Part shown: positions 1 to 64,000 of the stretch, piece by piece
Layout: each line of letters begins with the position of its first letter
How positions within the stretch are numbered: position 1 is the first letter of the stretch
Assembly: GCA_944392965.1 (NCBI GenBank)
Contig: CALXYM010000006.1
Location: forward strand, 1 to 64,000
From: an uncultured Spirochaetaceae bacterium
Lineage (GTDB): Bacteria; Spirochaetota; Spirochaetia; Sphaerochaetales; Sphaerochaetaceae
DNA: 64,000 bases
Direction of reading: 5' to 3'
Position numbers and translations under genes: made by a program
Notes under the pieces: generated by a model
What the model saw: the letters and a program-made list of their open reading frames with translations, nothing else
Database searches by the model: none
What the model was told of the DNA's origin: nothing

Positions 1-328
1 TGCACTTCTCCTTCATCGATGGCCTTCTAATCCTCCCAGCCTTCTTCGGATCCCTCCTCTTCAGCTCAGTCATCTTCTCATTCCATGACTTCACCGCTTC
101 CACTGCGACATCTCTTGCACATTGTATGAGTCCTGTAGGAAGAGATGGACACTCCTCCTTTATCGTCTCATATTGGACCTTGTGAAGGAACCTCTTGGAT
201 GTGCTGTTGTTGTTGATAAGGCACTCAGTTGACATGTTGAAGGCCCTTGCATACTGTTTCCTCGTCTCCACGATTGAAGAGACCTCATTGCCAGTGAGCT
301 TGGGGAAAACGGTGATTGACCTTCGCAT
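1..328 (-). CDS. tnpB: IS200/IS605-family TnpB (RNA-guided nuclease type), N-terminal part, cut by window edge
   Basis: Reading the minus strand from the ATG at 328 gives about 109 residues beginning MRRSITVFPKLTGNEVSS, with motifs such as KQYARAFNMST and LPTGLIQCARDVAVEAVKSWNEK. These are typical of the N-terminal helical region of IS605 OrfB/TnpB. The catalytic RuvC part and zinc finger lie beyond the window edge, so integrity cannot be judged. It is divergent from tnpA at 365, the arrangement of IS605-type elements. No clear Shine-Dalgarno is seen. TnpB proteins are known as RNA-guided nucleases that work with a guide RNA from the element's end; that end is outside the window. Confidence 0.75.
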   Translation of the reverse strand, partial: MRRSITVFPKLTGNEVSSIVETRKQYARAFNMSTECLINNNSTSKRFLHKVQYETIKEECPSLPTGLIQCARDVAVEAVKSWNEKMTELKRRDPKKAGRIRRPSMKEKC

Positions 329-364
329 ACAACAATCATACCATTCTTTATAATAGGAGGCAAC

Positions 365-775
365 ATGAGAAACAACAACAATTCGGTCTCGACACTGCAG
401 TATCATATCGTATGGTGTACAAAGTACAGGCATCCTGTGCTCACTGGAGCGGTGGAAGTGGAGACGAAAACGATACTGGCACAGACCTGTGCCGAGTATG
501 GCTGGACACTCAAAGCGATAGAGGTCATGCCCGAGCATGTCCACATCTTTCTTGAGGCATCTCCTGATGATGCGCCCTCTTCGATAGCGCGCACTCTGAA
601 ATCAATCTCTGCGGTACATATCTTCACAGCCTTCCCAAAATTGAAGGAGCGCAAGTTCTGGGGATCCGGACTATGGTCCAGAGGATGCTATTACGGAAGT
701 GTCGGTGCAATCACGGAGGAAAGCGTGAAAAAGTACATAGAGAACCAGAAGTCGAACATCGGAGGTACCGAATGA
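365..775 (+). CDS. tnpA: IS200/IS605-family TnpA, Y1 HUH transposase
   Basis: 136 residues, the normal length of single-strand HUH transposases. Visible hallmarks are the YHIVWCTKYRHPVL strand near the N-terminus, the metal-binding HUH motif in MPEHVHIF (around residues 59-66) and the nucleophile tyrosine in SVKKYIENQ near the C-terminus. An SD (aggagg) lies just before the ATG. The reading frame is intact, so the enzyme could be active. It would excise and insert single-stranded DNA circles. It is divergent from tnpB, with a gap of only 36 bases that must hold the start signals of both genes. Confidence 0.9.
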   Translation: MRNNNNSVSTLQYHIVWCTKYRHPVLTGAVEVETKTILAQTCAEYGWTLKAIEVMPEHVHIFLEASPDDAPSSIARTLKSISAVHIFTAFPKLKERKFWGSGLWSRGCYYGSVGAITEESVKKYIENQKSNIGGTE

Positions 776-975
776 TGAATTGTCCAATCTGTGGCAAAGA
801 GATGGCAAAAGGAACAGTCATTTCATCGGGGAGTATGCCTTTCAACACAAACGTAACATTCAAGTTTGAATTGCACACTGAAAATGTCCGATCTTGCTTG
901 ATACTGGAAAAGAAGGCTGCTGCATACTATTGTCCGGATTGTGGCCATGTGATTGCCTTCTACAAGACGAAGTGA
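772..975 (+). CDS. Small zinc-ribbon protein (DUF6487-like)
   Basis: 67 residues starting MMNCPICGKEMAKG. The start overlaps the tnpA stop in an ATGA arrangement, so it is probably translated by coupling. Two CxxC pairs (CPICGK at the N-terminus, CPDCGH near the C-terminus) form a likely single zinc ribbon, and the pattern 'CPxCGKEMxKG' is that of the small DUF6487-type family. An in-frame upstream ATG at 673 would run through tnpA in another frame and is unlikely. Whether the gene belongs to the insertion sequence as cargo or is a host gene that the element landed against cannot be decided here. Function unknown. Confidence 0.6.
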   Translation: MMNCPICGKEMAKGTVISSGSMPFNTNVTFKFELHTENVRSCLILEKKAAAYYCPDCGHVIAFYKTK

Positions 976-1136
976 ACTTTGCCGCATTCGTCCTGCAGGA
1001 CAAGCCTGGCAGGTTTTCTGGCGGTATGTCTTATAAAAAAGGTGGATGGACAGTATTAGATAAATAATTATCTCCCCTACAAAGAACATCCTCATATGGT
1101 TTAAAATAAATCAGTGAAATAAAAGGAGATTTTGGC

Positions 1137-2117
1137 ATGAAAAAGAGACTGTTGCAGGTAATAACATTTATTTTCATATCGATTCTCATCATTTCCTGCC
1201 AGACCATAAAGATAACTCCTGATTATTCAAATCCTGAGAACTGGGCCTATTATGCGGAAGGAATAGATAAAGATGTTGACCTTTTTCTTATCTGTCCAAC
1301 GGTAGACATGGGGGAAAAAGGGAATCTTAATATGTCAATGGATGATGAAGGAACTAAAAGCAACTTCATTGGTGCTTTGAACATGGAAAGAGGAATATAT
1401 GAGGAATATACAACGATGTACGCTCCGTTCTACAGGCAGATGACATTCCCTGTGTATGCAGAGAGAAAAGCGGAAGAAGGAATACATCTTGATATCGCCT
1501 ACTCTGATATAAAAACTGCTTTCATCTATTACATGGATAACATTAACAACGGTAGACCTTTTATTCTTGCCGGGTTCTCTCAAGGGGCGCAATTGGTTTT
1601 AATGTTACTTGAAGATCTTTTTGACGATCCTGAATTACAGGATTCTCTTATCGCAGCCTACTGCATCGGATGGAAGATAACAGAAGAAGATCTTGAGGAA
1701 TATCCTCACTTAAAAATGGCAAAGGGAGAATATGATACGGGAGTAATCGTCTCGTTCAATACGGAAGCTGCTGATGTAGATGATTCAATCATCGTTCCAG
1801 ATGGAACAAGAACTCTGGGAATAAACCCTTTGAATTGGAGAACAGATAGCGTAAAAGCAGATAAATCATTAAACAAAGGAGCCTGTTTCACAGATTATTC
1901 GGGAGCGATAACAAAAGAGGTTCCTTTCCTTACGGGAGCATATCTTGATCAGGAAAGGGGAACATTGAAAGTTACGGATATAGAAGCAGAAGATTACAGC
2001 TCTCCCCTTTTCCCTGATGGGGTATATCATCTTTATGACTATCAGTTCTTTTTCAGAAATCTTGAGGAGAATGTGGAGAACAGGATTGACGCATGGATCA
2101 AAGAAAATAGCATCTAG
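1137..2117 (+). CDS. DUF3089-family lipoprotein, alpha/beta-hydrolase-like
   Basis: 326 residues. The N-terminus MKKRLLQVITFIF followed by IISC is a lipoprotein signal peptide with the lipid-bearing Cys near residue 21. The body resembles DUF3089 proteins: 'DVDLFLICPTVDMG' near the N-terminus, 'TTMYAPFYRQMTFPVY', and a nucleophile elbow GFSQGA around residue 145 that would carry the catalytic Ser. This suggests a membrane-anchored esterase- or lipase-like enzyme of unknown substrate. A strong SD (aaaggaga) precedes the ATG. The gene stands alone and is convergent with the 5'-nucleotidase across a short hairpin. Confidence 0.75.
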   Translation: MKKRLLQVITFIFISILIISCQTIKITPDYSNPENWAYYAEGIDKDVDLFLICPTVDMGEKGNLNMSMDDEGTKSNFIGALNMERGIYEEYTTMYAPFYRQMTFPVYAERKAEEGIHLDIAYSDIKTAFIYYMDNINNGRPFILAGFSQGAQLVLMLLEDLFDDPELQDSLIAAYCIGWKITEEDLEEYPHLKMAKGEYDTGVIVSFNTEAADVDDSIIVPDGTRTLGINPLNWRTDSVKADKSLNKGACFTDYSGAITKEVPFLTGAYLDQERGTLKVTDIEAEDYSSPLFPDGVYHLYDYQFFFRNLEENVENRIDAWIKENSI

Positions 2118-2122
2118 TGAAA

Positions 2123-2148
2123 TCGGGAACCTTTTTACGGGGTCCCGA
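2123..2148. terminator. Hairpin between convergent genes
   Basis: The arms tcggga (2123-2128) and tcccga (2143-2148) can be extended by C-G pairs across a mismatch. The hairpin lies between the stops at 2117 and 2158 and could serve both strands. The T-tracts are short. Confidence 0.45.
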
Positions 2149-2157
2149 AATAGTCTG

Positions 2158-3951
2158 TTAATTGTTATTCGCTTTAGCTTCTTTTGCCTCTGCTATCAAA
2201 GCATCATAATCAGAAAGGTTATAGCTTTCCGCATACGGGGGATCAAGATAACCCTCATTTATAAGTTCTATGATCTCTGCCCTTCTTGGATCATCCTCTG
2301 AAAGATCTACTCCAACAATCTTCCAGTTACCCGTTACAACAGGAGCTACGGGAGAATTCTCTGCAAAATAGTCAACTATCATATCCCTGATGGACTCTGA
2401 ACTTTCCCAGTCCCTCTTGCCACTTACAAGCCCCTGAGCTTTAAGAGCGGAGGAATAGCGGTAGTTGTTAACTGCGAGAGAAAGGACATCATCATCCTCA
2501 AGAGGAGCGCCATTGAACATGACATTCTTTATCCTTGAGCCCTTCGGTTGAGAAAGATCTATCTCATATTCCACCCCTTCGAACAGATCATATAGATAAT
2601 CTGGATATTCAGGATCAAATGATATGTTGATATCCCCAGGCTGCCACTGGTTATAACATTCGGCACTCCACTCCATGTATGCTTTGAGCTCTTTTCCCGT
2701 GACCTTCACACGGTAAAGGGTATTATCAAACTTGTAGATGTCGAAGATATTTCCGTAGTTTATATCACCTGAAGGAAGATCACTTGTATCTTTAAAGAGA
2801 GCAGCTGCTGAAACATCTGCACCGGATGCCTCAAGCTGAATCATATTGATAAGATCCATTACCGCAGTATCCCTTACTCTTCCCTCAGGAATTCCCCTTA
2901 TCTCATTTTCAGGCTGGAAACGTTCCGTAGTAGAGCCAAGTGCGACTCCCCCTTCTCCATTCTCTCCGCTACCTCCACCGTTCACATAAGAGATCGTCCT
3001 CTCATGAGCTTCTTTAACAAGAGGAATTGACCTTATTTCCTCTGATGGGGTAACTCCTGTCATGTCGATAATTTCAACAGTGCTATCAACAACATTGTTA
3101 TCATCATCAAGATAGAGATCGAAACGGGCGACATCACGACCGCCGTTGCGGCATCCTCCAATCACAGTGCTGCCCTGCTTCTCATTCACGACAACATGGT
3201 TATGAGCAACTTGAAGGACATCTATCTCAGGATTGTCATCAAGAATCTTCTGAGCCGAATCTGAACCGTTATCCTCATCGAACTCTGCATACATTCCCAT
3301 ATGGGCAGAAACGGTTATCACATCGACATCATCTCCGATTTCATCGATGACGTTCCTTACGGCGACGTTGGCAGGAAGATATGTAAGCTCATCTATCCCC
3401 TGCTTTCCACCATCCCAGATCGGAACATCCGGTGTCACAACTCCGATAATTGCAATTCTGACTCCATCAACATCCTTTATGGTATAGCCCCGTCCTGTTG
3501 CATAATTTCCATCAGCATCGATGACATTGGCAGCAAGGATAGGGAAATCCGCCTGTGATAGAATCTTCCTTGCAGTATCAACACCCCAGTTGAACTCATG
3601 GTTTCCAAGGGTCATCGCATCATATCCCATATAGTTCATCACCTCAATTACGGGATGAGCCTCGTCCGGAGTCTTGTTGTAGATATCATCAGTCATTATC
3701 GTTCCCTGAATATCATCTCCGGCATCAATAAGCACGGTATTGGGATTCTCTTCCCTTACACTCTCTATATACGTGTAAAGACGTGCCATACCGTTATTCG
3801 CCGTTTCCGAGTTATCCTCATAGGAGTATCCCCAGATGTTACCATGCATATCAGATGTTCCCAGAACCGTAATATGCTTTGTTGCGAAAACAGATGATGC
3901 GATAAACATCACACAAAAGAGCAAAATCAGGATTTTCTTTATTCTGTTCAT
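2158..3951 (-). CDS. Exported 5'-nucleotidase / 2',3'-cyclic phosphodiesterase family metallophosphatase
   Basis: 597 residues from the ATG at 3951, chosen because a ggagga SD lies 5 bases upstream and the following MNRIKKILILLFCVMFIASSVFA is a clean signal peptide; a longer frame to 3996 lacks an SD. The metallophosphatase domain follows directly: GTSDMHGN, DAGDDIQG, GNHEFNWG, SAHMGM and AHNHV supply the two-metal ligands. The C-terminal half carries the 5'-nucleotidase substrate domain (around residues 340-550). There is no lipobox Cys, so it is probably periplasmic. It would strip phosphate from extracellular nucleotides for purine and pyrimidine salvage. The gene stands alone. Confidence 0.88.
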   Translation of the reverse strand: MNRIKKILILLFCVMFIASSVFATKHITVLGTSDMHGNIWGYSYEDNSETANNGMARLYTYIESVREENPNTVLIDAGDDIQGTIMTDDIYNKTPDEAHPVIEVMNYMGYDAMTLGNHEFNWGVDTARKILSQADFPILAANVIDADGNYATGRGYTIKDVDGVRIAIIGVVTPDVPIWDGGKQGIDELTYLPANVAVRNVIDEIGDDVDVITVSAHMGMYAEFDEDNGSDSAQKILDDNPEIDVLQVAHNHVVVNEKQGSTVIGGCRNGGRDVARFDLYLDDDNNVVDSTVEIIDMTGVTPSEEIRSIPLVKEAHERTISYVNGGGSGENGEGGVALGSTTERFQPENEIRGIPEGRVRDTAVMDLINMIQLEASGADVSAAALFKDTSDLPSGDINYGNIFDIYKFDNTLYRVKVTGKELKAYMEWSAECYNQWQPGDINISFDPEYPDYLYDLFEGVEYEIDLSQPKGSRIKNVMFNGAPLEDDDVLSLAVNNYRYSSALKAQGLVSGKRDWESSESIRDMIVDYFAENSPVAPVVTGNWKIVGVDLSEDDPRRAEIIELINEGYLDPPYAESYNLSDYDALIAEAKEAKANNN

Positions 3952-4089
3952 AAATCCTCCTAGCTCTACTTTATTATGGAAGGGAGAATAAATCATTTAA
4001 AATTTGTTACAAAGCAATCAAATGTTTGAGGAGAGATTAGATTGTTAACCTTTTTTTTACAAAAACCATAATACCGAATGTAAAATTAA

Positions 4090-4138
4090 CTAGTAAAAAT
4101 TCTACTAGAAATTTTCTAGTAGTTTATAATCTTATAAA
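4090..4138. promoter_or_regulatory. Tandem palindromes, possible operator
   Basis: A perfect 9-3-9 inverted repeat, ctactagaa / ttctagtag (4102-4122), is preceded by a third copy of the same half-site (ctagta, 4090-4095). It is followed immediately by a perfect 7-2-7 palindrome, tttataa-tc-ttataaa (4123-4138). No T-tract or gene start is adjacent, so a protein-binding site is more likely than a terminator. The regulator is unknown. Confidence 0.35.
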
Positions 4139-4296
4139 AAGTGGAAACGACAGGATATACTGAGTATCGGATCATATTGGTACGACGATAAAATGAACAG
4201 GAAAAATGGTGATTCATATCAACAGCAGGATTTGAGAAAGAAGATAAGGATTACGTACAGATAACATCTTCGGATATGTTTAATTAAAACAATAAA

Positions 4297-4324
4297 GCCT
4301 TGCCTTTTCAAAAAAAGACAAGGC
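4297..4324 (-). terminator. Terminator of the ABC importer operon
   Basis: The arms gccttgcctttt (4297-4308) and aaaagacaaggc (4313-4324) form a 12-position stem with one mismatch, ending 20 bases past the stop of the ATPase gene. On the minus strand it is followed by TTTATTGTTTT. Confidence 0.75.
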
Positions 4325-4344
4325 ATAATTGCTAAAGGGCAGAT

Positions 4345-5460
4345 TTAAACAATCTTGATTCTTCCTAGGGAAAGAAGATTTCCATCTGTATCAAAAAGTA
4401 AATTCTTATCACTTCTATCTTCAATCTCAATCTTCTCACCTACAGGATAATCAACAAGCCCAAAATGAACACTGTTGACCATCTCTTTTCCAATCTTCAA
4501 CTTCATCGTAGTTTCCATTCCACTTGGTAAAGAGGAAACAACCTCCGCATTAAAAATACCATCTCCATTTTCAGCTTCAGTAAAATACTCAGGTCTTATA
4601 CCAACTGTGACACAACTACCTTTTGTTAATTCTATAGGAGATCTTGGTGCAAACTGAATTCTACCAATTCCGCTATCAAGAACAATAGAGTCATCTATGG
4701 AGACTACAGAACAGTGAATCAAATTAATTTGTGGACTTCCTACGAAATCAGCAACAAAAAGATTATGAGGTTGAGAATATACCTCCAAAGGAGGTGCATA
4801 TTGCTGTAAGAGACCATTATTAAGCAGACAAATCTTTGTTGCTAAAGTCATAGCTTCCAACTGATCGTGTGTCACATATACAAATGTGGCACCTGTCTCA
4901 CGATGAAGTCTTTTAAGTTCAGTCCTCATCTCCATTCTCAATTTTGCATCCAAATTTGATAATGGCTCATCCATTAAAAGAACACGGGGATTAGTTGCAA
5001 GTGTTCTCGCTATTGCAACTCTCTGTTGTTGCCCACCGGAAATTTCAGCAGGATACCTAGCTTCAAATTCCTCGATTTTCAGTAAAGCCAATAGTTCTTT
5101 CACTCTCTTATCAATATCAGCCTTATTCCATTTTAAATTCTCAAGGCCGAAAGCAATATTCTGATATACCGTCATATGAGGCCAAAGAGCATAATTTTGG
5201 AATAGGAATCCTACATCCCTTTTTGAGGGGGAAACATCTATCATTTTTTCTGACGAAAATACAATTTTCCCATCGATAATGATTTCTCCAGAGGTTGGAG
5301 TTTCTAGTCCCGCAATCTGACGGAGTGTTGTAGTTTTACCACAACCAGAAGGGCCAAGTAATGTCACAAAATCTCCATCTTCTATTGTTATACTGAGATT
5401 ATCAACAGCTGTAAAATCTCCAAATTTTTTCGTAATGTTTTTCAATTCTATCTTAGGCAT
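4345..5460 (-). CDS. ABC transporter ATP-binding protein (FbpC/AfuC type)
   Basis: 371 residues from the ATG at 5460, set by a ggagg SD and by the family start MPKIELKNI. The nucleotide-binding domain has Walker A GPSGCGKTT (36-44), a Q-loop at FLFQNYALWP, the signature ISGGQQQR, Walker B VLLMDEP and the H-loop VTHDQ. Residues from about 240 to the end form the TOBE/MOBE regulatory domain typical of iron(III), phosphonate and sugar-phosphate importers. It starts one base after the permease stop and is the last gene of a binding protein-permease-ATPase operon, followed by a terminator. The substrate is probably not iron, judging from the neighbouring RpiR regulator and aldolase. Confidence 0.9.
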   Translation of the reverse strand: MPKIELKNITKKFGDFTAVDNLSITIEDGDFVTLLGPSGCGKTTTLRQIAGLETPTSGEIIIDGKIVFSSEKMIDVSPSKRDVGFLFQNYALWPHMTVYQNIAFGLENLKWNKADIDKRVKELLALLKIEEFEARYPAEISGGQQQRVAIARTLATNPRVLLMDEPLSNLDAKLRMEMRTELKRLHRETGATFVYVTHDQLEAMTLATKICLLNNGLLQQYAPPLEVYSQPHNLFVADFVGSPQINLIHCSVVSIDDSIVLDSGIGRIQFAPRSPIELTKGSCVTVGIRPEYFTEAENGDGIFNAEVVSSLPSGMETTMKLKIGKEMVNSVHFGLVDYPVGEKIEIEDRSDKNLLFDTDGNLLSLGRIKIV

Positions 5461-5461
5461 G

Positions 5462-7255
5462 TCAACCTCCAATTCCTTTATCGATAGACGCACCCGTGAT
5501 CTTATTAACCACGGCATTAATCACCAGAACGATAATGACAATCATCAAATTGATTCCATTAGAATATTGATTCCATCCTTTCTCGTTGTAATAGAAAAGC
5601 AATGTTGTAAGAACCCTATTTGAAGGAGTAACGAGAAGGACGAAAAGAGAAAGTTCTCTCATACAGCTTGTAAATGGAAGTAAATAACCAGAGATGAAAC
5701 TACTTTTCTGAATTGGAATGACAAGACGAGACATTCGCTTAGGCCATTTTACACCGATAATCTCTCCAGCTTCCTCAATCTGATTTGAAAGCTGCATCAT
5801 CGCATTCATACCAGATCTGGATGCGAACGGCATATATTTAACCGTTCCTATAAGGACCAGCAAAAAGAATGTTCCATAAAGAGGAGGAATTATTCCATGC
5901 CGAGTAGAAAACATAGAGAGATAAATAACGCTAAACGCCATCGATGGAATCAGATAAGGAAAGAATGCCAGATTATCTACAAGTTTAGCAAGTTTCGTTC
6001 CCCTACCTCTGACAATGCCATAACCTGCAAGAAATCCAAGAGTCCCCGCAGTTAATGCACAAATCAAAGATAGTTTCAAACTATTGAAAAGAGCTTTCCA
6101 CAATTCAGGATTTTTTAACAGTCCTGGTTCGTTGTTTGCAATACTATTCTGTTCTGCTGTTCCAATCCAGAACTGCAGTGTCATATTATCAAAAGAATAA
6201 TCGCCAGGTAGCAATATGATTGATTCAAGAGCGAAACTGATTAAAGGAAGAACAGATACAATTAGAACCAGAATCAACACGATGACAGATATAACATTCC
6301 TGCCCTTTTTCAAATTGATAAAGGATATATTACTACTCTTTCCTGTGACCGTAGTATAGTTTTTTCTTGTTCCCACAACACGCTGATTAAAAGCCAGAAT
6401 CGCAACACTCAGAAGAATCATCAACATAGCGATACAGTACCCTTGTCCCTGGTTAATACCATTCAGCGTCCTATATAATTGAGTAGTGAGTACTTGATAT
6501 CGGACAGGAAGCCCTAAAAAGGTAGGAACTGCAAAAGAACTCATAGCAGAAGAGAAAACGAGTAAGAATGTTGAAAGAATTGCAGGCATAATCATAGGAA
6601 TCGTGATTTTATAAACGATTCTTTTTCTGGAGGTCTTCAACATCATCGCCGCTTCTTCAAGATTCGCATCCATATTGCGAAGAATTCCTCCAATCATGAT
6701 ATATGCAAAAGGTGCGTAATGAAGTCCTGTAACGAGAGCGATGGGAAATGCACCATATGCCAGCCAGTTTGGAGGTTCCAACCCGGTAATAGCCTGAATT
6801 GTTCCTGGAACTCCTCCGACTACGGAGTTTTTAAATATATTGTACCAGGCAAGAGCAAGTGTCCAAGAAGGCATTATATAAGGAAAAACAAAAAGAGTTG
6901 AGAGAATTTTCTTCCACCGCATATTCGTTCTGGTAACAAGCCAGGAAAATACTCCGCCGAAAACAAGAGACACGAGGCAGGCGCCAAGACTTGTCGCTAA
7001 TGAATTAAGAAAAGGTTTATAGAAAATAGACAGACTGCTCGGATCAAATAAAACCTTTGCCCAATGTGATAACGTGAATTCTCCAGGAGCTTTATTCAGC
7101 CTGATGGATTCTGACACATGGACAGTGAAGGTATCTTTCACCATCTGTAAAAGAGGAAATAATGTGAGATAACCAAGAAATATCGTCATTAACAGCAATA
7201 TGACATTACTTGGTTTCCTCATAAAACGACGAAACTTATATATTTGTTTATTCAC
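5462..7255 (-). CDS. ABC transporter permease, two fused permease domains (FbpB/AfuB type)
   Basis: 597 residues from a GTG start at 7255. This start is chosen because 'agaggt' lies four bases upstream; the longer frame to 7300 would run into the upstream hairpin. The protein is a tandem duplication with about 12 membrane spans. Each half has its own EAA loop for docking the ATPase: EEAAMMLKTSRKRIV in the first half and EEAGEIIGVKWPKRM in the second. A single fused permease is characteristic of FbpB, ThiP and AfuB. It therefore works alone with two copies of the ATPase and the binding protein encoded upstream. Confidence 0.9.
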   Translation of the reverse strand: MNKQIYKFRRFMRKPSNVILLLMTIFLGYLTLFPLLQMVKDTFTVHVSESIRLNKAPGEFTLSHWAKVLFDPSSLSIFYKPFLNSLATSLGACLVSLVFGGVFSWLVTRTNMRWKKILSTLFVFPYIMPSWTLALAWYNIFKNSVVGGVPGTIQAITGLEPPNWLAYGAFPIALVTGLHYAPFAYIMIGGILRNMDANLEEAAMMLKTSRKRIVYKITIPMIMPAILSTFLLVFSSAMSSFAVPTFLGLPVRYQVLTTQLYRTLNGINQGQGYCIAMLMILLSVAILAFNQRVVGTRKNYTTVTGKSSNISFINLKKGRNVISVIVLILVLIVSVLPLISFALESIILLPGDYSFDNMTLQFWIGTAEQNSIANNEPGLLKNPELWKALFNSLKLSLICALTAGTLGFLAGYGIVRGRGTKLAKLVDNLAFFPYLIPSMAFSVIYLSMFSTRHGIIPPLYGTFFLLVLIGTVKYMPFASRSGMNAMMQLSNQIEEAGEIIGVKWPKRMSRLVIPIQKSSFISGYLLPFTSCMRELSLFVLLVTPSNRVLTTLLFYYNEKGWNQYSNGINLMIVIIVLVINAVVNKITGASIDKGIGG

Positions 7256-7273
7256 TTTTACCTCTATCAATAT

Positions 7274-7295
7274 GGGCATCCTCTTCAGGATGCCC
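7274..7295 (-). promoter_or_regulatory. Intercistronic hairpin between binding protein and permease
   Basis: The arms gggcatcc and ggatgccc form a perfect 8-bp stem with a 6-base loop, between the binding-protein stop (7319) and the permease SD. No T-tract follows. Such hairpins commonly stabilise the abundant binding-protein message or attenuate downstream expression. Confidence 0.55.
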
Positions 7296-7318
7296 TGCAA
7301 AAAACCAGAAAGAGAATC

Positions 7319-8449
7319 TTATACAATGCTTGTTATGAACTCTTCAACATCAGCACGTGCCTGTGCACACCACTGGTAATCCTCATATATGAGCTGAGAA
7401 CTCCAATCAGTAAGGGTAAGAGGATCTTCACTATTATCCTGTAAGTAAGAGACAGGAGAGTAGTCACCCATTGTATTAAAAGGAACCCATCCTTCCTCTG
7501 TCATGGAATATTCTATGAAAAGTTTTGCCGCATTAGGGCTCTTCGCATTCTTCGTGATGAAAACATAAGCAGGATACATAAAACCAGAGAACGGTTCCAT
7601 ATTATATGCCGGAGCAAGTGCGAGATTCTTTGCTTCTGCCGTCCTGAGTTTGTTCAATGTGAACAAACCAGCCAATTGTTTGCTCTGTCCTTTTGCTCCT
7701 ACGTTCTCGGCAATTGTTGTATCACTCTTTCCAAGAACAGCACCATTTGCATAAAGCATTTTTATCCACTCATAGCCAGCATTTGGAGTTGTGAGAACTA
7801 GTTCTTTTCCATAAAGATCTTTATAAGCCTGTGCTAATTTTTCTGCCCAGTCCTCTCTTGTAACCATTGTAAAGAAATTCATGTTAACAGCTTCTGAGAA
7901 CGGATCTTTGAACTGTAAACGACCAGCCCATTCCGGCTCTGTAAGCTGCCAGACGTTGGTCAAAGGCTGCTCGGAACTGTTTTCATTATTATAAACAAAT
8001 ACTTTGTTCACAACCTCCCAGACAAGTGGATTCTCATATTGAGGATCTATTATATTTCCCTTTACATTGTCTGGAGTATAGGACACTACATATCCTGTCA
8101 TAAGCAGCTCAGGATACACACGACTTCCATCCTGACAATAAATTACATCAGCCGCATCTAAGTCAGCAATTGCCTCTTTTGAGACTTTTTCTATCATCTC
8201 ACTATCGGAAAGCTGAGTAACTTCAACATTTATTCCATATAATTCTTCAAAGGAATCTGCTATGGTCGTAGTCCTACTGCTATGAGTATATATCGTTAAA
8301 GTTCCTTCTGCCTGTGCGGCTGCGACTAGTTCCTCATGGGTCATCGGAGTAGTCAAATCGACCGTTGATGTGGTTTCTGAAGAACCACCTGCGAAAACGA
8401 ATGAAGCAGAAAGGATACACATTAATAAAATTGATAATATTTTTTTCAT
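7319..8449 (-). CDS. ABC transporter periplasmic binding protein (ferric / AfuA-type)
   Basis: 376 residues from the ATG at 8449, with the SD aggag upstream. The leader MKKILSILLMCILSASFVFA is followed by GGSSE, the usual spirochaete binding-protein junction. There is no Cys at the cleavage point, so this looks like an ordinary signal peptide and not a lipoprotein. The mature part starts 'LTIYTHSSRTTTIADSFEELYGINVEV', the first strand and helix of the family 1 / iron(III)-type fold. It is first in the operon with the fused permease and the ATPase. AfuA-type members of this fold are known to bind hexose phosphates, so annotation as an iron transporter from homology alone would be unsafe. Confidence 0.88.
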   Translation of the reverse strand: MKKILSILLMCILSASFVFAGGSSETTSTVDLTTPMTHEELVAAAQAEGTLTIYTHSSRTTTIADSFEELYGINVEVTQLSDSEMIEKVSKEAIADLDAADVIYCQDGSRVYPELLMTGYVVSYTPDNVKGNIIDPQYENPLVWEVVNKVFVYNNENSSEQPLTNVWQLTEPEWAGRLQFKDPFSEAVNMNFFTMVTREDWAEKLAQAYKDLYGKELVLTTPNAGYEWIKMLYANGAVLGKSDTTIAENVGAKGQSKQLAGLFTLNKLRTAEAKNLALAPAYNMEPFSGFMYPAYVFITKNAKSPNAAKLFIEYSMTEEGWVPFNTMGDYSPVSYLQDNSEDPLTLTDWSSQLIYEDYQWCAQARADVEEFITSIV

Positions 8450-8500
8450 TTTTTTCTCCTTTTGTACTTCTATGATTTCTCCATTTTTTTCATTTGTCAA

Positions 8501-8519
8501 ATAAATTTCATAAATTTAT
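8501..8519. promoter_or_regulatory. Palindrome in the divergent control region, possible RpiR operator
   Basis: ataaattt-cat-aaatttat is a perfect 8-3-8 inverted repeat. It lies next to a TTGACA hexamer on the minus strand (8495-8500) that could be the -35 of the importer operon. The site sits between the regulator and its presumed target. Confidence 0.4.
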
Positions 8520-8540
8520 CATTTTTCATCCATATTTTCC

Positions 8541-8569
8541 TTGATTGATGCCATTTTCGGCATTAAAAT
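8541..8569 (+). promoter_or_regulatory. Promoter of the RpiR regulator and aldolase, with internal inverted repeat
   Basis: The -35 TTGATT (8541-8546), a 17-base spacer and the -10 TAAAAT (8564-8569). The spacer holds the inverted repeat atgcc-N6-ggcat (8548-8563), a plausible repressor site. The start codon is about 35 bases downstream of the -10 and has an SD. Confidence 0.6.
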
Positions 8570-8604
8570 AATGTCAACATTAAATTAATTTCATAGAGGT
8601 GTTT

Positions 8605-9462
8605 ATGCAAGCTCAGAAAGATACACAACTCACAAAACTTGAAATACTTATAAACGAACATAAACAGAATTTCAGTTCTAATGAGAAAATTCTAGCAGAT
8701 TTTTTCCTCGAAAATGAAAATAACTTGTTGAATCTTTCTGTTCCACAAATAGCAGAACAATGTTCCGTAAGTCAGGCTACGGTTGTAAGATTTTGTAAAC
8801 ATCTTGGTTTTTCAGGATTAAAAGATTTCAAAATTTTCTACCAGACAGGGAAAATAGATGTAAAAGAGTACTTAACACCTGTTTCATGGCAGGACTGTGA
8901 CAAAACCGTATACTACAAAGTATTCACATCTGCAATTACGGCAATGCAGGAAACATTTAAAACGATAAAATGGGAAACCCTTTCCTCGGTTGCAAAAGAA
9001 ATTGCAAAGGCTTCCAATATTGATGCATTTGCAATAGGAGGATCCTCGATAGTCGCAACATACTTTGCTAACGAATTCATCCGATTAGGCAAAAGAGTAA
9101 ATGCTCATACGGACATATATACAATCCGTCATTTTGCACAAGAATTTAGACCGGAAGATCTTGCCCTCTTCGTTTCCCGGTCAGGGGAGAACCTCACACA
9201 GCTGGCAACAAGAGCAAAAAATTTGGGATGCAAAGTTGTCGCTATTACATGCAACCCCGAATCGACATTAGCATGTATTGCAGATTTTCCATTGATAGCA
9301 TCAGAAGCACTATACATGGAGAATGATAAAAACTCTTACTCAAGAATCGCAGAAATATCTATAATATCCGTTTTGTTCCTTATGAGTGCCCTTAATCTCG
9401 GCCGAGATTCCATAGATTTTATAAAAAATTATTCAAAAACAACAAATTACGAAAAACTGTAG
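8605..9462 (+). CDS. RpiR/MurR-family transcriptional regulator (HTH plus SIS domain)
   Basis: 285 residues from the ATG at 8605; an in-frame GTG at 8599 overlaps the SD agagg and is rejected. The N-terminal HTH_6 domain includes LSVPQIAEQCSVSQATVVRFCKHLGF (around residues 41-66). The C-terminal SIS domain, from about residue 130, contains AIGGSS and SRSGENLTQLATRAKNLG, the phosphosugar-binding loop. RpiR proteins sense sugar phosphates and control their catabolic genes. It is divergent from the ABC importer and 13 bases upstream of the aldolase, so both are the likely regulon. Confidence 0.9.
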   Translation: MQAQKDTQLTKLEILINEHKQNFSSNEKILADFFLENENNLLNLSVPQIAEQCSVSQATVVRFCKHLGFSGLKDFKIFYQTGKIDVKEYLTPVSWQDCDKTVYYKVFTSAITAMQETFKTIKWETLSSVAKEIAKASNIDAFAIGGSSIVATYFANEFIRLGKRVNAHTDIYTIRHFAQEFRPEDLALFVSRSGENLTQLATRAKNLGCKVVAITCNPESTLACIADFPLIASEALYMENDKNSYSRIAEISIISVLFLMSALNLGRDSIDFIKNYSKTTNYEKL

Positions 9463-9475
9463 GAGGTTTATCATA

Positions 9476-10399
9476 ATGTATACAGATATCAAAACGATTC
9501 TTCAAAAGGCGGCAGAAAACAATTTTGCAGTTCTTGCGACAAGTCCCATAAACATGGAGATAACAAGAGGGATGATAAGAGCCGCAAACAAGAAAAAAGC
9601 TCCAATAATTTTTCTTTTAGGACAAAACATGATGAGACAACATGCAAAAGCTGAAATCATCATTCCAATGATAAAGATGTTGGCAAATGAATACTCTGCA
9701 GTACCAATAGCAACCTGTCTTGATCATGGAAATGATCCAGAACGTATCATGTATGCATTCCGGAATGGTTTTTCCTCCATCATGTATGACGGATCGCTCC
9801 TCCCCTTTGAAAAAAACATGGAGGAAACAAAAAAGATAGCGGATTTATGCCACCAGTTCGGGATGGGAATAGAAGGAGAGCTCGGACATGTGGGAATCGC
9901 AGCAAATGGAGATGAGAAAGATGAAAGCATATATACAGATCCATCCGATGCCGCAACGTTCGTCTCCTATACAAATGTTGACTGTATCGCAGTAGCTGTT
10001 GGAACAGCACATGGAGAATATCCTCATGGAATGATACCTCACATTAATTTTGATCGAATTAAGATGATAAAAGATGCAACAAATGGAATGCCCATCGCAC
10101 TACATGGAGGAAGTGGCAGTGGTGATGAAAACATCATAAAAGCGGTAAAATCAGGTATAAATAAAGTTAATATGGTTACCGATGTATTCGTTCACTGTAC
10201 AAGAAAAACAAAGGAACTCTTAGCAGATGATTCTAAAATCCCTTATATGAATCTCATGATGGAAGTAGAAAACAGCGTATGTGATTTCATCTCCCATTGG
10301 ATAGATCTCACAGGAAGTGAAGGAATGGCAGAAAAATATCATGCTGTTGATAAAATGGGATTACTTACAAGTAAAAGCCGTATCGATGATGGAGAATAA
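9476..10399 (+). CDS. Class II (zinc) fructose/tagatose-bisphosphate aldolase family protein
   Basis: 307 residues with an SD (ggagg) 8 bases before the ATG. Zinc and active-site motifs are visible: CLDHG, EGELGHVG, GTAHGEYPHG and ALHGGSGSG, in the order and spacing of class II ketose-bisphosphate aldolases. It would split a phosphorylated ketose or a related sugar phosphate into two three-carbon products, or the reverse. The exact substrate cannot be assigned from sequence. It forms an operon with the RpiR regulator, which fits a dedicated phosphosugar pathway rather than housekeeping glycolysis. Confidence 0.88.
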   Translation: MYTDIKTILQKAAENNFAVLATSPINMEITRGMIRAANKKKAPIIFLLGQNMMRQHAKAEIIIPMIKMLANEYSAVPIATCLDHGNDPERIMYAFRNGFSSIMYDGSLLPFEKNMEETKKIADLCHQFGMGIEGELGHVGIAANGDEKDESIYTDPSDAATFVSYTNVDCIAVAVGTAHGEYPHGMIPHINFDRIKMIKDATNGMPIALHGGSGSGDENIIKAVKSGINKVNMVTDVFVHCTRKTKELLADDSKIPYMNLMMEVENSVCDFISHWIDLTGSEGMAEKYHAVDKMGLLTSKSRIDDGE

Positions 10400-10410
10400 A
10401 TAATATATTT

Positions 10411-10445
10411 TTGGCCCTAATAGTGATAATTCTTATTTGGGCCAA
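10411..10445. terminator. Hairpin after the aldolase gene
   Basis: The arms ttggccc (10411-10417) and gggccaa (10439-10445) are a perfect 7-bp match with a 21-base loop. The following T content is weak, so this may be a Rho-assisted or transcript-end hairpin. Confidence 0.4.
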
Positions 10446-10455
10446 TTCAATCTAT

Positions 10456-10484
10456 TTGTAAGTATTTTCTTCTTCCTCTATAAT
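10456..10484 (+). promoter_or_regulatory. Promoter, near-leaderless
   Basis: The -35 TTGTAA, a 17-base spacer and the perfect -10 TATAAT (10479-10484), followed by only 8 bases before the ATG at 10493. No SD is present. Confidence 0.65.
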
Positions 10485-10492
10485 CTTTATCA

Positions 10493-11191
10493 ATGCTCAG
10501 GAAATTTTCTCTACTCTTTATTCTATCTTTCGCTCTACTGCCTTCTCTCTTCGCAGATTCATGGGCAGTAGGATTTAATGCAGGTTATGTTCTTAATGGT
10601 GTTAAAGCATCATCTGGCTATCGAGAAGAGACAAGTTATGATGTTTTCCATGGATACGGGGTTTCAATTCCCATCCAATACTATTTCACCGAAGATCTGG
10701 GCTTAGAGACGGGACTTAGATTAACAGAAAGAAGTTATAGATATGTCCATTCCTTTGACGGAGAAACCATTTTAGATATTCATGAGCATAATGCCTATCT
10801 GGAAATCCCCATCATGATGATCAAATCATGGAATGTGAACAGGTTTTCCTTCTCTTTTGGACTGGGCGGCTATCTCGGACTCTTGGTTTATAAAACCGAA
10901 GGAGGATCCTTTTTAACACTTTCATTTAATCAGGATTTAGATTTTATCACAGAGAGATATTACACATGGAAGGACATAGATACCTCTGATAATCTTTTTG
11001 AAGCAGGCCTTTCCGTAAAGCTGTCGTCTACATTCGAGATTGTTGAAGATATCGACATCTTTTTTGAAACAAGAGGGGACTTCTCTTTTACTCCAATAGA
11101 AAGGGAATATCAGGAGAATCAGAGTTTCCGTTACAACCTGAGTGCAGTTTTCTCCCTCGGCGTTCTTTACTCTTTCGGAGGAAATCAATGA
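10493..11191 (+). CDS. Outer-membrane beta-barrel protein (porin/OmpX-like)
   Basis: 232 residues. The leader MLRKFSLLFILSFALLPSLFA ends in a signal peptidase I site. The mature part alternates short hydrophobic and polar strands with frequent aromatic residues (GFNAGYVLNG, FSFSFGLGGYLGLL, LGVLYSFGG). It ends with an aromatic-rich strand, as expected of an 8-stranded outer-membrane barrel. Its stop overlaps the start of the next gene in ATGA, so the two are co-translated. No specific function can be read from the sequence. It appears to have a leaderless message. Confidence 0.75.
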   Translation: MLRKFSLLFILSFALLPSLFADSWAVGFNAGYVLNGVKASSGYREETSYDVFHGYGVSIPIQYYFTEDLGLETGLRLTERSYRYVHSFDGETILDIHEHNAYLEIPIMMIKSWNVNRFSFSFGLGGYLGLLVYKTEGGSFLTLSFNQDLDFITERYYTWKDIDTSDNLFEAGLSVKLSSTFEIVEDIDIFFETRGDFSFTPIEREYQENQSFRYNLSAVFSLGVLYSFGGNQ

Positions 11192-12546
11192 AAAAAGCTT
11201 TAATTGTCATATTCTGTATCCTTCTTTCATCATGTGAGATACAAGAGAGAATACCACCAGAGGAGTACATCGTAGATAACACATGGTCGTCCGTATTCGA
11301 TGCATACTGGCACGGCATGAATGATAACTATGTATTCTGGTCTCTTGATTCCCCAAACCGAGAATGGGATGAGATATATGATAAATACTCCCCTCTTTTT
11401 GCTGAACTTGGAGAAATAAGCGAGGAGACAAGAGAAAAAGGGGCAAGATATTTCTACAATATCATGAAAGACCTAAACGATATGCACTATATGTTTTATC
11501 TCAGTAATGGGAATTATTTAATCTTCTGGTTCTATGCAATAACAAACAGAAATTTAATGGAACTTGGATATTCCGAAGATGAGATTCTCAAAGGTTTTCT
11601 GTATTTCGATGAATTTGAAAAGCTAAGTGAAGATAATAACTATGGAACATCTGAAATGGAAAGAGAGCATATCGGGAATATCATGTACTTCACATTTGAT
11701 CTTCCTGTTTTTGAGAATTTCGTAGAAACATCTTCAGATAACAACAGTACGGATAAAAAGATAAATGAATACTTTGATGATTATATGGCCTTCTCTCACA
11801 CCATAGAGGGGCAAAGTACTTTCGCTCTCTTGGGAAAAACAAGCGATAAAATAGTCTATTTCGGATTCAATTCTTTCATATTTTCAGATTACTACGAATA
11901 TGCACAGGGACAAGATGAGGAGTTAAAACTATGGGGAGAGGAACTGATGGAAATTCTCAACAAGTTCAATGAATGGATTGTTGAGGATGATATTAAAGGC
12001 CTCATAATAGATCTAAGGGGGAATACAGGAGGTCTTAATTCCGATATTCCTCTCCTTTGGGGCAGGTTATCTGATGAATCCTTCGTTTATATGCAGGAAA
12101 GATCGAAAATGGGAGACAGCCGTCTTGATTACACATCATGGATTCCCATTCGTTTTCAGCCTGATGAAAATGGCCTTGCCATGAACAAAGATGTTCCCAT
12201 CGTGGTTCTTACCAACAGAAATTCAGCATCCAATGCAGAGGTGACTGTGATGATAATGAAAGCGTTACAGGAAAAAGGACGGAACATTACGATAATGGGG
12301 AATACGACGGCAGGTGCAAACGGTTATTTCATAGATAATAACGACGTCTATAATTCAGGGCTGTTCACCGTGGAACCATATATAGAGATTTACAGAACGT
12401 CAACTCTCCAGCACGTATATAAGGACGGTACGATGTATGAGGGAATCGGAATTTCTCCAGATATCGAGGTTCCGTTTAACTGGGAAGATTTCCAAAAGGG
12501 TGAGGATGCAAGACTAGAGGCCGCTTTTAATCATATAAGAATCTAA
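11188..12546 (+). CDS. Peptidase S41-family lipoprotein
   Basis: 452 residues. The leader MKKALIVIFCILLSSC is a lipoprotein signal with Cys at residue 16. The C-terminal half is the S41 (tail-specific) protease core: 'KGLIIDLRGNTGG' followed by 'NRNSASNAEVTVMIMKAL', in which the Ser before the second Ala is the usual nucleophile, and 'TTAGANG'. No PDZ domain is evident; the N-terminal half (about residues 25-250) is a family-specific helical region. It overlaps the outer-membrane protein gene by 4 bases, which suggests that the two act together at the envelope. Its stop directly abuts the trmO stop. Confidence 0.8.
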   Translation: MKKALIVIFCILLSSCEIQERIPPEEYIVDNTWSSVFDAYWHGMNDNYVFWSLDSPNREWDEIYDKYSPLFAELGEISEETREKGARYFYNIMKDLNDMHYMFYLSNGNYLIFWFYAITNRNLMELGYSEDEILKGFLYFDEFEKLSEDNNYGTSEMEREHIGNIMYFTFDLPVFENFVETSSDNNSTDKKINEYFDDYMAFSHTIEGQSTFALLGKTSDKIVYFGFNSFIFSDYYEYAQGQDEELKLWGEELMEILNKFNEWIVEDDIKGLIIDLRGNTGGLNSDIPLLWGRLSDESFVYMQERSKMGDSRLDYTSWIPIRFQPDENGLAMNKDVPIVVLTNRNSASNAEVTVMIMKALQEKGRNITIMGNTTAGANGYFIDNNDVYNSGLFTVEPYIEIYRTSTLQHVYKDGTMYEGIGISPDIEVPFNWEDFQKGEDARLEAAFNHIRI

Positions 12547-13215
12547 TCAGCATCCTCTTACGATTTCCACTACCGTTAAAACTCTCTCTTTTACACGGAA
12601 TCTTACATCATATCCAGCATAGGACATACCATAGATACGATCCGGATCATCATGATACTGGGGTCTCGGATCAAGGGAAAGAAGGGATAGTATATCATCT
12701 TCTATCTCCTCTGGAATGCTTATTCCCTCACCAAGAGTCACTTCAAGAGACTTGAATTCATGATCATCGGTAAAACCACCTTTCGCTTCCGGATGACTGT
12801 CGGTATAAGCGATATATGGTTTTATATCATAAATAGGAGTCCCATCCATTAAATCAGCTCCACTAACTATCAGAATAGGTCCTGCTTTTTCATCGAATAT
12901 CACTTCCTCCAGCTTTACTGAAGACAGTCCTATCGGATTGGGTCGCAGTGGGGAACGGGTCGCGAAAATCCCTATCCTCTTATTACCTCCTAATCGGGGA
13001 GGTCGGACGGTAAGAGTCTGCTTATGATCTTTAAATTCGGAGAATTCCCATATGAGCCAAAGATGGGAAAAGCCTTCTATTCCCCTTATCGCATCAGGAT
13101 TTCTGTATTCCTTTTCAAAAACTATCCTGGATTTCACAGCGGGAGCAAGGGAACTTTGCCGGGGAATGCCGAATTTGCTCTCAAAACTGTTATGAATTCT
13201 TGCAACTATCTTCAT
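12547..13215 (-). CDS. trmO: tRNA (N6-threonylcarbamoyladenosine37-N6)-methyltransferase TrmO (TsaA family)
   Basis: 222 residues from the ATG at 13215. An upstream in-frame ATG at 13242 adds MKNKYILNV, but the family begins at 'MKIVARIHNSF', so the internal start is preferred; neither has an SD. The conserved core is present: KFGIPRQSS, GIEGFSHLWLIWEF, VRPPRLGGNKRIGIFATRSPLRPNPIGLS and the LDPRPQYHDDP segment. TrmO methylates t6A37 of threonine tRNA using SAM in a beta-barrel fold. It is convergent with the S41 gene and divergent from the ATPase-TOPRIM cassette. Confidence 0.88.
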   Translation of the reverse strand: MKIVARIHNSFESKFGIPRQSSLAPAVKSRIVFEKEYRNPDAIRGIEGFSHLWLIWEFSEFKDHKQTLTVRPPRLGGNKRIGIFATRSPLRPNPIGLSSVKLEEVIFDEKAGPILIVSGADLMDGTPIYDIKPYIAYTDSHPEAKGGFTDDHEFKSLEVTLGEGISIPEEIEDDILSLLSLDPRPQYHDDPDRIYGMSYAGYDVRFRVKERVLTVVEIVRGC

Positions 13216-13290
13216 AACATTAAGAATATATTTATTTTTCATATAATAAAAGTGAAAATCGAAATAAATTATTCCATTTTTCTGTTTAAT

Positions 13291-13319
13291 TTGACTTATT
13301 CCGGGTTCAATAATATATT
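13291..13319 (+). promoter_or_regulatory. Strong promoter of the ATPase-TOPRIM cassette
   Basis: The -35 TTGACT (13291-13296), a 17-base spacer and the -10 TATATT (13314-13319). The predicted start is about 14 bases before the ATG at 13340, with a weak SD (agagagat). Confidence 0.7.
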
Positions 13320-13339
13320 GAAATCAGAGAGATGCAAAA

Positions 13340-14716
13340 ATGAGCATAGTAAGAATAGAGAAGATTACTTTGAGAAATTTCAAAAACGTGAGATATGGTT
13401 CTTTTACAATGCCCTCCTTTCTTAACAAGGGAATCAAAGACGCGGATATCTTAGGAATATATGGACAGAACGGATCGGGAAAGACCGCTATAATAGATGC
13501 TTTTGAAATTCTGCAGAACATTTTAAGTGGCAGCAGCCTCTCCGAAAAAAGCTGGAATCTGATCAATGTCGACAGTCCTGAAGCATCTATAGAACTAGGA
13601 TTCATCATAGATGGCGATAATGAAAATCCAGACAGGTTCAAATACACTCTTTCCTTTACAAAAGGAACTAAGAAGGCTGTACTGAAAAAAGAACTTCTTG
13701 AAGTAAGGAAAGCTAAAGCAGATGGATCTTATGAAAGGGAGAAGGCCATTCTTGGTTATGATTATGAAAGCCATGAGATAAAACCCGATGTAACCTTCAA
13801 AAAGCTCATAAAAGGAAACCGCAACATGGAACTGGATCTCCTAGTCGCGGCAAGGATGGCAGAAAAAGAGGAAACATCGTTCCTCTTCTCTACCGATGGC
13901 GCATATGATATCCTCTCTTTCCTCCCCTCTCCTTATGATGGGACCATCGCCTCTGTAATAAAAACGATAAGGAATTATGCGGAGACGAGCTTAATCGTAT
14001 TCTCCTCCCGTGATATGGGCATGGATTCAAACCTGATGATGAACCTCTCTTTCAGGAAGGAGAAGAAAGGGCAGCTCATAAAAGGACAGATACCAATAAA
14101 TCTTGATAAGCCTACGGTCGTAAGCGGAGAGAATAAAGCGATTCTTGAAAACATGATAAAAGAGATGAACACGGTACTGAACGCCATCGTTCCCCACCTG
14201 GAACTTGGCGTATACGCTACGGGAGAGGAACTTACAGATGAGGGAAAGAAAGGATACTCAGTTGAAATAGTTTCCCTGAAAAACGGGAAGGCTATTCCCC
14301 TTAGATATGAGAGCGAGGGAATAATAAAAATCATATCAATCACGAACGTCCTTTTATGTGTATATAACAATCCATCGGTATGTCTGATAATCGATGAGTT
14401 CGACGCATCAGTATTTGAATACCTCTTAGGTGAGATAATAAGCGTGTTCAGCAAAGGAGCGAAAGGACAGATGATCTTCACCAGCCATAATCTCAGAATT
14501 CTTGAGATGATAGACAAGGACTCTGTGATCTTCAGTACTTCCAATCCCGATAACCGTTACATAAGAATGACGAACATAAAAAATACGAATAACCTAAGAG
14601 ATGTGTATATCAGGTCGATCCTGTTAGGAGGAACAAAAGAGAACATATATGAGGAGACGGACAGCCAGGAGATTGGAATGGCCCTGAGGAGGGCTTGGAG
14701 AGATGCAAAAGAGTAA
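13340..14716 (+). CDS. AAA/SMC-like ATPase (AbiL/PARIS/OLD-type), putative defence
   Basis: 458 residues. It starts SIVRIEKITLRNFKNV, the first strand of RecF/OLD-type ABC ATPases. Walker A is GQNGSGKT (42-49). Walker B is CLIIDEFDAS (around 346-355). The switch His is in TSHN (about 379-382), followed by the terminal SRxIL-like strand. No long coiled coil is present, so it is a compact AAA15/21-type ATPase and not an SMC. The gene is followed, with a 14-base overlap, by a TOPRIM protein. Split ATPase plus TOPRIM pairs are known anti-phage systems (AbiL, PARIS), and the fused form is OLD/GajA. I infer a defence role; I cannot assign the exact family. Confidence 0.8.
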   Translation: MSIVRIEKITLRNFKNVRYGSFTMPSFLNKGIKDADILGIYGQNGSGKTAIIDAFEILQNILSGSSLSEKSWNLINVDSPEASIELGFIIDGDNENPDRFKYTLSFTKGTKKAVLKKELLEVRKAKADGSYEREKAILGYDYESHEIKPDVTFKKLIKGNRNMELDLLVAARMAEKEETSFLFSTDGAYDILSFLPSPYDGTIASVIKTIRNYAETSLIVFSSRDMGMDSNLMMNLSFRKEKKGQLIKGQIPINLDKPTVVSGENKAILENMIKEMNTVLNAIVPHLELGVYATGEELTDEGKKGYSVEIVSLKNGKAIPLRYESEGIIKIISITNVLLCVYNNPSVCLIIDEFDASVFEYLLGEIISVFSKGAKGQMIFTSHNLRILEMIDKDSVIFSTSNPDNRYIRMTNIKNTNNLRDVYIRSILLGGTKENIYEETDSQEIGMALRRAWRDAKE

Positions 14717-15413
14717 GAAGTTCGTCTTGATAATCTGTGAGGGACCAACGGATGAGAACGCCCTTTACAGGATAATGAAAGGTTTCTTCTCTCCTTGTGA
14801 GATACGCTTTCACATATCACATGGAGATCCTCTCACATCCTTTCCCGATGATAAGAACCCAATGATCAGGATCCGGGCGATGGTCAACCAGGAAAAGAAG
14901 AAATACGCGCTTAAAGACAAAGACATTCTTGCCGTCATACAGATTACGGATACAGACGGTGCATATATCCCTGATTCAGCTGTCATAGATGACCCTGAAG
15001 CAGATAAGATCATTTACGGGAACAATGAAATCAGAACAAAATTTACAAACTCAATAATTACTCGCAACCGAAAGAAACGGACAAATGTTGACAAATTATT
15101 ACCTCAATACGGTATCAATAATGAAATTCCCTACCGAATATATTTCGTATCAAGGAATCTTGAGCACGCTTTATATGGAAGGGATGAATACCTCACGGAC
15201 AATAAGAAAAGCTATCTGGCGGACGATTTCTCAGATAGATTCGGAAAAAACTGGCGCCTCTTTCTTTCGTATGTAGAGAAAGAATGCGATCCGATAGGAA
15301 AAGATTACAGGGACTCCTGGAAAAAAATAAGGGAAGGCACAGCTTCCCTTGAACGACATACGAATTTAAATTTCCTATTTGAAGAGTTCAGTTATCTGCT
15401 CTACGGGGACTAG
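14703..15413 (+). CDS. TOPRIM-domain protein paired with the ATPase, putative effector nuclease
   Basis: 236 residues. The TOPRIM hallmarks are plain: IICEGPTDE with the catalytic Glu at residue 13, and DTDG at 83-86 giving the DxD metal pair. The C-terminal half has RNLEHALYG and is otherwise unfamiliar. The same arrangement is seen in RloB/AbiLii/DUF4435-like effectors. It overlaps the ATPase by 14 bases, so it is translationally coupled and probably forms a complex in which the ATPase is the sensor and the TOPRIM the nuclease. The CTAG at 15410-15413 gives this gene and the convergent sdaA their stop codons. Confidence 0.75.
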   Translation: MQKSKKFVLIICEGPTDENALYRIMKGFFSPCEIRFHISHGDPLTSFPDDKNPMIRIRAMVNQEKKKYALKDKDILAVIQITDTDGAYIPDSAVIDDPEADKIIYGNNEIRTKFTNSIITRNRKKRTNVDKLLPQYGINNEIPYRIYFVSRNLEHALYGRDEYLTDNKKSYLADDFSDRFGKNWRLFLSYVEKECDPIGKDYRDSWKKIREGTASLERHTNLNFLFEEFSYLLYGD

Positions 15414-16618
15414 ACCTCATACACCCTGGCCAGTCCTCCCATGCTCGTCTCCCTGTAAAGAGAAGGAAGGGCATGGCCTGTTTCCATCATGACCTCAACG
15501 ACATCATCGAAACTAATCTTATGCCTACCGTCCCCTACAAGCGCATAACTCGCATGATCCACAGCCCGCATACAGGCAAACCCATTTCTCTCTATGCATG
15601 GAATCTGAACGAGACCTTTCAATGGATCACACGTAAGGCCAAGATGATGTTCAAGACCCATCTCCGCAGCATACTCACACTGATGAATGCTTGCTCCGAG
15701 AAGATAGCCTACGGCAGCTCCTGCCATCGCACATGCAACCCCTACCTCTCCCTGACAGCCGACTTCTGCCCCGCTGATGGAACCGTTTGTTTTCACGATA
15801 TTTCCTACCATTCCAGCCGTCAACAATGCACGTAGAATCCTCACCTCCGGAATTTTATATTCATTCTGTATGTAATATAAAGCTCCGGGAAGAACACCAC
15901 AGCTTCCACAGGTAGGAGCAGTAACAATCTTGCCTCCACCTGCATTCTCTTCACTGACTGCGAGAGCAAAAGAATGGGCAACCAAAGTATTTCCCAAGGC
16001 TCCAGACATTGAAAGGGCCTGCTCATGAATAAAACATGCCTTCCTCGCGAGTTTCAATCCTCCAGGAAGAACCCCTTCGTTCTCAAGTCCTCTCTTTATC
16101 GCATCCTTCATGACGGCCCATATCTCGGCCATATAATCGAGAATCTCTTCCCCTTCCCTTTCTACCGCAACTTCCCAGAAGTGAAGACCTTCCTTATCAC
16201 AATAGGCAAGAAGCTTCTCCATGTTGCCAAGTTCATCATTAGGATAAACCTCCTTACCATCCCTCTCCTCTTCTCCCTCTCTTACGATTTTCCCACCACC
16301 AACTGAGTAATATGTCTCAGATACTTTTCCATCTGATGATAGAAGAGAAAGACAATTGGGATGGAATTTCTTAAAAACATCTGGATACCAGAATATCTCA
16401 ACATCACATCCGGCTTCTTTAAACGCTTCCCTGATCGCCTTATCGGTAAGGTGCCCCTTACCGGTTGCAGCAAGCGAACCATAAAGTTCAGCCTTTACAC
16501 TTTTAATCTCTTTATGCCGCGCTATAAAATCCTCGCTTGCCTTCCTTGGCCCCATCGTATGACTGCTTGAAGGCCCGTAACCTATCCTATATAGCTCTCT
16601 CAAAGACTCCATAGCCAT
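15410..16618 (-). CDS. sdaA: L-serine ammonia-lyase (single-chain, iron-sulfur)
   Basis: 402 residues from the ATG at 16618; the ATG at 16612 (MESLRELYRIGYGPSSSHT) is equally possible. The N-terminal regulatory part has the family motif GPSSSHTMGP and ATGKGHLTD. The catalytic part has the Fe-S ligands in APTCGSCG, GAEVGCQGE and LTCDPLKGLVQIPC. It deaminates serine to pyruvate and ammonia using a [4Fe-4S] cluster, as in anaerobes. It lies 27 bases after the lipoprotein gene and may be its operon partner. A purine-rich stretch, aaaggtaaag, lies rather far upstream. Confidence 0.92.
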   Translation of the reverse strand: MAMESLRELYRIGYGPSSSHTMGPRKASEDFIARHKEIKSVKAELYGSLAATGKGHLTDKAIREAFKEAGCDVEIFWYPDVFKKFHPNCLSLLSSDGKVSETYYSVGGGKIVREGEEERDGKEVYPNDELGNMEKLLAYCDKEGLHFWEVAVEREGEEILDYMAEIWAVMKDAIKRGLENEGVLPGGLKLARKACFIHEQALSMSGALGNTLVAHSFALAVSEENAGGGKIVTAPTCGSCGVLPGALYYIQNEYKIPEVRILRALLTAGMVGNIVKTNGSISGAEVGCQGEVGVACAMAGAAVGYLLGASIHQCEYAAEMGLEHHLGLTCDPLKGLVQIPCIERNGFACMRAVDHASYALVGDGRHKISFDDVVEVMMETGHALPSLYRETSMGGLARVYEV

Positions 16619-16644
16619 ATTATAAATGAGCTTTACCTTTACTC

Positions 16645-17364
16645 TCAATACCAAGAAAGAAATTGGTGTACCTTACTTATGTGTTTCCCGTCCTCTCCAA
16701 CAACAAGTGTCACCATCAGATCCATTTTCTCATGAATGAAAACATATACACCCTCATACAGAAGAAGAGATACGTTTTCTGCGCTTCCGCTGACGATGAT
16801 ATCCTCAATATCATCACGGTCACTAATCCAGCGGCCACGGACAAGGTTCTCACAAATCACAGTGAAAAGCTCTCCTTCTATATCGGAAGCAAGATTCAAC
16901 TTGCCTTTTTCCAAGAGAGACAGAAATTTCCGTTTTGATATCTCATCCCCTTTATAACGGGAAAAAAGAGTACTTAGCGAGAGGTTTCTTACGAGATACG
17001 GACTCTCCTGTGCAACATCCATAAGAAATTCAATAATGGAGGACGGGGAGTATTGGAAAGATATGGACTTCTCCCCTCCCGGTTCAAAATACCCGGAAAG
17101 AGGAGAGAAACCCTCTGCCGGATAGATAAGGAACAGGGAAAGGAATCCCTTCGCCACTTCGACGCTGATACTCCTGACATGTGAGGGCACATGCTGTTTT
17201 CTTACATCCCTTCCATCGAAGTACACCAAGGTATAATAGACGCTCTCCCCACTCATCTCCTCTATGGGAATGGTGGATGGAAGAATCAGGGTTAACTTAT
17301 CCTTAGTCAGGAAAGAACAGGAAAACAGAAAGATAAAAACAGGTAATATGAATACTCTCTTCAT
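16645..17364 (-). CDS. Hypothetical lipoprotein
   Basis: 239 residues. MKRVFILPVFIFLFSC is a lipoprotein signal with the modified Cys at residue 16. The remainder has no motif I recognise: a beta-rich first half (YYTLVYFDGRDVRKQHVP) and a helical segment around residues 110-190. It lies just upstream of sdaA on the same strand and downstream of the DUF4416 gene, separated from it by 37 bases. Probably an inner- or outer-membrane anchored protein; function unknown. Confidence 0.65.
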   Translation of the reverse strand: MKRVFILPVFIFLFSCSFLTKDKLTLILPSTIPIEEMSGESVYYTLVYFDGRDVRKQHVPSHVRSISVEVAKGFLSLFLIYPAEGFSPLSGYFEPGGEKSISFQYSPSSIIEFLMDVAQESPYLVRNLSLSTLFSRYKGDEISKRKFLSLLEKGKLNLASDIEGELFTVICENLVRGRWISDRDDIEDIIVSGSAENVSLLLYEGVYVFIHEKMDLMVTLVVGEDGKHISKVHQFLSWY

Positions 17365-17401
17365 GCTTATTAATAGAAGAAAGTCTCAGAAAATGTAAAA
17401 C

Positions 17402-17920
17402 TCAGCCTTTCAAAACACTGAGATAGCGCTTTCTCATCTCTAAAAGTACTGCCTGGATCTCCGGACTCCTGTAATCGGCATACGTCCAGGAAAAAGATTC
17501 AAATCCTTTATGGTGGTAGATAAGAGTAACCTCTGCAAAAAGATTTTTCCCTATTGCAATCCGGTGTGCCCTGTTCTTCGTCGTAGCCAATACTACGTTA
17601 CCGACACTCATCGTCCCTGGATCAAGATTTATTTTCCGCTTTCCATCTACCGCGTACTTTTCCTCTATTCTGTTGGTAAATGATTTCACATCTGCAAGAA
17701 TATCTGGAGTTATGAGAGTTGAGAAACAGATGAAGAATCTTTCGATAGGAGTTCCCATCTCTTCATCGTAATAATCAGTAAAGGTAAACGGAAAAGAGGG
17801 AGAGATGTAGGATATCTCTCCAAACTCTCTTTCTAAATCACCTCTTATTTCCTCTGGAAAGCCTATTGAAGAAAGTACTCCAGAAAAAAGAAGCACTTTC
17901 TCATAGTTTTTCTCCTTCAT
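17402..17920 (-). CDS. DUF4416-family protein
   Basis: 172 residues from the ATG at 17920, one base after the stop of the fused aromatic enzyme, so translation is probably coupled. The motifs VLLFSGVLSS, FPFTFTDYYDEEMG, KRKINLDPGTMSVGNVVLATTKNRAHRI and 'SFSWTYADYRS' match DUF4416, a family found mainly in spirochaetes and deltaproteobacteria with no known activity. There is no signal peptide, so it is cytoplasmic. Its co-transcription with an aromatic amino acid gene may be incidental. Confidence 0.75.
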   Translation of the reverse strand: MKEKNYEKVLLFSGVLSSIGFPEEIRGDLEREFGEISYISPSFPFTFTDYYDEEMGTPIERFFICFSTLITPDILADVKSFTNRIEEKYAVDGKRKINLDPGTMSVGNVVLATTKNRAHRIAIGKNLFAEVTLIYHHKGFESFSWTYADYRSPEIQAVLLEMRKRYLSVLKG

Positions 17921-17921
17921 C

Positions 17922-19832
17922 TCAGTGTGCCGCCGTATAAGTTCCAAGAATGCGGAACGTGACGGTATTCTCCTTAAGAACTGGAATAAGATCATTCAGA
18001 TCATGCTCGTCATTAAGCTCCGTTTCCACGAAGAAGGAGTACTCCCACGGTTTTCCAAGAATAGGACGACTCTCAAGTTTCTTCATATTCAATCCATGCT
18101 TCTGCAAGATATCAAGGACAGAAAAGAGAGCTCCAGGCTTATCAGGAACGCTGAACGTCATGCTGGCACGGTTAACCTTTGCCGCACTTCTAAAGAATTC
18201 GGCATTCTCCTCCCTGCTTATGATATAGAATCGCGTGTAGTTTTTTGGGTTCGTCTCTATCGAAGGTCTCAATATCTCGCATCCGTAATGAATGGCGGCA
18301 GGACTTCCCGCGATAGCAGCGGCATCCATCAGGTTATTCTCTTTTATATACTTCACAGATCCAGAAGTGTCATAGAATGGAATCTGCGTGGCAGATGGCA
18401 GATACTGACTGAGGAACTCCTTACACTGGGCAAGTCCCTGAGGATGGGAGTAGATTTTTTTTATATCTTCCATCTTCACGCCAGGATTGACGATCAGGTT
18501 ATGGATGACCCTAAGCTGAGCCTCTCCGACTACGGTTATGTTTTCTTCAACATTGAGAAGGTCCAGGTTTTCAAATATGGTTCCACCTAGGGTGTTTTCC
18601 ACAGGGATGACCCCGTATCTGGCTTTTCCCGTTGCAACAGCATCAAACACGTCCTTGAACTCCTTACAGGGCAGCACCTTCTGATCCTCATTGAAAGTTC
18701 TCCTTATTACAAGTTCACTGAACGCACCCCTCTCTCCTTGGAAAGCCACTACCGTATCCCCAGAAGTCTCAGGAGAAGCGCTTTCCGCCTTGATCGACTC
18801 AGGAACGATCCTTGGAGATCTCTCCACTGCTTTTCCAACTACAGGAGCAAGCGCCTCTATATCCCTCATCAGACGTTCAAACTGTGCTGGATACAGTGAC
18901 TGAGGGCCATCAGAGAGGGCTTTCTCTGGATGATCATGCACTTCAACCATAATCCCGCTTGCTCCTCCTGCGATCAAGGCAAGGGCCATTGGTGAGACCA
19001 TATCCCTTATGCCGGTGGCATGAGATGGATCTCCTATTACAGGAAGGTGGGTAAGTTTCTGAACTACAGGAATCGCCGAACAGTCGAGAGTATTCCTCGT
19101 CGCCTTCTCAAATGTTCTTATTCCCCTTTCGCAGAGTACAACCTGGTCCGTTCCAGAGGCCATTAAATACTCAGCTGCCATAAGCCATTCCTCGATGGTA
19201 GCAGAGAGGCCTCTTTTCAGAAGTACGGGCATACCCGTCTTTCCCACCTCTTTCAGAAGCTCGAAGTTCTGCATGTTCCGCGCTCCGATCTGAAACATGT
19301 CTATATAACCAGCCATCAGCGGAACATCCTTTGGAGAGACGACCTCCGTGGTCACAGGCATATCAAACACATCCCCCGCCTTTCTCAGATATTTCAATCC
19401 CTCCTCTCCTAAGCCCTGGAATGAATACGGACTCGTCCTCGGTTTGAAAGCACCTCCACGGAGTATTACGGCACCGGCATCCCTGACCTTCTCCGCGATT
19501 CTCATGATCTGGTCCTCGCTCTCAACCGCACAAGGTCCCGCGATTACCGCGATACGGCTTCCCCCGATCTTCACCTTTCCCACACTTACGATAGTATCTT
19601 CCTTTTTCAACTCTCGGGATGCGAGTTTATATGGTTTTGAAATGGGAACGACAGAAGAAACCCCGTCAAGAACCTCTATGCTTCTTGGATCTATGGAACT
19701 GGTTCCCACTGCACCGAGAACCGTCTCTTCCTTTCCGACGATCTCCTTAACGAGGAAACCTTTTTCTTTTAAAATCGCTTTTATATTATTTTTTTCGTCT
19801 GGTGTTACACCCTGTTTTAAGATTATTATCAT
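17922..19832 (-). CDS. Fusion: DAHP synthase plus prephenate dehydratase (with ACT domain)
   Basis: 636 residues. Residues 1-70 form the ferredoxin-like regulatory domain of AroF-type enzymes (MIIILKQGVTPDEKNNIKA). Residues 85-335 are the DAHP synthase barrel: AGPCAVES, RGGAFKPRTSPYSFQG, LLKRGLSATIEEW, IGDPSHATG. After a linker at about 340-365 comes prephenate dehydratase (FQGERGAFSE; the catalytic NYTRF near 540), then an ACT domain with GALFSVL and ESRP, the phenylalanine-binding signature. One chain thus joins the first step of the shikimate pathway to the last specific step of phenylalanine synthesis. No chorismate mutase domain is present. Its upstream region is shared with nth; no strong SD is seen. 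Confidence 0.9.
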   Translation of the reverse strand: MIIILKQGVTPDEKNNIKAILKEKGFLVKEIVGKEETVLGAVGTSSIDPRSIEVLDGVSSVVPISKPYKLASRELKKEDTIVSVGKVKIGGSRIAVIAGPCAVESEDQIMRIAEKVRDAGAVILRGGAFKPRTSPYSFQGLGEEGLKYLRKAGDVFDMPVTTEVVSPKDVPLMAGYIDMFQIGARNMQNFELLKEVGKTGMPVLLKRGLSATIEEWLMAAEYLMASGTDQVVLCERGIRTFEKATRNTLDCSAIPVVQKLTHLPVIGDPSHATGIRDMVSPMALALIAGGASGIMVEVHDHPEKALSDGPQSLYPAQFERLMRDIEALAPVVGKAVERSPRIVPESIKAESASPETSGDTVVAFQGERGAFSELVIRRTFNEDQKVLPCKEFKDVFDAVATGKARYGVIPVENTLGGTIFENLDLLNVEENITVVGEAQLRVIHNLIVNPGVKMEDIKKIYSHPQGLAQCKEFLSQYLPSATQIPFYDTSGSVKYIKENNLMDAAAIAGSPAAIHYGCEILRPSIETNPKNYTRFYIISREENAEFFRSAAKVNRASMTFSVPDKPGALFSVLDILQKHGLNMKKLESRPILGKPWEYSFFVETELNDEHDLNDLIPVLKENTVTFRILGTYTAAH

Positions 19833-19880
19833 GATAATTACTTATCTAATATTTAGGTTTTTTGGTCAACAAAAGGTAAT

Positions 19881-20546
19881 ATGGACTACGATAAATTTTT
19901 CTCAGAGATATTTACGTTATTCAGCTCAGAACTGACAAAAAGGGGAATAGCCCTTCCTTCCGTTTCTGAAATCGCAGGAGAGGATAATGATCCTTATAGA
20001 GTACTGGTATCAACGATACTTTCTCTCAGGACAAAGGACAAGGTGACGATTGAGAGATCAAAGGCCTTATTCGAAAAGGCTGGAAACATCTACCAGCTGT
20101 ATGACATGAACATCGAAGAACTTGCAGAGACCATAAAACCCAGCGCATTTTATAAGAGAAAGGCAGAGAATCTGAAGGAGATAGCGAAGATCATAATAGA
20201 CAGGTATGATGGCAAAATTCCAAATGATATGGATGCCCTTCTCTCTCTTCCCGGTGTCGGCCTAAAGACAGCTTCCCTCACTCTTAATCTGGGATTCAAC
20301 GAACTTGCAATCTGCGTAGATTGTCATGTACATCAGATATTGAACAGAATAGGAATCATCAGAACAAAGAATGCGGAAGAGACTGAAAGGGAGCTTAGAA
20401 GAATTCTTCCAAAAAGATTCTGGATACCACTGAACGAGCTTCTCGTAAGTTATGGACAGGCGGTATGCAAAAGCATATCTCCTCTATGCACTCAATGTCC
20501 CTATGAAGGCAAATGTCCAAAAATAGGCGTCAGAAAATACAGATGA
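19881..20546 (+). CDS. nth: Endonuclease III (DNA glycosylase/AP lyase)
   Basis: 221 residues with the SD aaagg five bases before the ATG. The HhH-GPD core is seen as LSLPGVGLKTASL, with the catalytic Lys, and CVDCHVHQILNR, with the catalytic Asp. The C-terminal [4Fe-4S] loop is intact: Cys-X6-Cys-X2-Cys-X5-Cys in CKSISPLCTQCPYEGKC. It removes oxidised pyrimidines in base excision repair. The start is 48 bases from the divergent DAHP synthase fusion. Confidence 0.93.
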   Translation: MDYDKFFSEIFTLFSSELTKRGIALPSVSEIAGEDNDPYRVLVSTILSLRTKDKVTIERSKALFEKAGNIYQLYDMNIEELAETIKPSAFYKRKAENLKEIAKIIIDRYDGKIPNDMDALLSLPGVGLKTASLTLNLGFNELAICVDCHVHQILNRIGIIRTKNAEETERELRRILPKRFWIPLNELLVSYGQAVCKSISPLCTQCPYEGKCPKIGVRKYR

Positions 20547-20694
20547 TAAAAAACCTCTGGATGAGGACGAACCAGAGGCAAAGAGCTTTCGTATAACGGA
20601 AACAGGCGCCTACGACACCACCACAACTCCCTGTAAGAAAGAAAACGAAAGCCAAAAAAGGTGGTAGGATTACTCTCTATAATCACCAGTGCCT
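20547..20694 (-). ncRNA. Candidate structured small RNA of unknown family
   Basis: About 148 nt on the minus strand with its own promoter (20701-20730) and a perfect intrinsic terminator (20554-20578). There are two long-range helices. Helix B is gctttcgt (20585-20592) with acgaaagc (20645-20652), 8 perfect pairs. Helix A is cctac and cacc (20609-20619) with ggtggtagg (20660-20668), 9 pairs with a 2-base bulge. The helices interleave, forming an H-type pseudoknot. The 5' and 3' ends can also pair (tgcct 20690-20694 with aggca 20576-20580). I do not recognise it as 6S, tmRNA, SRP or RNase P RNA. The minus strand is favoured by the promoter and terminator; the A-rich loops on the plus strand keep the opposite orientation possible. 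Confidence 0.5.
20554..20578 (-). terminator. Intrinsic terminator of the candidate small RNA
   Basis: The perfect 7-bp stem cctctgg (20554-20560) / ccagagg (20572-20578) is followed on the minus strand by six T's. It lies 8 bases past the nth stop on the opposite strand. Confidence 0.75.
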
Positions 20695-20700
20695 AATACA

Positions 20701-20730
20701 ATGTTAGTGTCTATTCTTTAATCTAGTCAA
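20701..20730 (-). promoter_or_regulatory. Promoter of the candidate small RNA
   Basis: On the minus strand: -35 TTGACT (20725-20730), an 18-base spacer, and -10 TAACAT (20701-20706). The predicted start is at 20693-20694. Confidence 0.5.
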
Positions 20731-20776
20731 GAAGATAAAAAAATAATTGTAACCTTATGAGTCCTAAAGCATTATA

Positions 20777-20803
20777 ATGGGTCCTGAAAAAGCCAGGACC
20801 CAT
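20777..20803. terminator. Terminator after the small membrane-protein gene
   Basis: A 10-bp perfect stem, atgggtcctg (20777-20786) / caggacccat (20794-20803), with a 7-base loop, 12 bases past the stop at 20815. Weak T-tracts on both sides. Confidence 0.65.
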
Positions 20804-20814
20804 ATTTAAAAATC

Positions 20815-21231
20815 TTATTTAACTACCCCTTTGAGGGCACCTTTACTCGCTTTTAAAATAGAGAAGAGAATAAGCAGATGATAAATAAAAGTCTCAATCC
20901 ACTCGAAGATCTCCGTACCGCTGAAATTACCGAAACCATAGACGAAATCAGAGAATACGATTACAAGAATCCAGACGATGGAAACGATGATCATTGAATA
21001 CTTGGTGAAAATCGGTTTGATTCCACTGACGAAAAGAGGAACAATGATGAGCAGTCCACAGACGATGAGGACTATCCCCAGGATGATGTTGACCGTATCA
21101 TTACCTATCGCCCTATATAAATCATTACCACTTCCATTGGCGACCCCTTCAATTCCAATACATACGAAAAGTAGTCCGATGAGGATTTTCAATCCGACAT
21201 CCCCTACTGTTTTAATCGTAGCTTTTGCCAT
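20815..21231 (-). CDS. Hypothetical membrane protein with four predicted spans
   Basis: 138 residues with an SD (ggaggg) upstream of the ATG. Hydrophobic segments near residues 14-32, 47-68, 78-100 and 112-128 (IILGIVLIVCGLLIIVPLF and IIVSIVWILVIVF are the clearest) predict a small four-helix inner-membrane protein. No family motif was recognised. It is divergent from pth with a gap of 52 bases and has its own terminator. Confidence 0.7.
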   Translation of the reverse strand: MAKATIKTVGDVGLKILIGLLFVCIGIEGVANGSGNDLYRAIGNDTVNIILGIVLIVCGLLIIVPLFVSGIKPIFTKYSMIIVSIVWILVIVFSDFVYGFGNFSGTEIFEWIETFIYHLLILFSILKASKGALKGVVK

Positions 21232-21247
21232 AATAAGCCCTCCAAAC

Positions 21248-21277
21248 TTGAATTATCTAGATACTCTTAATTATACT
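21248..21277 (+). promoter_or_regulatory. Promoter of pth, leaderless
   Basis: The -35 TTGAAT (21248-21253), an 18-base spacer and the -10 TATACT (21272-21277). Six bases later comes the GTG at 21284, so transcription should start at or next to the start codon. Confidence 0.6.
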
Positions 21278-21283
21278 ATTTCC

Positions 21284-21787
21284 GTGATAAAACTTATAGT
21301 CTTTTTAGGAAATCCAGGACGGGAATACAAAAATACAAGGCATAATGTAGCTTTTACTCTTTTTGACAACCTAGTAGAAAATGATAGCCTGTCAAACAAA
21401 TTTCACTCAATTTATGCAGAGAAATACGGCTTAAAACTCATCAAACCAATGACATATATGAATCTCTCAGGAACCGCGGTAAGCGAGGCAGCGTCTTTTT
21501 TCAAGCTCAAAAGCGATGAGATACTAATCTGTCATGATGATACAGAACTTCCTCTGGGAAAAGTTGAACTTCAAAAAGGGGGAGGACTAAAAGGACACAA
21601 AGGGCTGAGAAACATCGCTGAAAGATTAGGTAAAGATGATTTCTATCGTATAAGAATAGGTATAGGTAGGCCGAAATACGGCGATATGAGGGTATACGTA
21701 CTTTCTCCCTTTAAAAAGGAGGAGCAGGAAATATTGGAAAATTCCTTTCGAGAAGCGGAATCTATAATAAGAAACCTTAACAGATAA
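21284..21787 (+). CDS. pth: Peptidyl-tRNA hydrolase
   Basis: 167 residues from the GTG at 21284; the frame is open further upstream, but that part is the antisense of the neighbouring gene. Family residues are present: FLGNPGREY with Asn and Gly, NTRHNVAF with the catalytic His, PMTYMNLSG, and HDDTELPLG with the catalytic Asp, then GGGLKGHKGLRNI. It recycles peptidyl-tRNAs that drop off ribosomes and is essential in most bacteria. It is slightly shorter than the usual 180-190 residues because it lacks the C-terminal extension. No SD; a leaderless message is likely. Confidence 0.92.
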   Translation: MIKLIVFLGNPGREYKNTRHNVAFTLFDNLVENDSLSNKFHSIYAEKYGLKLIKPMTYMNLSGTAVSEAASFFKLKSDEILICHDDTELPLGKVELQKGGGLKGHKGLRNIAERLGKDDFYRIRIGIGRPKYGDMRVYVLSPFKKEEQEILENSFREAESIIRNLNR

Positions 21788-21808
21788 GAATAAGGCCAGG
21801 TTCTCTGC

Positions 21809-21911
21809 ATGTCCATTTAGCTACCGCATTGCAGAAACCCCATGTTCTTTCCTTTTCTGCATTCCAGCTTCATAATATGATCAAATGTCCATTTTTCTCT
21901 ACTTGCAGAAA
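21809..21911. repeat. Spaced direct repeats upstream of the GH13 gene
   Basis: atgtccattt occurs at 21809-21818 and 21885-21894. Each copy is followed, 10 and 8 bases after its end, by ctac/ttgcagaaa elements (ttgcagaaa at 21829-21837 and 21903-21911). Shared tctgcat words lie between them. Could be regulatory sites for the following gene or the trace of a small duplication. Confidence 0.35.
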
Positions 21912-21952
21912 GTTTTTCGTGCTAAACTATACAAAGCAAAGGAGGATAACAG

Positions 21953-24900
21953 ATGGAAAAGAGAGATTTCCGTATCTCTGATATTGTGAGGAGCGACTTA
22001 AAACTTTCCAAGCCGGTCTTTAAAACAGATGAAAACATCTCAGAACTCTACAGGGAAGCCCTGACAATAGCATACAGTTTCAATCAAAAGGAGAAGGAAA
22101 AGGGAAAGTCCGACTTCGTTTCCGCAGGCAAGCTCCATGCAACAGCCGTACTTCATCTTCTCTATCAGATAATCCTGAGTGCCTGTATGAACGCTGGGCA
22201 CTCGGACTTCTTCCTGCGCAGACAGGCTGCGATAAGTGAGAATGACGAATTGAAGACTGCACTCAACTTCTATTCAAAACACTTTCCTTCCCCTCTGCTT
22301 GATATGATAGACAAGGATAAGAAGAACGAATACATACGGAGAGAGGAGGATTCGAGAGCCTTCTTCATCCATCAGGTAATGATAAACAATCCGGCTCTTG
22401 TAGAAGCATCGAAACCGTTCGTCTATCCAGATAATCTTCAATATCCCAGTGGATTCTCATCCCTGGCATCCCTCCTTTCGGCATATATAAAAGATGAGAG
22501 CAGGAATGGGAAAGGACTCGAGGATGAAGACATCTTCACTCTGCTTACAAAACCGAGCAGGATATACCCAAACTCATTAACAGATCAAATAAAATACATT
22601 CTGAGAGAATGGTCATACATGCTTCCAAAAGACCTGATAGAGCTGCTGCAGATATCAATCTCCTATATAAAAGAAGAAGAGAAAGACAGGGGAATCCCCG
22701 GTCCTCCAGGACCAATGCCAATCGCAGACTATTCAGATGAAGTATATGAATATGAGGCTTTCAGTGATGATTCAAACTGGATGCCACGTGTCGTGATGAT
22801 TGCAAAATGTACCCTTGTCTGGCTCGATCAGCTGTCAAAGGAATACAAAAGGGAGATCACTCGGCTTGATCAGATTCCTGACAGAGAGCTCGATCTCTTA
22901 AGAGAAAGGGGATTTACAGCACTCTGGCTCATAGGACTATGGGAAAGAAGTTCAGCCAGCAAGAGCATAAAAAACCTCTGTGGAAATCCTGATGCAGAGG
23001 CTTCCGCATATTCATTGAAGGATTATGATATATCACCTTCGATAGGTGGATGGACAGCCCTTGAGGATCTGAGAAACCGGTGCAGGGAAAGGGGAATACG
23101 GCTTGCCTCCGACATGGTTCCAAACCACACAGGTATCGATGGAGACTGGGTATATGAACACCCTGATTATTATATAAGTCAGGACTGGCCACCCTTCCCT
23201 TCCTACACATATAACGGTCCCGATCTTTCTTCCAATCCGGATTTTGAAGTAAAGATTGAGGATCATTATTATGACAGGACGGATGCCGCGGTAACATTCA
23301 GGCTAACTGATAAAAGAAATGGAAAAGTAAGGTATGTATTCCATGGTAATGATGGAACAACAATGCCCTGGAATGACACAGCTCAGCTTGATTATCTCAA
23401 TCCTGAGACAAGAGAGGCTGTCATTCAGAAAATCATACATGTTGCAAATAACTTCCCAATAATAAGATTTGACGCGGCTATGACCCTTGCAAAAAGGCAT
23501 ATTCAGAGGCTATGGTATCCAAAACCGGGAGAAGCGGGTGATATCGCAGGAAGGGCTGTTCACAGCTTGAGCAATGAGGAGTTCAACAGGAGGATTCCGA
23601 ATGAATTCTGGAGAGAGGTAGTGGACAGAATCGCCGTAGAGGTTCCCGATACACTTCTCCTCGCAGAAGCATTCTGGATGATGGAGGGCTACTTCGTCAG
23701 AACGCTTGGCATGCACAGGGTATATAACTCGGCATTCATGAACATGCTCAAGAACCAGGAAAATGAGAAATACAGACTCGGAATAAAGAACACCCTAGTC
23801 TTTGAACCTGAGATATTGAAGCGTTATGTAAATTTCATGAACAATCCTGATGAGGAAACGGCAATCGCCCAGTTTGGAGACGGAGACAGATATTTCGGTG
23901 TATGTACTTTGCTTGCCACCCTTCCAGGTCTGCCCATGATAGGACATGGACAGATAGAAGGATACCATGAAAAATATGGAATGGAATATAAGAGGGCATA
24001 CTGGGATGAGAAACCCAATGAATGGCTTGTAGGAGAGCATTATAGGAAGATTTTCCCTCTGTTCAGGAAAAGATATCTGTTCAGCAATGTCGATCACTTC
24101 AACCTGTATGACTGTTACAACAACGGCAATGTACAGGAGAGTGTATTCGCATATGTGAATGGACATGGAAACGAAAGAACACTGGTTCTCTATAACAACC
24201 AGTATGAGAGGATATGGGGAAACATAAAACAGAGCGTACCAAAACTCGATAAGAACAATGGAGAGAAGAAAACGGTCACGACGCAGCTTGCAGAGAATCT
24301 GGGTCTTTCTTTCAGAGGGAGAAGATACGCGATTTTTGAATGTTTCTCTGATGGTCTGATGTATCTGTATCCATCGATTAAACTGTTTGAGGAAGGTCTG
24401 AATTTCACTCTAAACGGCTATGAGTCGAGGGTATACTGGAATATAAGGGAAGTCGAGGACACGGACGGGTCCTATGAGATACTGTGGAACACCTATGGGG
24501 AGAAGGGAATAAAGAACATCAGAGTTGCAATATCCCTGATCCGGCTGAAAAACCTGTTCAAACTCTATGAGCCTTTCAGAACCAGGGATTTCATAAAAAC
24601 CCTTTCCGATATGACCAGTGGTAAGAGCTCTTCCGTAAAAGAAAGACAGGCTCTCCTCACCATAGCTGAGGTATATACGAAACTTCCGGAGCTTTATAAG
24701 ACGTTCGATGATGTCGTAAAGCAGATGCTTGGTACCTTCGAAGAGGTGGAACCAAAGAAGATGGTCTCAGAATTCCGCTCTGTATCCGCCATTTTCAAGA
24801 GGAAAAAGAGCAAGGGACTCTCAAGCTGGGGAGACATGGAACAGGTCCTTGGTCTTATTCTAGCAGAGGCTATTGCCCTGAAACCTTTCAGTGTAAAAAA

Positions 24901-25318
24901 GAACATAAGGGAGTGCATGGAAACAGCAGACGAGATGCTTCTTCAGTACCTGTTCGAGGATGAAGTTGCAAGACTTGGACTGAATGAGGAAGAGGCACGT
25001 CTTGTCGGACATGCGGCGGCATTGTTCTTAACAGCATCACGGGACGTGGATATCGATGACATAAAAACACCAGTCAACGTTCTTAAGGAAGTATTGAAAG
25101 ACGAGGGAGCAGCGAACTTCGTAGCACTCAATGAATACGAAGGTGTGAAATGGTATAATAAGGAGAAAATGCAGCTAATGATACTGGTTGTAACGCTCTC
25201 CATCGCAGTTCATTATGATAAGAGAGGATTTGAAGAGGATCAATTCCTTAAAGATCTCTTAGAAAGGGAGATAAAAGCCGAATACAGGCTTGATAATCTT
25301 CTGAAAGAAGAAGAGTGA
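21953..25318 (+). CDS. Very large GH13 (alpha-amylase family) protein
   Basis: 1121 residues, about twice the usual GH13 length; strong SD (ggagg). Residues 1-270 are a helical extension without a recognised motif, containing GIPGPPGPMPI near 245. The (beta/alpha)8 barrel runs from about 280 to 700. Region I is DMVPNHTG (around 386), region II IIRFDAAM with the nucleophile Asp (about 505), region III LLLAEAF with the acid/base Glu (about 570), and region IV MNNPDEE, in place of the usual NHD, with the third Asp (about 632). Residues 860-1121 are again helical. No signal peptide, so it is cytoplasmic. Probably acts on an internal alpha-glucan or a maltooligosaccharide; the exact activity cannot be stated. 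Confidence 0.85.
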   Translation: MEKRDFRISDIVRSDLKLSKPVFKTDENISELYREALTIAYSFNQKEKEKGKSDFVSAGKLHATAVLHLLYQIILSACMNAGHSDFFLRRQAAISENDELKTALNFYSKHFPSPLLDMIDKDKKNEYIRREEDSRAFFIHQVMINNPALVEASKPFVYPDNLQYPSGFSSLASLLSAYIKDESRNGKGLEDEDIFTLLTKPSRIYPNSLTDQIKYILREWSYMLPKDLIELLQISISYIKEEEKDRGIPGPPGPMPIADYSDEVYEYEAFSDDSNWMPRVVMIAKCTLVWLDQLSKEYKREITRLDQIPDRELDLLRERGFTALWLIGLWERSSASKSIKNLCGNPDAEASAYSLKDYDISPSIGGWTALEDLRNRCRERGIRLASDMVPNHTGIDGDWVYEHPDYYISQDWPPFPSYTYNGPDLSSNPDFEVKIEDHYYDRTDAAVTFRLTDKRNGKVRYVFHGNDGTTMPWNDTAQLDYLNPETREAVIQKIIHVANNFPIIRFDAAMTLAKRHIQRLWYPKPGEAGDIAGRAVHSLSNEEFNRRIPNEFWREVVDRIAVEVPDTLLLAEAFWMMEGYFVRTLGMHRVYNSAFMNMLKNQENEKYRLGIKNTLVFEPEILKRYVNFMNNPDEETAIAQFGDGDRYFGVCTLLATLPGLPMIGHGQIEGYHEKYGMEYKRAYWDEKPNEWLVGEHYRKIFPLFRKRYLFSNVDHFNLYDCYNNGNVQESVFAYVNGHGNERTLVLYNNQYERIWGNIKQSVPKLDKNNGEKKTVTTQLAENLGLSFRGRRYAIFECFSDGLMYLYPSIKLFEEGLNFTLNGYESRVYWNIREVEDTDGSYEILWNTYGEKGIKNIRVAISLIRLKNLFKLYEPFRTRDFIKTLSDMTSGKSSSVKERQALLTIAEVYTKLPELYKTFDDVVKQMLGTFEEVEPKKMVSEFRSVSAIFKRKKSKGLSSWGDMEQVLGLILAEAIALKPFSVKKNIRECMETADEMLLQYLFEDEVARLGLNEEEARLVGHAAALFLTASRDVDIDDIKTPVNVLKEVLKDEGAANFVALNEYEGVKWYNKEKMQLMILVVTLSIAVHYDKRGFEEDQFLKDLLEREIKAEYRLDNLLKEEE

Positions 25319-25324
25319 GGAGAC

Positions 25325-25359
25325 ATGGGCCATGGGGAAGATTTTCCGTCATGGCCCAT
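25325..25359. terminator. Terminator between the convergent GH13 and protease genes
   Basis: A perfect 10-bp stem, atgggccatg (25325-25334) / catggcccat (25350-25359), followed by ATTTTTC on the plus strand. It lies 6 bases past the GH13 stop. Confidence 0.75.
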
Positions 25360-25373
25360 ATTTTTCAAAAAAG

Positions 25374-26504
25374 TCAGACATTGCTTCGTGGAAGATTCCT
25401 TTCTGCCCATGAACAGAATATGTCAAAAGCAATTCGATCTGCGGTATCATAAATAGATTCAGAGGAGAACCAACTCTCAAGGGAGGATCTCGTTATCTCT
25501 CCAAATTTTCCACCATCATCAAGAGAATAAAGTGACAGTGTCAGAGGATCAGCAAAATAGAAATTCTTCTCAGATGAATCCATATTTCCTGAGGAGCTAT
25601 GAAAACCATATACGTAAGAAAGGTCAATACGGATATCAGAATCGAGATTGACATCATCTTTCACATCAACAGAAACCAGGAAAGTCGCTTTTGCTGCCTC
25701 CTCAAGGGAAGAGACAGGAGAAGACGTATCATGATCTGAAATAAAACCTGATGCCAGGAATCTCACGATATCGGCTTTCACTGCATAATTGACACCTTGC
25801 GATACGGTATCAACCTCGTCCAGGAAATATCTGTCGGAAATGGTTTCTGTCGCAACTCCTATGACCGAAAAATCATCTGTGAAAACAGGTCCTCCACTGT
25901 TCCCCGGCTGTATGTTCGCAGTAAACTGTGTACGCAAAAGAGTCCCTTCAAGTCCGGACAAAGAGCTTACTATACCCTCTGTCAGTTTCACCTCCCTTCC
26001 CATCATCTCAGGCATGGGATAGCCGAGAACATAGACATGTGTCCCCTTTGGAACATCAGAGCCCAGAGAGAATGAAAAAGGTAAGCTCTTATCCACAAGT
26101 CTTAAAAACGCAACATCTGCACTTACCTCATTATGGATGACCTCTGCCGGTATCATCTCCCCTTCAACTGACACATACACCTCTTCTGCAGATCCGACGA
26201 CATGAGAATTCGTAACAAGAAGATCGGAAGAAATTGCAAATGCACTACCAAAAGACATGGCAAAGACAAAATCCTCCATACTTGAGGCATCCGCTATCTT
26301 AGCCGTTTTAAAACCATAGGAACCAAGTCGTTCAGATATCACATCAGCTATGTTCAAAGGATCGGAAGAAGTAGATATCCAGAACATGGTATCTTCCAAG
26401 GTTGTCCCATCGGGGAAATCAATATCTGCAACATTTTTCGCATCCTGACAGGAAGAAAAAAAGATCAAGGGTATCATAATCAGGAAAAGTACTGATTTCT
26501 TCAT
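25374..26504 (-). CDS. Trypsin-like (HtrA/DegP type) serine protease lipoprotein without PDZ
   Basis: 376 residues from the ATG at 26504, set by a ggagg SD. The leader MKKSVLFLIMIPLIFFSSC places the lipid on Cys19. The S1C protease core has the triad His101 (VTNSHVV), Asp130 (SADVAFLRL) and Ser203 (QPGNSGGP). After it, where HtrA proteins carry one or two PDZ domains, there is only a short region (about 265-376) with no PDZ signature. It is therefore a lipid-anchored, PDZ-less DegP-like protease, probably for envelope quality control or processing of one partner. The gene stands alone. Confidence 0.83.
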   Translation of the reverse strand: MKKSVLFLIMIPLIFFSSCQDAKNVADIDFPDGTTLEDTMFWISTSSDPLNIADVISERLGSYGFKTAKIADASSMEDFVFAMSFGSAFAISSDLLVTNSHVVGSAEEVYVSVEGEMIPAEVIHNEVSADVAFLRLVDKSLPFSFSLGSDVPKGTHVYVLGYPMPEMMGREVKLTEGIVSSLSGLEGTLLRTQFTANIQPGNSGGPVFTDDFSVIGVATETISDRYFLDEVDTVSQGVNYAVKADIVRFLASGFISDHDTSSPVSSLEEAAKATFLVSVDVKDDVNLDSDIRIDLSYVYGFHSSSGNMDSSEKNFYFADPLTLSLYSLDDGGKFGEITRSSLESWFSSESIYDTADRIAFDIFCSWAERNLPRSNV

Positions 26505-26639
26505 TAAAACCTCCACTATGAATATCGATATAGGGGAGAAAGTCTTACAGAAAAAGATAACATTTTTATAAAAACGTGATTAACAAGAAAAAATATGTTT
26601 TTCATTTAAATGGTGAAAAGAAGTACAGCCATCGTTTTG

Positions 26640-26669
26640 TTGACTTCAAATAAGAGCAAGCATTACAAT
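26640..26669 (+). promoter_or_regulatory. Promoter of the symporter gene, leaderless
   Basis: The -35 TTGACT (26640-26645), an 18-base spacer and the -10 TACAAT (26664-26669), then six bases to the ATG at 26676. No SD. Confidence 0.65.
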
Positions 26670-26675
26670 CAGAAC

Positions 26676-27920
26676 ATGAAAACATGGTTTACCTACATAG
26701 CCTCTGTTCTTTTCGCAGCTGCGACGGCTTTCTTATTTGCAGATTATGAGATAGCTTCCACGACATTCTCCTATGCTTCAACATATCTGTTAAGAATAGG
26801 GACTCTTGTAACCATACCTCTTGTCGTATTTTCCCTTTCAAGTGCAATCGCATCGATAAGGAAAGATAAGCTGGGAGAGAAAGTATTCTTTCCTCTTATA
26901 ACATGGACATTCGTAACTTCACTGTTACTGCCAATAGTACCTGCAGTATTTTTCTATCTCTATCCTTCCGCATTCCCAGTCACAAGCAGTGCCGGTTCAA
27001 GCGGGGATATCGTGGGATATTATATCAATTATGCCATAGATGCAAATCTGAACGCCTTAGGGGTTATCAATCCATTCAATGTGATGGCAACTGCTTCCAG
27101 CATAATCCTGCCTCTTGTGATACTCTCTTGGATATTTGGATTATTCTTGAATCCGTCATCAGATACGATACGACCGGCATATGCGGTAATGAATTCCTTT
27201 TCCGAGATAATGCATAAGATAGCGAGATTCTATACAGTTTATGGATATATAATAGCCTACTTCGCATTTACAGACCTTTTTCTATCCATATATGTAGAGA
27301 AGACGGCCCTTGTCGTTCCTGGTTTCATTGTAATGCTTCTTATTATCACGGCGATAATACTTTTCGTCCTATTACCACTGCTTTTTGCCATCTTCACAAA
27401 ATTCAAGAAGAATCCATATAAGGTACTAGCACTGAGCATATCATCATTATTCATGTCCCTATCATCAGGAAACACACTCAACGCAGTGGCCACAAATATC
27501 GCAACAAGCCGTCTAAGCCTAGGGGTACAGAAAAGGAATGCCGTAACATCTACATTCTTCTATACATTGTTCGCAAAAGGAGGAAGTGCGGCTATAGGCA
27601 CATTTTTGACACTTACCCTAATTACCGCAATGGGTGGCATCCTGGATCAAAGCACGATCATATTCGTCGCTCTCGCAACAACAGCATCATCCTTCATATC
27701 ATTCTCATCATTCGGAATGGAAAGCATCATAACGACATATGTAGCCCTGAAACTACTGAATGTGGATCTATATGGTGCGGAATCCGCCCTTCTTTCAATA
27801 TCGATGATCACAAATGGTCTTTCCTCGTTGATTGATTCTGCTATCATGGCAATGGGAACAAAAGTAGTATCGGTAAAGACAAAGACGGATATCGAAGTTC
27901 CTTATAAGGATTACATCTGA
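26676..27920 (+). CDS. Dicarboxylate/amino acid:cation symporter (DAACS family)
   Basis: 414 residues from the ATG at 26676 (MKTWFTYIASVLF); the frame can be extended to 26610, but that part covers the promoter and has no SD. About eight hydrophobic helices plus re-entrant loops. The serine-rich FMSLSSGNTLNAVATNIA and the TASSFISFSSFGMES segments resemble HP1 and the TM7/TM8 substrate region of glutamate transporters (GltPh type). A sodium- or proton-coupled uptake of an acidic amino acid or dicarboxylate is expected. It overlaps the next gene by one base (TGATG), so the two are co-translated. Confidence 0.8.
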   Translation: MKTWFTYIASVLFAAATAFLFADYEIASTTFSYASTYLLRIGTLVTIPLVVFSLSSAIASIRKDKLGEKVFFPLITWTFVTSLLLPIVPAVFFYLYPSAFPVTSSAGSSGDIVGYYINYAIDANLNALGVINPFNVMATASSIILPLVILSWIFGLFLNPSSDTIRPAYAVMNSFSEIMHKIARFYTVYGYIIAYFAFTDLFLSIYVEKTALVVPGFIVMLLIITAIILFVLLPLLFAIFTKFKKNPYKVLALSISSLFMSLSSGNTLNAVATNIATSRLSLGVQKRNAVTSTFFYTLFAKGGSAAIGTFLTLTLITAMGGILDQSTIIFVALATTASSFISFSSFGMESIITTYVALKLLNVDLYGAESALLSISMITNGLSSLIDSAIMAMGTKVVSVKTKTDIEVPYKDYI

Positions 27921-28681
27921 TGAATAAAATAATCTCCAGAGCCATATTGATAGTAGAAATAATACTGGCACTCATATTCTCAGCAATTCTGATTGATACC
28001 TGTCTGGTTTACAGTAACAGAGGAGAAAGGCCGTCAGGCAATCTGATAGTAACCATCATATCATTATTCTTTGCACTCTACTTTCCCTTATTAGCCCATA
28101 TAATGATAAGGATAAAACATAGGAGTAATACACCAGAAGGAGAGATTCTTCCATTCCTCTTTCTATCAATAACATTTGAGTGTATATCATTCCTGCCAAT
28201 CTATTATATCGAGACGGGAACTCTGCTACTTGATCCTGTCCTTATAAACATACTCATACGTTTCTCATTCCTGTCAAATGCGATAATATTCATATATGTC
28301 GCACTGCTTCTCATGGGAGTGAACAACAATAACTATCTAAGTTATTTTGTGATCTCACTCATAATGGTACTCATTCTTTCCGTGATGGCTCCCAATAGTT
28401 CCGCAATACAGGCAGCAGGAAGTAATTTCGGGTCAGACTATGACGTGTATTTCAATTATGCCATAGCACTCATAACGACAGCGACTGTGATAACTTTCAT
28501 AGGCGCTACTACGAAGGATAAGATGAGACACAGCATACAAAAATGTATTTCATACATTCTCTTAACCGTTGGAAACTATGGAATATTCGCATTATCAAAT
28601 ACGATAGCAATAGCAATATTCACAGTCATATTCGCAGTAGGCTGTGTAATGCTGATGATAACAAGCAAAGAATCCTTCTAA
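27920..28681 (+). CDS. Hypothetical polytopic membrane protein
   Basis: 253 residues, almost entirely hydrophobic with about eight predicted spans. The TGATG overlap shows coupling to the symporter upstream, so a partner or regulatory role in the same uptake process is an inference. I see no known family motif; short charged loops are around residues 33-40 (YSNRGERPSG) and 66-72. It ends at a hairpin (28689-28711) facing gpmI. Confidence 0.7.
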   Translation: MNKIISRAILIVEIILALIFSAILIDTCLVYSNRGERPSGNLIVTIISLFFALYFPLLAHIMIRIKHRSNTPEGEILPFLFLSITFECISFLPIYYIETGTLLLDPVLINILIRFSFLSNAIIFIYVALLLMGVNNNNYLSYFVISLIMVLILSVMAPNSSAIQAAGSNFGSDYDVYFNYAIALITTATVITFIGATTKDKMRHSIQKCISYILLTVGNYGIFALSNTIAIAIFTVIFAVGCVMLMITSKESF

Positions 28682-28688
28682 GAAAGCA

Positions 28689-28711
28689 AATGCCCCCGGA
28701 AAGGAGGCATT
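28689..28711. terminator. Hairpin between the membrane-protein gene and gpmI
   Basis: aatgcc (28689-28694) / ggcatt (28706-28711) plus an outer gc/gc pair, between two convergent stops. T-tract weak. Confidence 0.45.
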
Positions 28712-28720
28712 CGCTTCAAG

Positions 28721-30370
28721 TCAATTCAAGTTAATCACGCTCTTATCATAATCTGATGGAGCATCATATCCGAGAAGATTCATGAGAGTTGAGGGAATTG
28801 AAGATATTCCAAGCCCCTCATTAAGTTCCTTTGAATATTCTCCGTTATAGCATGGATCATAGATGATACATGGGACAGGATTAAGAGAGTGACTGGTCTT
28901 AGCCTTGGGCTCTCCATCTGCCTTCGTTTTGATCTTACCGCTCTTATCATGCTCATACATATCATCTGCATTTCCATGATCCGCAGTCACGACCATCACG
29001 CCACCGGCTTTTTCAATCGCCTCCCTGAGTCTTCCGATCTGAAGATCCATAGCCTCCATGGAGCATACAACGGCTTCAAAAACACCCGTATGCCCTACCA
29101 TGTCTCCATTAGGATAGTTCAGCTTGATGAGATCCCACTTACCGCTTTCTATCTCTTTTATCACACGGTCGGTGATCTCTGCACATTTCATCCACGGTCT
29201 CTCTTCAAAAGGTACAATATCAGAAGGAATCTCGACATATTCCTCAAGATTCTCATCGAACTTACCGCTCTTATTTCCATTGAAGAAATATGTGATATGT
29301 CCGAACTTCTGAGTTTCAGAGATACTGAACTGTTTAAGACCGGTAGCACAGAGGTACTCTGCCATCGTCCTGTCAATTGAAGGAGGAGAGACGAGATACT
29401 GATGAGGAACATGAAGATCTCCATCATATTCCATCATTCCCGCATATTCTACCTTCGGATGTCTCTTTCTATCGAATTCGGTGAGTGTCTCCGCCTCAAA
29501 TGCCTTTGTGATTTCAAGAGCTCTGTCTCCTCTGAAATTGAAAAGGATCACACTATCATTATCCTCGATGGTTCCAACAGGCTTACCATTTTCAGCAATA
29601 ACAAAAGGTGGAAGATCCTGATCGATAGCCCCTGTCTCCTTTCTGAGAGTAACGATTGCGTCATGGGCATTGTCGAAATACCTTCCCTCTCCAAGGACAT
29701 GAGTCTCCCAGCCTTTTCTTACCATGTCCCAGTTCGCGTTGTAACGGTCCATCGTGATGACCATTCTTCCTCCACCGGAAGCGATCCTGGCATCAAAGGT
29801 TCCATCTGCAGAGAGCTCCTTCAAGAAATCAGCAAAAGGATCGAAATAATCAAGGGCGCTCATCTCACCTACATCTCTTCCATCAAGAAGAGCATGTACC
29901 CTTACCTTCTTCACTCCTTCCTTCTTAGCCTCTTCTATCATGTGCTTGAGATTATCTATATGGGAGTGGACATTTCCATCAGAGAGTAATCCGATAAAAT
30001 GAAGGGTACTTCCATGCTCCTTAACATTATTTATGAGCTTTTTCCATGTCTCACCCTTATACATCTCTCCAGAGTTAATTGAGTTGGCAACCAGCTTTGC
30101 ACCCTGTGCAAACACCCTGCCACATCCCATCGCATTGTGACCTACCTCACTGTTTCCCATATCCGCATCACTGGGAAGTCCCACAGCAAGGCCATGTGCT
30201 TTCAGCTTCGTATATGGACTTGAGGAATAAAGGGCATCAAGATTCTTCGTCATAGCCTGGGCTACGGCATCCCCGTCTTTATACTTTCCAAAACCAACAC
30301 CATCCATAATGACCAGCATTACCGGGCCTTTTCTGGATATCTTACCATTTTTCTTTAAAGGTTCTACCAT
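28721..30370 (-). CDS. gpmI: 2,3-bisphosphoglycerate-independent phosphoglycerate mutase
   Basis: 549 residues with the SD aaggaga. All hallmark motifs are seen: VMLVIMDGVGFG with metal-binding Asp, MGNSEVGH with the phosphorylated Ser, LHFIGLLSDGNVHSH, HALLDGRDV, GRMVITMDRY, RGDRALEI, and the C-terminal VTADHGNADDM. It interconverts 3- and 2-phosphoglycerate with manganese. The family in spirochaetes is of this length. It is 30 bases from the aminopeptidase gene and probably in one transcription unit with it. Confidence 0.95.
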   Translation of the reverse strand: MVEPLKKNGKISRKGPVMLVIMDGVGFGKYKDGDAVAQAMTKNLDALYSSSPYTKLKAHGLAVGLPSDADMGNSEVGHNAMGCGRVFAQGAKLVANSINSGEMYKGETWKKLINNVKEHGSTLHFIGLLSDGNVHSHIDNLKHMIEEAKKEGVKKVRVHALLDGRDVGEMSALDYFDPFADFLKELSADGTFDARIASGGGRMVITMDRYNANWDMVRKGWETHVLGEGRYFDNAHDAIVTLRKETGAIDQDLPPFVIAENGKPVGTIEDNDSVILFNFRGDRALEITKAFEAETLTEFDRKRHPKVEYAGMMEYDGDLHVPHQYLVSPPSIDRTMAEYLCATGLKQFSISETQKFGHITYFFNGNKSGKFDENLEEYVEIPSDIVPFEERPWMKCAEITDRVIKEIESGKWDLIKLNYPNGDMVGHTGVFEAVVCSMEAMDLQIGRLREAIEKAGGVMVVTADHGNADDMYEHDKSGKIKTKADGEPKAKTSHSLNPVPCIIYDPCYNGEYSKELNEGLGISSIPSTLMNLLGYDAPSDYDKSVINLN

Positions 30371-30399
30371 ATGTTTCTCCTTTATCGGTATAAATATAT

Positions 30400-32157
30400 C
30401 TAATTCCTCGTAATCGGTGAAGTAGCCTTTACAAGATATTCAACACTTGAGGGGTCGACTTTATCAATTAAAGTATCATATATCCTCTTATGATAGCCAT
30501 TAATCTGAGAAATCTCCTCATCCGTCAGAAGCGAGACATCTATAAGATCCCTCTCATAAGGAACAAGGGTAAGTACTTCAAATGAGTAGAAAGTACCAAA
30601 CTCCGTAGTAATATCATCCCTTACCATCAAAAGGTTTTCTATCCTCACTCCATGCCGTCCCTCTTTATATACACCAGGCTCATCGGAAATCACCATGCCG
30701 GGAGAAAGAGGAACGTCTATAAGATGCGAAGATATCTTCATAGGGCCTTCATGCACGTTCAGATGACACCCCACGCCATGACCCGTTCCATGATAAAAGC
30801 TCTCCCCGTTCTGCCAGAGATACTGTTTAGCAAGAACATCAAGATGAACTCCACATGTTCCTTTGATAAAACGCTGCCTGGCAAGGGCAAGGTGTCCTTT
30901 CAATACCAGAGTATAATCCCTTCGCTCCTCCTCACTTGCCTCACCAAATAGTAGTGTCCTTGTTATATCTGTCATTCCAAACTCGAACTGGCTTCCAGTA
31001 TCGAGAACCAGAAGGCCACTCTTATCTATCACCATATTGGATTCTTCTGTAGCACTGTAATGACACATCGCACCATGAGAGGAGAAACCTGAGATAGGAC
31101 CAAATGACGGTCCAAGATAACCAGGTCTCTTTTCCCTCTCTTTTTCAAGAGCAGAGGAGATGGCAATCTCATTCGTATTTTTCGATCTATCAAGATGGGA
31201 AAGGAAATTGACATAAGCAATACCATCCTCAATATGGCTTCTTCTCATGCCATCCCTCTCTGTTTCATTTTTAACGGCTTTCAGATCTGTCGTGATATCC
31301 CGTCCTGTAGCATCAGAGGAAGAGAAGAACTTCTTGAATGACATGCTTATCCTCTCAGGATTATAATATCCTTTTCCTTTGATAAGACCTCCTAATGAGG
31401 AATAAACATCAGAGTAATCCCTAACTTCAAAAGGAAGAGTACACATATCCACATTATTAAATCGTCCCTTGTCAGTGAAAAGAACAGCTTTATCAAGGCC
31501 TACAAACATAAAAGAGTAGAAAACTGGATTGTATGGGATATCATCAGCACGTAGATTCGTAAGCCATGCGATATCATCAAGACTGGCAATAAAGGTCCAA
31601 GAAAGTCCCTTTTTCTTCAGATTCCCTCTCAAGATGTCAATCTTATCAGAAGAGCTAAGGCCCGCGTAATCACTCTTCATCTCCCTTATACTGCTCTCTG
31701 GTATTCCGGGACGGTCAGTCCAAACAGAGGAAAGAATATTCCTTGTTGCAACAAATTCTATATTCTTCTCTTTTAATAAAGCTGTTAAATCATCAAAAAG
31801 TTTTATGGATATCTCGCTCTCTTCAACACCAAGCCTGTTTTTCTCTTTGAGATTATCCAGCAACCATGTCTCAACAGAGGGATCAGAGGTATCAATCCTC
31901 ATCATCTCAAATTCCGTTCCCTTAATCTGAGATTCAGCCTGAATGAAATACCTGCTATCAACCCATAAAAGAGCCTTATCCATCGTAACAACCACGGTAC
32001 CTGCACTTCCTGTAAATCCTGAGATGAACTCCCTCGTTCTCCAGTGAGGTGCTACATATTCACTCTGATGGGCATCAGAGCCTGTGATATAATACGCATC
32101 AAGATTATTTTCTTTCAGCTTTTTTCTTAACGCTCTGAGTTTCTCCTCTATAGTCAT
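30400..32157 (-). CDS. Aminopeptidase P (Xaa-Pro aminopeptidase), M24 family
   Basis: 585 residues from the ATG at 32157, with the strong SD ggagga. The long form has an N-terminal creatinase-like domain (residues 1-300) and the M24 'pita bread' catalytic domain. The metal ligands are Asp (VLDTGSQF), Asp (GMTDITRT), His (GTGHGVGCHLNVHEGP), Glu (SDEPGVYKEG) and Glu (VRIENLLMV). It removes N-terminal residues from X-Pro peptides in the cytoplasm. Its start lies inside lgt, so the two genes share 53 bases in different frames. The SD is therefore part of the lgt coding sequence. Confidence 0.93.
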   Translation of the reverse strand: MTIEEKLRALRKKLKENNLDAYYITGSDAHQSEYVAPHWRTREFISGFTGSAGTVVVTMDKALLWVDSRYFIQAESQIKGTEFEMMRIDTSDPSVETWLLDNLKEKNRLGVEESEISIKLFDDLTALLKEKNIEFVATRNILSSVWTDRPGIPESSIREMKSDYAGLSSSDKIDILRGNLKKKGLSWTFIASLDDIAWLTNLRADDIPYNPVFYSFMFVGLDKAVLFTDKGRFNNVDMCTLPFEVRDYSDVYSSLGGLIKGKGYYNPERISMSFKKFFSSSDATGRDITTDLKAVKNETERDGMRRSHIEDGIAYVNFLSHLDRSKNTNEIAISSALEKEREKRPGYLGPSFGPISGFSSHGAMCHYSATEESNMVIDKSGLLVLDTGSQFEFGMTDITRTLLFGEASEEERRDYTLVLKGHLALARQRFIKGTCGVHLDVLAKQYLWQNGESFYHGTGHGVGCHLNVHEGPMKISSHLIDVPLSPGMVISDEPGVYKEGRHGVRIENLLMVRDDITTEFGTFYSFEVLTLVPYERDLIDVSLLTDEEISQINGYHKRIYDTLIDKVDPSSVEYLVKATSPITRN

Positions 32158-33109
32158 TATCTTTCCTCCTGATATTAACAAACAACAATAAAGCGATTCC
32201 GATCAATATCATCAAGGCACAGAACACCTGTCCCTTGCTTATATTTAAAAACGATGAGAAAAGGGCAATATTCTCACTCCCCTCTCCCAAAGCTATCACA
32301 TACCCGATATTAGAATCAGGTTCTCTGAAATACTCAATAAAGAATCTAAATAAACCATAAAGGATCAGATAGATGGAAAAAATGACTCCATGCTTCCAAT
32401 GTTTTTTTATCTTTAATGGTCTGAAAATGAAAAAAAGAATCAAAAATATCACAATTCCTTCAAACAAAGCCTCAAAAAGCTGTGTCGGATAACGGGGAAG
32501 ATTCAGATAATCCCCGTAGTTGTAACTCATACCGATCTCATCTGCAACCTTTCTGACCCATTCAAACGATGAGGAAAACCTCTCAGCATCAGGGAAAACC
32601 ATTCCTATAGAAGAAGTAGTGACCCTGCCATATAACTCTCCGTTTATGAAATTTCCGAGGCGCCCAAAGGTATAGCCAAGAGGAATACCCGTAACAATCA
32701 TATCTGTCACTTCAAGAATGCTCATCTTTCTCCTGTGACAATATATCCAGCCACCTACGAAACACCCGAGAGCCCCACCATGGTAACTCATACCAGGTAG
32801 TCCGACAAAACGGCCATTCTCAAATGGCCAGAACATCATCCAAGGATGTGTAAGATAATAGTAGGTATCACTATAAAAAAGGCAGCTGAATACCCGTGCT
32901 CCTATTATAAGACCAAGAATGGCATAGAAGAACAGGGATTCACTCTCATCTTTTGTAATGATTAGGGTCTTATCATGGTTGACCTGATATCTGAATAGGA
33001 TGTAGGTGATCACAAAAGCGACGATATACATGAGGGCATACCATCTGATAGGAAGAAAAGAGAATATGTAAGGATCTATCCAGGAAGGAAAGTTCAAATA
33101 AAGTCCCAT
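32105..33109 (-). CDS. lgt: Prolipoprotein diacylglyceryl transferase
   Basis: 334 residues, slightly longer than the usual 260-290 because of a basic C-terminal tail that overlaps the next gene. The signature GRLGNFINGELYGR is complete, as are SYHGGALGCF and the aromatic-rich spans. It adds the diacylglycerol to the Cys of the lipoproteins; several lipoproteins encoded in this window are its substrates. The ATG at 33109 is preceded by TATACT six bases upstream and TTGACG at -35, so the message is probably leaderless. It is the first gene of a likely lgt-aminopeptidase-gpmI unit. Confidence 0.94.
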   Translation of the reverse strand: MGLYLNFPSWIDPYIFSFLPIRWYALMYIVAFVITYILFRYQVNHDKTLIITKDESESLFFYAILGLIIGARVFSCLFYSDTYYYLTHPWMMFWPFENGRFVGLPGMSYHGGALGCFVGGWIYCHRRKMSILEVTDMIVTGIPLGYTFGRLGNFINGELYGRVTTSSIGMVFPDAERFSSSFEWVRKVADEIGMSYNYGDYLNLPRYPTQLFEALFEGIVIFLILFFIFRPLKIKKHWKHGVIFSIYLILYGLFRFFIEYFREPDSNIGYVIALGEGSENIALFSSFLNISKGQVFCALMILIGIALLLFVNIRRKDNDYRGETQSVKKKAERK

Positions 33110-33115
33110 GGCATG

Positions 33116-33144
33116 AGTATAGGTTCATCATTACCACTCGTCAA
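33116..33144 (-). promoter_or_regulatory. Promoter of lgt, leaderless
   Basis: On the minus strand: TTGACG (33139-33144), a 17-base spacer, TATACT (33116-33121), then catgcc and the ATG at 33109. One of the clearest leaderless promoters in the window. Confidence 0.75.
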
Positions 33145-33166
33145 TTCCACATGAAAGAAAAGGATA

Positions 33167-33964
33167 CTACTCAAGAATATCTCTTTTCTGATTTTCATTG
33201 ATTATAATGGAGGGAAAAACACCTTTCATAGTATTCTCTATACGACAGTCAAAATTAAAAACATCCCTTATATTCTCACTGTTCATAACATTATCTACAG
33301 GACCGGAAGTAACCACTTTACCATTACTCATCATTATTACATCATCGCTAAGCCATAAGACATGAGAGAGATCATGCATAACAGCTACAATTCCTATGTT
33401 CTTTTCAGTATTCAGTTTCTTTATTAATTCCAAAAGTTCAATCTGACATACAATGTCCATGAATGTTGACGGTTCATCGAGAAATAAGACATCAGGCTGC
33501 TGGACAAGAGCCAAGGCAATCCAAACCCTTTGTAGTTCCCCTCCTGACAGACTATTCACCTTTCGCTCTAAGAAATTCTCAATTCTTGTAAGATATACAG
33601 CCTCTTCTATAGCCTTTCTATCATCTCTCTCACTCTTATGAAAAAAACGATTGTAAGGAAACCGTCCTAAGGATATCAACTCCTTTACCTTAAAAGCTGA
33701 AACATCATTATGTTTTTGAGAAAGCACCGCTATTTCTCTTGCCAAACGTTTAGCTTTCATGTGCTTTATTTCTCTTCCATTGTAAATAATATTGCCTTCT
33801 GGATACTTTATAAGACCACACATGGCTTTTATAAGCGTTGACTTTCCACAACCGTTTCGACCAATTATACAGGTAATCTTAGCTGTATCAATAAATAAAG
33901 AATCTATATCCAATGTGAAATAATTACCATATTCCACTTTCAAACCGTTTATATCAAAGCTCAC
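33167..33964 (-). CDS. FecE-type ABC transporter ATP-binding protein
   Basis: 265 residues from a GTG at 33964 (VSFDINGLKVEY), chosen over an upstream ATG because of the tagga SD and the domain start. Walker A is GRNGCGKST, the signature LSGGELQR, Walker B VLFLDEP, the H-loop MHDLSH. This is the family that powers siderophore, haem and B12 importers (FecE/FepC/BtuD). It overlaps the permease by 11 bases (its start lies inside the permease's last codons). Its own stop is 57 bases from the lgt ATG. Confidence 0.9.
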   Translation of the reverse strand: MSFDINGLKVEYGNYFTLDIDSLFIDTAKITCIIGRNGCGKSTLIKAMCGLIKYPEGNIIYNGREIKHMKAKRLAREIAVLSQKHNDVSAFKVKELISLGRFPYNRFFHKSERDDRKAIEEAVYLTRIENFLERKVNSLSGGELQRVWIALALVQQPDVLFLDEPSTFMDIVCQIELLELIKKLNTEKNIGIVAVMHDLSHVLWLSDDVIMMSNGKVVTSGPVDNVMNSENIRDVFNFDCRIENTMKGVFPSIIINENQKRDILE

Positions 33965-34955
33965 GATAATTCCTACCATTCCTATAGATAAGATATATAA
34001 AGAAAATTCCACCTAATATGGTCATCACCGTACCAACGGGAATTTCCATGAAATCCACGATACTTCTGCCTATGGTATCGGCAAGGAGCAAAAGAAAACC
34101 ACCTAAAAGCATACTCATAGGCATTATTTTCCTGTGATCTCCTCCAGAGAGGATACGAATGGTATGGGGGACAACAAGACCGATGAACCCAATTATTCCA
34201 ACATTCGCAACCGTGATGGCAGCAAGATATGATGCAAGTATGGACAATAGTAACCGAGTACATCCTACATTTAAACCAAGAGATTTTGCTGTCTCATCTC
34301 CCAATACTATGATGTTTGCATATTTGATTGCCACAAAAGATAAGATTAATCCGACAACAGCATATGGAAATAAAGAAAACACAGTATTCCAGCTCTTACC
34401 AGAAAGACTTCCGTTCATCCACATCAGAGCAAACTGCAATCTATCGCTGAAGAGAAGCTGAAGAAAAGAATTAATTCCTCCTATTACCGAATTTACGGCT
34501 ATTCCTGCAAGTATTATATGAATCGAGTTCATTCCTGCATTCCATGAGATACCAAGTATAAGAAAGCTCACCAGGACAGATCCTATGAAACATATAACAG
34601 GTGAAAATGATATAGCTCCAGGAAAGACAAAAAAAACTAATGAAATGGCAAGACTCGCACCCGAACTTATACCGACGGCCCCGGGATCAGCTAAAGGATT
34701 ATTAAGCACAGCTTGCATCAGCACACCAGAGGAAGCCAGGCATGCACCTGACAAGATAGCGATTATGATTCTTGGCAGCCTGATATAGAATAGAACAATA
34801 TTCGTTTTGATATCCCCATCAATAAAAAGTCCTTGAAAAAACTCTTTTATTCCCGCTTCTGAAACCCCAGAAAAAAGAGCAAAAAAGAACATGATGATAT
34901 TAAGGAATATCAAGCCACAATATAAAAAACTTGTTGATATTCTTTCCCTTTTCAA
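33954..34955 (-). CDS. FecCD/BtuC-type ABC transporter permease
   Basis: 333 residues from a TTG start at 34955, four bases after the upstream stop. About nine or ten membrane spans of the BtuC fold. Conserved signatures include SGACLASSGVLMQAVLNNPLADPGAVGISSGASLA in the first third, AGIAVNSVIGG, and GFIGLVVPHTIRILSGGDHRKIMP with the ATPase-docking loop. Works as a homodimer with the ATPase and binding protein around it. Confidence 0.92.
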   Translation of the reverse strand: MKRERISTSFLYCGLIFLNIIMFFFALFSGVSEAGIKEFFQGLFIDGDIKTNIVLFYIRLPRIIIAILSGACLASSGVLMQAVLNNPLADPGAVGISSGASLAISLVFFVFPGAISFSPVICFIGSVLVSFLILGISWNAGMNSIHIILAGIAVNSVIGGINSFLQLLFSDRLQFALMWMNGSLSGKSWNTVFSLFPYAVVGLILSFVAIKYANIIVLGDETAKSLGLNVGCTRLLLSILASYLAAITVANVGIIGFIGLVVPHTIRILSGGDHRKIMPMSMLLGGFLLLLADTIGRSIVDFMEIPVGTVMTILGGIFFIYLIYRNGRNYREL

Positions 34956-34958
34956 ATT

Positions 34959-35918
34959 CTAATACCCTATATCCTTTAAAGCGGCAAGAATAGCTTCCTG
35001 CTGTTCAAATATGGAAACTCCATGAACAACAGAATGCATATTTTCAAGTATTATGACCTTACCTGATTTCACAGCGTCAAAACTGTTCCAATATTCCTTG
35101 TTCGACATCAATTCCTCATTAAACATCATTCTATTCTCTTCCCTGCTATTAGAGGAACCGACATAGACTATCAAATCAGGATCTCCATCCAATGCTTTCT
35201 CATAGGAAAAAGGACCGATACCGGATGAAGCATCATAACAATTATTAAAACCAAGCATCTTAAAAGCTGACCCTACAGTTCCACCTTCTGTCTGATAGCT
35301 CAACCCATTTCCCTGTTGCTGTATTATTAATACTCTCTGATCTTCGATTCTCTTCTTAAAATCCTCAGCTCTTTCCTCATATAAGGCAAAACTTTCCCTG
35401 ATTCTTCTATTTTCTTCGCCATCAGGATCAAAACTGTCCGCCAAAGACAGTACCTCATTTTTTATATTCTCATATGTGAAAGGAGTACTGTTATCGACAT
35501 AATATACGGGAATACCCATCTGAGAAAGCAACTGACCATATGTATTATACTGATAATCACCTAAAACAACCAAATCAGGCTCAAGTAGAAGTATGGACTC
35601 TATGTTTATCTCCTTATCATAAGGAATGACAAATTCCTTTACGTTTAAATCATCTGGCCACGGAAGAGCACCTGCCGTGGGTATGGCAATAAGAGGAACT
35701 TTTAATGCATGAAGAGTCCTTACAGGTTTTGTAAGAAGAACAGCAACCCTTTTTGGACTATCAGGAAGAACAACATCCTCTAATCCTCTCTCTTTCATGT
35801 TTTCTGGATAAGAAAGGATGTAAGGCTCTTCATACTCAAGGGTATTCTCATTGACACCAAGAGCAAATGCACAATAAATAGACAAAAAGAAAACGATTAA
35901 TAAAAGAATCTTTTTCAT
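34959..35918 (-). CDS. Periplasmic binding protein, iron-complex/cobalamin family (BtuF/FecB)
   Basis: 319 residues. The leader is MKKILLLIVFFLSIYCAFA; it has a Cys two residues before the cleavage-like AFA, so a lipid anchor is possible but not convincing. The mature part has the two lobes of the family: LPDSPKRVAVLL, INIESILLLEPDLVVLGDY and a long helix linker, then 'DPDLIVYVGSS'. It lacks a recognisable iron- or B12-specific motif. It is the first gene of a binding protein-permease-ATPase operon for an iron-siderophore, haem or cobalamin. Confidence 0.85.
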   Translation of the reverse strand: MKKILLLIVFFLSIYCAFALGVNENTLEYEEPYILSYPENMKERGLEDVVLPDSPKRVAVLLTKPVRTLHALKVPLIAIPTAGALPWPDDLNVKEFVIPYDKEINIESILLLEPDLVVLGDYQYNTYGQLLSQMGIPVYYVDNSTPFTYENIKNEVLSLADSFDPDGEENRRIRESFALYEERAEDFKKRIEDQRVLIIQQQGNGLSYQTEGGTVGSAFKMLGFNNCYDASSGIGPFSYEKALDGDPDLIVYVGSSNSREENRMMFNEELMSNKEYWNSFDAVKSGKVIILENMHSVVHGVSIFEQQEAILAALKDIGY

Positions 35919-36025
35919 AAGTACAGTTTCACATACTAAAAGAGATAAAACAATTTTATTGTTGTAACTTTGTCAAAAACATTGTTGTTCTACAAAATGA
36001 ATAAGATTTATCCTATTATATGAAT

Positions 36026-37450
36026 ATGAAAAAAATAACAGTTCTTGTTTTATCCATATTTCTTACGATGCAGATACTCTTCTCCGGTGGAGTAAATGAG
36101 AAAATAGTGAACAACACGATATCAACTCCGATGGAAGAGATGAAAGGAGAGAGGAGTATAAGTGAGATATTATACTCCCTTTCAAACGTATATGCCCTTT
36201 TAGACAGATATTATCTTTATGAAATAGACAATGAAGCAATGGCAGAAAACCTCCTTTCCGCAATGATAGCCTCCCTTGGAGACCGCTATTCCTATTACGT
36301 TAAAGCAGAGGATATGAGTGAATATGAAGAGCAGTATACGGGAGAATATGTCGGAATAGGTACATATGTGTCTAAGATGAATCCAATTTATGCCGATTAT
36401 GATGATCCCCTGACATGGATGCTCCAGATCGTCAGTCCTTTTCCAGGAGGCCCTGCAGACAGAGCTGGACTTAGGGCAAATGACCTCATAAGTGCCATAA
36501 ATGGAGAAAGCGTATACTCTCTCAATGCCACAGAGGCATCAAGACTGCTTAGAGGAAAGGAAGGAGAATCCCTTACACTCAGTGTATACAGAGATGGAAA
36601 CGAATTTGAAATAACACTCATGCCGGAACACGTCATAACCCCTAACCTCGCATATGACGTGATATATGATGATGTAGGATACCTGCATCTCTATACGTTT
36701 AATGAAAGCAGCACGGAAAGTGTGAAAGAAGCCCTGGATGACATGAAGGCCAGAGGAATAAAGAGTCTGGTAATTGACCTGAGGAACAACGGGGGTGGAA
36801 CTGTCGACACCAGTGAAGAAATCACGGATATGTTCCTGAGCGAAGGGGCAATAGTGAATGTAAGATTCAAGGAAGGCAGTGGTGTCGAAGATACCACATA
36901 TTATGCGGATAGAAACACGCAGCTTGATGCGGATATACCTATCGTTATACTCGTAAACGGTGGAACAGCAAGTGCAAGTGAGATAATGACTGCAGCCCTT
37001 AAGGAAAATGGAAGAGCCACTGTGATAGGAGGCCAGACATTTGGAAAGGGAATAATACAGAGCGTGATACCTTATAATGGAGGTTTCATATGCTTTACCG
37101 ATGCCAATTACTACACGCCATCAGGAAACAGCATACATGAAGTCGGAATAAAACCGGATATAATAATAGAGGACAGGGAATACACGGAGGAAGAACTCAA
37201 GAGTTATGAGGAATTCCTCAGTACGGACAAGATTGAAAAATACATAAAAGCACATCCTGAATACAGCATAGAGAACATAGAGACATTCGCGGATGAAAAC
37301 AGTGACAGCGGTGTTCCTCGTGACATGCTCATACTTCTTATAAGAAACGAGTATTACTACCAAATGGATTATGAAAACCGTCCCGTAGTACTCGTTGATT
37401 ACGATGAGGCATTGCAGGAAGCCCTAACCTTTCTTGGAAAAGAGATATGA
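36026..37450 (+). CDS. C-terminal processing peptidase (CtpA/Prc type, S41)
   Basis: 474 residues from the ATG at 36026; the ATG at 36020 sits next to a -10-like TATTAT (36014-36019), which would make 36026 the leaderless start. The leader MKKITVLVLSIFLTMQILFS targets the periplasm. A PDZ domain with PGGPADRAGLRANDLISAI follows (about 110-190). The S41 core has KSLVIDLRNNGGG, NGGTASASEIMTAAL with the nucleophile Ser, and GGQTFGKGIIQS with the general-base Lys. It trims C-termini of exported proteins. It overlaps rsmE by 4 bases. Confidence 0.9.
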   Translation: MKKITVLVLSIFLTMQILFSGGVNEKIVNNTISTPMEEMKGERSISEILYSLSNVYALLDRYYLYEIDNEAMAENLLSAMIASLGDRYSYYVKAEDMSEYEEQYTGEYVGIGTYVSKMNPIYADYDDPLTWMLQIVSPFPGGPADRAGLRANDLISAINGESVYSLNATEASRLLRGKEGESLTLSVYRDGNEFEITLMPEHVITPNLAYDVIYDDVGYLHLYTFNESSTESVKEALDDMKARGIKSLVIDLRNNGGGTVDTSEEITDMFLSEGAIVNVRFKEGSGVEDTTYYADRNTQLDADIPIVILVNGGTASASEIMTAALKENGRATVIGGQTFGKGIIQSVIPYNGGFICFTDANYYTPSGNSIHEVGIKPDIIIEDREYTEEELKSYEEFLSTDKIEKYIKAHPEYSIENIETFADENSDSGVPRDMLILLIRNEYYYQMDYENRPVVLVDYDEALQEALTFLGKEI

Positions 37451-38181
37451 GAATACTTTTAATCAAATCAGAAAAGATAGAGAACGGCTCTTATGAGCTT
37501 GCAAAAAAAGAGTATAACTATCTTAATAATGTCCTAAGACTTAAGGATGGTGACACATTTAAGGCAAAAGATGAGAAGGAGAGGATATATAACGCTCATT
37601 TCTCTGGTAACATACTCTTTCTCTCTGAAAGTGACAAAAATGTTGAATATCTGGATACCATGCCATCATTCACAGGACACTTTCAGAGAATACATCTCTA
37701 TCAGGCAATATTGAAAGGAAAGAAGAATGAACGTGTGGTACGTGACAGCCAGGAAGCGGGTATTGAAAGGATAACATTCATCTCAACTGAATTCACATCC
37801 TCATCAGAGATAAAGGAACATGATCTTGAACGGCTTTATGCAATAAGAAGGGAAGCCGTGCAGCAGTCCGGAGCAAAAGTCATGACGATAGATGCCCCTA
37901 TTTCCTTTCAACAGGCCTTAGAGAAGGCAGAAGGAAGGATACTTATACTCCATCAGAGTCTGAGAGGCAGTACAAAAGACATAAAAGAAGCACTTGATGG
38001 AGCTAAGGAAGATGATATCATCTCCGTATTCATAGGTTCAGAAGGTGGATTTTCTGAAGAAGAATGTAAGAAAGCAGAAGAGAAAGGGGCCTTCCCCGTT
38101 CTCCTTAAAACGAACATATTAAGAGCTGAAAACGCCTCAATCTACACTATATCCGCTATTCAGACACTTTTAAATAAATGA
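37447..38181 (+). CDS. rsmE: 16S rRNA (uracil1498-N3)-methyltransferase
   Basis: 244 residues. It starts inside the ctpA stop (ATGA). The N-terminal PUA-like barrel is followed by the SPOUT knot domain: IFVIGSEGGFSEEE-like VFIGSEGGFSEEECK, then LLKTNILRAENASIYTIS, which form the SAM-binding knot, and YQAILKGKKNERVV with RITFISTEF. Methylates U1498 in the decoding centre of the small subunit. Co-transcription with ctpA is likely. No terminator follows; instead comes a long AT-rich block. Confidence 0.92.
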   Translation: MRILLIKSEKIENGSYELAKKEYNYLNNVLRLKDGDTFKAKDEKERIYNAHFSGNILFLSESDKNVEYLDTMPSFTGHFQRIHLYQAILKGKKNERVVRDSQEAGIERITFISTEFTSSSEIKEHDLERLYAIRREAVQQSGAKVMTIDAPISFQQALEKAEGRILILHQSLRGSTKDIKEALDGAKEDDIISVFIGSEGGFSEEECKKAEEKGAFPVLLKTNILRAENASIYTISAIQTLLNK

Positions 38182-38638
38182 GTAAAAGGAATTAGATAAA
38201 AAAAATATCAGATATGACGTTATGTTTTAGTTATTATATTAACAAACACTATATATAGCGTATTAAATAATATTGTTAATTTTATGTAAGTATAATATCT
38301 GTTAAGAATTATTTAAAAATCATACAAATGTTTATTTTTGTTGAAAACATGTGAAAAACTCATTGAATTCAGCTATTTTCCACATGTACGATTTTAATTA
38401 TTTCTTATATAAGTTTTATTAAAAAATAGTTATTTTATTCCGAGTTATTTTCTTTAAATATAAAAATTTACAGATAAACTTATTTTTAATCAAAAAAGGT
38501 GAAAAAAAACTATTTATTTTATCTTTCCACATATTTTCCACACCCCTGTGGAAAACCTGTGGAAAACTCAAAAAAAACCATATATAGCGTCTTTCATTTT
38601 TCCTTCAAGAACAGAGCTAAAACTGATATACTTTACCT
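38182..38638. other. 457-base AT-rich gene-free block with DnaA-box-like repeats
   Basis: Very AT-rich with no ORF. It holds five copies of the 9-mer TTTTCCACA or its complement, or single-base variants: 38376-38384, 38523-38531 (ctttccaca), 38534-38542, 38547-38555 and 38558-38566. The last four are in 44 bases. An 11-base direct repeat, atatatagcgt, flanks the core (38251-38261 and 38580-38590). The same 9-mers recur in the dnaN-dnaA gap. The block ends at the promoter of the sugar-kinase gene. Confidence 0.6.
38627..38632 (+). promoter_or_regulatory. -10 box of the PfkB kinase gene, leaderless
   Basis: TATACT is followed by exactly six bases and then ATG at 38639; no SD. The -35 is weak, but the DnaA-box cluster lies directly upstream. 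Confidence 0.55.
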
Positions 38639-39634
38639 ATGGCTGTATATGGAATAGGAAACCCTTTAATTGACCTGTTATGCTTTGTTTCAGATGAGGA
38701 TATAGATAATCTTTCTCTTTTCAAAGGAACAATGAACCTCATAGATGAGGATAAGAGAAAGGAAATAGTGGATTATCTAAAGAAGAAAGAGATCTTATAT
38801 TCATGTGGGGGATCCTGTCCCAACACAATGGTGACACTCAAGAGCCTGGGAGTAGAGACGACCCTTGCAGGGGGAATAGGTCATGATGAATTGGGAGATA
38901 TGTATAAAACACGTTTGAAAGAGCTTGGAGTACATGATGAGCTTGTAAAGAACGATGCAGCCACAGGAACATCCATAATCCTCGTGACAGAGGACAGAGA
39001 GAGGACAATGTGTACCTTTCTCGGAGCCAACAGGAATTTCGATTCAAAAGATGTCAACCTTGAGAGCGCGAAAAAAGCCGATATCTTCTATTTCACAGGA
39101 TATATGTGGGATACCGAACCTCAACAGAGGGCAATAAGAAAAGTCCTTGAAGTGAAAAAGGAATGTAATTTCCTAGTTGCATTCGACATAGCAGATCCGT
39201 TCGCAGTAGGTCGATACAGACAGACTTTCTTCGACCTTATAAATGAATCTGTTGACATAGTATTCGCAAATAGTGAGGAAGCCAGGTATCTAATCGATAA
39301 CTATGATGCATATGAATGTGCAAAAAGCATAGGAAAGCTCTGCCCCACTGCGATAGTGAAAAACGGTAAAAAAGGTTCTTTCATCTCAAGTAATGGAAAG
39401 ATTCATGAAATTCCAATCTATGGTACGAGTAAACCCGTAGATACGACTGGTGCGGGAGATACATACGCATCGGGTTTCCTTTACGGAATAGAAAAAGGAT
39501 ATGATGTGGTAAACTGTGGAAGAATAGCATCATTCCTCGCAGGCGAGATAATAAATCAGATCGGAGCCCAGTTCACTATAGAAAGAAGTGAGAAACTGAA
39601 AAAACATCTAGAAGAAAATTTTCCTACTTATTGA
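38639..39634 (+). CDS. PfkB-family carbohydrate/nucleoside kinase
   Basis: 331 residues. The N-terminal part has YGIGNPLIDLL and CGGSCPNTMVTLKSLG, the second similar to adenosine-kinase members. The C-terminal signature PVDTTGAGDTYASGFLYG contains the catalytic Asp in GAGD. The adenosine-kinase-like features (GNPLID, 'ANRNF') make a nucleoside or adenosine-type kinase plausible, but ribokinase-like sugars cannot be excluded. It has a leaderless promoter. Its stop overlaps the perR -35 hexamer. Confidence 0.82.
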   Translation: MAVYGIGNPLIDLLCFVSDEDIDNLSLFKGTMNLIDEDKRKEIVDYLKKKEILYSCGGSCPNTMVTLKSLGVETTLAGGIGHDELGDMYKTRLKELGVHDELVKNDAATGTSIILVTEDRERTMCTFLGANRNFDSKDVNLESAKKADIFYFTGYMWDTEPQQRAIRKVLEVKKECNFLVAFDIADPFAVGRYRQTFFDLINESVDIVFANSEEARYLIDNYDAYECAKSIGKLCPTAIVKNGKKGSFISSNGKIHEIPIYGTSKPVDTTGAGDTYASGFLYGIEKGYDVVNCGRIASFLAGEIINQIGAQFTIERSEKLKKHLEENFPTY

Positions 39635-39659
39635 CAATAATTACTAATAATCTTATTTT
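39631..39659 (+). promoter_or_regulatory. Promoter of perR-rubrerythrin
   Basis: The perfect -35 TTGACA (39631-39636), a 17-base spacer and the -10 TATTTT (39654-39659). The -35 overlaps the kinase stop codon. Confidence 0.75.
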
Positions 39660-39664
39660 ATTAA

Positions 39665-39679
39665 TATCAATTATTGATA
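39665..39679 (+). promoter_or_regulatory. Putative PerR/Fur box
   Basis: tatcaat-t-attgata is a perfect 7-1-7 inverted repeat at the expected transcription start, matching the architecture of Fur/PerR operators. It implies autoregulation of perR and the rubrerythrin gene. Confidence 0.65.
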
Positions 39680-39687
39680 AGGAAAAT

Positions 39688-40086
39688 ATGAGACAGGTAA
39701 GACAGACCCTACAGAAGGAAATAACATACAATACCATAATGAAAATGATGGGACATCCGACGGCGGAAGAAGTTTATGATTCTGTACATCTTACCTATCC
39801 TCATGTATCTAAGGCAACTGTCTACAGAAACCTCGCTTCACTGGAAGAGAAAGGAGTCATTAAAAGGATTCCTAAACTCGGAGGAGGATCTGACAGATAC
39901 GATAAGAACATGATTCCTCATTTTCACGCAAAGTGTAAATGTTGTGGTAAAATATTCGATGTGGCACTTCCTCTGGAAGGAGTTCTGGAAAAAGCGAAAG
40001 TGATGGAGGATGAGGGATTTTCCCTCAATTCCTATCAGTTAATATTTGAAGGAACCTGTACAGAATGCAGGTTAAAGGAGAAATAA
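39688..40086 (+). CDS. perR: Fur-family peroxide/metal regulator, PerR type
   Basis: 132 residues from the ATG at 39688, which has an aagga SD; an upstream ATG at 39631 lies on the promoter and is rejected. The winged helix contains [16 protein letters not shown]. PerR/Fur metal residues are visible: [18 protein letters not shown] and HFHAKC. The structural zinc pairs are CKCC and CTEC. The PerR assignment rests on the adjoining rubrerythrin gene and on the Asp and His residues of the sensor site; Fur is an alternative. Confidence 0.87.
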
Positions 40087-40087
40087 T

Positions 40088-40630
40088 ATGGAACTAAAGG
40101 GATCAAAGACGGAGAAGAATCTCCAGACGGCGTTCGCTGGTGAGAGCCAGGCAAGAAACAAGTATACCTACTATGCATCAAAGGCAAAGAAGGAAGGATT
40201 TGAGCAGATTGCAGCTATCTTCCTTGAGACTGCAGACAACGAGAAAGAGCATGCAAAGCTCTGGTTCAAACTTCTCCAGGAAGGTGGAGATATCCCATCA
40301 ACAGCAGAAAACCTGAAAGATGCAGCAGCTGGTGAGAACTATGAATGGACAGACATGTATGCCACATTCGCAAAAGAAGCTGAGGAAGAGGGATTCACAA
40401 AGATTGCAGCACTTTTCAAGGGAGTTGCAAAAATCGAGAAAGAGCACGAGGAGAGATATCTCGCACTCTTGAAGAATGTTGAGGATGGTCTTGTATTCAG
40501 CAGAGACGGAGAGATGATCTGGAAATGCAGAAACTGCGGACACATTCATGTTGGAAAGGCAGCTCCTGGAGTATGCCCAGTATGTGCTCATCCACAGGCT
40601 TATTTTGAATTAGTTGGAAAGAACTACTAA
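40088..40630 (+). CDS. rbr: Rubrerythrin
   Basis: 180 residues, strong SD (aaggag). The N-terminal ferritin-like domain carries the di-iron Glu ligands in [24 protein letters not shown] and EKEHEERY. The C-terminal rubredoxin domain has [10 protein letters not shown] and [12 protein letters not shown], forming the Fe(SCys)4 site. It reduces hydrogen peroxide in anaerobes. It is cotranscribed with perR and ends in a strong terminator, the classical oxidative-stress pair of anaerobic bacteria. Confidence 0.95.
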
Positions 40631-40654
40631 TCCAAATATTACAAAGTTATGCAT

Positions 40655-40687
40655 AGAGCTGTTAATAACTGTTAACAGCTCTTTTTT
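40655..40687 (+). terminator. Terminator of perR-rbr
   Basis: A perfect 11-bp stem, agagctgttaa (40655-40665) / ttaacagctct (40672-40682), followed by six T's. Confidence 0.9.
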
Positions 40688-40785
40688 GGTTCTTCAGGTA
40701 AAACTGAGGGAAGAGGGATAGAGATTGAAAAAGAGAGCATGTGAGTTCTAAAGTTTAGTTACCACACAAAACATAGGACGAACAC

Positions 40786-41027
40786 ATGCTCTTAGAACAA
40801 ATTATAGCAAATAACCCATCACTTCAACCATATGAATACGTCAATACAGAGATAGCAGAAGACGGGCATCGGCTGGTACTGCATCTGGCAAGCAGGAAGG
40901 CTTCAACAACAGGATCAAGGTTGCAAAGAGAATTGCTTATGGATACAGGGATGAAGACTACTTTTTCTCTTTGATTCAGTTCATCTCCATCCTTTCTCTC
41001 AGAGCTCAATCCCACAGAAAAACGTGA
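40786..41027 (+). pseudogene. ISL3-type transposase remnant, internally deleted and frameshifted
   Basis: A 62-residue frame starting MLLEQIIANNPSLQPYEY looks like the N-terminus of an ISL3-family transposase. It continues in another frame from about 40893 with EGFNNRIKVAKRIAYGYRDEDYFF and ends at 41027. That is the typical C-terminal motif of the same family. So only the two ends of the gene remain, with the middle lost and a frameshift at the junction. The right end at 41089-41101 reads gtgtgaactaccc, like an ISL3 inverted repeat; the left repeat near 40757-40770 is poorly preserved. Confidence 0.6.
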
Positions 41028-41088
41028 AGAGCCTCTTTTTTTAATCAGTTTATAAATTACTTTACAAAAAAACGCCAATCCGCAAACA

Positions 41089-41101
41089 GTGTGAACTACC
41101 C
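41089..41101. repeat. Probable right inverted-repeat end of the ISL3 remnant
   Basis: gtgtgaactaccc reads gggtagttcacac on the other strand, the usual type of ISL3 end. Its left partner is not clear. Confidence 0.4.
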
Positions 41102-41240
41102 ACACTTAAGAAGAGCGGGCTTCAGCACCAGCTGCTTGCTCAGGAAAACCTGCTCAAGTCTTACGTTAGCTCCACCGGAGTACATATGCGTCCCACATAC
41201 GTGCAGAGATTTTTCTGCCCTGCAAGCAGCTAATTGAAGT
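41096..41240 (-). pseudogene. Possible TnpB C-terminal remnant (IS200/IS605 type)
   Basis: The minus-strand frame ending at 41096 reads LHVCGTHMYSGGANVRLEQV and ends KPALLKCG. This resembles the C-terminus of a TnpB with a last zinc-ribbon half and the variable tail. The frame has no start and no upstream partner. It sits next to the ISL3 remnant, and its stop lies in that element's inverted repeat, so one element has inserted into or next to the other. Confidence 0.3.
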
Positions 41241-41343
41241 ATACCTTACGATTCATCTCCATTCTATAGAGATATAGAGTCTTCTCGATATTTTTTTATA
41301 AATCTGTTTGTTTCATGACGTCTCTGCTTATATTAAAAGATGT

Positions 41344-42042
41344 TTATTTCCTCTTAGGATTCGTGGGAATGATTCTTACCTGCTTGTAAACTCCTTCCCC
41401 CTCACTCTTGGTTTCAACACCCTTGAAATCATTAAGAGCAGTATGAACCAGTCGACGTTCAAAGGGATTCATCGGTTCAAGAAGTTTACTTCTACCACTT
41501 CTGCGTACATATTCAGCACTCCTGACAGCGTTTCTGACAATCTGATCTTCATGCCTCATACGGTAATTCTCACTATCTATCACGATCTTGGCATCCTCAT
41601 CTATAGTCGCAGCATATACATTGGCAAGAAGCTGGATAGCATCAAGATTCTTTCCCTTTCTTCCAATCAAAATACTTGAACTGTCACTCTCGATATTGAG
41701 GGATATCTTACTATCTCTTCTTGAAGATATGGTAACAGTTGCATCATATCCCATCTTCTTGATAAGGGTTGTGACGAAATCAATGGTCTTTCTTTCAACA
41801 TCACTCTCTGCAGAAAGAACCTTTCCCTCTTCGGGTAAATACTCACTCTCACCCGCCTTTTCTATATCCTCTTTCTCTTCATCACCATAATAAACGCGGA
41901 TCTTTATATAACTCTTCTTGAAAAGACCCTTCTTAGTCTCTTCAAGAACTTCAACATAAACATCATCATTAACCAGACCTAGTTCCTGTCTTGCCTTCTG
42001 CAAAGCCTCTGCTTCGGTCCTTCCTTCAAAATCCTTATACAT
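41344..42042 (-). CDS. jag: Jag/KhpB RNA-binding protein
   Basis: 232 residues with an aagga SD. The order is a Jag_N domain (MYKDFEGRTEAEALQKARQ, GLFKKSYIKIRV), a short linker (80-100), a KH domain with LIGRKGKNLDAIQLL, and an R3H domain with NPFERRLVHTAL. It is an RNA-binding protein involved in envelope growth regulation in other bacteria. It lies 2 bases after yidC, part of the conserved rpmH-rnpA-yidC-jag block. No clear terminator follows. Confidence 0.92.
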   Translation of the reverse strand: MYKDFEGRTEAEALQKARQELGLVNDDVYVEVLEETKKGLFKKSYIKIRVYYGDEEKEDIEKAGESEYLPEEGKVLSAESDVERKTIDFVTTLIKKMGYDATVTISSRRDSKISLNIESDSSSILIGRKGKNLDAIQLLANVYAATIDEDAKIVIDSENYRMRHEDQIVRNAVRSAEYVRRSGRSKLLEPMNPFERRLVHTALNDFKGVETKSEGEGVYKQVRIIPTNPKRK

Positions 42043-42044
42043 TT

Positions 42045-43847
42045 TTATTTCCTTCTCTTCTTCTTTTTCGCTAAAGCTTTCTCTTCATCCTCTTTCTGAA
42101 TTTCCAGCTTAAATTGGGTTCCCTTCTTCTTATTCACATAAACCTGGGTACCAATTGAAATGATATTTGTTACAGACCAGTAAACAAGCAATCCAGACGG
42201 TGCATTATAAAGAATGAAGAAGAATATTATAGGCATACCATATGTCATGAACTTCATCATTCCTGCCTGACCTGCCGTGGATGAACTCTGTGTAATCTTC
42301 ATACTGAATATCATCGAGAGAGTATACAGTATTGGAAGAAGGTGAATCTCATTTCCAAGGAAAGGAATATTAAATGGAAGAGTGAAGATAGTCTCAGGAA
42401 TTGAGAGGTCAGTTATCCAACCAGGGATGAACATGGCTCCTCTGAGATCGATGTTCTTATTCAATAGTCCATAGAATGCAATGAGTATAGGGAACTGTAT
42501 CAGCATAGGCCAGCAGGAACTCATAGGATTTATACCCTCTTCCTTATAGAGTTTGGCCATAGCTACATTCTGAGCATTAGGATCATCCGGATATCTTTCC
42601 TTTATTTCATTCAACTTAGGAGTCAGAGCACTCATCTTCGCAGTTGATTCCGTACCCTTCTTTGAAAGAGGATGCAACAGCAGCTTAATTATGATGGTGA
42701 GAATTATTATAGCTACACCATAGTTAGGTATGAATCGGTAGATGAATGAGAGACACCAGTTAAGAATGGACTCAAGCCACCAAAGCCAGGAGGAATCCAT
42801 AGCTTCTCTGAGTCTGTGCTCCTCAAGACCGAAAACATTGTCTGCCGCATTATCATACCTATCGAGCTCCGTCGCACTTTGTGGTCCAAGATAATATGAA
42901 TAAACATCAGTAAGAACTGAATCGGATGTACCTGTTCTTGTAAAATAGAAATAGTTCTCCTGACTTACTCCCTCTGAATAAGTCATATTCGTAGCCGTAT
43001 ATTTGTCTATGATGTTTCTCGTCTCAGGAATACCTATTGCAACGAAATATTTTCCAGTAAGACTCATCCAATCTATAAATTCATCCTCATCGAAGTTCTC
43101 ATAGACATATTCACCACCAGAATAGCTTACATTACTCTTTCCACCTCGATCATCCCTTAAGTAGTTGATTCTCCTGTAATCATAACTTGAACTCATGGAT
43201 TCAAATTCAGGACCTACCTGAGGTCCGAAACCGATGGTATATGCATCACCATTGTAATTAAGAGGTATGCTTCCTCCATCAGAAGTAGAAATATTAACTA
43301 CAAGCTGAATCATGTATTCATCATTCATCGGAACAGCATAGATCTTATTTATCGTGAATATCCTACCATCCTTTGTTTCAAAATCACGAGAGAAACTTAC
43401 TTGTGTGATATTCCTGTCCGTAAGCTCATTTATGCTGTAATTAAAAACAGCGTCTATAGGATTAGTCTTGTCATCCCCTACGTAAAGCATGAATGGATTG
43501 ACATCATCACTATCTTTGAAAATAAACTCGCTGGGTTCTCCATTAGTATGGTGTTCCTTCAGTTTAACACTGCTGATAGTCGCTCCTACAGGATCAAAAG
43601 TAAATGATGATACTTCATTCTCAACTATGAAAGTAGAACTATCAGGACTATCTCCTATAGCATAAAAGTCATTTTCATACGCATTTGATGCCCCATATGT
43701 AGATATGGTGCTATCATCAACATTTTCAACTATTGTCTCCGTAGTCGTTTCAGTCGGAGCAGGAGAAAAGAAAGCAGCCTGTATAGTAGTTGAAAATATA
43801 ATTACGATTGTACATAAAACTATTGCCAGAATCGTATTCCTATCCAT
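42045..43847 (-). CDS. yidC: Membrane protein insertase YidC/OxaI
   Basis: 600 residues with the SD aaggag. N-terminal anchor MDRNTILAIVLCTIVIIFSTTIQAAFF, then a large periplasmic domain (about 50-330) as in Gram-negative YidC. Then come the five-helix insertase core (IPNYGVAIIILTIIIKLLLHPL; 'WPMLIQFPILIAFYGLLNKNIDLRGAMFIPGWITDLS'; 'YGMPIIFFFILYNAPSGLLVYW'). A basic C-terminal tail ends KKKKRRK. It inserts and folds inner-membrane proteins with and without SecYEG. Confidence 0.94.
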   Translation of the reverse strand: MDRNTILAIVLCTIVIIFSTTIQAAFFSPAPTETTTETIVENVDDSTISTYGASNAYENDFYAIGDSPDSSTFIVENEVSSFTFDPVGATISSVKLKEHHTNGEPSEFIFKDSDDVNPFMLYVGDDKTNPIDAVFNYSINELTDRNITQVSFSRDFETKDGRIFTINKIYAVPMNDEYMIQLVVNISTSDGGSIPLNYNGDAYTIGFGPQVGPEFESMSSSYDYRRINYLRDDRGGKSNVSYSGGEYVYENFDEDEFIDWMSLTGKYFVAIGIPETRNIIDKYTATNMTYSEGVSQENYFYFTRTGTSDSVLTDVYSYYLGPQSATELDRYDNAADNVFGLEEHRLREAMDSSWLWWLESILNWCLSFIYRFIPNYGVAIIILTIIIKLLLHPLSKKGTESTAKMSALTPKLNEIKERYPDDPNAQNVAMAKLYKEEGINPMSSCWPMLIQFPILIAFYGLLNKNIDLRGAMFIPGWITDLSIPETIFTLPFNIPFLGNEIHLLPILYTLSMIFSMKITQSSSTAGQAGMMKFMTYGMPIIFFFILYNAPSGLLVYWSVTNIISIGTQVYVNKKKGTQFKLEIQKEDEEKALAKKKKRRK

Positions 43848-43923
43848 TTAATCTCCTTAAAAAAGATTTCAGTTATCCAAGGAAAGTAGGAATAGGAACT
43901 CTGCATGAAGAGAAAAATAGGAG

Positions 43924-44280
43924 CTATTTCCGGTTCAACCTGACCAAAATGGATTTCATATTGGACTCAAGCAAGGAAAAATCGGAAACCTTTCCAGGAT
44001 AAACTACTAAGACGATATCTATTCCAGAATCAGATGATCCTTCTATCAAACGGCCATCCCATGTACGGAAAATCTCTTTTATTCTACGTCTTATCTTGTT
44101 TCTCTCAACGCTTGAACCAAAGTGCCGGACAGGAATAACTATTATCCTATCATAATTTAGACCGTTATTAAGAGAGATTAATCGCATTCCCTCACAGGAA
44201 AATCTCTTTCCCTGCTTGAAAATGCGATCGATTTCATCTTTTTTTCTGATGATTTGTGTCTTAGTAAGGCTTCTTCTCAT
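43924..44280 (-). CDS. rnpA: Ribonuclease P protein component
   Basis: 118 residues. The conserved [13 protein letters not shown] is the RNA-binding RNR motif. The start ATG at 44280 lies inside rpmH: the two frames overlap by 20 bases. No yidD gene is found in the 76-base gap between rnpA and yidC. Confidence 0.92.
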
Positions 44281-44428
44281 CGCTGACTGTAAGGTTGTGT
44301 CTGCCCTTAGCTCTTCTGCGTGCTAAAACGAGACGTCCTCCCTTTGTAGCCATTCTTGCGCGGAAACCGAATTTCCTTGTTCTCTTCCTCTTACTAGGCT
44401 GGTAAGTTCTCTTGCCTTTGTTACTCAT
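44261..44428 (-). CDS. rpmH: 50S ribosomal protein L34
   Basis: 55 residues, too short for usual ORF filters: [20 protein letters not shown] and a basic body with [23 protein letters not shown], the L34 signature. SD ggaga. The C-terminus extends past the normal end ([12 protein letters not shown]) and overlaps the start of rnpA by 20 bases, so the longer tail comes from reading into rnpA. Confidence 0.93.
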
Positions 44429-44467
44429 GAGTAATCTCCAATATTCTTCGCTAAACTAGCTGTTTTT

Positions 44468-44499
44468 TTATCTGCTGAAGACACACGTGTCCGAGATAA
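44468..44499 (-). promoter_or_regulatory. Hairpin in the rpmH leader
   Basis: ttatct (44468-44473) pairs with agataa (44494-44499), around an inner gacac/gtgtc. It lies between the transcription start and the SD. It could modulate expression or mark a processing site. Confidence 0.4.
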
Positions 44500-44501
44500 G
44501 A

Positions 44502-44530
44502 ATTTTATAGATACTTCATATAATCGTCAA
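44502..44530 (-). promoter_or_regulatory. Promoter of rpmH-rnpA-yidC-jag
   Basis: On the minus strand: TTGACG (44525-44530), a 17-base spacer, TAAAAT (44502-44507). The leader to the rpmH ATG is about 65 bases. Confidence 0.75.
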
Positions 44531-44549
44531 GTACCAATGACATATGTAT

Positions 44550-44849
44550 TTAGAGTGAATTTACTATAACTCTCAAATATTTTATCCCATCAGAAGGGAA
44601 AAATTTATTGTATTTATCTATTATCCTCTTCTTCTGTGCAAGGATTAGAGGAATATAATGACTGTCATCAGTAAGAATTAAAAGTGTTTTCTTATCAATT
44701 CTTCCAAAAGACGAATATCTGCTGATTCTGGGACCGGCTATTTCCTCCCATTTTTCTTTAATCTGATCGTCTTTTTCTCTTTTGTTCATTCCTATCATTT
44801 CCAAGACGGGAATGAGAACCTCCTTTGCATCCTTGTAATATTCACTCAT
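44550..44849 (-). CDS. DUF721 (DciA-like) protein
   Basis: 99 residues with the DUF721 pattern: KWEEIAGPRISRYSSFGRIDKKTLLILTDDSHYIPLILAQKKRII. The family includes DciA, the loader of replicative helicase in bacteria lacking DnaC. Its start overlaps the recF stop by 4 bases and it ends the dnaA-dnaN-recF block, which fits a replication role. Confidence is in the family; the helicase-loading role is inferred. Confidence 0.75.
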   Translation of the reverse strand: MSEYYKDAKEVLIPVLEMIGMNKREKDDQIKEKWEEIAGPRISRYSSFGRIDKKTLLILTDDSHYIPLILAQKKRIIDKYNKFFPSDGIKYLRVIVNSL

Positions 44850-45925
44850 AGACTGTATTTACCATCAATTACATTATAACACAGGGGTTTTTTATGATTC
44901 TCATCGAAATATCTCTCCCTTGGAAGAAAAGTGAAAAACGCCTGACTGTAAGAATCAACCTGATTCAGAAAAATACTTCTTTTCCTGTCGTCAAGTTCAA
45001 GAAGAACATCATCAAAAAGAAGTATAGGTTTCTTCTCCGTACTGCTTTCAAATACTTTAGCTTCAACGATTCTGAAAATAAGTGAACACAACCGTAGTTG
45101 TCCGGTGGAACCAGTTTGATTGAAAATACCATTGCTATCACGTACAGAAAACCTGTCACGATGTATCCCGCTTGTAGTTGTAAGCATTTTTATATCACGA
45201 TCTAGGGTATCATGAAGTATGCTTAATATATCATCTTCACTCTCAACATCCGCCCAAGATTTCTGATAGCTTATATAAAGATCATCCTTACCTCCCGATA
45301 CGATGGAAAACAGATGAGGAAATATAGTATTAAAGTCATTTACAGCCTTATCCCTTTCCTTCATTATCGAAAGACCGTATTTGGCAAGTCTTCCATCATA
45401 AAGGGTTATAAGACTCTTATCTCCGAGCTTTATAGCTGCATTTCTTTTTGAAAGGACATTCCTATATAGCCTTATATCATCAAGAAAGGATGGATTTGAA
45501 AGACTCATCATCTGATCAAAAAACTTACGTCTTGTTTCAGGTTCTCCTTTCAAAAACTCTATATCTTCATGGGAAAACACTATGCATGGAAATTGATAGA
45601 TAAGCTCTTTTCTATCAAGAACCTTCTTACCATCAATTTCGATGTTTCTCTTACCATTCTCAAAAGAGAACATCACATACTGTCTCTCATTGTAATCATT
45701 TAAGAAAGTTGCTTCTAAAAAGAAACCGGTCTCTCCATGTTTAACTGCCTCTTTTAAATTCGGAGTCTTGAAAGAAGATCCATAACAAAGAGTATATAAA
45801 GCTTCAAGAAAATTGGTTTTTCCCTGAGCATTATCACCAATGAGAACAATATCCTCCCTGTCGATATCAACGACCTGAGAGGATATGTTTCTGAAATTAT
45901 TTATCCTTATTTTTTCAAATCTCAT
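44846..45925 (-). CDS. recF: DNA replication/repair protein RecF
   Basis: 359 residues. Walker A GDNAQGKTNFLEAL, a distal Walker B (ILLFDDVLLELDDRKR), and the signature 'TGSTGQLRLCSLIFRIVE' with the modified SGQ motif. Loads RecA at gaps and is often linked to dnaN. It begins one base after the dnaN stop and overlaps the DUF721 gene. Confidence 0.95.
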   Translation of the reverse strand: MRFEKIRINNFRNISSQVVDIDREDIVLIGDNAQGKTNFLEALYTLCYGSSFKTPNLKEAVKHGETGFFLEATFLNDYNERQYVMFSFENGKRNIEIDGKKVLDRKELIYQFPCIVFSHEDIEFLKGEPETRRKFFDQMMSLSNPSFLDDIRLYRNVLSKRNAAIKLGDKSLITLYDGRLAKYGLSIMKERDKAVNDFNTIFPHLFSIVSGGKDDLYISYQKSWADVESEDDILSILHDTLDRDIKMLTTTSGIHRDRFSVRDSNGIFNQTGSTGQLRLCSLIFRIVEAKVFESSTEKKPILLFDDVLLELDDRKRSIFLNQVDSYSQAFFTFLPRERYFDENHKKPLCYNVIDGKYSL

Positions 45926-45926
45926 C

Positions 45927-47030
45927 TTAGGCCTGCATAGGCATGATTATGAATATATAATCAGACTCAGGCTCACTTACAAGTCCGATTGCAGTACTTG
46001 CATTATTGAAACAGATAGTGAAATTATCACTTTCAATCTTCTTTATGGCATCCTGTAGGAAATTGTAATTGAAAGAGAGTTTCATCTCAGGTCCTTCATA
46101 ATCACATTTGACGACATTCTTACTATTGCCATCAGAATCCTCGCCGCTGATCATGATACCATCTCCATTTATCTCAAAGATTATCTTCTTGCTCTTCATT
46201 TCAATCGTTACTGAGATAAGATTTATGGCATCTAGCATCTCTGCAGTACTGGCCACGGCTCTATGATCAAAGTTCTTTGGTATTACACGTTCATAATTAG
46301 GATAGTTACCGGTAATAAGAAGGGAATACATGTACCTTCCCTCTATGTTTGCAAAAGCATACCCGTTTTTGAAAGAGAGACTGAGAACACCATCCCCTGA
46401 TCCTACCATCTTGAGATTATTAAGAAAATTTACAGGAACTATGGCTGGAACAAAAGTATCTATCTCCTGTTCAAAACTCCTTCTTACACAGTTCAATCTC
46501 TTTCCATCAGTAGCAACCATTACTAGCTTATCATTCTTATATTCGATATAAACTCCAGTAAGAAAGAACCTAGATTCCTCATGTCCTACCGCATAACTAG
46601 TCTTATCCACCATGTCGAAAAACAGGTTCTGGCCTACAGTGAAATAATCCTCCTCAGGATATTCGATCATCTCAGGAAATTTATCAGCATCGACAGTTCT
46701 CATATTTACTATGAACTTTGATTCTTTAGAATTTTTTATTGAGAGATTGTCATTTTCCTGGCTTATCTCAAGCTCGACATCTCCATTTATGTTTTTAAGA
46801 ACATCTAAGAATTTCTCGCATAGTACAGTTGTGTTTCCCGGTACGACGGTATTTACTTCTATTGATGATATGAATCCGTTCTTTGAATCGGTCGCCTTTA
46901 TTGTAAGTGTATTGTTCTTGTTTTCCAGTAATACGTTGCTTGTTATAGAGAGAGCGTTCCTCTTTGTTGTGAAATTTGATGCGTATGATATTTCTTTTCT
47001 CAATGTATCACATGTACAGATGAATTTCAT
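45927..47030 (-). CDS. dnaN: DNA polymerase III beta sliding clamp
   Basis: 367 residues with the SD ggagga. MKFICTCDTLRKEIS starts the first of three clamp domains. The C-terminal YIFIIMPMQ matches the clamp C-terminus. It is in an operon with recF and the DUF721 gene. Confidence 0.95.
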   Translation of the reverse strand: MKFICTCDTLRKEISYASNFTTKRNALSITSNVLLENKNNTLTIKATDSKNGFISSIEVNTVVPGNTTVLCEKFLDVLKNINGDVELEISQENDNLSIKNSKESKFIVNMRTVDADKFPEMIEYPEEDYFTVGQNLFFDMVDKTSYAVGHEESRFFLTGVYIEYKNDKLVMVATDGKRLNCVRRSFEQEIDTFVPAIVPVNFLNNLKMVGSGDGVLSLSFKNGYAFANIEGRYMYSLLITGNYPNYERVIPKNFDHRAVASTAEMLDAINLISVTIEMKSKKIIFEINGDGIMISGEDSDGNSKNVVKCDYEGPEMKLSFNYNFLQDAIKKIESDNFTICFNNASTAIGLVSEPESDYIFIIMPMQA

Positions 47031-47383
47031 TTTTCCTCCTGTATATTTACTACTTCATTATAACATATTTAAAAGGTAGTAGCAGTATTAGTATATGTGA
47101 AAAACGTGGAAAACTTAATTATTGTTTTATCTTACATAGTTTTATCCTGTGGAAAACTTTGTGGATAAAATAAGTGGTTTTCCACACTTTTCCCCAAGAC
47201 GGGAATATGGAAAAAGTTTTGATGTCTTTTTTTTCCTCTTTTTTCTAATTTTTATCAACAGCTTATTAACTGCTTTTAAACGAGTTTTCCACAGGTTTTC
47301 CCCAAAAAATGTGGAAAACTTTTTCAATCTGTAGTGTTTTTTCCTTAACTAGCAATGAAAATCTTAAGAAAAATAAAGATGCA
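47031..47383. other. Putative replication origin (oriC), DnaA-box cluster between dnaN and dnaA
   Basis: A 353-base gap without a gene. DnaA-type boxes: perfect tgtggataa (47160-47168), and ttttccaca or tgtggaaaa at 47148-47156, 47178-47186, 47285-47293 and 47310-47318; another tgtggaaaa-like site is at 47104. AT-rich stretches between them (47225-47280) could be the unwinding element. The spacing and repeated 9-mers fit an origin; the two nearby frames on both strands are artefacts of the repeats. Confidence 0.7.
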
Positions 47384-48724
47384 TTATTGCTTTTTAAGAT
47401 TGTTTTTTATGGTTTCCGTAGCCCTTTTTATGCTTTCATCACTTTCTTCTATGCTTTTAATCTTGTTTATAGCATAGCTCACTGTAGTATGATCCTTGCT
47501 ATCGAAATATTTTCCTATCTCTGTAAGTGATAAATTGGTCATTGTACTTGAGAGGTACATTGATATGTGGCGGGCAAGTGAGACATTCTTGTTCCTGCTT
47601 TTTCCTCTTATATCAAAAGTGGATACATTGAAATATGACGCTGTCTGACTTATTATCTGGTCTATCGTAACTTCCGTGTTCTTTATCATCTGAGTGGGAA
47701 TGAAGTTTCTGATATGCTCCATTGCAATTTCTTTCGTTATCTCCCTTCCTACCAGTTCTGAGAATGAATAAAGAGTTGTGAGAGCTCCTTCAAGATCCCT
47801 TACATTTGTCTTTATGTTCAGACAGATATATTCAAGTACATCCGGTGATAGTTTAAAATTCAGATCCTTGCATTTTTTTAGTGCAATGGCCATTCTCGTC
47901 TCATACTGAGGTGGCTGAAGGTCCACATTCGCACCTTTCCTGAACCTTGTTATAAGCCTCTCATTTATTCCTGTAAGTTCGGTTAAAGGACGGTCGCAGG
48001 TGAATACGATCTGCTTATTCCTGTCCGTGAGTTCATTGAATGTATGGAATATCTCTTCCTGCGTGCTTATCTTATCCGCAATGAAATGGATATCATCTAT
48101 TAAAAGGACATCAGCTGTCCTATATTTAGTTTTGAACTTAGCATTTGCAGTCTTATTTGAAATCGCCTGTATGAGTTCGTTTGTGAAGGTTTCGGCTGTC
48201 ACATAGATTACCTTCATCTTTGGATTATGATCGTAGATGTAGTTTCCAATCGCCTGGATCAGATGGGTCTTTCCTAGTCCTACTCCTCCATATATGAGGC
48301 AAGGATTGAAACTTGTTCCAGGATTATTTGATATTACCTTCGCGACATTGCATGCAAAGAGGTTATTTTCCCCTACTATGAAGTTATCGAAAGTGTATTC
48401 ACTGTTAAGAGTTTCATTAACCGCTTTCTTTTTTTCAGAGATTTTGGCTATCTTATTCTCTTTAACTTCCTCTTCTTCCTTTATCTCTTTGTCAATGATG
48501 AGATTTATTTTTATATTCGTCTCTGCAAAATCTGAAAGTACGTTATGAGCCTGGTCCAGACATTTCTTTTTGAAAGAATCAAGATAGAACGGGGATGAGA
48601 AAGATAGAGTTATAGAATTGTCATCTTCACTGCTAAAATGAGCATTTTTAAGCCACATCTGTCCTGATGAGGGCATCGTTTGATTCAATCTTTCTATCGC
48701 TTGTTCCCAGAGTTCTTTCAACAT
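47384..48724 (-). CDS. dnaA: Chromosomal replication initiator DnaA
   Basis: 446 residues. Domain I at the N-terminus, a variable linker (about 85-115), then the AAA+ domain with GGVGLGKTHL and VLLIDDIHFI. The C-terminal box-binding helix-turn-helix is SLARHISMYLSSTMTNLSLTEIGKYFDSKDHTTV. It binds the TTATCCACA-like boxes in the gap before dnaN. It lies leftward of and divergent from gyrB. Confidence 0.97.
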   Translation of the reverse strand: MLKELWEQAIERLNQTMPSSGQMWLKNAHFSSEDDNSITLSFSSPFYLDSFKKKCLDQAHNVLSDFAETNIKINLIIDKEIKEEEEVKENKIAKISEKKKAVNETLNSEYTFDNFIVGENNLFACNVAKVISNNPGTSFNPCLIYGGVGLGKTHLIQAIGNYIYDHNPKMKVIYVTAETFTNELIQAISNKTANAKFKTKYRTADVLLIDDIHFIADKISTQEEIFHTFNELTDRNKQIVFTCDRPLTELTGINERLITRFRKGANVDLQPPQYETRMAIALKKCKDLNFKLSPDVLEYICLNIKTNVRDLEGALTTLYSFSELVGREITKEIAMEHIRNFIPTQMIKNTEVTIDQIISQTASYFNVSTFDIRGKSRNKNVSLARHISMYLSSTMTNLSLTEIGKYFDSKDHTTVSYAINKIKSIEESDESIKRATETIKNNLKKQ

Positions 48725-48954
48725 TTTATATATCCCGTGTCAATTATGTTAACTGCCTGAGCCTCTTTCTTCAAGTCTAATTTGATAAATACCCCTGTTT
48801 TCTATGATAATTCTTTCTTATATATGTAATTATATCTAATGGTAAAAATATGCTTCTTCTTGCAATTAATAATATAAATATATATAATAAATAAGGGTAA
48901 GTTTTTTAATTAAACAATTTCTATGTTGTTTATACTTAAGAAAAAAGGATAGAT

Positions 48955-50970
48955 ATGAGCGAAGAAAACGAGAAAAAAGAAGAGGCTAGCAAGCACTATA
49001 CTAGCGATGAGATCAAAGTTCTCAAAGGTCTTGAACCCGTAAGGGAGAGACCGGGCATGTATATAGGCAGTACTGGCATCGATGGTTTGCATCACCTTGT
49101 TTATGAGGTCGTTGACAATTCCATTGATGAAGCCATGGCTGGCTATTGTGATACCATCATAGTAAAACTTGAGAAGGGAGAAAACGGAGAGGAATACTGC
49201 TCCGTTTTGGATAATGGAAGAGGTATTCCCGTAGATTTCCATCCTACTGAGAAGAAGAGTACTTTGGAGGTTGTTCTTACTCAGCTGCATGCTGGTGGTA
49301 AATTCGACGATAATGCTTATAAAGTGTCAGGAGGACTTCATGGTGTAGGTGTTTCTTGTGTTAATGCCCTTTCTGATACTCTTGAAGTAATTGTCTATAG
49401 AGCACCGAAGGTGTATCGACAGGTATATCATAAGGGAATACCTGAGAAAGATGTGGAAGTCATTGGAGAGACTGATAAGACCGGTACTCTTGTAAAGTTT
49501 ACTCCTGATTTCTCAATCATGGAGAAGAATAGCTTTAATTATGATACCTTACTAAACAGGTTCAGGGAACTTTCCTATCTTAATAAGGGAATTAAGATTG
49601 AATTTGAAGATGACAGGGGTGATTTGGTAAGAAAGGATGTCTTACATGCAGAAGGAGGATTATCTTCTTTCGTAAAATATCTTAACGAGTATAAGACTAC
49701 CCTTTTTGAACCAATTTCCTTTGAGGGTGTCAGAACTATTGAGCAGAAGAAGGAAGTCTCTGTTGAGGTAGCGTTACAGTACAACGATAAATATGATGAG
49801 AAAATCTATACGTTCGTGAATAATATCAACACGAGGGAGGGAGGAACTCATCTTGTTGGATTCAGAACAGCTCTTTCCCGATGTCTGAACAACCAGCTTA
49901 AAAAGAATCAGAAATATCTGAAAAAGTATTCTGATAGTCTTGAGGCTTCCGATATCTCCGAAGGTCTTACTGCCATTGTCTCGGTAAAGATACCTGAACC
50001 CCAGTTTGAAGGTCAGACGAAGATGAAACTGGGCAACTCCTCTGTCCGTGGTGTAGTGGATTCCTTGGTTTATGAGAATCTTACCAATTACTTCGATGAA
50101 TTCCCTGATGCTATTGATAAGCTCCTTGATAAGGTGACTAATGCTGCTCTTGGCCGTGTTGCTGCGAGAAAAGCAAGGGAGAATATCCGTAAGAAGAACG
50201 AGGGAGGCGGCCTGCCTGGAAAACTTGCAGATTGTTCCGAGAAAGATCCTGCGAAGTGTGAAGTATTCATCGTTGAGGGTGATTCTGCCGGTGGAACTGC
50301 GAAACAAGGTAGGGATAGCCGGTTCCAAGCCATTCTTCCTTTATGGGGAAAGATGCTGAACGTTGAGAAGGCTCAGGAGGTGAAAGTCCTTAATAATGAT
50401 AAGCTCCACCCTGTAATCCAGACGATTGGCGCAGGTATCACTAGATATAATGAAAGTAAAGCTGATCATGATGCAAAAGAGGCCGCTGGAGAGGAAATGA
50501 CGTTTGATTTGAGTAAAGTTCGTTATCATAAGGTCATCATTATGGCCGATGCTGATGTTGATGGATCTCATATCAGAACGCTTCTTCTCACATTCTTTTT
50601 CCGTTATATGAAACCTCTTATTGAGGCTGGATATGTCTATTTTGCAATGCCTCCACTTTATAAGATCACGATAGGAAAGAAAGTATTCTATGCCTATATG
50701 GAAGAAGAGAAGAAGAAGATTATTGATGAATATGCCCAGGGTGATGAAGGAAAGGTAATTGCTCAGAGATACAAAGGTCTTGGAGAGATGGAGAAGGAAG
50801 AACTTTGGGAGACTACGATGAATCCTGAGACAAGGATGATTGGTCAGGTCACGCTTTCTGATGCTGAGGAAGCTGACAGGGTCTTTTCTATGCTCATGGG
50901 AGAGGATGTAGAACCAAGACGTGAGTTTATTGAACAGAATGCTACATATGTAAGCATGCTTGACATATAA
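48955..50970 (+). CDS. gyrB: DNA gyrase subunit B
   Basis: 671 residues with the SD aagga. The ATPase domain ([38 protein letters not shown]), the TOPRIM domain ([47 protein letters not shown]) and the C-terminal tail (QRYKGLGEM) are all present. It supplies negative supercoils with GyrA, encoded 10 bases downstream. Codon third positions are rich in T and G, in keeping with leading-strand position to the right of the origin. Confidence 0.97.
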
Positions 50971-50980
50971 GGAAGGAAAA

Positions 50981-53482
50981 ATGGACGAGAATATTCAGGA
51001 AGAACACCTAGGTAAGGTTATAAAGTCTGATCTTAGTACTGAGATGAAGACCAGTTACCTTAATTATGCTATGTCGGTTATCGTATCCAGAGCCCTTCCC
51101 GATGTCAGGGATGGCTTGAAACCGGTACATAGAAGAATACTTTATGATATGTGGGATATCGGGCTTAAATCTTCAAGTCAGACGAAGAAATGTGCTCGTG
51201 TCGTAGGTGATGTACTAGGTAAGTACCATCCGCATGGAGATGCATCCGTATATGATGCACTTGTCCGTTTAGGACAGGACTTCTCTCTCCGCTATCCTGT
51301 TGTAAAACCCCAGGGAAATTTTGGTTCCATTGATGGTGATCCACCTGCGGCAATGAGGTATACGGAGGCTAAACTCAGTAGACTCGGAGAAGAAATGCTT
51401 ACGGATATTAATAAGGAAACCGTAGATTTCACTCCGAACTATGATGAATCTTTGAAAGAACCTTCTGTTTTGCCTTCTGCGTTCCCCTTTCTACTTGTGA
51501 ATGGATCCTCTGGCATTGCAGTCGGTATGGCTACTAACCTAGCTCCTCATAATCTTACAGAGGTTATAAACGGTATTGCCGCTTTAATTGATAATCCCGA
51601 AATTACTATTCCTGAGTTAATGGAATATATTAAGGGACCCGATTTTCCTTCATATGGTATCATATGTGGAAAAAAAGGCATAATGGATGCATATACTACC
51701 GGAAAAGGTAAGGTAGTTATTCGTAGCCGCTATGAAATTGAAGAAAGTGATAGAGGACATGATAAGATTGTCTTTACAGAAATTCCTTACCAAGTTAACA
51801 AGAGTGAGCTTGTAAAGAAAATCGATGAACTCAGAAAAGATGAGATTATCAAAGGAATTGCTGCTGTAAGAGATGAATCTGGAAGAGATGGAATACGAAT
51901 TGTAATTGAGCTCAAGCAGGATGCTGTTCCTAATATTGTTCTTAATATGCTTTTTGGAAGAACGGCATTACAGTCCAACTTCAATATCTATAATCTTGCT
52001 CTTCAGAATGGAGCTCCAAAACTTTTCAATCTTAAAGAGATGTTGAGCGCCTACGTTGAGCACAGAAAAGAGGTTGTAGAAAGACGGACTCGTTATGATC
52101 TGAGAAAGGCAGAGGAGAGAGCTCATATCTTGGAAGGCCTTAAGATAGGTCTTGATAACATTGATGAGGTTATCAGGATTATTAAAGAGAGTGAGGATAA
52201 TGCTGTTGCTTCCTTAGAACTGCAGAAGCATTTCAATCTTACTCAGGTTCAGGCTGATGCGATCATAGATATGAGGCTTGGTCGTCTTTCCCATCTTGAA
52301 ACGGAGAAGATTCTTCAAGAACTTGCTGATCTTGAAGTTAAGATAGCTTATTATAAGGAACTCTTAGCCGATGAGCATAAGATTCTGGGAGTCGTGAAGG
52401 ATGAGCTTATCAAGATTGGAGAAACTTTCGGTGACAGAAGAAGAACGGAGATAAATGAAAGGGAACTTGAGGATACTTCTCCTGAGGACTTCATTAAGAA
52501 GGAAGAGGTCGTAATCTCCATTACGAATAAAGGTTTTGCAAAGAGGATTCCTATTGACGAGTACAGGGCTCAGAAGAGAGGAGGAAAAGGTACTATAGGT
52601 GCCAAGCTCGTGGATAATGATTTCGTGCAGCATCTCTTCATCTGTAACAGCCATGACTATATTCTCTTTGTATCTAATCTTGGTAAAGCGTATTATGTAA
52701 GGGCTTTCGATATTTCTGAGAACGCTAAGACGGCAAAAGGAACGAGTCTCAAGAGCATAATCCAGATTGATAACAATGAGAAGGTTACCTCCATTATCAG
52801 TTTTACCGAGTTCAGTGAGGATAAGTTCATTCTCATGGGTACGAAGTATGGTGTTGCAAAGAAGGTGCGCTTGAATGACTTCATAAATGCCAAGGTACGT
52901 GGTGTAAAGGCAATCATTCTTGATGAAGGCGATGAGCTTGCTCAGTCCATCTTCGTTAATGAGGGGGACGATGTCATGCTTGTCACAAAAGATGGTAAAG
53001 GTCTAAGGACTGAAGCCTCCAGTATAAGAACAATGGGTAGGAGTACTCACGGTGTAAGAGGAATAAAGCTTCTTGGTGAAGATGAGCTTGTTGGAATAGT
53101 TAAAGTTGAGGACGATAAGGAAATCCTAATGATTACCGAACAGGGTAAGGGTAAAAAAGTCCGTTTCAATGAGTTTATGAATCATGGAAGAGGAACCATG
53201 GGACAGAAGATCTATACCATCGAAAAGGGTGAGAATGGAATCGTAGATGCTTTCGCTGTAGATGATGATACTGATGTCATCTTCATGACCAAGAAGGGAC
53301 AAGCTATAAGGGTTCATACAAAAGACATCTCCACGCAGGGAAGAAGTGCTCGTGGTGTTAAAGTCGCTGCCTTTAAAAAGAGTGGAGATTCTATCAATGC
53401 AATGGCTATTACAGCCTATCAGGAAGATTCTGACCTTGATGAGGATTCTGAAGAAACAGAAACTCCATCAAATGAAGAATGA
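50981..53482 (+). CDS. gyrA: DNA gyrase subunit A
   Basis: 833 residues from the ATG at 50981 with the SD aaggaagg, not the upstream ATG at 50960. The catalytic Tyr is in [12 protein letters not shown], with [25 protein letters not shown] before it. In that segment the residue equivalent to E. coli Ser83 is Ala. The C-terminal beta-pinwheel has the GyrA box QKRGGKG. It ends with an acidic tail ([16 protein letters not shown]) followed by a strong terminator. Confidence 0.97.
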
Positions 53483-53503
53483 TTTATGCAAAATCGTTCA
53501 TAT

Positions 53504-53530
53504 GCCGGTGTCTTTGACATCGGCTTTTTT
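53504..53530 (+). terminator. Terminator of gyrB-gyrA
   Basis: gccggtgtc (53504-53512) / gacatcggc (53516-53524), a 9-bp stem with one G-U pair and a ttt loop, followed by six T's. Confidence 0.8.
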
Positions 53531-53625
53531 CATGACAAATGCCTTTAAAAAGTATCCTATTAAATAGGGTAAAATAAAGAAAATAAATAACTACTTTCTG
53601 TACTTATATATAGAAACATGCTGGT

Positions 53626-53700
53626 AAAAACCCTCAAAAAGGGGGTGTTTTTGCAGGTTTTCTAGTCTTGCTTGGGCTTTTTTAAGAGAAAACCAACCTG
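53626..53700. other. Structured element of unknown role
   Basis: Hairpin 1: aaaaaccctc (53626-53635) with gggggtgttttt (53641-53652), 10 pairs with a one-base bulge. Hairpin 2: ggttttct (53656-53663) with agaaaacc (53687-53694), 8 perfect pairs; an alternative register pairs caggtt (53654-53659) with aacctg (53695-53700). It could be a small RNA or a second transcription barrier before the parS region. Confidence 0.35.
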
Positions 53701-53838
53701 AGCGTTTTGGGGAATAATTTTAGGTTATGTTTTCTTTGTTTTCCCTCTGAAGGAGAGATGAATGGGACAGAGAACTTGATAAGTTTAAAGATTGAAATTC
53801 ATTTTATTTTTACTCCTTTACTTATTACTTTTTACACG

Positions 53839-53854
53839 TGTTTCACGTGAAACA
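53839..53854. other. parS site 1
   Basis: tgtttcacgtgaaaca, a perfect match to the ParB centromere consensus. Confidence 0.95.
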
Positions 53855-54173
53855 TTTTTGTAAGACTTATATTTCTTTATTCTTTTGTTTTTCAGATAAA
53901 ATAGAATTATATATTTACTGTTTTTTCTCTGTATTATTTGTTCCTCTTTAATTGAGATTTTAATAAATTAAAAGTTTCTATAAGAAGATACAGAATACCG
54001 TTATTTTTTGTTATTTTAGTATTATATATTTTATTGTTTTATTTAATGTTTTTATTATTTATAATCAACAAATGAATTGATATTTATTATGATGATATAG
54101 AATCAATTTTATTACTCTTTTTTTGGGATCATTTTACTAAAAACGTATTTATTAGATTTTTTTTATTTTGGCT

Positions 54174-54189
54174 AGTTTCACGTGAAACT
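54174..54189. other. parS site 2
   Basis: agtttcacgtgaaact, a perfect palindrome differing from the consensus only at the outer bases. Confidence 0.9.
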
Positions 54190-54290
54190 TTTATTGATAT
54201 TTTAATATTAATTAGATTCCTAAATAATTAAGATGTTTTGTAAGGTTTTCTGACTGATGAGAGGTGTGTTATCTTGTTTTTTATTTTCAA

Positions 54291-54306
54291 TGTTTCACGT
54301 GAAACA
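54291..54306. other. parS site 3
   Basis: tgtttcacgtgaaaca, a perfect consensus match. Its right end runs into the A-tract that forms the T-tail of the NifU-like gene's terminator. Confidence 0.95.
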
Positions 54307-54311
54307 AAAAA

Positions 54312-54332
54312 ATCCAGGGGGTATCCCTGGAT
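54312..54332 (-). terminator. Terminator of the NifU-like gene
   Basis: atccaggg (54312-54319) / ccctggat (54325-54332) with a 5-base loop. On the minus strand it is followed by seven T's overlapping the edge of parS site 3. Confidence 0.8.
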
Positions 54333-54353
54333 ATAAATTTGTTGTTTTGAGAT

Positions 54354-54581
54354 TTAGAATGTTGTTGTGTTTATTATGTTGATATTCTTATCAACAGTTT
54401 CTCTGACGTATCTCTGTACTCCGTTTGAAAGAGTCAGCTGGCTCATTGGACATCCTGCACATGCACCTACGAGCTTTACATATACATCATTTCCTTCCAT
54501 TCTTACGAACTCTATATCTCCTCCGTCGTTCTGAAGAGCGGGACGAATAGCATTGATTGCTTCTTTCACTTTTTCTTCCAT
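54354..54581 (-). CDS. NifU C-terminal-type iron-sulfur scaffold (Nfu)
   Basis: 75 residues from the ATG at 54581 with the SD ggagg. It has EAINAIRPALQNDGGDIEFV and the metal-binding LVGACAGCPMSQLTL (CxxC). It delivers Fe-S clusters to proteins such as Nth, SdaA and rubrerythrin partners. The start is 102 bases from the divergent parA, and the gene has a single terminator. Confidence 0.9.
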   Translation of the reverse strand: MEEKVKEAINAIRPALQNDGGDIEFVRMEGNDVYVKLVGACAGCPMSQLTLSNGVQRYVRETVDKNINIINTTTF

Positions 54582-54647
54582 ATGGTAATCCTCCGTAGCT
54601 TCAATATACTTTTTCAAATTCTTACGGTCAAGTTCAGTAAATATTTA

Positions 54648-54676
54648 TCGACAATTATATATTATTTTTTTATAGT
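54648..54676 (+). promoter_or_regulatory. Promoter of parA-parB, leaderless
   Basis: TCGACA (54648-54653), a 17-base spacer and TATAGT (54671-54676), then seven bases to the ATG at 54684; no SD. Confidence 0.65.
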
Positions 54677-54683
54677 TAATAAT

Positions 54684-55445
54684 ATGAAAGCTCATAAGAT
54701 CATCTTCTTTAATCAGAAGGGAGGTGTAGGTAAGACTACTACATGTGTTAATTTGGGAGCAGCTCTGGGTGCTCTAGGATATAAGGTTCTCCTTGTCGAT
54801 TTTGATTCTCAGGCGAATCTTACAGGAGCTGTTTCTGGGGATGGACGGAAGAGCACTATCTATCAGGTGGTATCAGGACAGAAGAATGCTGTTGATGCGA
54901 TCCAGAAAACAATATTTGAAAATCTGAGTCTTATTGCAGGTTCTGTAGATACAGCAGGATTGACTGTTGAACTCGTCGATGAGGCTGAGAGGGAGTTCTA
55001 TCTTAAACATGCTCTCAGGGATTTAGATGAGATGTTTGATTATATCCTTCTTGATTGTCCCCCTTCTATTGGACTTGAAACAATGAATGCTCTTGCATGG
55101 GCAGAGTATGTAATTATTCCTTTGCAGTGTGAATATCTTGCAATGGAGGGGCTTAATCTGATTATGAGGACGATTACCAATGTAAAACGTTCTCTTAATC
55201 CTGAGCTTAAAATCATGGGCATTCTTTTTACCATGTACAGTAAGCGTGTCCTTTTGAATCAGGATGTGGTTGACGATGTAAGTGAATATTTCAAGGATCT
55301 AGTATTTAAAACCATCATTCCTCGATCTGTACGTCTTTCTGAAGCTCCTAGTCATGGTATGCCTATCAATGTCTATGATAAGAACAATGTAGGAGCAAAA
55401 GCATATAATGCATTAGCAAAGGAGGTGGTCGAACGTGCCTGGTGA
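54684..55445 (+). CDS. parA: ParA (Soj) chromosome partitioning ATPase
   Basis: 253 residues from the ATG at 54684; a longer frame from 54582 overlaps the promoter and is rejected. The deviant Walker A is FNQKGGVGKTTT, with VLLVDFDSQANLTGA and ILLDCPPSIGLETMNAL. It forms ATP-dependent gradients on the nucleoid that move ParB-parS complexes. It overlaps parB by 11 bases. Confidence 0.95.
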   Translation: MKAHKIIFFNQKGGVGKTTTCVNLGAALGALGYKVLLVDFDSQANLTGAVSGDGRKSTIYQVVSGQKNAVDAIQKTIFENLSLIAGSVDTAGLTVELVDEAEREFYLKHALRDLDEMFDYILLDCPPSIGLETMNALAWAEYVIIPLQCEYLAMEGLNLIMRTITNVKRSLNPELKIMGILFTMYSKRVLLNQDVVDDVSEYFKDLVFKTIIPRSVRLSEAPSHGMPINVYDKNNVGAKAYNALAKEVVERAW

Positions 55446-56409
55446 TAGAAAACATGGGCTGGGAAAAGGTATGGGCTCTCTTCTTTCCGGCTTTGATTAT
55501 GATGCTCAGATGGAGAATATCGTATTAAACGAGGATGAGAGGGAAGAAGCACCTCTTACACCTCCTCCATCACCTGTTATGACAGAGAAAGCAGATGATA
55601 CTGGAGAAAGGGTTATTTATATTAATTTATCTGCAATAACACCTAATCCTAATCAACCTAGGAAAACTTTTGATGATGATTCTTTGAATGAATTAGCAGA
55701 GTCAATTAAGAGTCAGGGAGTTATACAGCCGATAATCGTAGAAGAGTATGCTCCTGGAAAGTATTCTATAATCGCAGGAGAGAGGCGATTCCGTGCAGCA
55801 CAGATTGCAGGATTGAATACGATACCTAGTATAATCAAGAGCTTTGGAGAGATCCAGCGTATGGAAGTGTCTTTAATAGAGAACGTCCAGAGAGAGAATC
55901 TAAACCCAATTGAAGAGGCTTTTGCTTATCAGTATCTTATACAGAAATCTGGATATACCCAGGAGGAGGTAGCACGTAAGGTTGGTAAGTCACGATCAGC
56001 TGTTACGAATTCAATTCGTCTTTTGAATCTTCCTGATACAATAAAGGATGATCTTATCTCCGGCCTAATCACCAGCGGGCATGCCCGTGCTATTCTTTCT
56101 CTTGTTAATCCTTCTGATCAGATGCTTTTACGTAATAAAATCGTTGAGGATGATTTATCTGTAAGGGAGGCTGAAGCTCTTGCAGAGGAATACAATAAAG
56201 GACGTAAGATAATTCAGAAAAAGAAGGAAAAGGGAAAAGATCCTGAAATTCTTCTGGCTGAGGAGAAGTTCATCAATGCCATTGGTGCGAAGGTGGAGAT
56301 AAAGGGAACTCTCAATAGGGGTCGTCTTATGGTCCGTTTCCGTACTCAGAAGGAGCTGGAGAGAATATATGCTTATTTGAGTAATGGAGATGAGCTTTTT
56401 GAAGAATAA
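55435..56409 (+). CDS. parB: ParB (Spo0J) centromere-binding protein
   Basis: 324 residues from a GTG start at 55435; the SD aaaggagg lies inside parA. The CTP-binding motif GERRFRAAQIAGL and the helix-turn-helix 'YTQEEVARKVGKSRSAVTNSIRLLNLP' are plain. The linker-like N-terminus (about 1-60) binds ParA. It recognises the three parS palindromes at 53.8-54.3 kb, only 1 kb away. Confidence 0.95.
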   Translation: MPGDRKHGLGKGMGSLLSGFDYDAQMENIVLNEDEREEAPLTPPPSPVMTEKADDTGERVIYINLSAITPNPNQPRKTFDDDSLNELAESIKSQGVIQPIIVEEYAPGKYSIIAGERRFRAAQIAGLNTIPSIIKSFGEIQRMEVSLIENVQRENLNPIEEAFAYQYLIQKSGYTQEEVARKVGKSRSAVTNSIRLLNLPDTIKDDLISGLITSGHARAILSLVNPSDQMLLRNKIVEDDLSVREAEALAEEYNKGRKIIQKKKEKGKDPEILLAEEKFINAIGAKVEIKGTLNRGRLMVRFRTQKELERIYAYLSNGDELFEE

Positions 56410-56436
56410 TTATTTATGTTATAAGGAATTAATAAA

Positions 56437-57387
56437 ATGGATACATCGAATTTGAAAGATGGACTTTATGCTCTGATATCAACAAGCAAGGGAGATATAC
56501 TTCTTTCTTTAGAGTATAAAAAATGTCCAATGACTGTTTGTAACTTCGTCGGACTGGCTGAGGGTAACCTTAATCTCGATAACATGGGAACTCCTTTCTA
56601 TGATGGACTTACTTTTCATCGTGTGATCAAGGATTTCATGATTCAGGGAGGTTGTCCAAAGGGGGATGGAACGGGTGGTCCCGGTTATCGTTTTCCTGAT
56701 GAGTTCGATCCCTCTTTGAAACATATTGGCCCCGGAATATTGTCAATGGCAAATGCGGGACCTAATACAAATGGCAGCCAGTTCTTCATCACTCATGTCG
56801 CTACCCCTTGGCTTGATGGAAAGCACTCTGTGTTTGGTCATGTCGTAGAAGGTCAGGATGTTGTCAATAAGATAGAACAGAATGACAAGATCAAGAGCGT
56901 GAAGATTCTGCGTGTCGGAGAAGATGCCAATGCTTTTGATACTTCTGGAGTTGCTTTTGATAAATATGTGCAGGATGCGGAGAATGCGATGGCTGAGAAG
57001 CTGGAAAAAGAGAGGCAGGCAATCCTGAATGAGATTAAGAATCGCTATCCAGATGCTGTGAAGACTAAGACGGGACTCATGTACGTCGTTACAAAGGAAG
57101 GTTCTGGAAGTGAGTCCCCTAAATATGGACAGAATGTCACGGTACACTATGAGGGTACTCTTTTAAATGGTAAGGTCTTTGATTCATCTCTTGCCCGTAG
57201 AGAGCCTGCTACGTTCCGAATCGGACAGGTGATTGAGGGATGGAACGAGGCCCTTCAGACTATGAAGAAGGGAGAGAGAAGAACCCTTATAATCCCACCA
57301 GAACTTGGATATGGTGAGTATGGATATCCTGGGGTTATTCCTCCTAATTCATATTTGATCTTTGATGTTGAATTGTTAAGTTTCTAG
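56437..57387 (+). CDS. Dual-family immunophilin: cyclophilin plus FKBP peptidyl-prolyl isomerase
   Basis: 316 residues. Residues 1-165 form the cyclophilin domain ([55 protein letters not shown]). A charged helical linker follows (about 170-215). Residues 225-316 are the FKBP domain ([18 protein letters not shown]; '[20 protein letters not shown]'). There is no signal peptide, so it is cytoplasmic. Such cyclophilin-FKBP fusions (CFBP) are known from a few spirochaetes, Bacteroidetes and protists. Confidence 0.92.
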
Positions 57388-57395
57388 GAGAAGTT

Positions 57396-58760
57396 TTGAA
57401 AGAGGTTCAAAAACGGTATGTCTGCTCTGAATGCGGACATACTGAATCTAAATGGATGGGACGCTGTCCTGAGTGCAATAGCTGGAATACGTTTGAGGAG
57501 GAGATAGTTAGTAGTCCTAATAAAACAAAGATAGCGGCACCTTCAACGAGTTTAGACAATATCGTAAGGAAGCTCTCTGAGATAAGATCGGATGAGGCTA
57601 TCCGTCTTTCTACTGGATTTGACGAGCTTGATAGGGTCCTGGGAGGAGGTGTGATGCTTCCTTCCTCCGTTTTGATAGGTGGAGAACCAGGGATCGGTAA
57701 ATCGACACTGATGCTTGAGATGCTTTCTTTTCTCTCCACAGCAAACGATGTTCTCTATGTCTCTGGGGAGGAGTCTCCGTCTCAGGTTAAGCTCAGAGGA
57801 GAAAGACTGGGTTTGAATCTTTCAAATATCTCCATATTCTGTGATACAAGGCTTGAGGTTCTCGAAGAAACGCTTGAGAAGCTTTCTCCGAAGATTATCA
57901 TTGTCGACAGTCTGCAAACGCTTTATACGTCCTCTGTTGCTTCAATGCAGGGTTCTCCCAATCAGATCAGAACCTGCTGTCTCATTCTTTCCAACATTGC
58001 TAAGCGACTTGGCTGTTCCATCTTCTTCGTCGGTCATGTTACGAAGGATGGAAGCATAGCAGGTCCTAAGATCGTGGAGCACATGGTTGATACCGTTCTC
58101 TATTTTGAAAGTGCGGAGAATGGAATAAGGCTTTTACGTGCAGCGAAGAACAGGTTCGGGTCTGTAGATGAGATAGGTCTTTTTGAAATGGACGAAAGAG
58201 GTCTCCATGGCCTTAAGGATCCTACTGAGGTATTCCTCTCCAGCCGAGATGAGGATTCTCTTCCTCCCGGAATCTCTTTTACAGCCATAGTAGAGGGTTC
58301 CAGGGCTTTTGTTGTGGAACTCCAGGCTCTTGTTGTCCCTGCCAAGAGTGGATTACAGCGGATATATTCCGATAAGGTTGATGTTGCAAGGGTATCACGG
58401 GTTGCTGCGATCTTAGAGCGGCATACTGATTTGAAGCTTACTGATCAGGACATATATATCAATGTTGCAGGTGGTGTCAGACTTAATGATGTTTCTATCG
58501 AGCTTCCCCTGGCCCTGGCTCTTTACAGTTCCAAGATAAATCGCAGCCTTCCTTCTAAACTGGTGTCATTCGGAGAACTCTCCCTTGCTGGAGAGGTGAG
58601 GAATGTTCCTTTCCTTGAACGTAAGCAGAAAGCCGCTTCTGATCTCGGATTCGAGTTAGTTATCTCTCCTTACATAAAGAACAGGAAGAGTTCTGATACC
58701 ACCATTTTCGTGAAAAGCATAAAAAGCGCCATCATCAGCGCTTTTGGGCTAAAGGGTTAG
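57396..58760 (+). CDS. radA: DNA repair protein RadA
   Basis: 454 residues from a TTG start at 57396 with the SD aggaga. The zinc finger YVCSECGHTESKWMGRCPECNSW is followed by the RecA-like core with Walker A GGEPGIGKST, the RadA-specific KNRFG motif in AAKNRFGS, and a Lon-type C-terminal domain (about 300-454). It processes recombination intermediates. The stop overlaps the convergent CMD gene by 12 bases, with a terminator inside both frames. Confidence 0.95.
   Translation: MKEVQKRYVCSECGHTESKWMGRCPECNSWNTFEEEIVSSPNKTKIAAPSTSLDNIVRKLSEIRSDEAIRLSTGFDELDRVLGGGVMLPSSVLIGGEPGIGKSTLMLEMLSFLSTANDVLYVSGEESPSQVKLRGERLGLNLSNISIFCDTRLEVLEETLEKLSPKIIIVDSLQTLYTSSVASMQGSPNQIRTCCLILSNIAKRLGCSIFFVGHVTKDGSIAGPKIVEHMVDTVLYFESAENGIRLLRAAKNRFGSVDEIGLFEMDERGLHGLKDPTEVFLSSRDEDSLPPGISFTAIVEGSRAFVVELQALVVPAKSGLQRIYSDKVDVARVSRVAAILERHTDLKLTDQDIYINVAGGVRLNDVSIELPLALALYSSKINRSLPSKLVSFGELSLAGEVRNVPFLERKQKAASDLGFELVISPYIKNRKSSDTTIFVKSIKSAIISAFGLKG
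58722..58745. terminator. Bidirectional terminator inside the ends of two convergent genes
   Basis: A perfect 8-bp stem, aaaagcgc (58722-58729) / gcgctttt (58738-58745), with an A-tract before and a T-tract after. It lies within the last codons of radA and just past the CMD stop (58749). Confidence 0.7.
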
Positions 58761-59483
58761 TTCGTCAAGAACTTTTATTGCATTCATTACTTTAGGGTAT
58801 CCCACATAAGGAATGCATTCTGAGGCTGCGGCGATTAGCTCTTTTCTTGTTCTGCCCAGGTTGAGATTTCCTTTTATATGTATCCTAAGCCTTTCCTCTT
58901 TTTCTCCAGAGGAAAGGAGAAGGATGAATGTGATGAGTTCCCTATCTTTCAGAGAGAGACCTTCCCTCGTATAGAAGTCCCCATAGCAGTTCTCGCTTAT
59001 CCACTTATCGATGTGTTCCTCATCTTCTCTTGCCCATTTCTTTAATTCTCCGAATATCTTTTTCTGTATTTCCTCTCCTTTTTCTCTTCTTTCTTCCTCT
59101 TTTACTGTCGTCCTTTTCGTATGGGCAAAATCATGACCTGTTCTATCAAGTTCTTTGTTAGCCTCCCTAAGAAAGTAGAGTATCTCCGATAGTCCTACAT
59201 ATGCCGTGCTCTGATAGATGAGCTCTTTTATCTCCTCTTCCTTTACCCCTGCTTTGAGTGCTCCGCGGAGAACCATATGGAAAGCTTCTCTTCCATTTGT
59301 AGCTATTACGGATGCGAGCGTGATAAGGATCCTGTCTCTGATTTCAAGATCTCCAAACTGTGTGACTTCAAAAAAGGCAAATCGGGATATGATCTCTGCA
59401 AACTCAGGATCTGTCACATCAAGAGAAAGAGCTGATGTGCTGAAAAGTCTTGCCTGGTTATTCTTCATATCTGAAATATTCAT
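58749..59483 (-). CDS. Carboxymuconolactone decarboxylase (AhpD-like) family protein
   Basis: 244 residues with the SD aaggagg. Two tandem CMD-type helical repeats: the first around residues 30-115 (FGDLEIRDRILITLASVIATNGREAFHMVLRGALKAGV), the second around 170-240 (GLSLKDRELITFILLLSSG; LNLGRTRKELIAAASECIPYVGYPKVMNAI). The redox CxxC of AhpD is absent, so an alkylhydroperoxidase activity is unlikely. The product may be a lactone decarboxylase or a protein with another role. Convergent with radA. Confidence 0.8.
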   Translation of the reverse strand: MNISDMKNNQARLFSTSALSLDVTDPEFAEIISRFAFFEVTQFGDLEIRDRILITLASVIATNGREAFHMVLRGALKAGVKEEEIKELIYQSTAYVGLSEILYFLREANKELDRTGHDFAHTKRTTVKEEERREKGEEIQKKIFGELKKWAREDEEHIDKWISENCYGDFYTREGLSLKDRELITFILLLSSGEKEERLRIHIKGNLNLGRTRKELIAAASECIPYVGYPKVMNAIKVLDELTL

Positions 59484-59694
59484 ATGTGTCCTCCTTATGG
59501 AAAATTAAAGCACTGCTTTTGTTTGAATAGTAACTTCATTGGAATAAGCTGGTAAGCTTTAGTTGCATGAAGATTTTGGCAGAAAAGAAAGAGGTTCTTA
59601 TATAGATATAACAGAAAAACGGGGAAAAGTAAAATTTCAGGTTCCCTGTAATAGAGGATGTCCTTTTTAACTGGTAAATTCTTTTCTTTGTAAT

Positions 59695-59700
59695 TATAGT
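59695..59700 (+). promoter_or_regulatory. -10 box of the DUF1275 gene, leaderless
   Basis: TATAGT is followed by seven bases and then the ATG at 59708. The -35 (tggtaa at 17 bp) is weak. No SD. Confidence 0.45.
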
Positions 59701-59707
59701 TGGGTTT

Positions 59708-60364
59708 ATGAAAGACACAACCGTACCAAGTCATCGCTATCATACATTCGTACTTTTAATGCTCTCCGGGGGGTTCATGGGGGCATATTCATATTTTCTG
59801 AAGGGGAGGGTGTTCGCTAATGCGGAGACTGCTAATCTCCTGATTCTTGCCCTCAGCATTGCAGAGAGGAATATTGATGGGGCTGTCTCTGTACTTATCC
59901 CAATAGCTGCATTTGCCATAGGTTCCTTCTTTTCTCAGATGTTTATTGAGAAGCTGAAAGGCAGGTGGATTCCAATACTTTTATGTACAGAGATCGTATT
60001 ACTCCTTTTTCTATCTTTTCTGCCGGATGATACTCCCTTTTCCGTTTTCCATGTTGTTATCGCCGTCATAAGTAGCATGCAGTTCAACAGTTTCAGGGAG
60101 GCCCGTGGTGTTGCGATGTCCACACTCTTTTGTACGGCACATCTAAGGGGGTTCAGTGCCTCTTTGTATACTGCCCTCAGTAAGAAGGATAAGTCAAATT
60201 TTAAACGTTCTATGTATCATCTTGGTCTGATAGCAACCTTTGTTGCAGGAGGAATTCTCTGTGCACTTATTGGAGATGTGATGGGTAGTAGGACCATCAT
60301 GCTCTCCTGTATCCCCCTTCTTTTTGTGTTACAGGAAGTCTTACGAAAAGAAGTAGTTTTTTAG
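59708..60364 (+). CDS. DUF1275 (YoaK-like) membrane protein
   Basis: 218 residues with about six hydrophobic spans. MLSGGFMGAYSYFLKGRVFANAETANLLILAL matches the DUF1275 opening (the first span and the conserved 'TGN' region). 'SMQFNSFREARGVAMSTLFCTAHLRGF' is the third-span motif. Probably a transporter-like inner-membrane protein; the substrate is unknown. Ends at a bidirectional hairpin facing the TraB gene. Confidence 0.75.
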   Translation: MKDTTVPSHRYHTFVLLMLSGGFMGAYSYFLKGRVFANAETANLLILALSIAERNIDGAVSVLIPIAAFAIGSFFSQMFIEKLKGRWIPILLCTEIVLLLFLSFLPDDTPFSVFHVVIAVISSMQFNSFREARGVAMSTLFCTAHLRGFSASLYTALSKKDKSNFKRSMYHLGLIATFVAGGILCALIGDVMGSRTIMLSCIPLLFVLQEVLRKEVVF

Positions 60365-60376
60365 AAATCATGGAAA

Positions 60377-60395
60377 AGGCCAGATCACCTGGCCT
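60377..60395. terminator. Hairpin between the DUF1275 and TraB genes
   Basis: aggccag (60377-60383) / ctggcct (60389-60395) with a 5-base loop. Followed by TTTT on the minus strand and a pyrimidine run on the plus. Confidence 0.65.
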
Positions 60396-60406
60396 CTTCT
60401 TCTCAA

Positions 60407-61597
60407 TTAAAGATTTGCAATCAGCATCGGAAATGCGACGAACGTTCCTATCATGCTTCCTATGGAAGAAAGAAAGAATGCAAGCAGAGCGTGTAGAATC
60501 CTGTTTTTGTACCATCCTTTAAGAGAACCTGCATCATCTGTCATTTTTTCAAAATCCATGACCTTGGGCTTTCTGAAAGTCGCTTCAAGGACTCCAGAGA
60601 GCATTCCGACTCCGAGTACGGGGTTTAGTGCGAAGAATGGGGCTGTTACTGCTGATAGTAAGATGTTTAAAGGATGAGCGAGTGCAAGGACGGATGCGAC
60701 AAGGGTACATCCGGCACAGGCAAGCATCCAGTAAAGGAACATTCTCAGACCTTGATCCCATCCGTTAAGAACGATTCCCAGTACTACGAGGAGGACTATC
60801 AGGGTAGGGACGATATAGGAAAGTGCTTTTGTACCTTTTTTCTTGGCAGGTAGGGTTGTTATTTCCGACACGTCATCTGAAATCTCTCCTTTTTCAAGGA
60901 GTTCCATTGTCCTTATGACGCCACCCATGTGCCCCGCTCCGATTACTGCAACCTTTTTGTGTCCCTCAGCCTTATATATACTTGTTGCAAGATACCTATC
61001 CCTCTCATCGATAAGGACCTCTTTCACTGTTGGAAGCTCCTTAGCGATCTCGTTCAGCATTGATTCAAGAGTATCCTGTTTTTTCAGTTCCTCGATGTCC
61101 TCTTCCGTGATCTTTTCATCAGAGAATGCCGCAGATATAAGGGTCGAAAGGAGTTTGCACTTGTTCCAGAGTGAGGATTTCGCCCAGGCCCTTTTGAAGG
61201 TGACCTGTATTTCTCTGTCGCAGAGGGAGAGTGGAATGTTCTTCTCCTTGGCGATTTTCGCCGCGGTAAGGATCTCCTCACCAGGTTTTATCCCAGTCTG
61301 CTCACCCATCCTTTTCTGAAAGGAAGCAAGAGCTGTGTTTGCAAGGAGGAAGAACCCCCTGCCTTCCTTGAACACCTTTCGGATATCCATGTTCTCCCAG
61401 CTCTGTTTCTCGCTCTTGCTTTTCATCCTGCTTTGATCGAGTTCGATACAGATCCTGTCAGGAGTCTCCTCTTCAATCGTCTTTTCGACGAGTTCAACGC
61501 TTCCACTTGATATATGAGCCGTTCCTATAAGGATTATCTCGTCACCGTTTTCTAGCCTGAGCCTATTGAGGCTCGGCCCTAGATTTTCTATTTGCAT
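60407..61597 (-). CDS. TraB/PrgY-family membrane protein
   Basis: 396 residues. The N-terminal two thirds carry the TraB signature (GTAHISSGSVELVEKTIEEETPDRICIELDQ; 'VIGAGHMGGV' near residue 220). The last third has about four hydrophobic spans (ALSYIVPTLIVLLVVLGIVL onward). It is the family of the pheromone-shutdown protein and of metal-dependent peptidases related to Tiki. No SD; TATATT lies six bases before the ATG, so it is probably leaderless. Confidence 0.83.
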   Translation of the reverse strand: MQIENLGPSLNRLRLENGDEIILIGTAHISSGSVELVEKTIEEETPDRICIELDQSRMKSKSEKQSWENMDIRKVFKEGRGFFLLANTALASFQKRMGEQTGIKPGEEILTAAKIAKEKNIPLSLCDREIQVTFKRAWAKSSLWNKCKLLSTLISAAFSDEKITEEDIEELKKQDTLESMLNEIAKELPTVKEVLIDERDRYLATSIYKAEGHKKVAVIGAGHMGGVIRTMELLEKGEISDDVSEITTLPAKKKGTKALSYIVPTLIVLLVVLGIVLNGWDQGLRMFLYWMLACAGCTLVASVLALAHPLNILLSAVTAPFFALNPVLGVGMLSGVLEATFRKPKVMDFEKMTDDAGSLKGWYKNRILHALLAFFLSSIGSMIGTFVAFPMLIANL

Positions 61598-61603
61598 AAG
61601 AAG

Positions 61604-61633
61604 AATATAACTAAAATTGGCTACTGACTACAA
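61604..61633 (-). promoter_or_regulatory. Promoter of the TraB gene, leaderless
   Basis: On the minus strand: TTGTAG (61628-61633), an 18-base spacer, TATATT (61604-61609), six bases, and the ATG at 61597. Confidence 0.5.
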
Positions 61634-62052
61634 GGGCGGAATGCCTGCATGACACATTCAAGCTCATTTTCCTTGTACAGCCGTACATAAAGAAGATTCT
61701 CTCCTCCCTTTGCCGCTGTTATAGCTGCGAATGTCGTACTCAGAAGCTTTTCCTCACTCAGATCTGGAAACTGCTGGAAGATGTATTTCCCCTCTGGTAT
61801 GGAGGTGTTCTCATCTTCTCTTATCATGGGACTAAGCCCCATTTCTATCCTCTCCTTCTCCTCTTTCGTCAGTGGAGTCTTTGTTCCGGAATCCAACTGC
61901 TTGAGAATACAACCTGAATCCGTATAGGAGAAGGAATAGAGTATGAAGCTATCGCTTCCCTTCGGGGCAAGAAGCATTTTCAGCATAAGGGGATTGAATG
62001 AAATATCCTCTCTTTTATATGTCAGGGGATTGAATAGGGTAAGTTTCTGCAT
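61621..62052 (-). CDS. Hypothetical protein
   Basis: 143 residues, SD ggagag. The start is one base after the stop of the C26 gene. There is no signal peptide, membrane span or recognised family motif; the chain is mixed alpha/beta with a Cys near the C-terminus (RPCSQ). Conserved spacing in an operon with a C26 amidotransferase and a histidine dipeptidase suggests peptide or polyamine metabolism, but this is only context. Confidence 0.6.
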   Translation of the reverse strand: MQKLTLFNPLTYKREDISFNPLMLKMLLAPKGSDSFILYSFSYTDSGCILKQLDSGTKTPLTKEEKERIEMGLSPMIREDENTSIPEGKYIFQQFPDLSEEKLLSTTFAAITAAKGGENLLYVRLYKENELECVMQAFRPCSQ

Positions 62053-62053
62053 G

Positions 62054-62776
62054 TTATCTCTCCATCATCGAAACAAAGAGCCTGAAGATTTTTAAAGCAT
62101 CTTCATCTTCTGCCATCACGAGTGCCTCTGGATGCCATTGGACGGCAAGTATTCCCTTCTCCCTGTTCTCTATGCCTTCTATCAGGCCATCTGGGCTGAA
62201 TGCTACCGCCTCAAGATCCTCTCCGAGTTCCCTTATTCCCTGATGGTGTAGAGAATTTACAGAGAGGCGCTCTTTTTTTACCGCATCATGAAGAAGAGAG
62301 TTCTTCTTTATTTCCACCTCATGAGATACTCCTTCTGGGCTCTCATAACATTTATGTCGGATGCTTTTCTCCTTCTCTTTCTCAACATCCTGATAAAGTG
62401 AGCCGTTGAAGAATACGTTAAGGGCTTGCAGACCCCTGCATATCCCCATTATGGGTTTTTTCTGGGCAAGAGCCTCTTCTATCATCATGAATTGGAAGAG
62501 ATCGTTATTTCTGTTGAAGTCCTTTGTATATTCTTTTGCCTCTTCATTATAAAAGGAGGGGTCGATGTCATTTCCTCCTGGAATGAGAATTCCATCAACG
62601 GCTTTTACAGTCTCTGTTATCGTATCCTTACTAAGTGTGGATGGAATGAGGAAAGGAAGCGCTCCTGCTTTCATCAGAGATGTCGCATACCCTGCGTTTA
62701 TCACATCTGCAGGGTATGTGAATGCACTTGTAGGATTCTTGATGCCATAGCCAAGGACGGCAACTATCTTCCTCAT
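62054..62776 (-). CDS. Peptidase C26 / gamma-glutamyl-GABA hydrolase family (class I amidotransferase)
   Basis: 240 residues. GIPGG-like LIPGGNDIDPSFY, the nucleophile elbow GICRGLQALNV with the catalytic Cys, and VQWHPEAL with His and Glu. This is the family of PuuD, which splits gamma-glutamyl-GABA. It overlaps the PepD stop (ATGA) and is followed one base later by the hypothetical gene. Confidence 0.88.
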   Translation of the reverse strand: MRKIVAVLGYGIKNPTSAFTYPADVINAGYATSLMKAGALPFLIPSTLSKDTITETVKAVDGILIPGGNDIDPSFYNEEAKEYTKDFNRNNDLFQFMMIEEALAQKKPIMGICRGLQALNVFFNGSLYQDVEKEKEKSIRHKCYESPEGVSHEVEIKKNSLLHDAVKKERLSVNSLHHQGIRELGEDLEAVAFSPDGLIEGIENREKGILAVQWHPEALVMAEDEDALKIFRLFVSMMER

Positions 62777-64000
62777 TTCATCCTCTTTACCATTTCTTTA
62801 AGGAACTTGGACACCCTCTCTGCCGATTCGGCAACTATATGCTCGTTGACTGAGTGTACGTCGAAGAGATCCGGACCGATTGAAATGGAGTCCATACCGT
62901 CGATTCTCTTGTTTATGATACCGCATTCAAGGCCAGCATGTATCGCTGTAACTTTCGCCTTTTTGCCTTCAATCTCCTTATAGAGCTTCTCAACGACTTT
63001 CAACAGCGGGGATGAGAGATTTGGCTCCCATTCCGGATATCCGTCGCTTGCCTTGTTCTCAAAACCGAAGGAGGCATATAACGTCTTGAGAACCTCCAGA
63101 TGGTTGTCCTTGCTCGATCCGATGTTGCTTCTTATCGAGTTTATGACAGTTAGAGAGTTCTCTCCGGTCTCCACGATTGCAAGGTTGTTTGACGTCTCTA
63201 CGATTCCTTTTATGCTCGTACTCATGGTCCTCACTCCGTGTGGGGCTATGAAGAGGGCATCTACAATCTTCTTTCTTTTCTTGCTCTGTATTATCGTTTT
63301 AGGATTATCGATAGCCTCTAGTGTTATTTTTACCCCAGGATCTGCCTTTTTCAGCTCGTTCTGAACCTCTTTTTCTATCTTTGCAATCTTTTTCTCTATT
63401 TTGTTATCTGTTGAGATCACAGCATAAGCGTAGGATGGGATCACATTTCTCTTTGTTCCCCCGCCGATTCTGTTGAGTCCGAATTTTCCGATTCCTTTCA
63501 GTACTCTTGAAAGGATTTTTATCGCATTTCCTCTCTCCTTGTCGATCTCTCCACCACTGTGTCCTCCCAGCAGGCCAGAAACCTCTATCTTGTATCCTTT
63601 CTTGTATGGATTATCCTCTCTTCTGAAAGAGATGGTTGATTCTAGATCTACACCGCCTGCACATCCTATGTAGATGATGCCCTCTTCCTCGCTGTCGAGG
63701 TTGATGAGACGTTTTGCGCTTACCTTTTCCGGGTCGAGATTGAATGCTCCTGTGAGCCCCGTCTCCTCACTCACCGTGGCAATGATTTCGATAGGGCCGT
63801 GCTGGCTTTCCGGATCGGATATAAGGGCGAGGGACATTGCGATCGCTATTCCATTGTCAGCACCGAGACTTGTGTCTTTAGCTTTTATAAAACGTCCGTC
63901 ATATTCAATTTCTATCGGATCCTTTGTAAAGTCGTGTGAGCTTTCTTCTCTTTTCACGCATACCATATCCATGTGTCCTTGCAGGGCAAGAGCGGGAACT
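62773..64000 (-). CDS. pepD: Xaa-His dipeptidase (PepD, M20C), 5' end outside the window
   Basis: About 409 residues are seen; the N-terminus is cut by the window edge. PALALQGHMDMVC holds the first zinc ligands (HxD). TSLGADNGIAIAM, TVSEETGLTGAFNL with the catalytic Glu, LLGGHSGGEIDKERGNAI and the C-terminal AIHAGLECGII are typical of PepD. It splits dipeptides such as beta-Ala-His. It overlaps the C26 gene by 4 bases, forming a peptide-processing operon. Confidence 0.93.
   Translation of the reverse strand, partial: VPALALQGHMDMVCVKREESSHDFTKDPIEIEYDGRFIKAKDTSLGADNGIAIAMSLALISDPESQHGPIEIIATVSEETGLTGAFNLDPEKVSAKRLINLDSEEEGIIYIGCAGGVDLESTISFRREDNPYKKGYKIEVSGLLGGHSGGEIDKERGNAIKILSRVLKGIGKFGLNRIGGGTKRNVIPSYAYAVISTDNKIEKKIAKIEKEVQNELKKADPGVKITLEAIDNPKTIIQSKKRKKIVDALFIAPHGVRTMSTSIKGIVETSNNLAIVETGENSLTVINSIRSNIGSSKDNHLEVLKTLYASFGFENKASDGYPEWEPNLSSPLLKVVEKLYKEIEGKKAKVTAIHAGLECGIINKRIDGMDSISIGPDLFDVHSVNEHIVAESAERVSKFLKEMVKRMK

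Follow-up and report, generated by a model that had tools for sequence, protein, structure and literature searches.

Among the described regulators closest to the RNA reported here are MicA and RybB, enterobacterial sRNAs that regulate omp messengers under the control of sigma-E and speed the decay of their targets (PMC1804206), MicA in association with Hfq (PMC3551931). Another is FasX of Streptococcus pyogenes, which base-pairs with ska mRNA at its 5' end, protects that end, and raises the stability of the message (reviewed in PMC4691137). The RNA that we describe lies in the window (the whole stretch of DNA analyzed, 64,000 nt from an uncultured Spirochaetaceae bacterium) and resembles MicA and RybB in being a short intergenic RNA, apparently transcribed on its own, with an intrinsic terminator and a predicted pairing to the leader of an outer-membrane-protein mRNA. 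It differs from them in its sigma-70-like promoter, in belonging to a genome where no Hfq was found, and in its predicted pairing at nucleotide 1 of the mRNA, whereas theirs lies near the start codon. With FasX it shares the position of pairing at the 5' end of the target and the use of pyrimidine-rich segments, but FasX is a Firmicute RNA of other sequence and target, and stabilization would here be a presumed effect. No sequence relation to MicA or RybB and no homology to FasX were detected. The RNA family is new; the kind of regulator is already known. In our literature searches, no studies of sRNAs in Sphaerochaetaceae relatives came up.

The gene occupies the gap between the DNA-repair gene nth, on the plus strand, and a minus-strand gene for a 138-aa membrane protein that gave no match in a Pfam search (Table 1). 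A sequence-only reading of this DNA had proposed a small RNA gene on the minus strand downstream of nth, bounded by a promoter and by an intrinsic terminator with six T's, with no function suggested. Both signals are present, and conservation in four species together with one covarying helix bears out the gene itself, which we regard as almost certainly a real conserved sRNA gene. The promoter, TTGACT-18-TAACAT, is sigma-70-like in all four species and not of the sigma-E type; the predicted RNA 5' end is set 7 nt past the -10 hexamer, and the terminator reads GCCUCUGG...CCAGAGGUUUUUU. When a coding reading was tested, no ORF common to the four homologs was found. With its own promoter, an intrinsic terminator, and no ORF, the locus has the makeup of a gene for a trans-acting base-pairing sRNA. 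A shared sequence also precedes the promoter in the four species (20731-20776 in the window): TAATGC is followed after about 15 nt by GTTACA, with an A/T tract as well, and the whole may represent an UP element or a regulator site.

Table 1. Positions of the RNA gene, its proposed elements, and its neighbors in the window
Feature	Position	Strand	Remark
nth	19881-20546	+	HhH-GPD, PF00730; convergent with the RNA; anchor used to locate homologous loci
Predicted small RNA, about 147 nt	20548-20694	-	from promoter and terminator positions, alignments, and homologs
Terminator U run, six T	20548-20553	-	
Terminator stem-loop GCCUCUGG/CCAGAGGU	20553-20579	-	
Helix B 3' arm ACGAAAGCU	20584-20592	-	
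Proposed targeting segment UUUCCGUUAUAC	20591-20602	-	core UCCGUUAURC; complementary to omp leader start
P0 3' arm	20604-20610	-	3-4 nt lie between its end and the UCCGUUAU block in each of the four
P2 3' arm GUGGUGG	20618-20624	-	covaries between lineages
Helix B 5' arm GGCUUUCGU	20645-20653	-	second interleaved helix of the sequence-only reading; crosses P2; unchanged in G000 and G063 only
P2 5' arm CUACCAC	20661-20667	-	first interleaved helix of the sequence-only reading; covaries between lineages
Hairpin P1 GAUUA...UAAUC	20668-20684	-	weaker form in G010
P0 5' arm AGGCACU	20688-20694	-	pairs well in G010 and G002, weakly in G000 and G063
-10 hexamer TAACAT	20701-20706	-	18-nt spacer, length constant in all four species
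-35 hexamer TTGACT	20725-20730	-	same in all four species
138-aa membrane protein gene	20815-21231	-	upstream of the RNA; also flanks the site in related genomes

Single-sequence folding gives an MFE z score of -1.30 for the minus strand and -0.80 for the plus strand, and in simple scans 2.4 promoter-like and 1.0 terminator-like sites are expected in this stretch by chance. Since the single-sequence fold is not unusual, the case cannot be proven from this one sequence. The earlier claim that such an arrangement is unlikely by chance draws no strength from the fold or the scans, which are unexceptional, but it gains support from conservation: the promoter, RNA, and terminator recur at the same locus in three other species (G063, G010, and G002), likewise convergent to nth, and for this reason we take them as more than coincidence. 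Third codon positions of nth are 37-49% identical among the four, so that silent sites are near saturation; despite this, all four species keep the -35 and -10 hexamers 18 nt apart, together with the terminator and blocks of the RNA. The invariant RNA blocks are CACUGG near the 5' end and UCCGUUAURC, the longest, which is neither of the two interleaved helices. A chance meeting of a promoter-like and a terminator-like stretch between two genes, with no RNA gene, would suit the unremarkable fold and the abundance of such sites in AT-rich DNA, but four-species conservation far above neutral expectation and the covariation of helix P2 speak against it; because homologs exist it is largely refuted, and we give it very little credence.

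The host group is an Ornithospirochaeta-like genus; comparison through nth led to the named relatives Candidatus Ornithospirochaeta and further uncultured Spirochaetales of the gut. A survey of 48 genomes of the genus by BLAST, a gapped pattern, and two sequence models found the RNA in four, one copy each: the window's own genome (G000), G063 (to which L066, CALXKU010000007, also belongs by coordinates), G010 (loci L033/L067), and G002 (L034/L134), the last three all reached by reading downstream of nth in relatives. A class-wide search yielded no further homolog, its single weak extra match looking like coding sequence. Diverged copies elsewhere in the genus and class were considered and rejected, the remaining matches being chance or coding, and plasmid and phage collections gave no match. 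A scan of the window and homologs against Rfam 15 at gathering and relaxed thresholds matched no family, in agreement with the sequence-only reading, which had not recognized one; the best weak match was anti-hemB, at 20.4 bits versus a cut-off of 49.5. It is extremely improbable that the locus encodes a diverged universal or otherwise known RNA (6S, tmRNA, RNase P, SRP, or a riboswitch). 6S RNA was not found over its cut-off in this genome, which would leave room for such a reading, but presence in 4 of 48 genomes is unexpected for a housekeeping RNA, no homolog matches Rfam over threshold, and no gene follows on the RNA strand before the antisense of nth. 6S itself was rejected for want of an RF00013 match at the locus and for a distribution far from near-universal.

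The two species closest by nth lack the RNA, and in both the gap is occupied: G017 (locus L065) has a gene for TnpB (PF07282, PF01385) and further ORFs there, and locus L064 a short ORF with no Pfam match that looks like a transposase remnant. Among the carriers, G010 has the RNA next to a gene for a PfkB kinase. The nth tree leaves the branching order of the six (the four carriers and these two) unsettled, so that a single gain of the RNA followed by loss is a possibility. The interval from nth to the 138-aa-protein gene is a variable spot in general (L064 3657-4206, L065 3657-6149, L067 3657-4978), measuring about 80 bp in some relatives and elsewhere holding TnpB/IS605-type and other ORFs or the PfkB kinase. 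In place of the missing RNA, L065 has on its minus strand, just downstream of nth, another short segment that contains hairpins (CACCATC...GATGGTG) and a terminator and might be an unrelated RNA.

The arrangement with nth brings up another explanation, that the RNA acts solely in cis on the 3' end of nth mRNA, tuning nth or ending convergent transcription, with no target in trans. The U run ends 1 nt outside nth, and no terminator for nth was found on the plus strand of the gap, so the nth mRNA would cross the complement of the entire RNA. The constraint, however, sits in the promoter, the covarying helix, and a loop-like motif, none of which pure antisense pairing needs, and nth persists in relatives that lack the RNA, there with a bare terminator on the minus strand. 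We therefore regard a purely cis-acting element as improbable.

The pattern of helix conservation suggests that the consensus fold is a small junction and that the possible pseudoknot would be an addition of one sublineage. Helix P2 carries the comparative evidence. Its arms are CUACCAC/GUGGUGG in G000, GCCACCG/CGGUGGC in G063, GCUGUAA/UUACGGC in G010, and UGCUGUAGA/UUUACGGCA in G002, wholly different between lineages yet pairing within each, at -9.0 to -15.3 kcal/mol for arms of the same lineage versus -2.4 to -8.9 kcal/mol across lineages. In all four, P2 starts 0-4 nt past hairpin P1 and ends 13-17 nt before UCCGUUAU. A helix common to this position arose in 0.07-0.5% of shuffles (0.0007-0.005). 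The pairing comparison and the shuffles are both partly post hoc because the anchors were picked after inspection. Covariation thus supports P2 across all four. Helix B does not vary in the closer pair, G000 and G063, where it is strong and has the same sequence, and it pairs poorly in G010 and G002.

Helices P2 and B cross, so that the window's RNA could form an H-type pseudoknot of two interleaved helices, like riboswitches and type III antitoxins; it differs from these in having no downstream gene or toxin and in having the crossing helix in only two of four species. The description of the RNA as pseudoknotted is accordingly supported in part: P2 covaries in four species, and the crossing helix is invariant in G000 and G063 and weak in the other two. 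Of the interleaved helices of 8 and 9 pairs that had been described, the second does have 9 (GGCUUUCGU/ACGAAAGCU), but the first has 7 in either register (UACCACC/GGUGGUG or CUACCAC/GUGGUGG). The proposed end-closing helix AGGCA/UGCCU exists, with 5 bp, but it overlaps the terminator, and the alternative closing helix P0 fits better. P1, P0, P2, and B compete partly for the same bases, which makes alternative folds likely.

The complement of the longest invariant block, GUAUAACGGA, stands at predicted nucleotide 1 of the leader of a putative outer membrane protein gene, here omp, in all four genomes (in G000, contig C16 from 50165, locus L219 from 1166). GYATAACGGA occurs 12 times in G000, 5 in G063, 5 in G010, and 10 in G002, nearly always within genes, and 8 times in G017. 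Outside coding sequence, the RNA itself and the start of the omp leader are the only places where all four have it, and among the genes at these places a single homologous group recurs, with the protein start MKKILTIL..LL..TT.FA. In G063, only the RNA gene and the omp leader, among five sites, lie outside long reading frames. Seed sites are not globally enriched in G000 (12 matches versus 13 for a reversed control), and the lead to a target comes from the recurrence of the site at an orthologous leader.

The omp leader has a near-invariant layout, GUAUAACGG(A)nGGGG...CGUGCCCUGAGGUGCGCACCCC...GGAGGAAGUAUG. The site lies 7 nt after TATAAT, the distance by which leader nucleotide 1 was predicted, and 63-65 nt before the ATG. 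In G000, the predicted duplex has 12 contiguous pairs plus 3, at -21.3 kcal/mol; among 63 decoy 5' regions, the best reached -14.2. Across the four genomes the energies are -21.3, -19.6, -16.6, and -15.9 kcal/mol, all from leader position 1, and complementarity is perfect except for one G-U pair in G010 and G002. The RNA thus has a segment complementary to an mRNA encoded elsewhere, and the duplex would cover the first nucleotides of the target, on its predicted start, as expected of a FasX-like 5'-end protector. Predicted folds partly support single-strandedness: the first leader nucleotides are unpaired in G000 and G002, and in G010 and G063 some of the targeting segment is paired. Shuffles gave p-values of 0.0005-0.03 in one test and about 0.002 in another, values that overstate significance because the target was found by a genome-wide search; by our rough estimate, the probability that some conserved leader would begin with a match of this kind by chance is 0.1-4%. 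On balance, the RNA likely pairs with the omp leader.

The target gene is a putative outer-membrane beta-barrel gene. Its product weakly resembles the TDE1717 family outer membrane beta-barrel of NCBIfam (best E 2.7e-5, below the cut-off), matches nothing in Pfam or the PDB, and has a signal-peptide-like N terminus and a C-terminal Phe, as is usual in outer membrane proteins. A structure model (pLDDT 32) was too low in confidence for use. The omp leaders of five species (L219:1166-1228, L203, L206, L202, and L211; 63-65 nt) are nearly invariant and have a GGGG...CCCC hairpin and a strong promoter, with no match in Rfam, and the leader might itself serve as a regulatory element.

Because the whole leader is conserved, the RNA need not be the reason for the conservation of the site. 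G017 keeps the GUAUAACGGA leader with no RNA detected, and the site may therefore be conserved for another reason. These observations give a real, if minor, chance to a conserved structured sRNA with another target, mRNAs or a protein, for which the omp complementarity would be coincidental. Many purine-rich Shine-Dalgarno regions are potential partners for the pyrimidine-rich loop of P2, and a protein-binding RNA would also show conserved structure. Set against this, the sole long invariant unstructured block is perfectly complementary, but for one G-U in two species, to position 1 of a near-invariant leader in all four genomes, and CsrA, the best known protein sponged by such RNAs, was not found in the genome; a CsrA sponge was rejected on the same ground.

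The exact complementarity to the predicted first letters of the omp messenger makes control by base pairing probable, and we favor, with some reserve, a trans-acting, Hfq-independent base-pairing sRNA acting on the 5' end of omp mRNA. Such an RNA would be transcribed independently from its single-copy gene and would fold into closing helix P0, hairpin P1, and the covarying P2 with a long pyrimidine-rich loop, with the intrinsic terminator at the end. UCCGUUAURC would pair in trans with GUAUAACGGA at the mRNA 5' end, spanning mRNA nucleotides 1-10/12 and leaving the Shine-Dalgarno sequence, about 50 nt off, free; the purine-rich leader could make further contacts with the P2 loop. With the first 10-12 nt covered and the Shine-Dalgarno sequence free, an effect on stability would be likelier than direct exclusion of ribosomes, through 5'-end protection or duplex-triggered decay. 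The action could be stabilizing (FasX-like) or decay-accelerating (MicA/RybB-like). Neither Hfq (PF17209) nor CsrA had a match in the window's own genome, which is 95% complete, and chaperone-free or otherwise assisted pairing is proposed for this reason. A fuller version, which we offer tentatively and hold to be doubtful in its entirety, is a lineage-specific, Hfq-independent spirochaete sRNA that covers the start of a major omp mRNA, protecting or exposing its 5' end, with the competing helices (P0, P1, P2, and B) gating the targeting segment. A conserved RNA with a specific omp target would offer a starting point for work on how gut spirochaetes control their outer membrane post-transcriptionally, and would allow a test of whether FasX-like pairing at mRNA nucleotide 1 occurs outside Firmicutes.

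A further GTATAACGGA outside long reading frames is found in the same genome (G000:C1:338434; L195:1501), just before a GGGATGGCA...TGCCATCCC hairpin and T run; it could be another site or chance.
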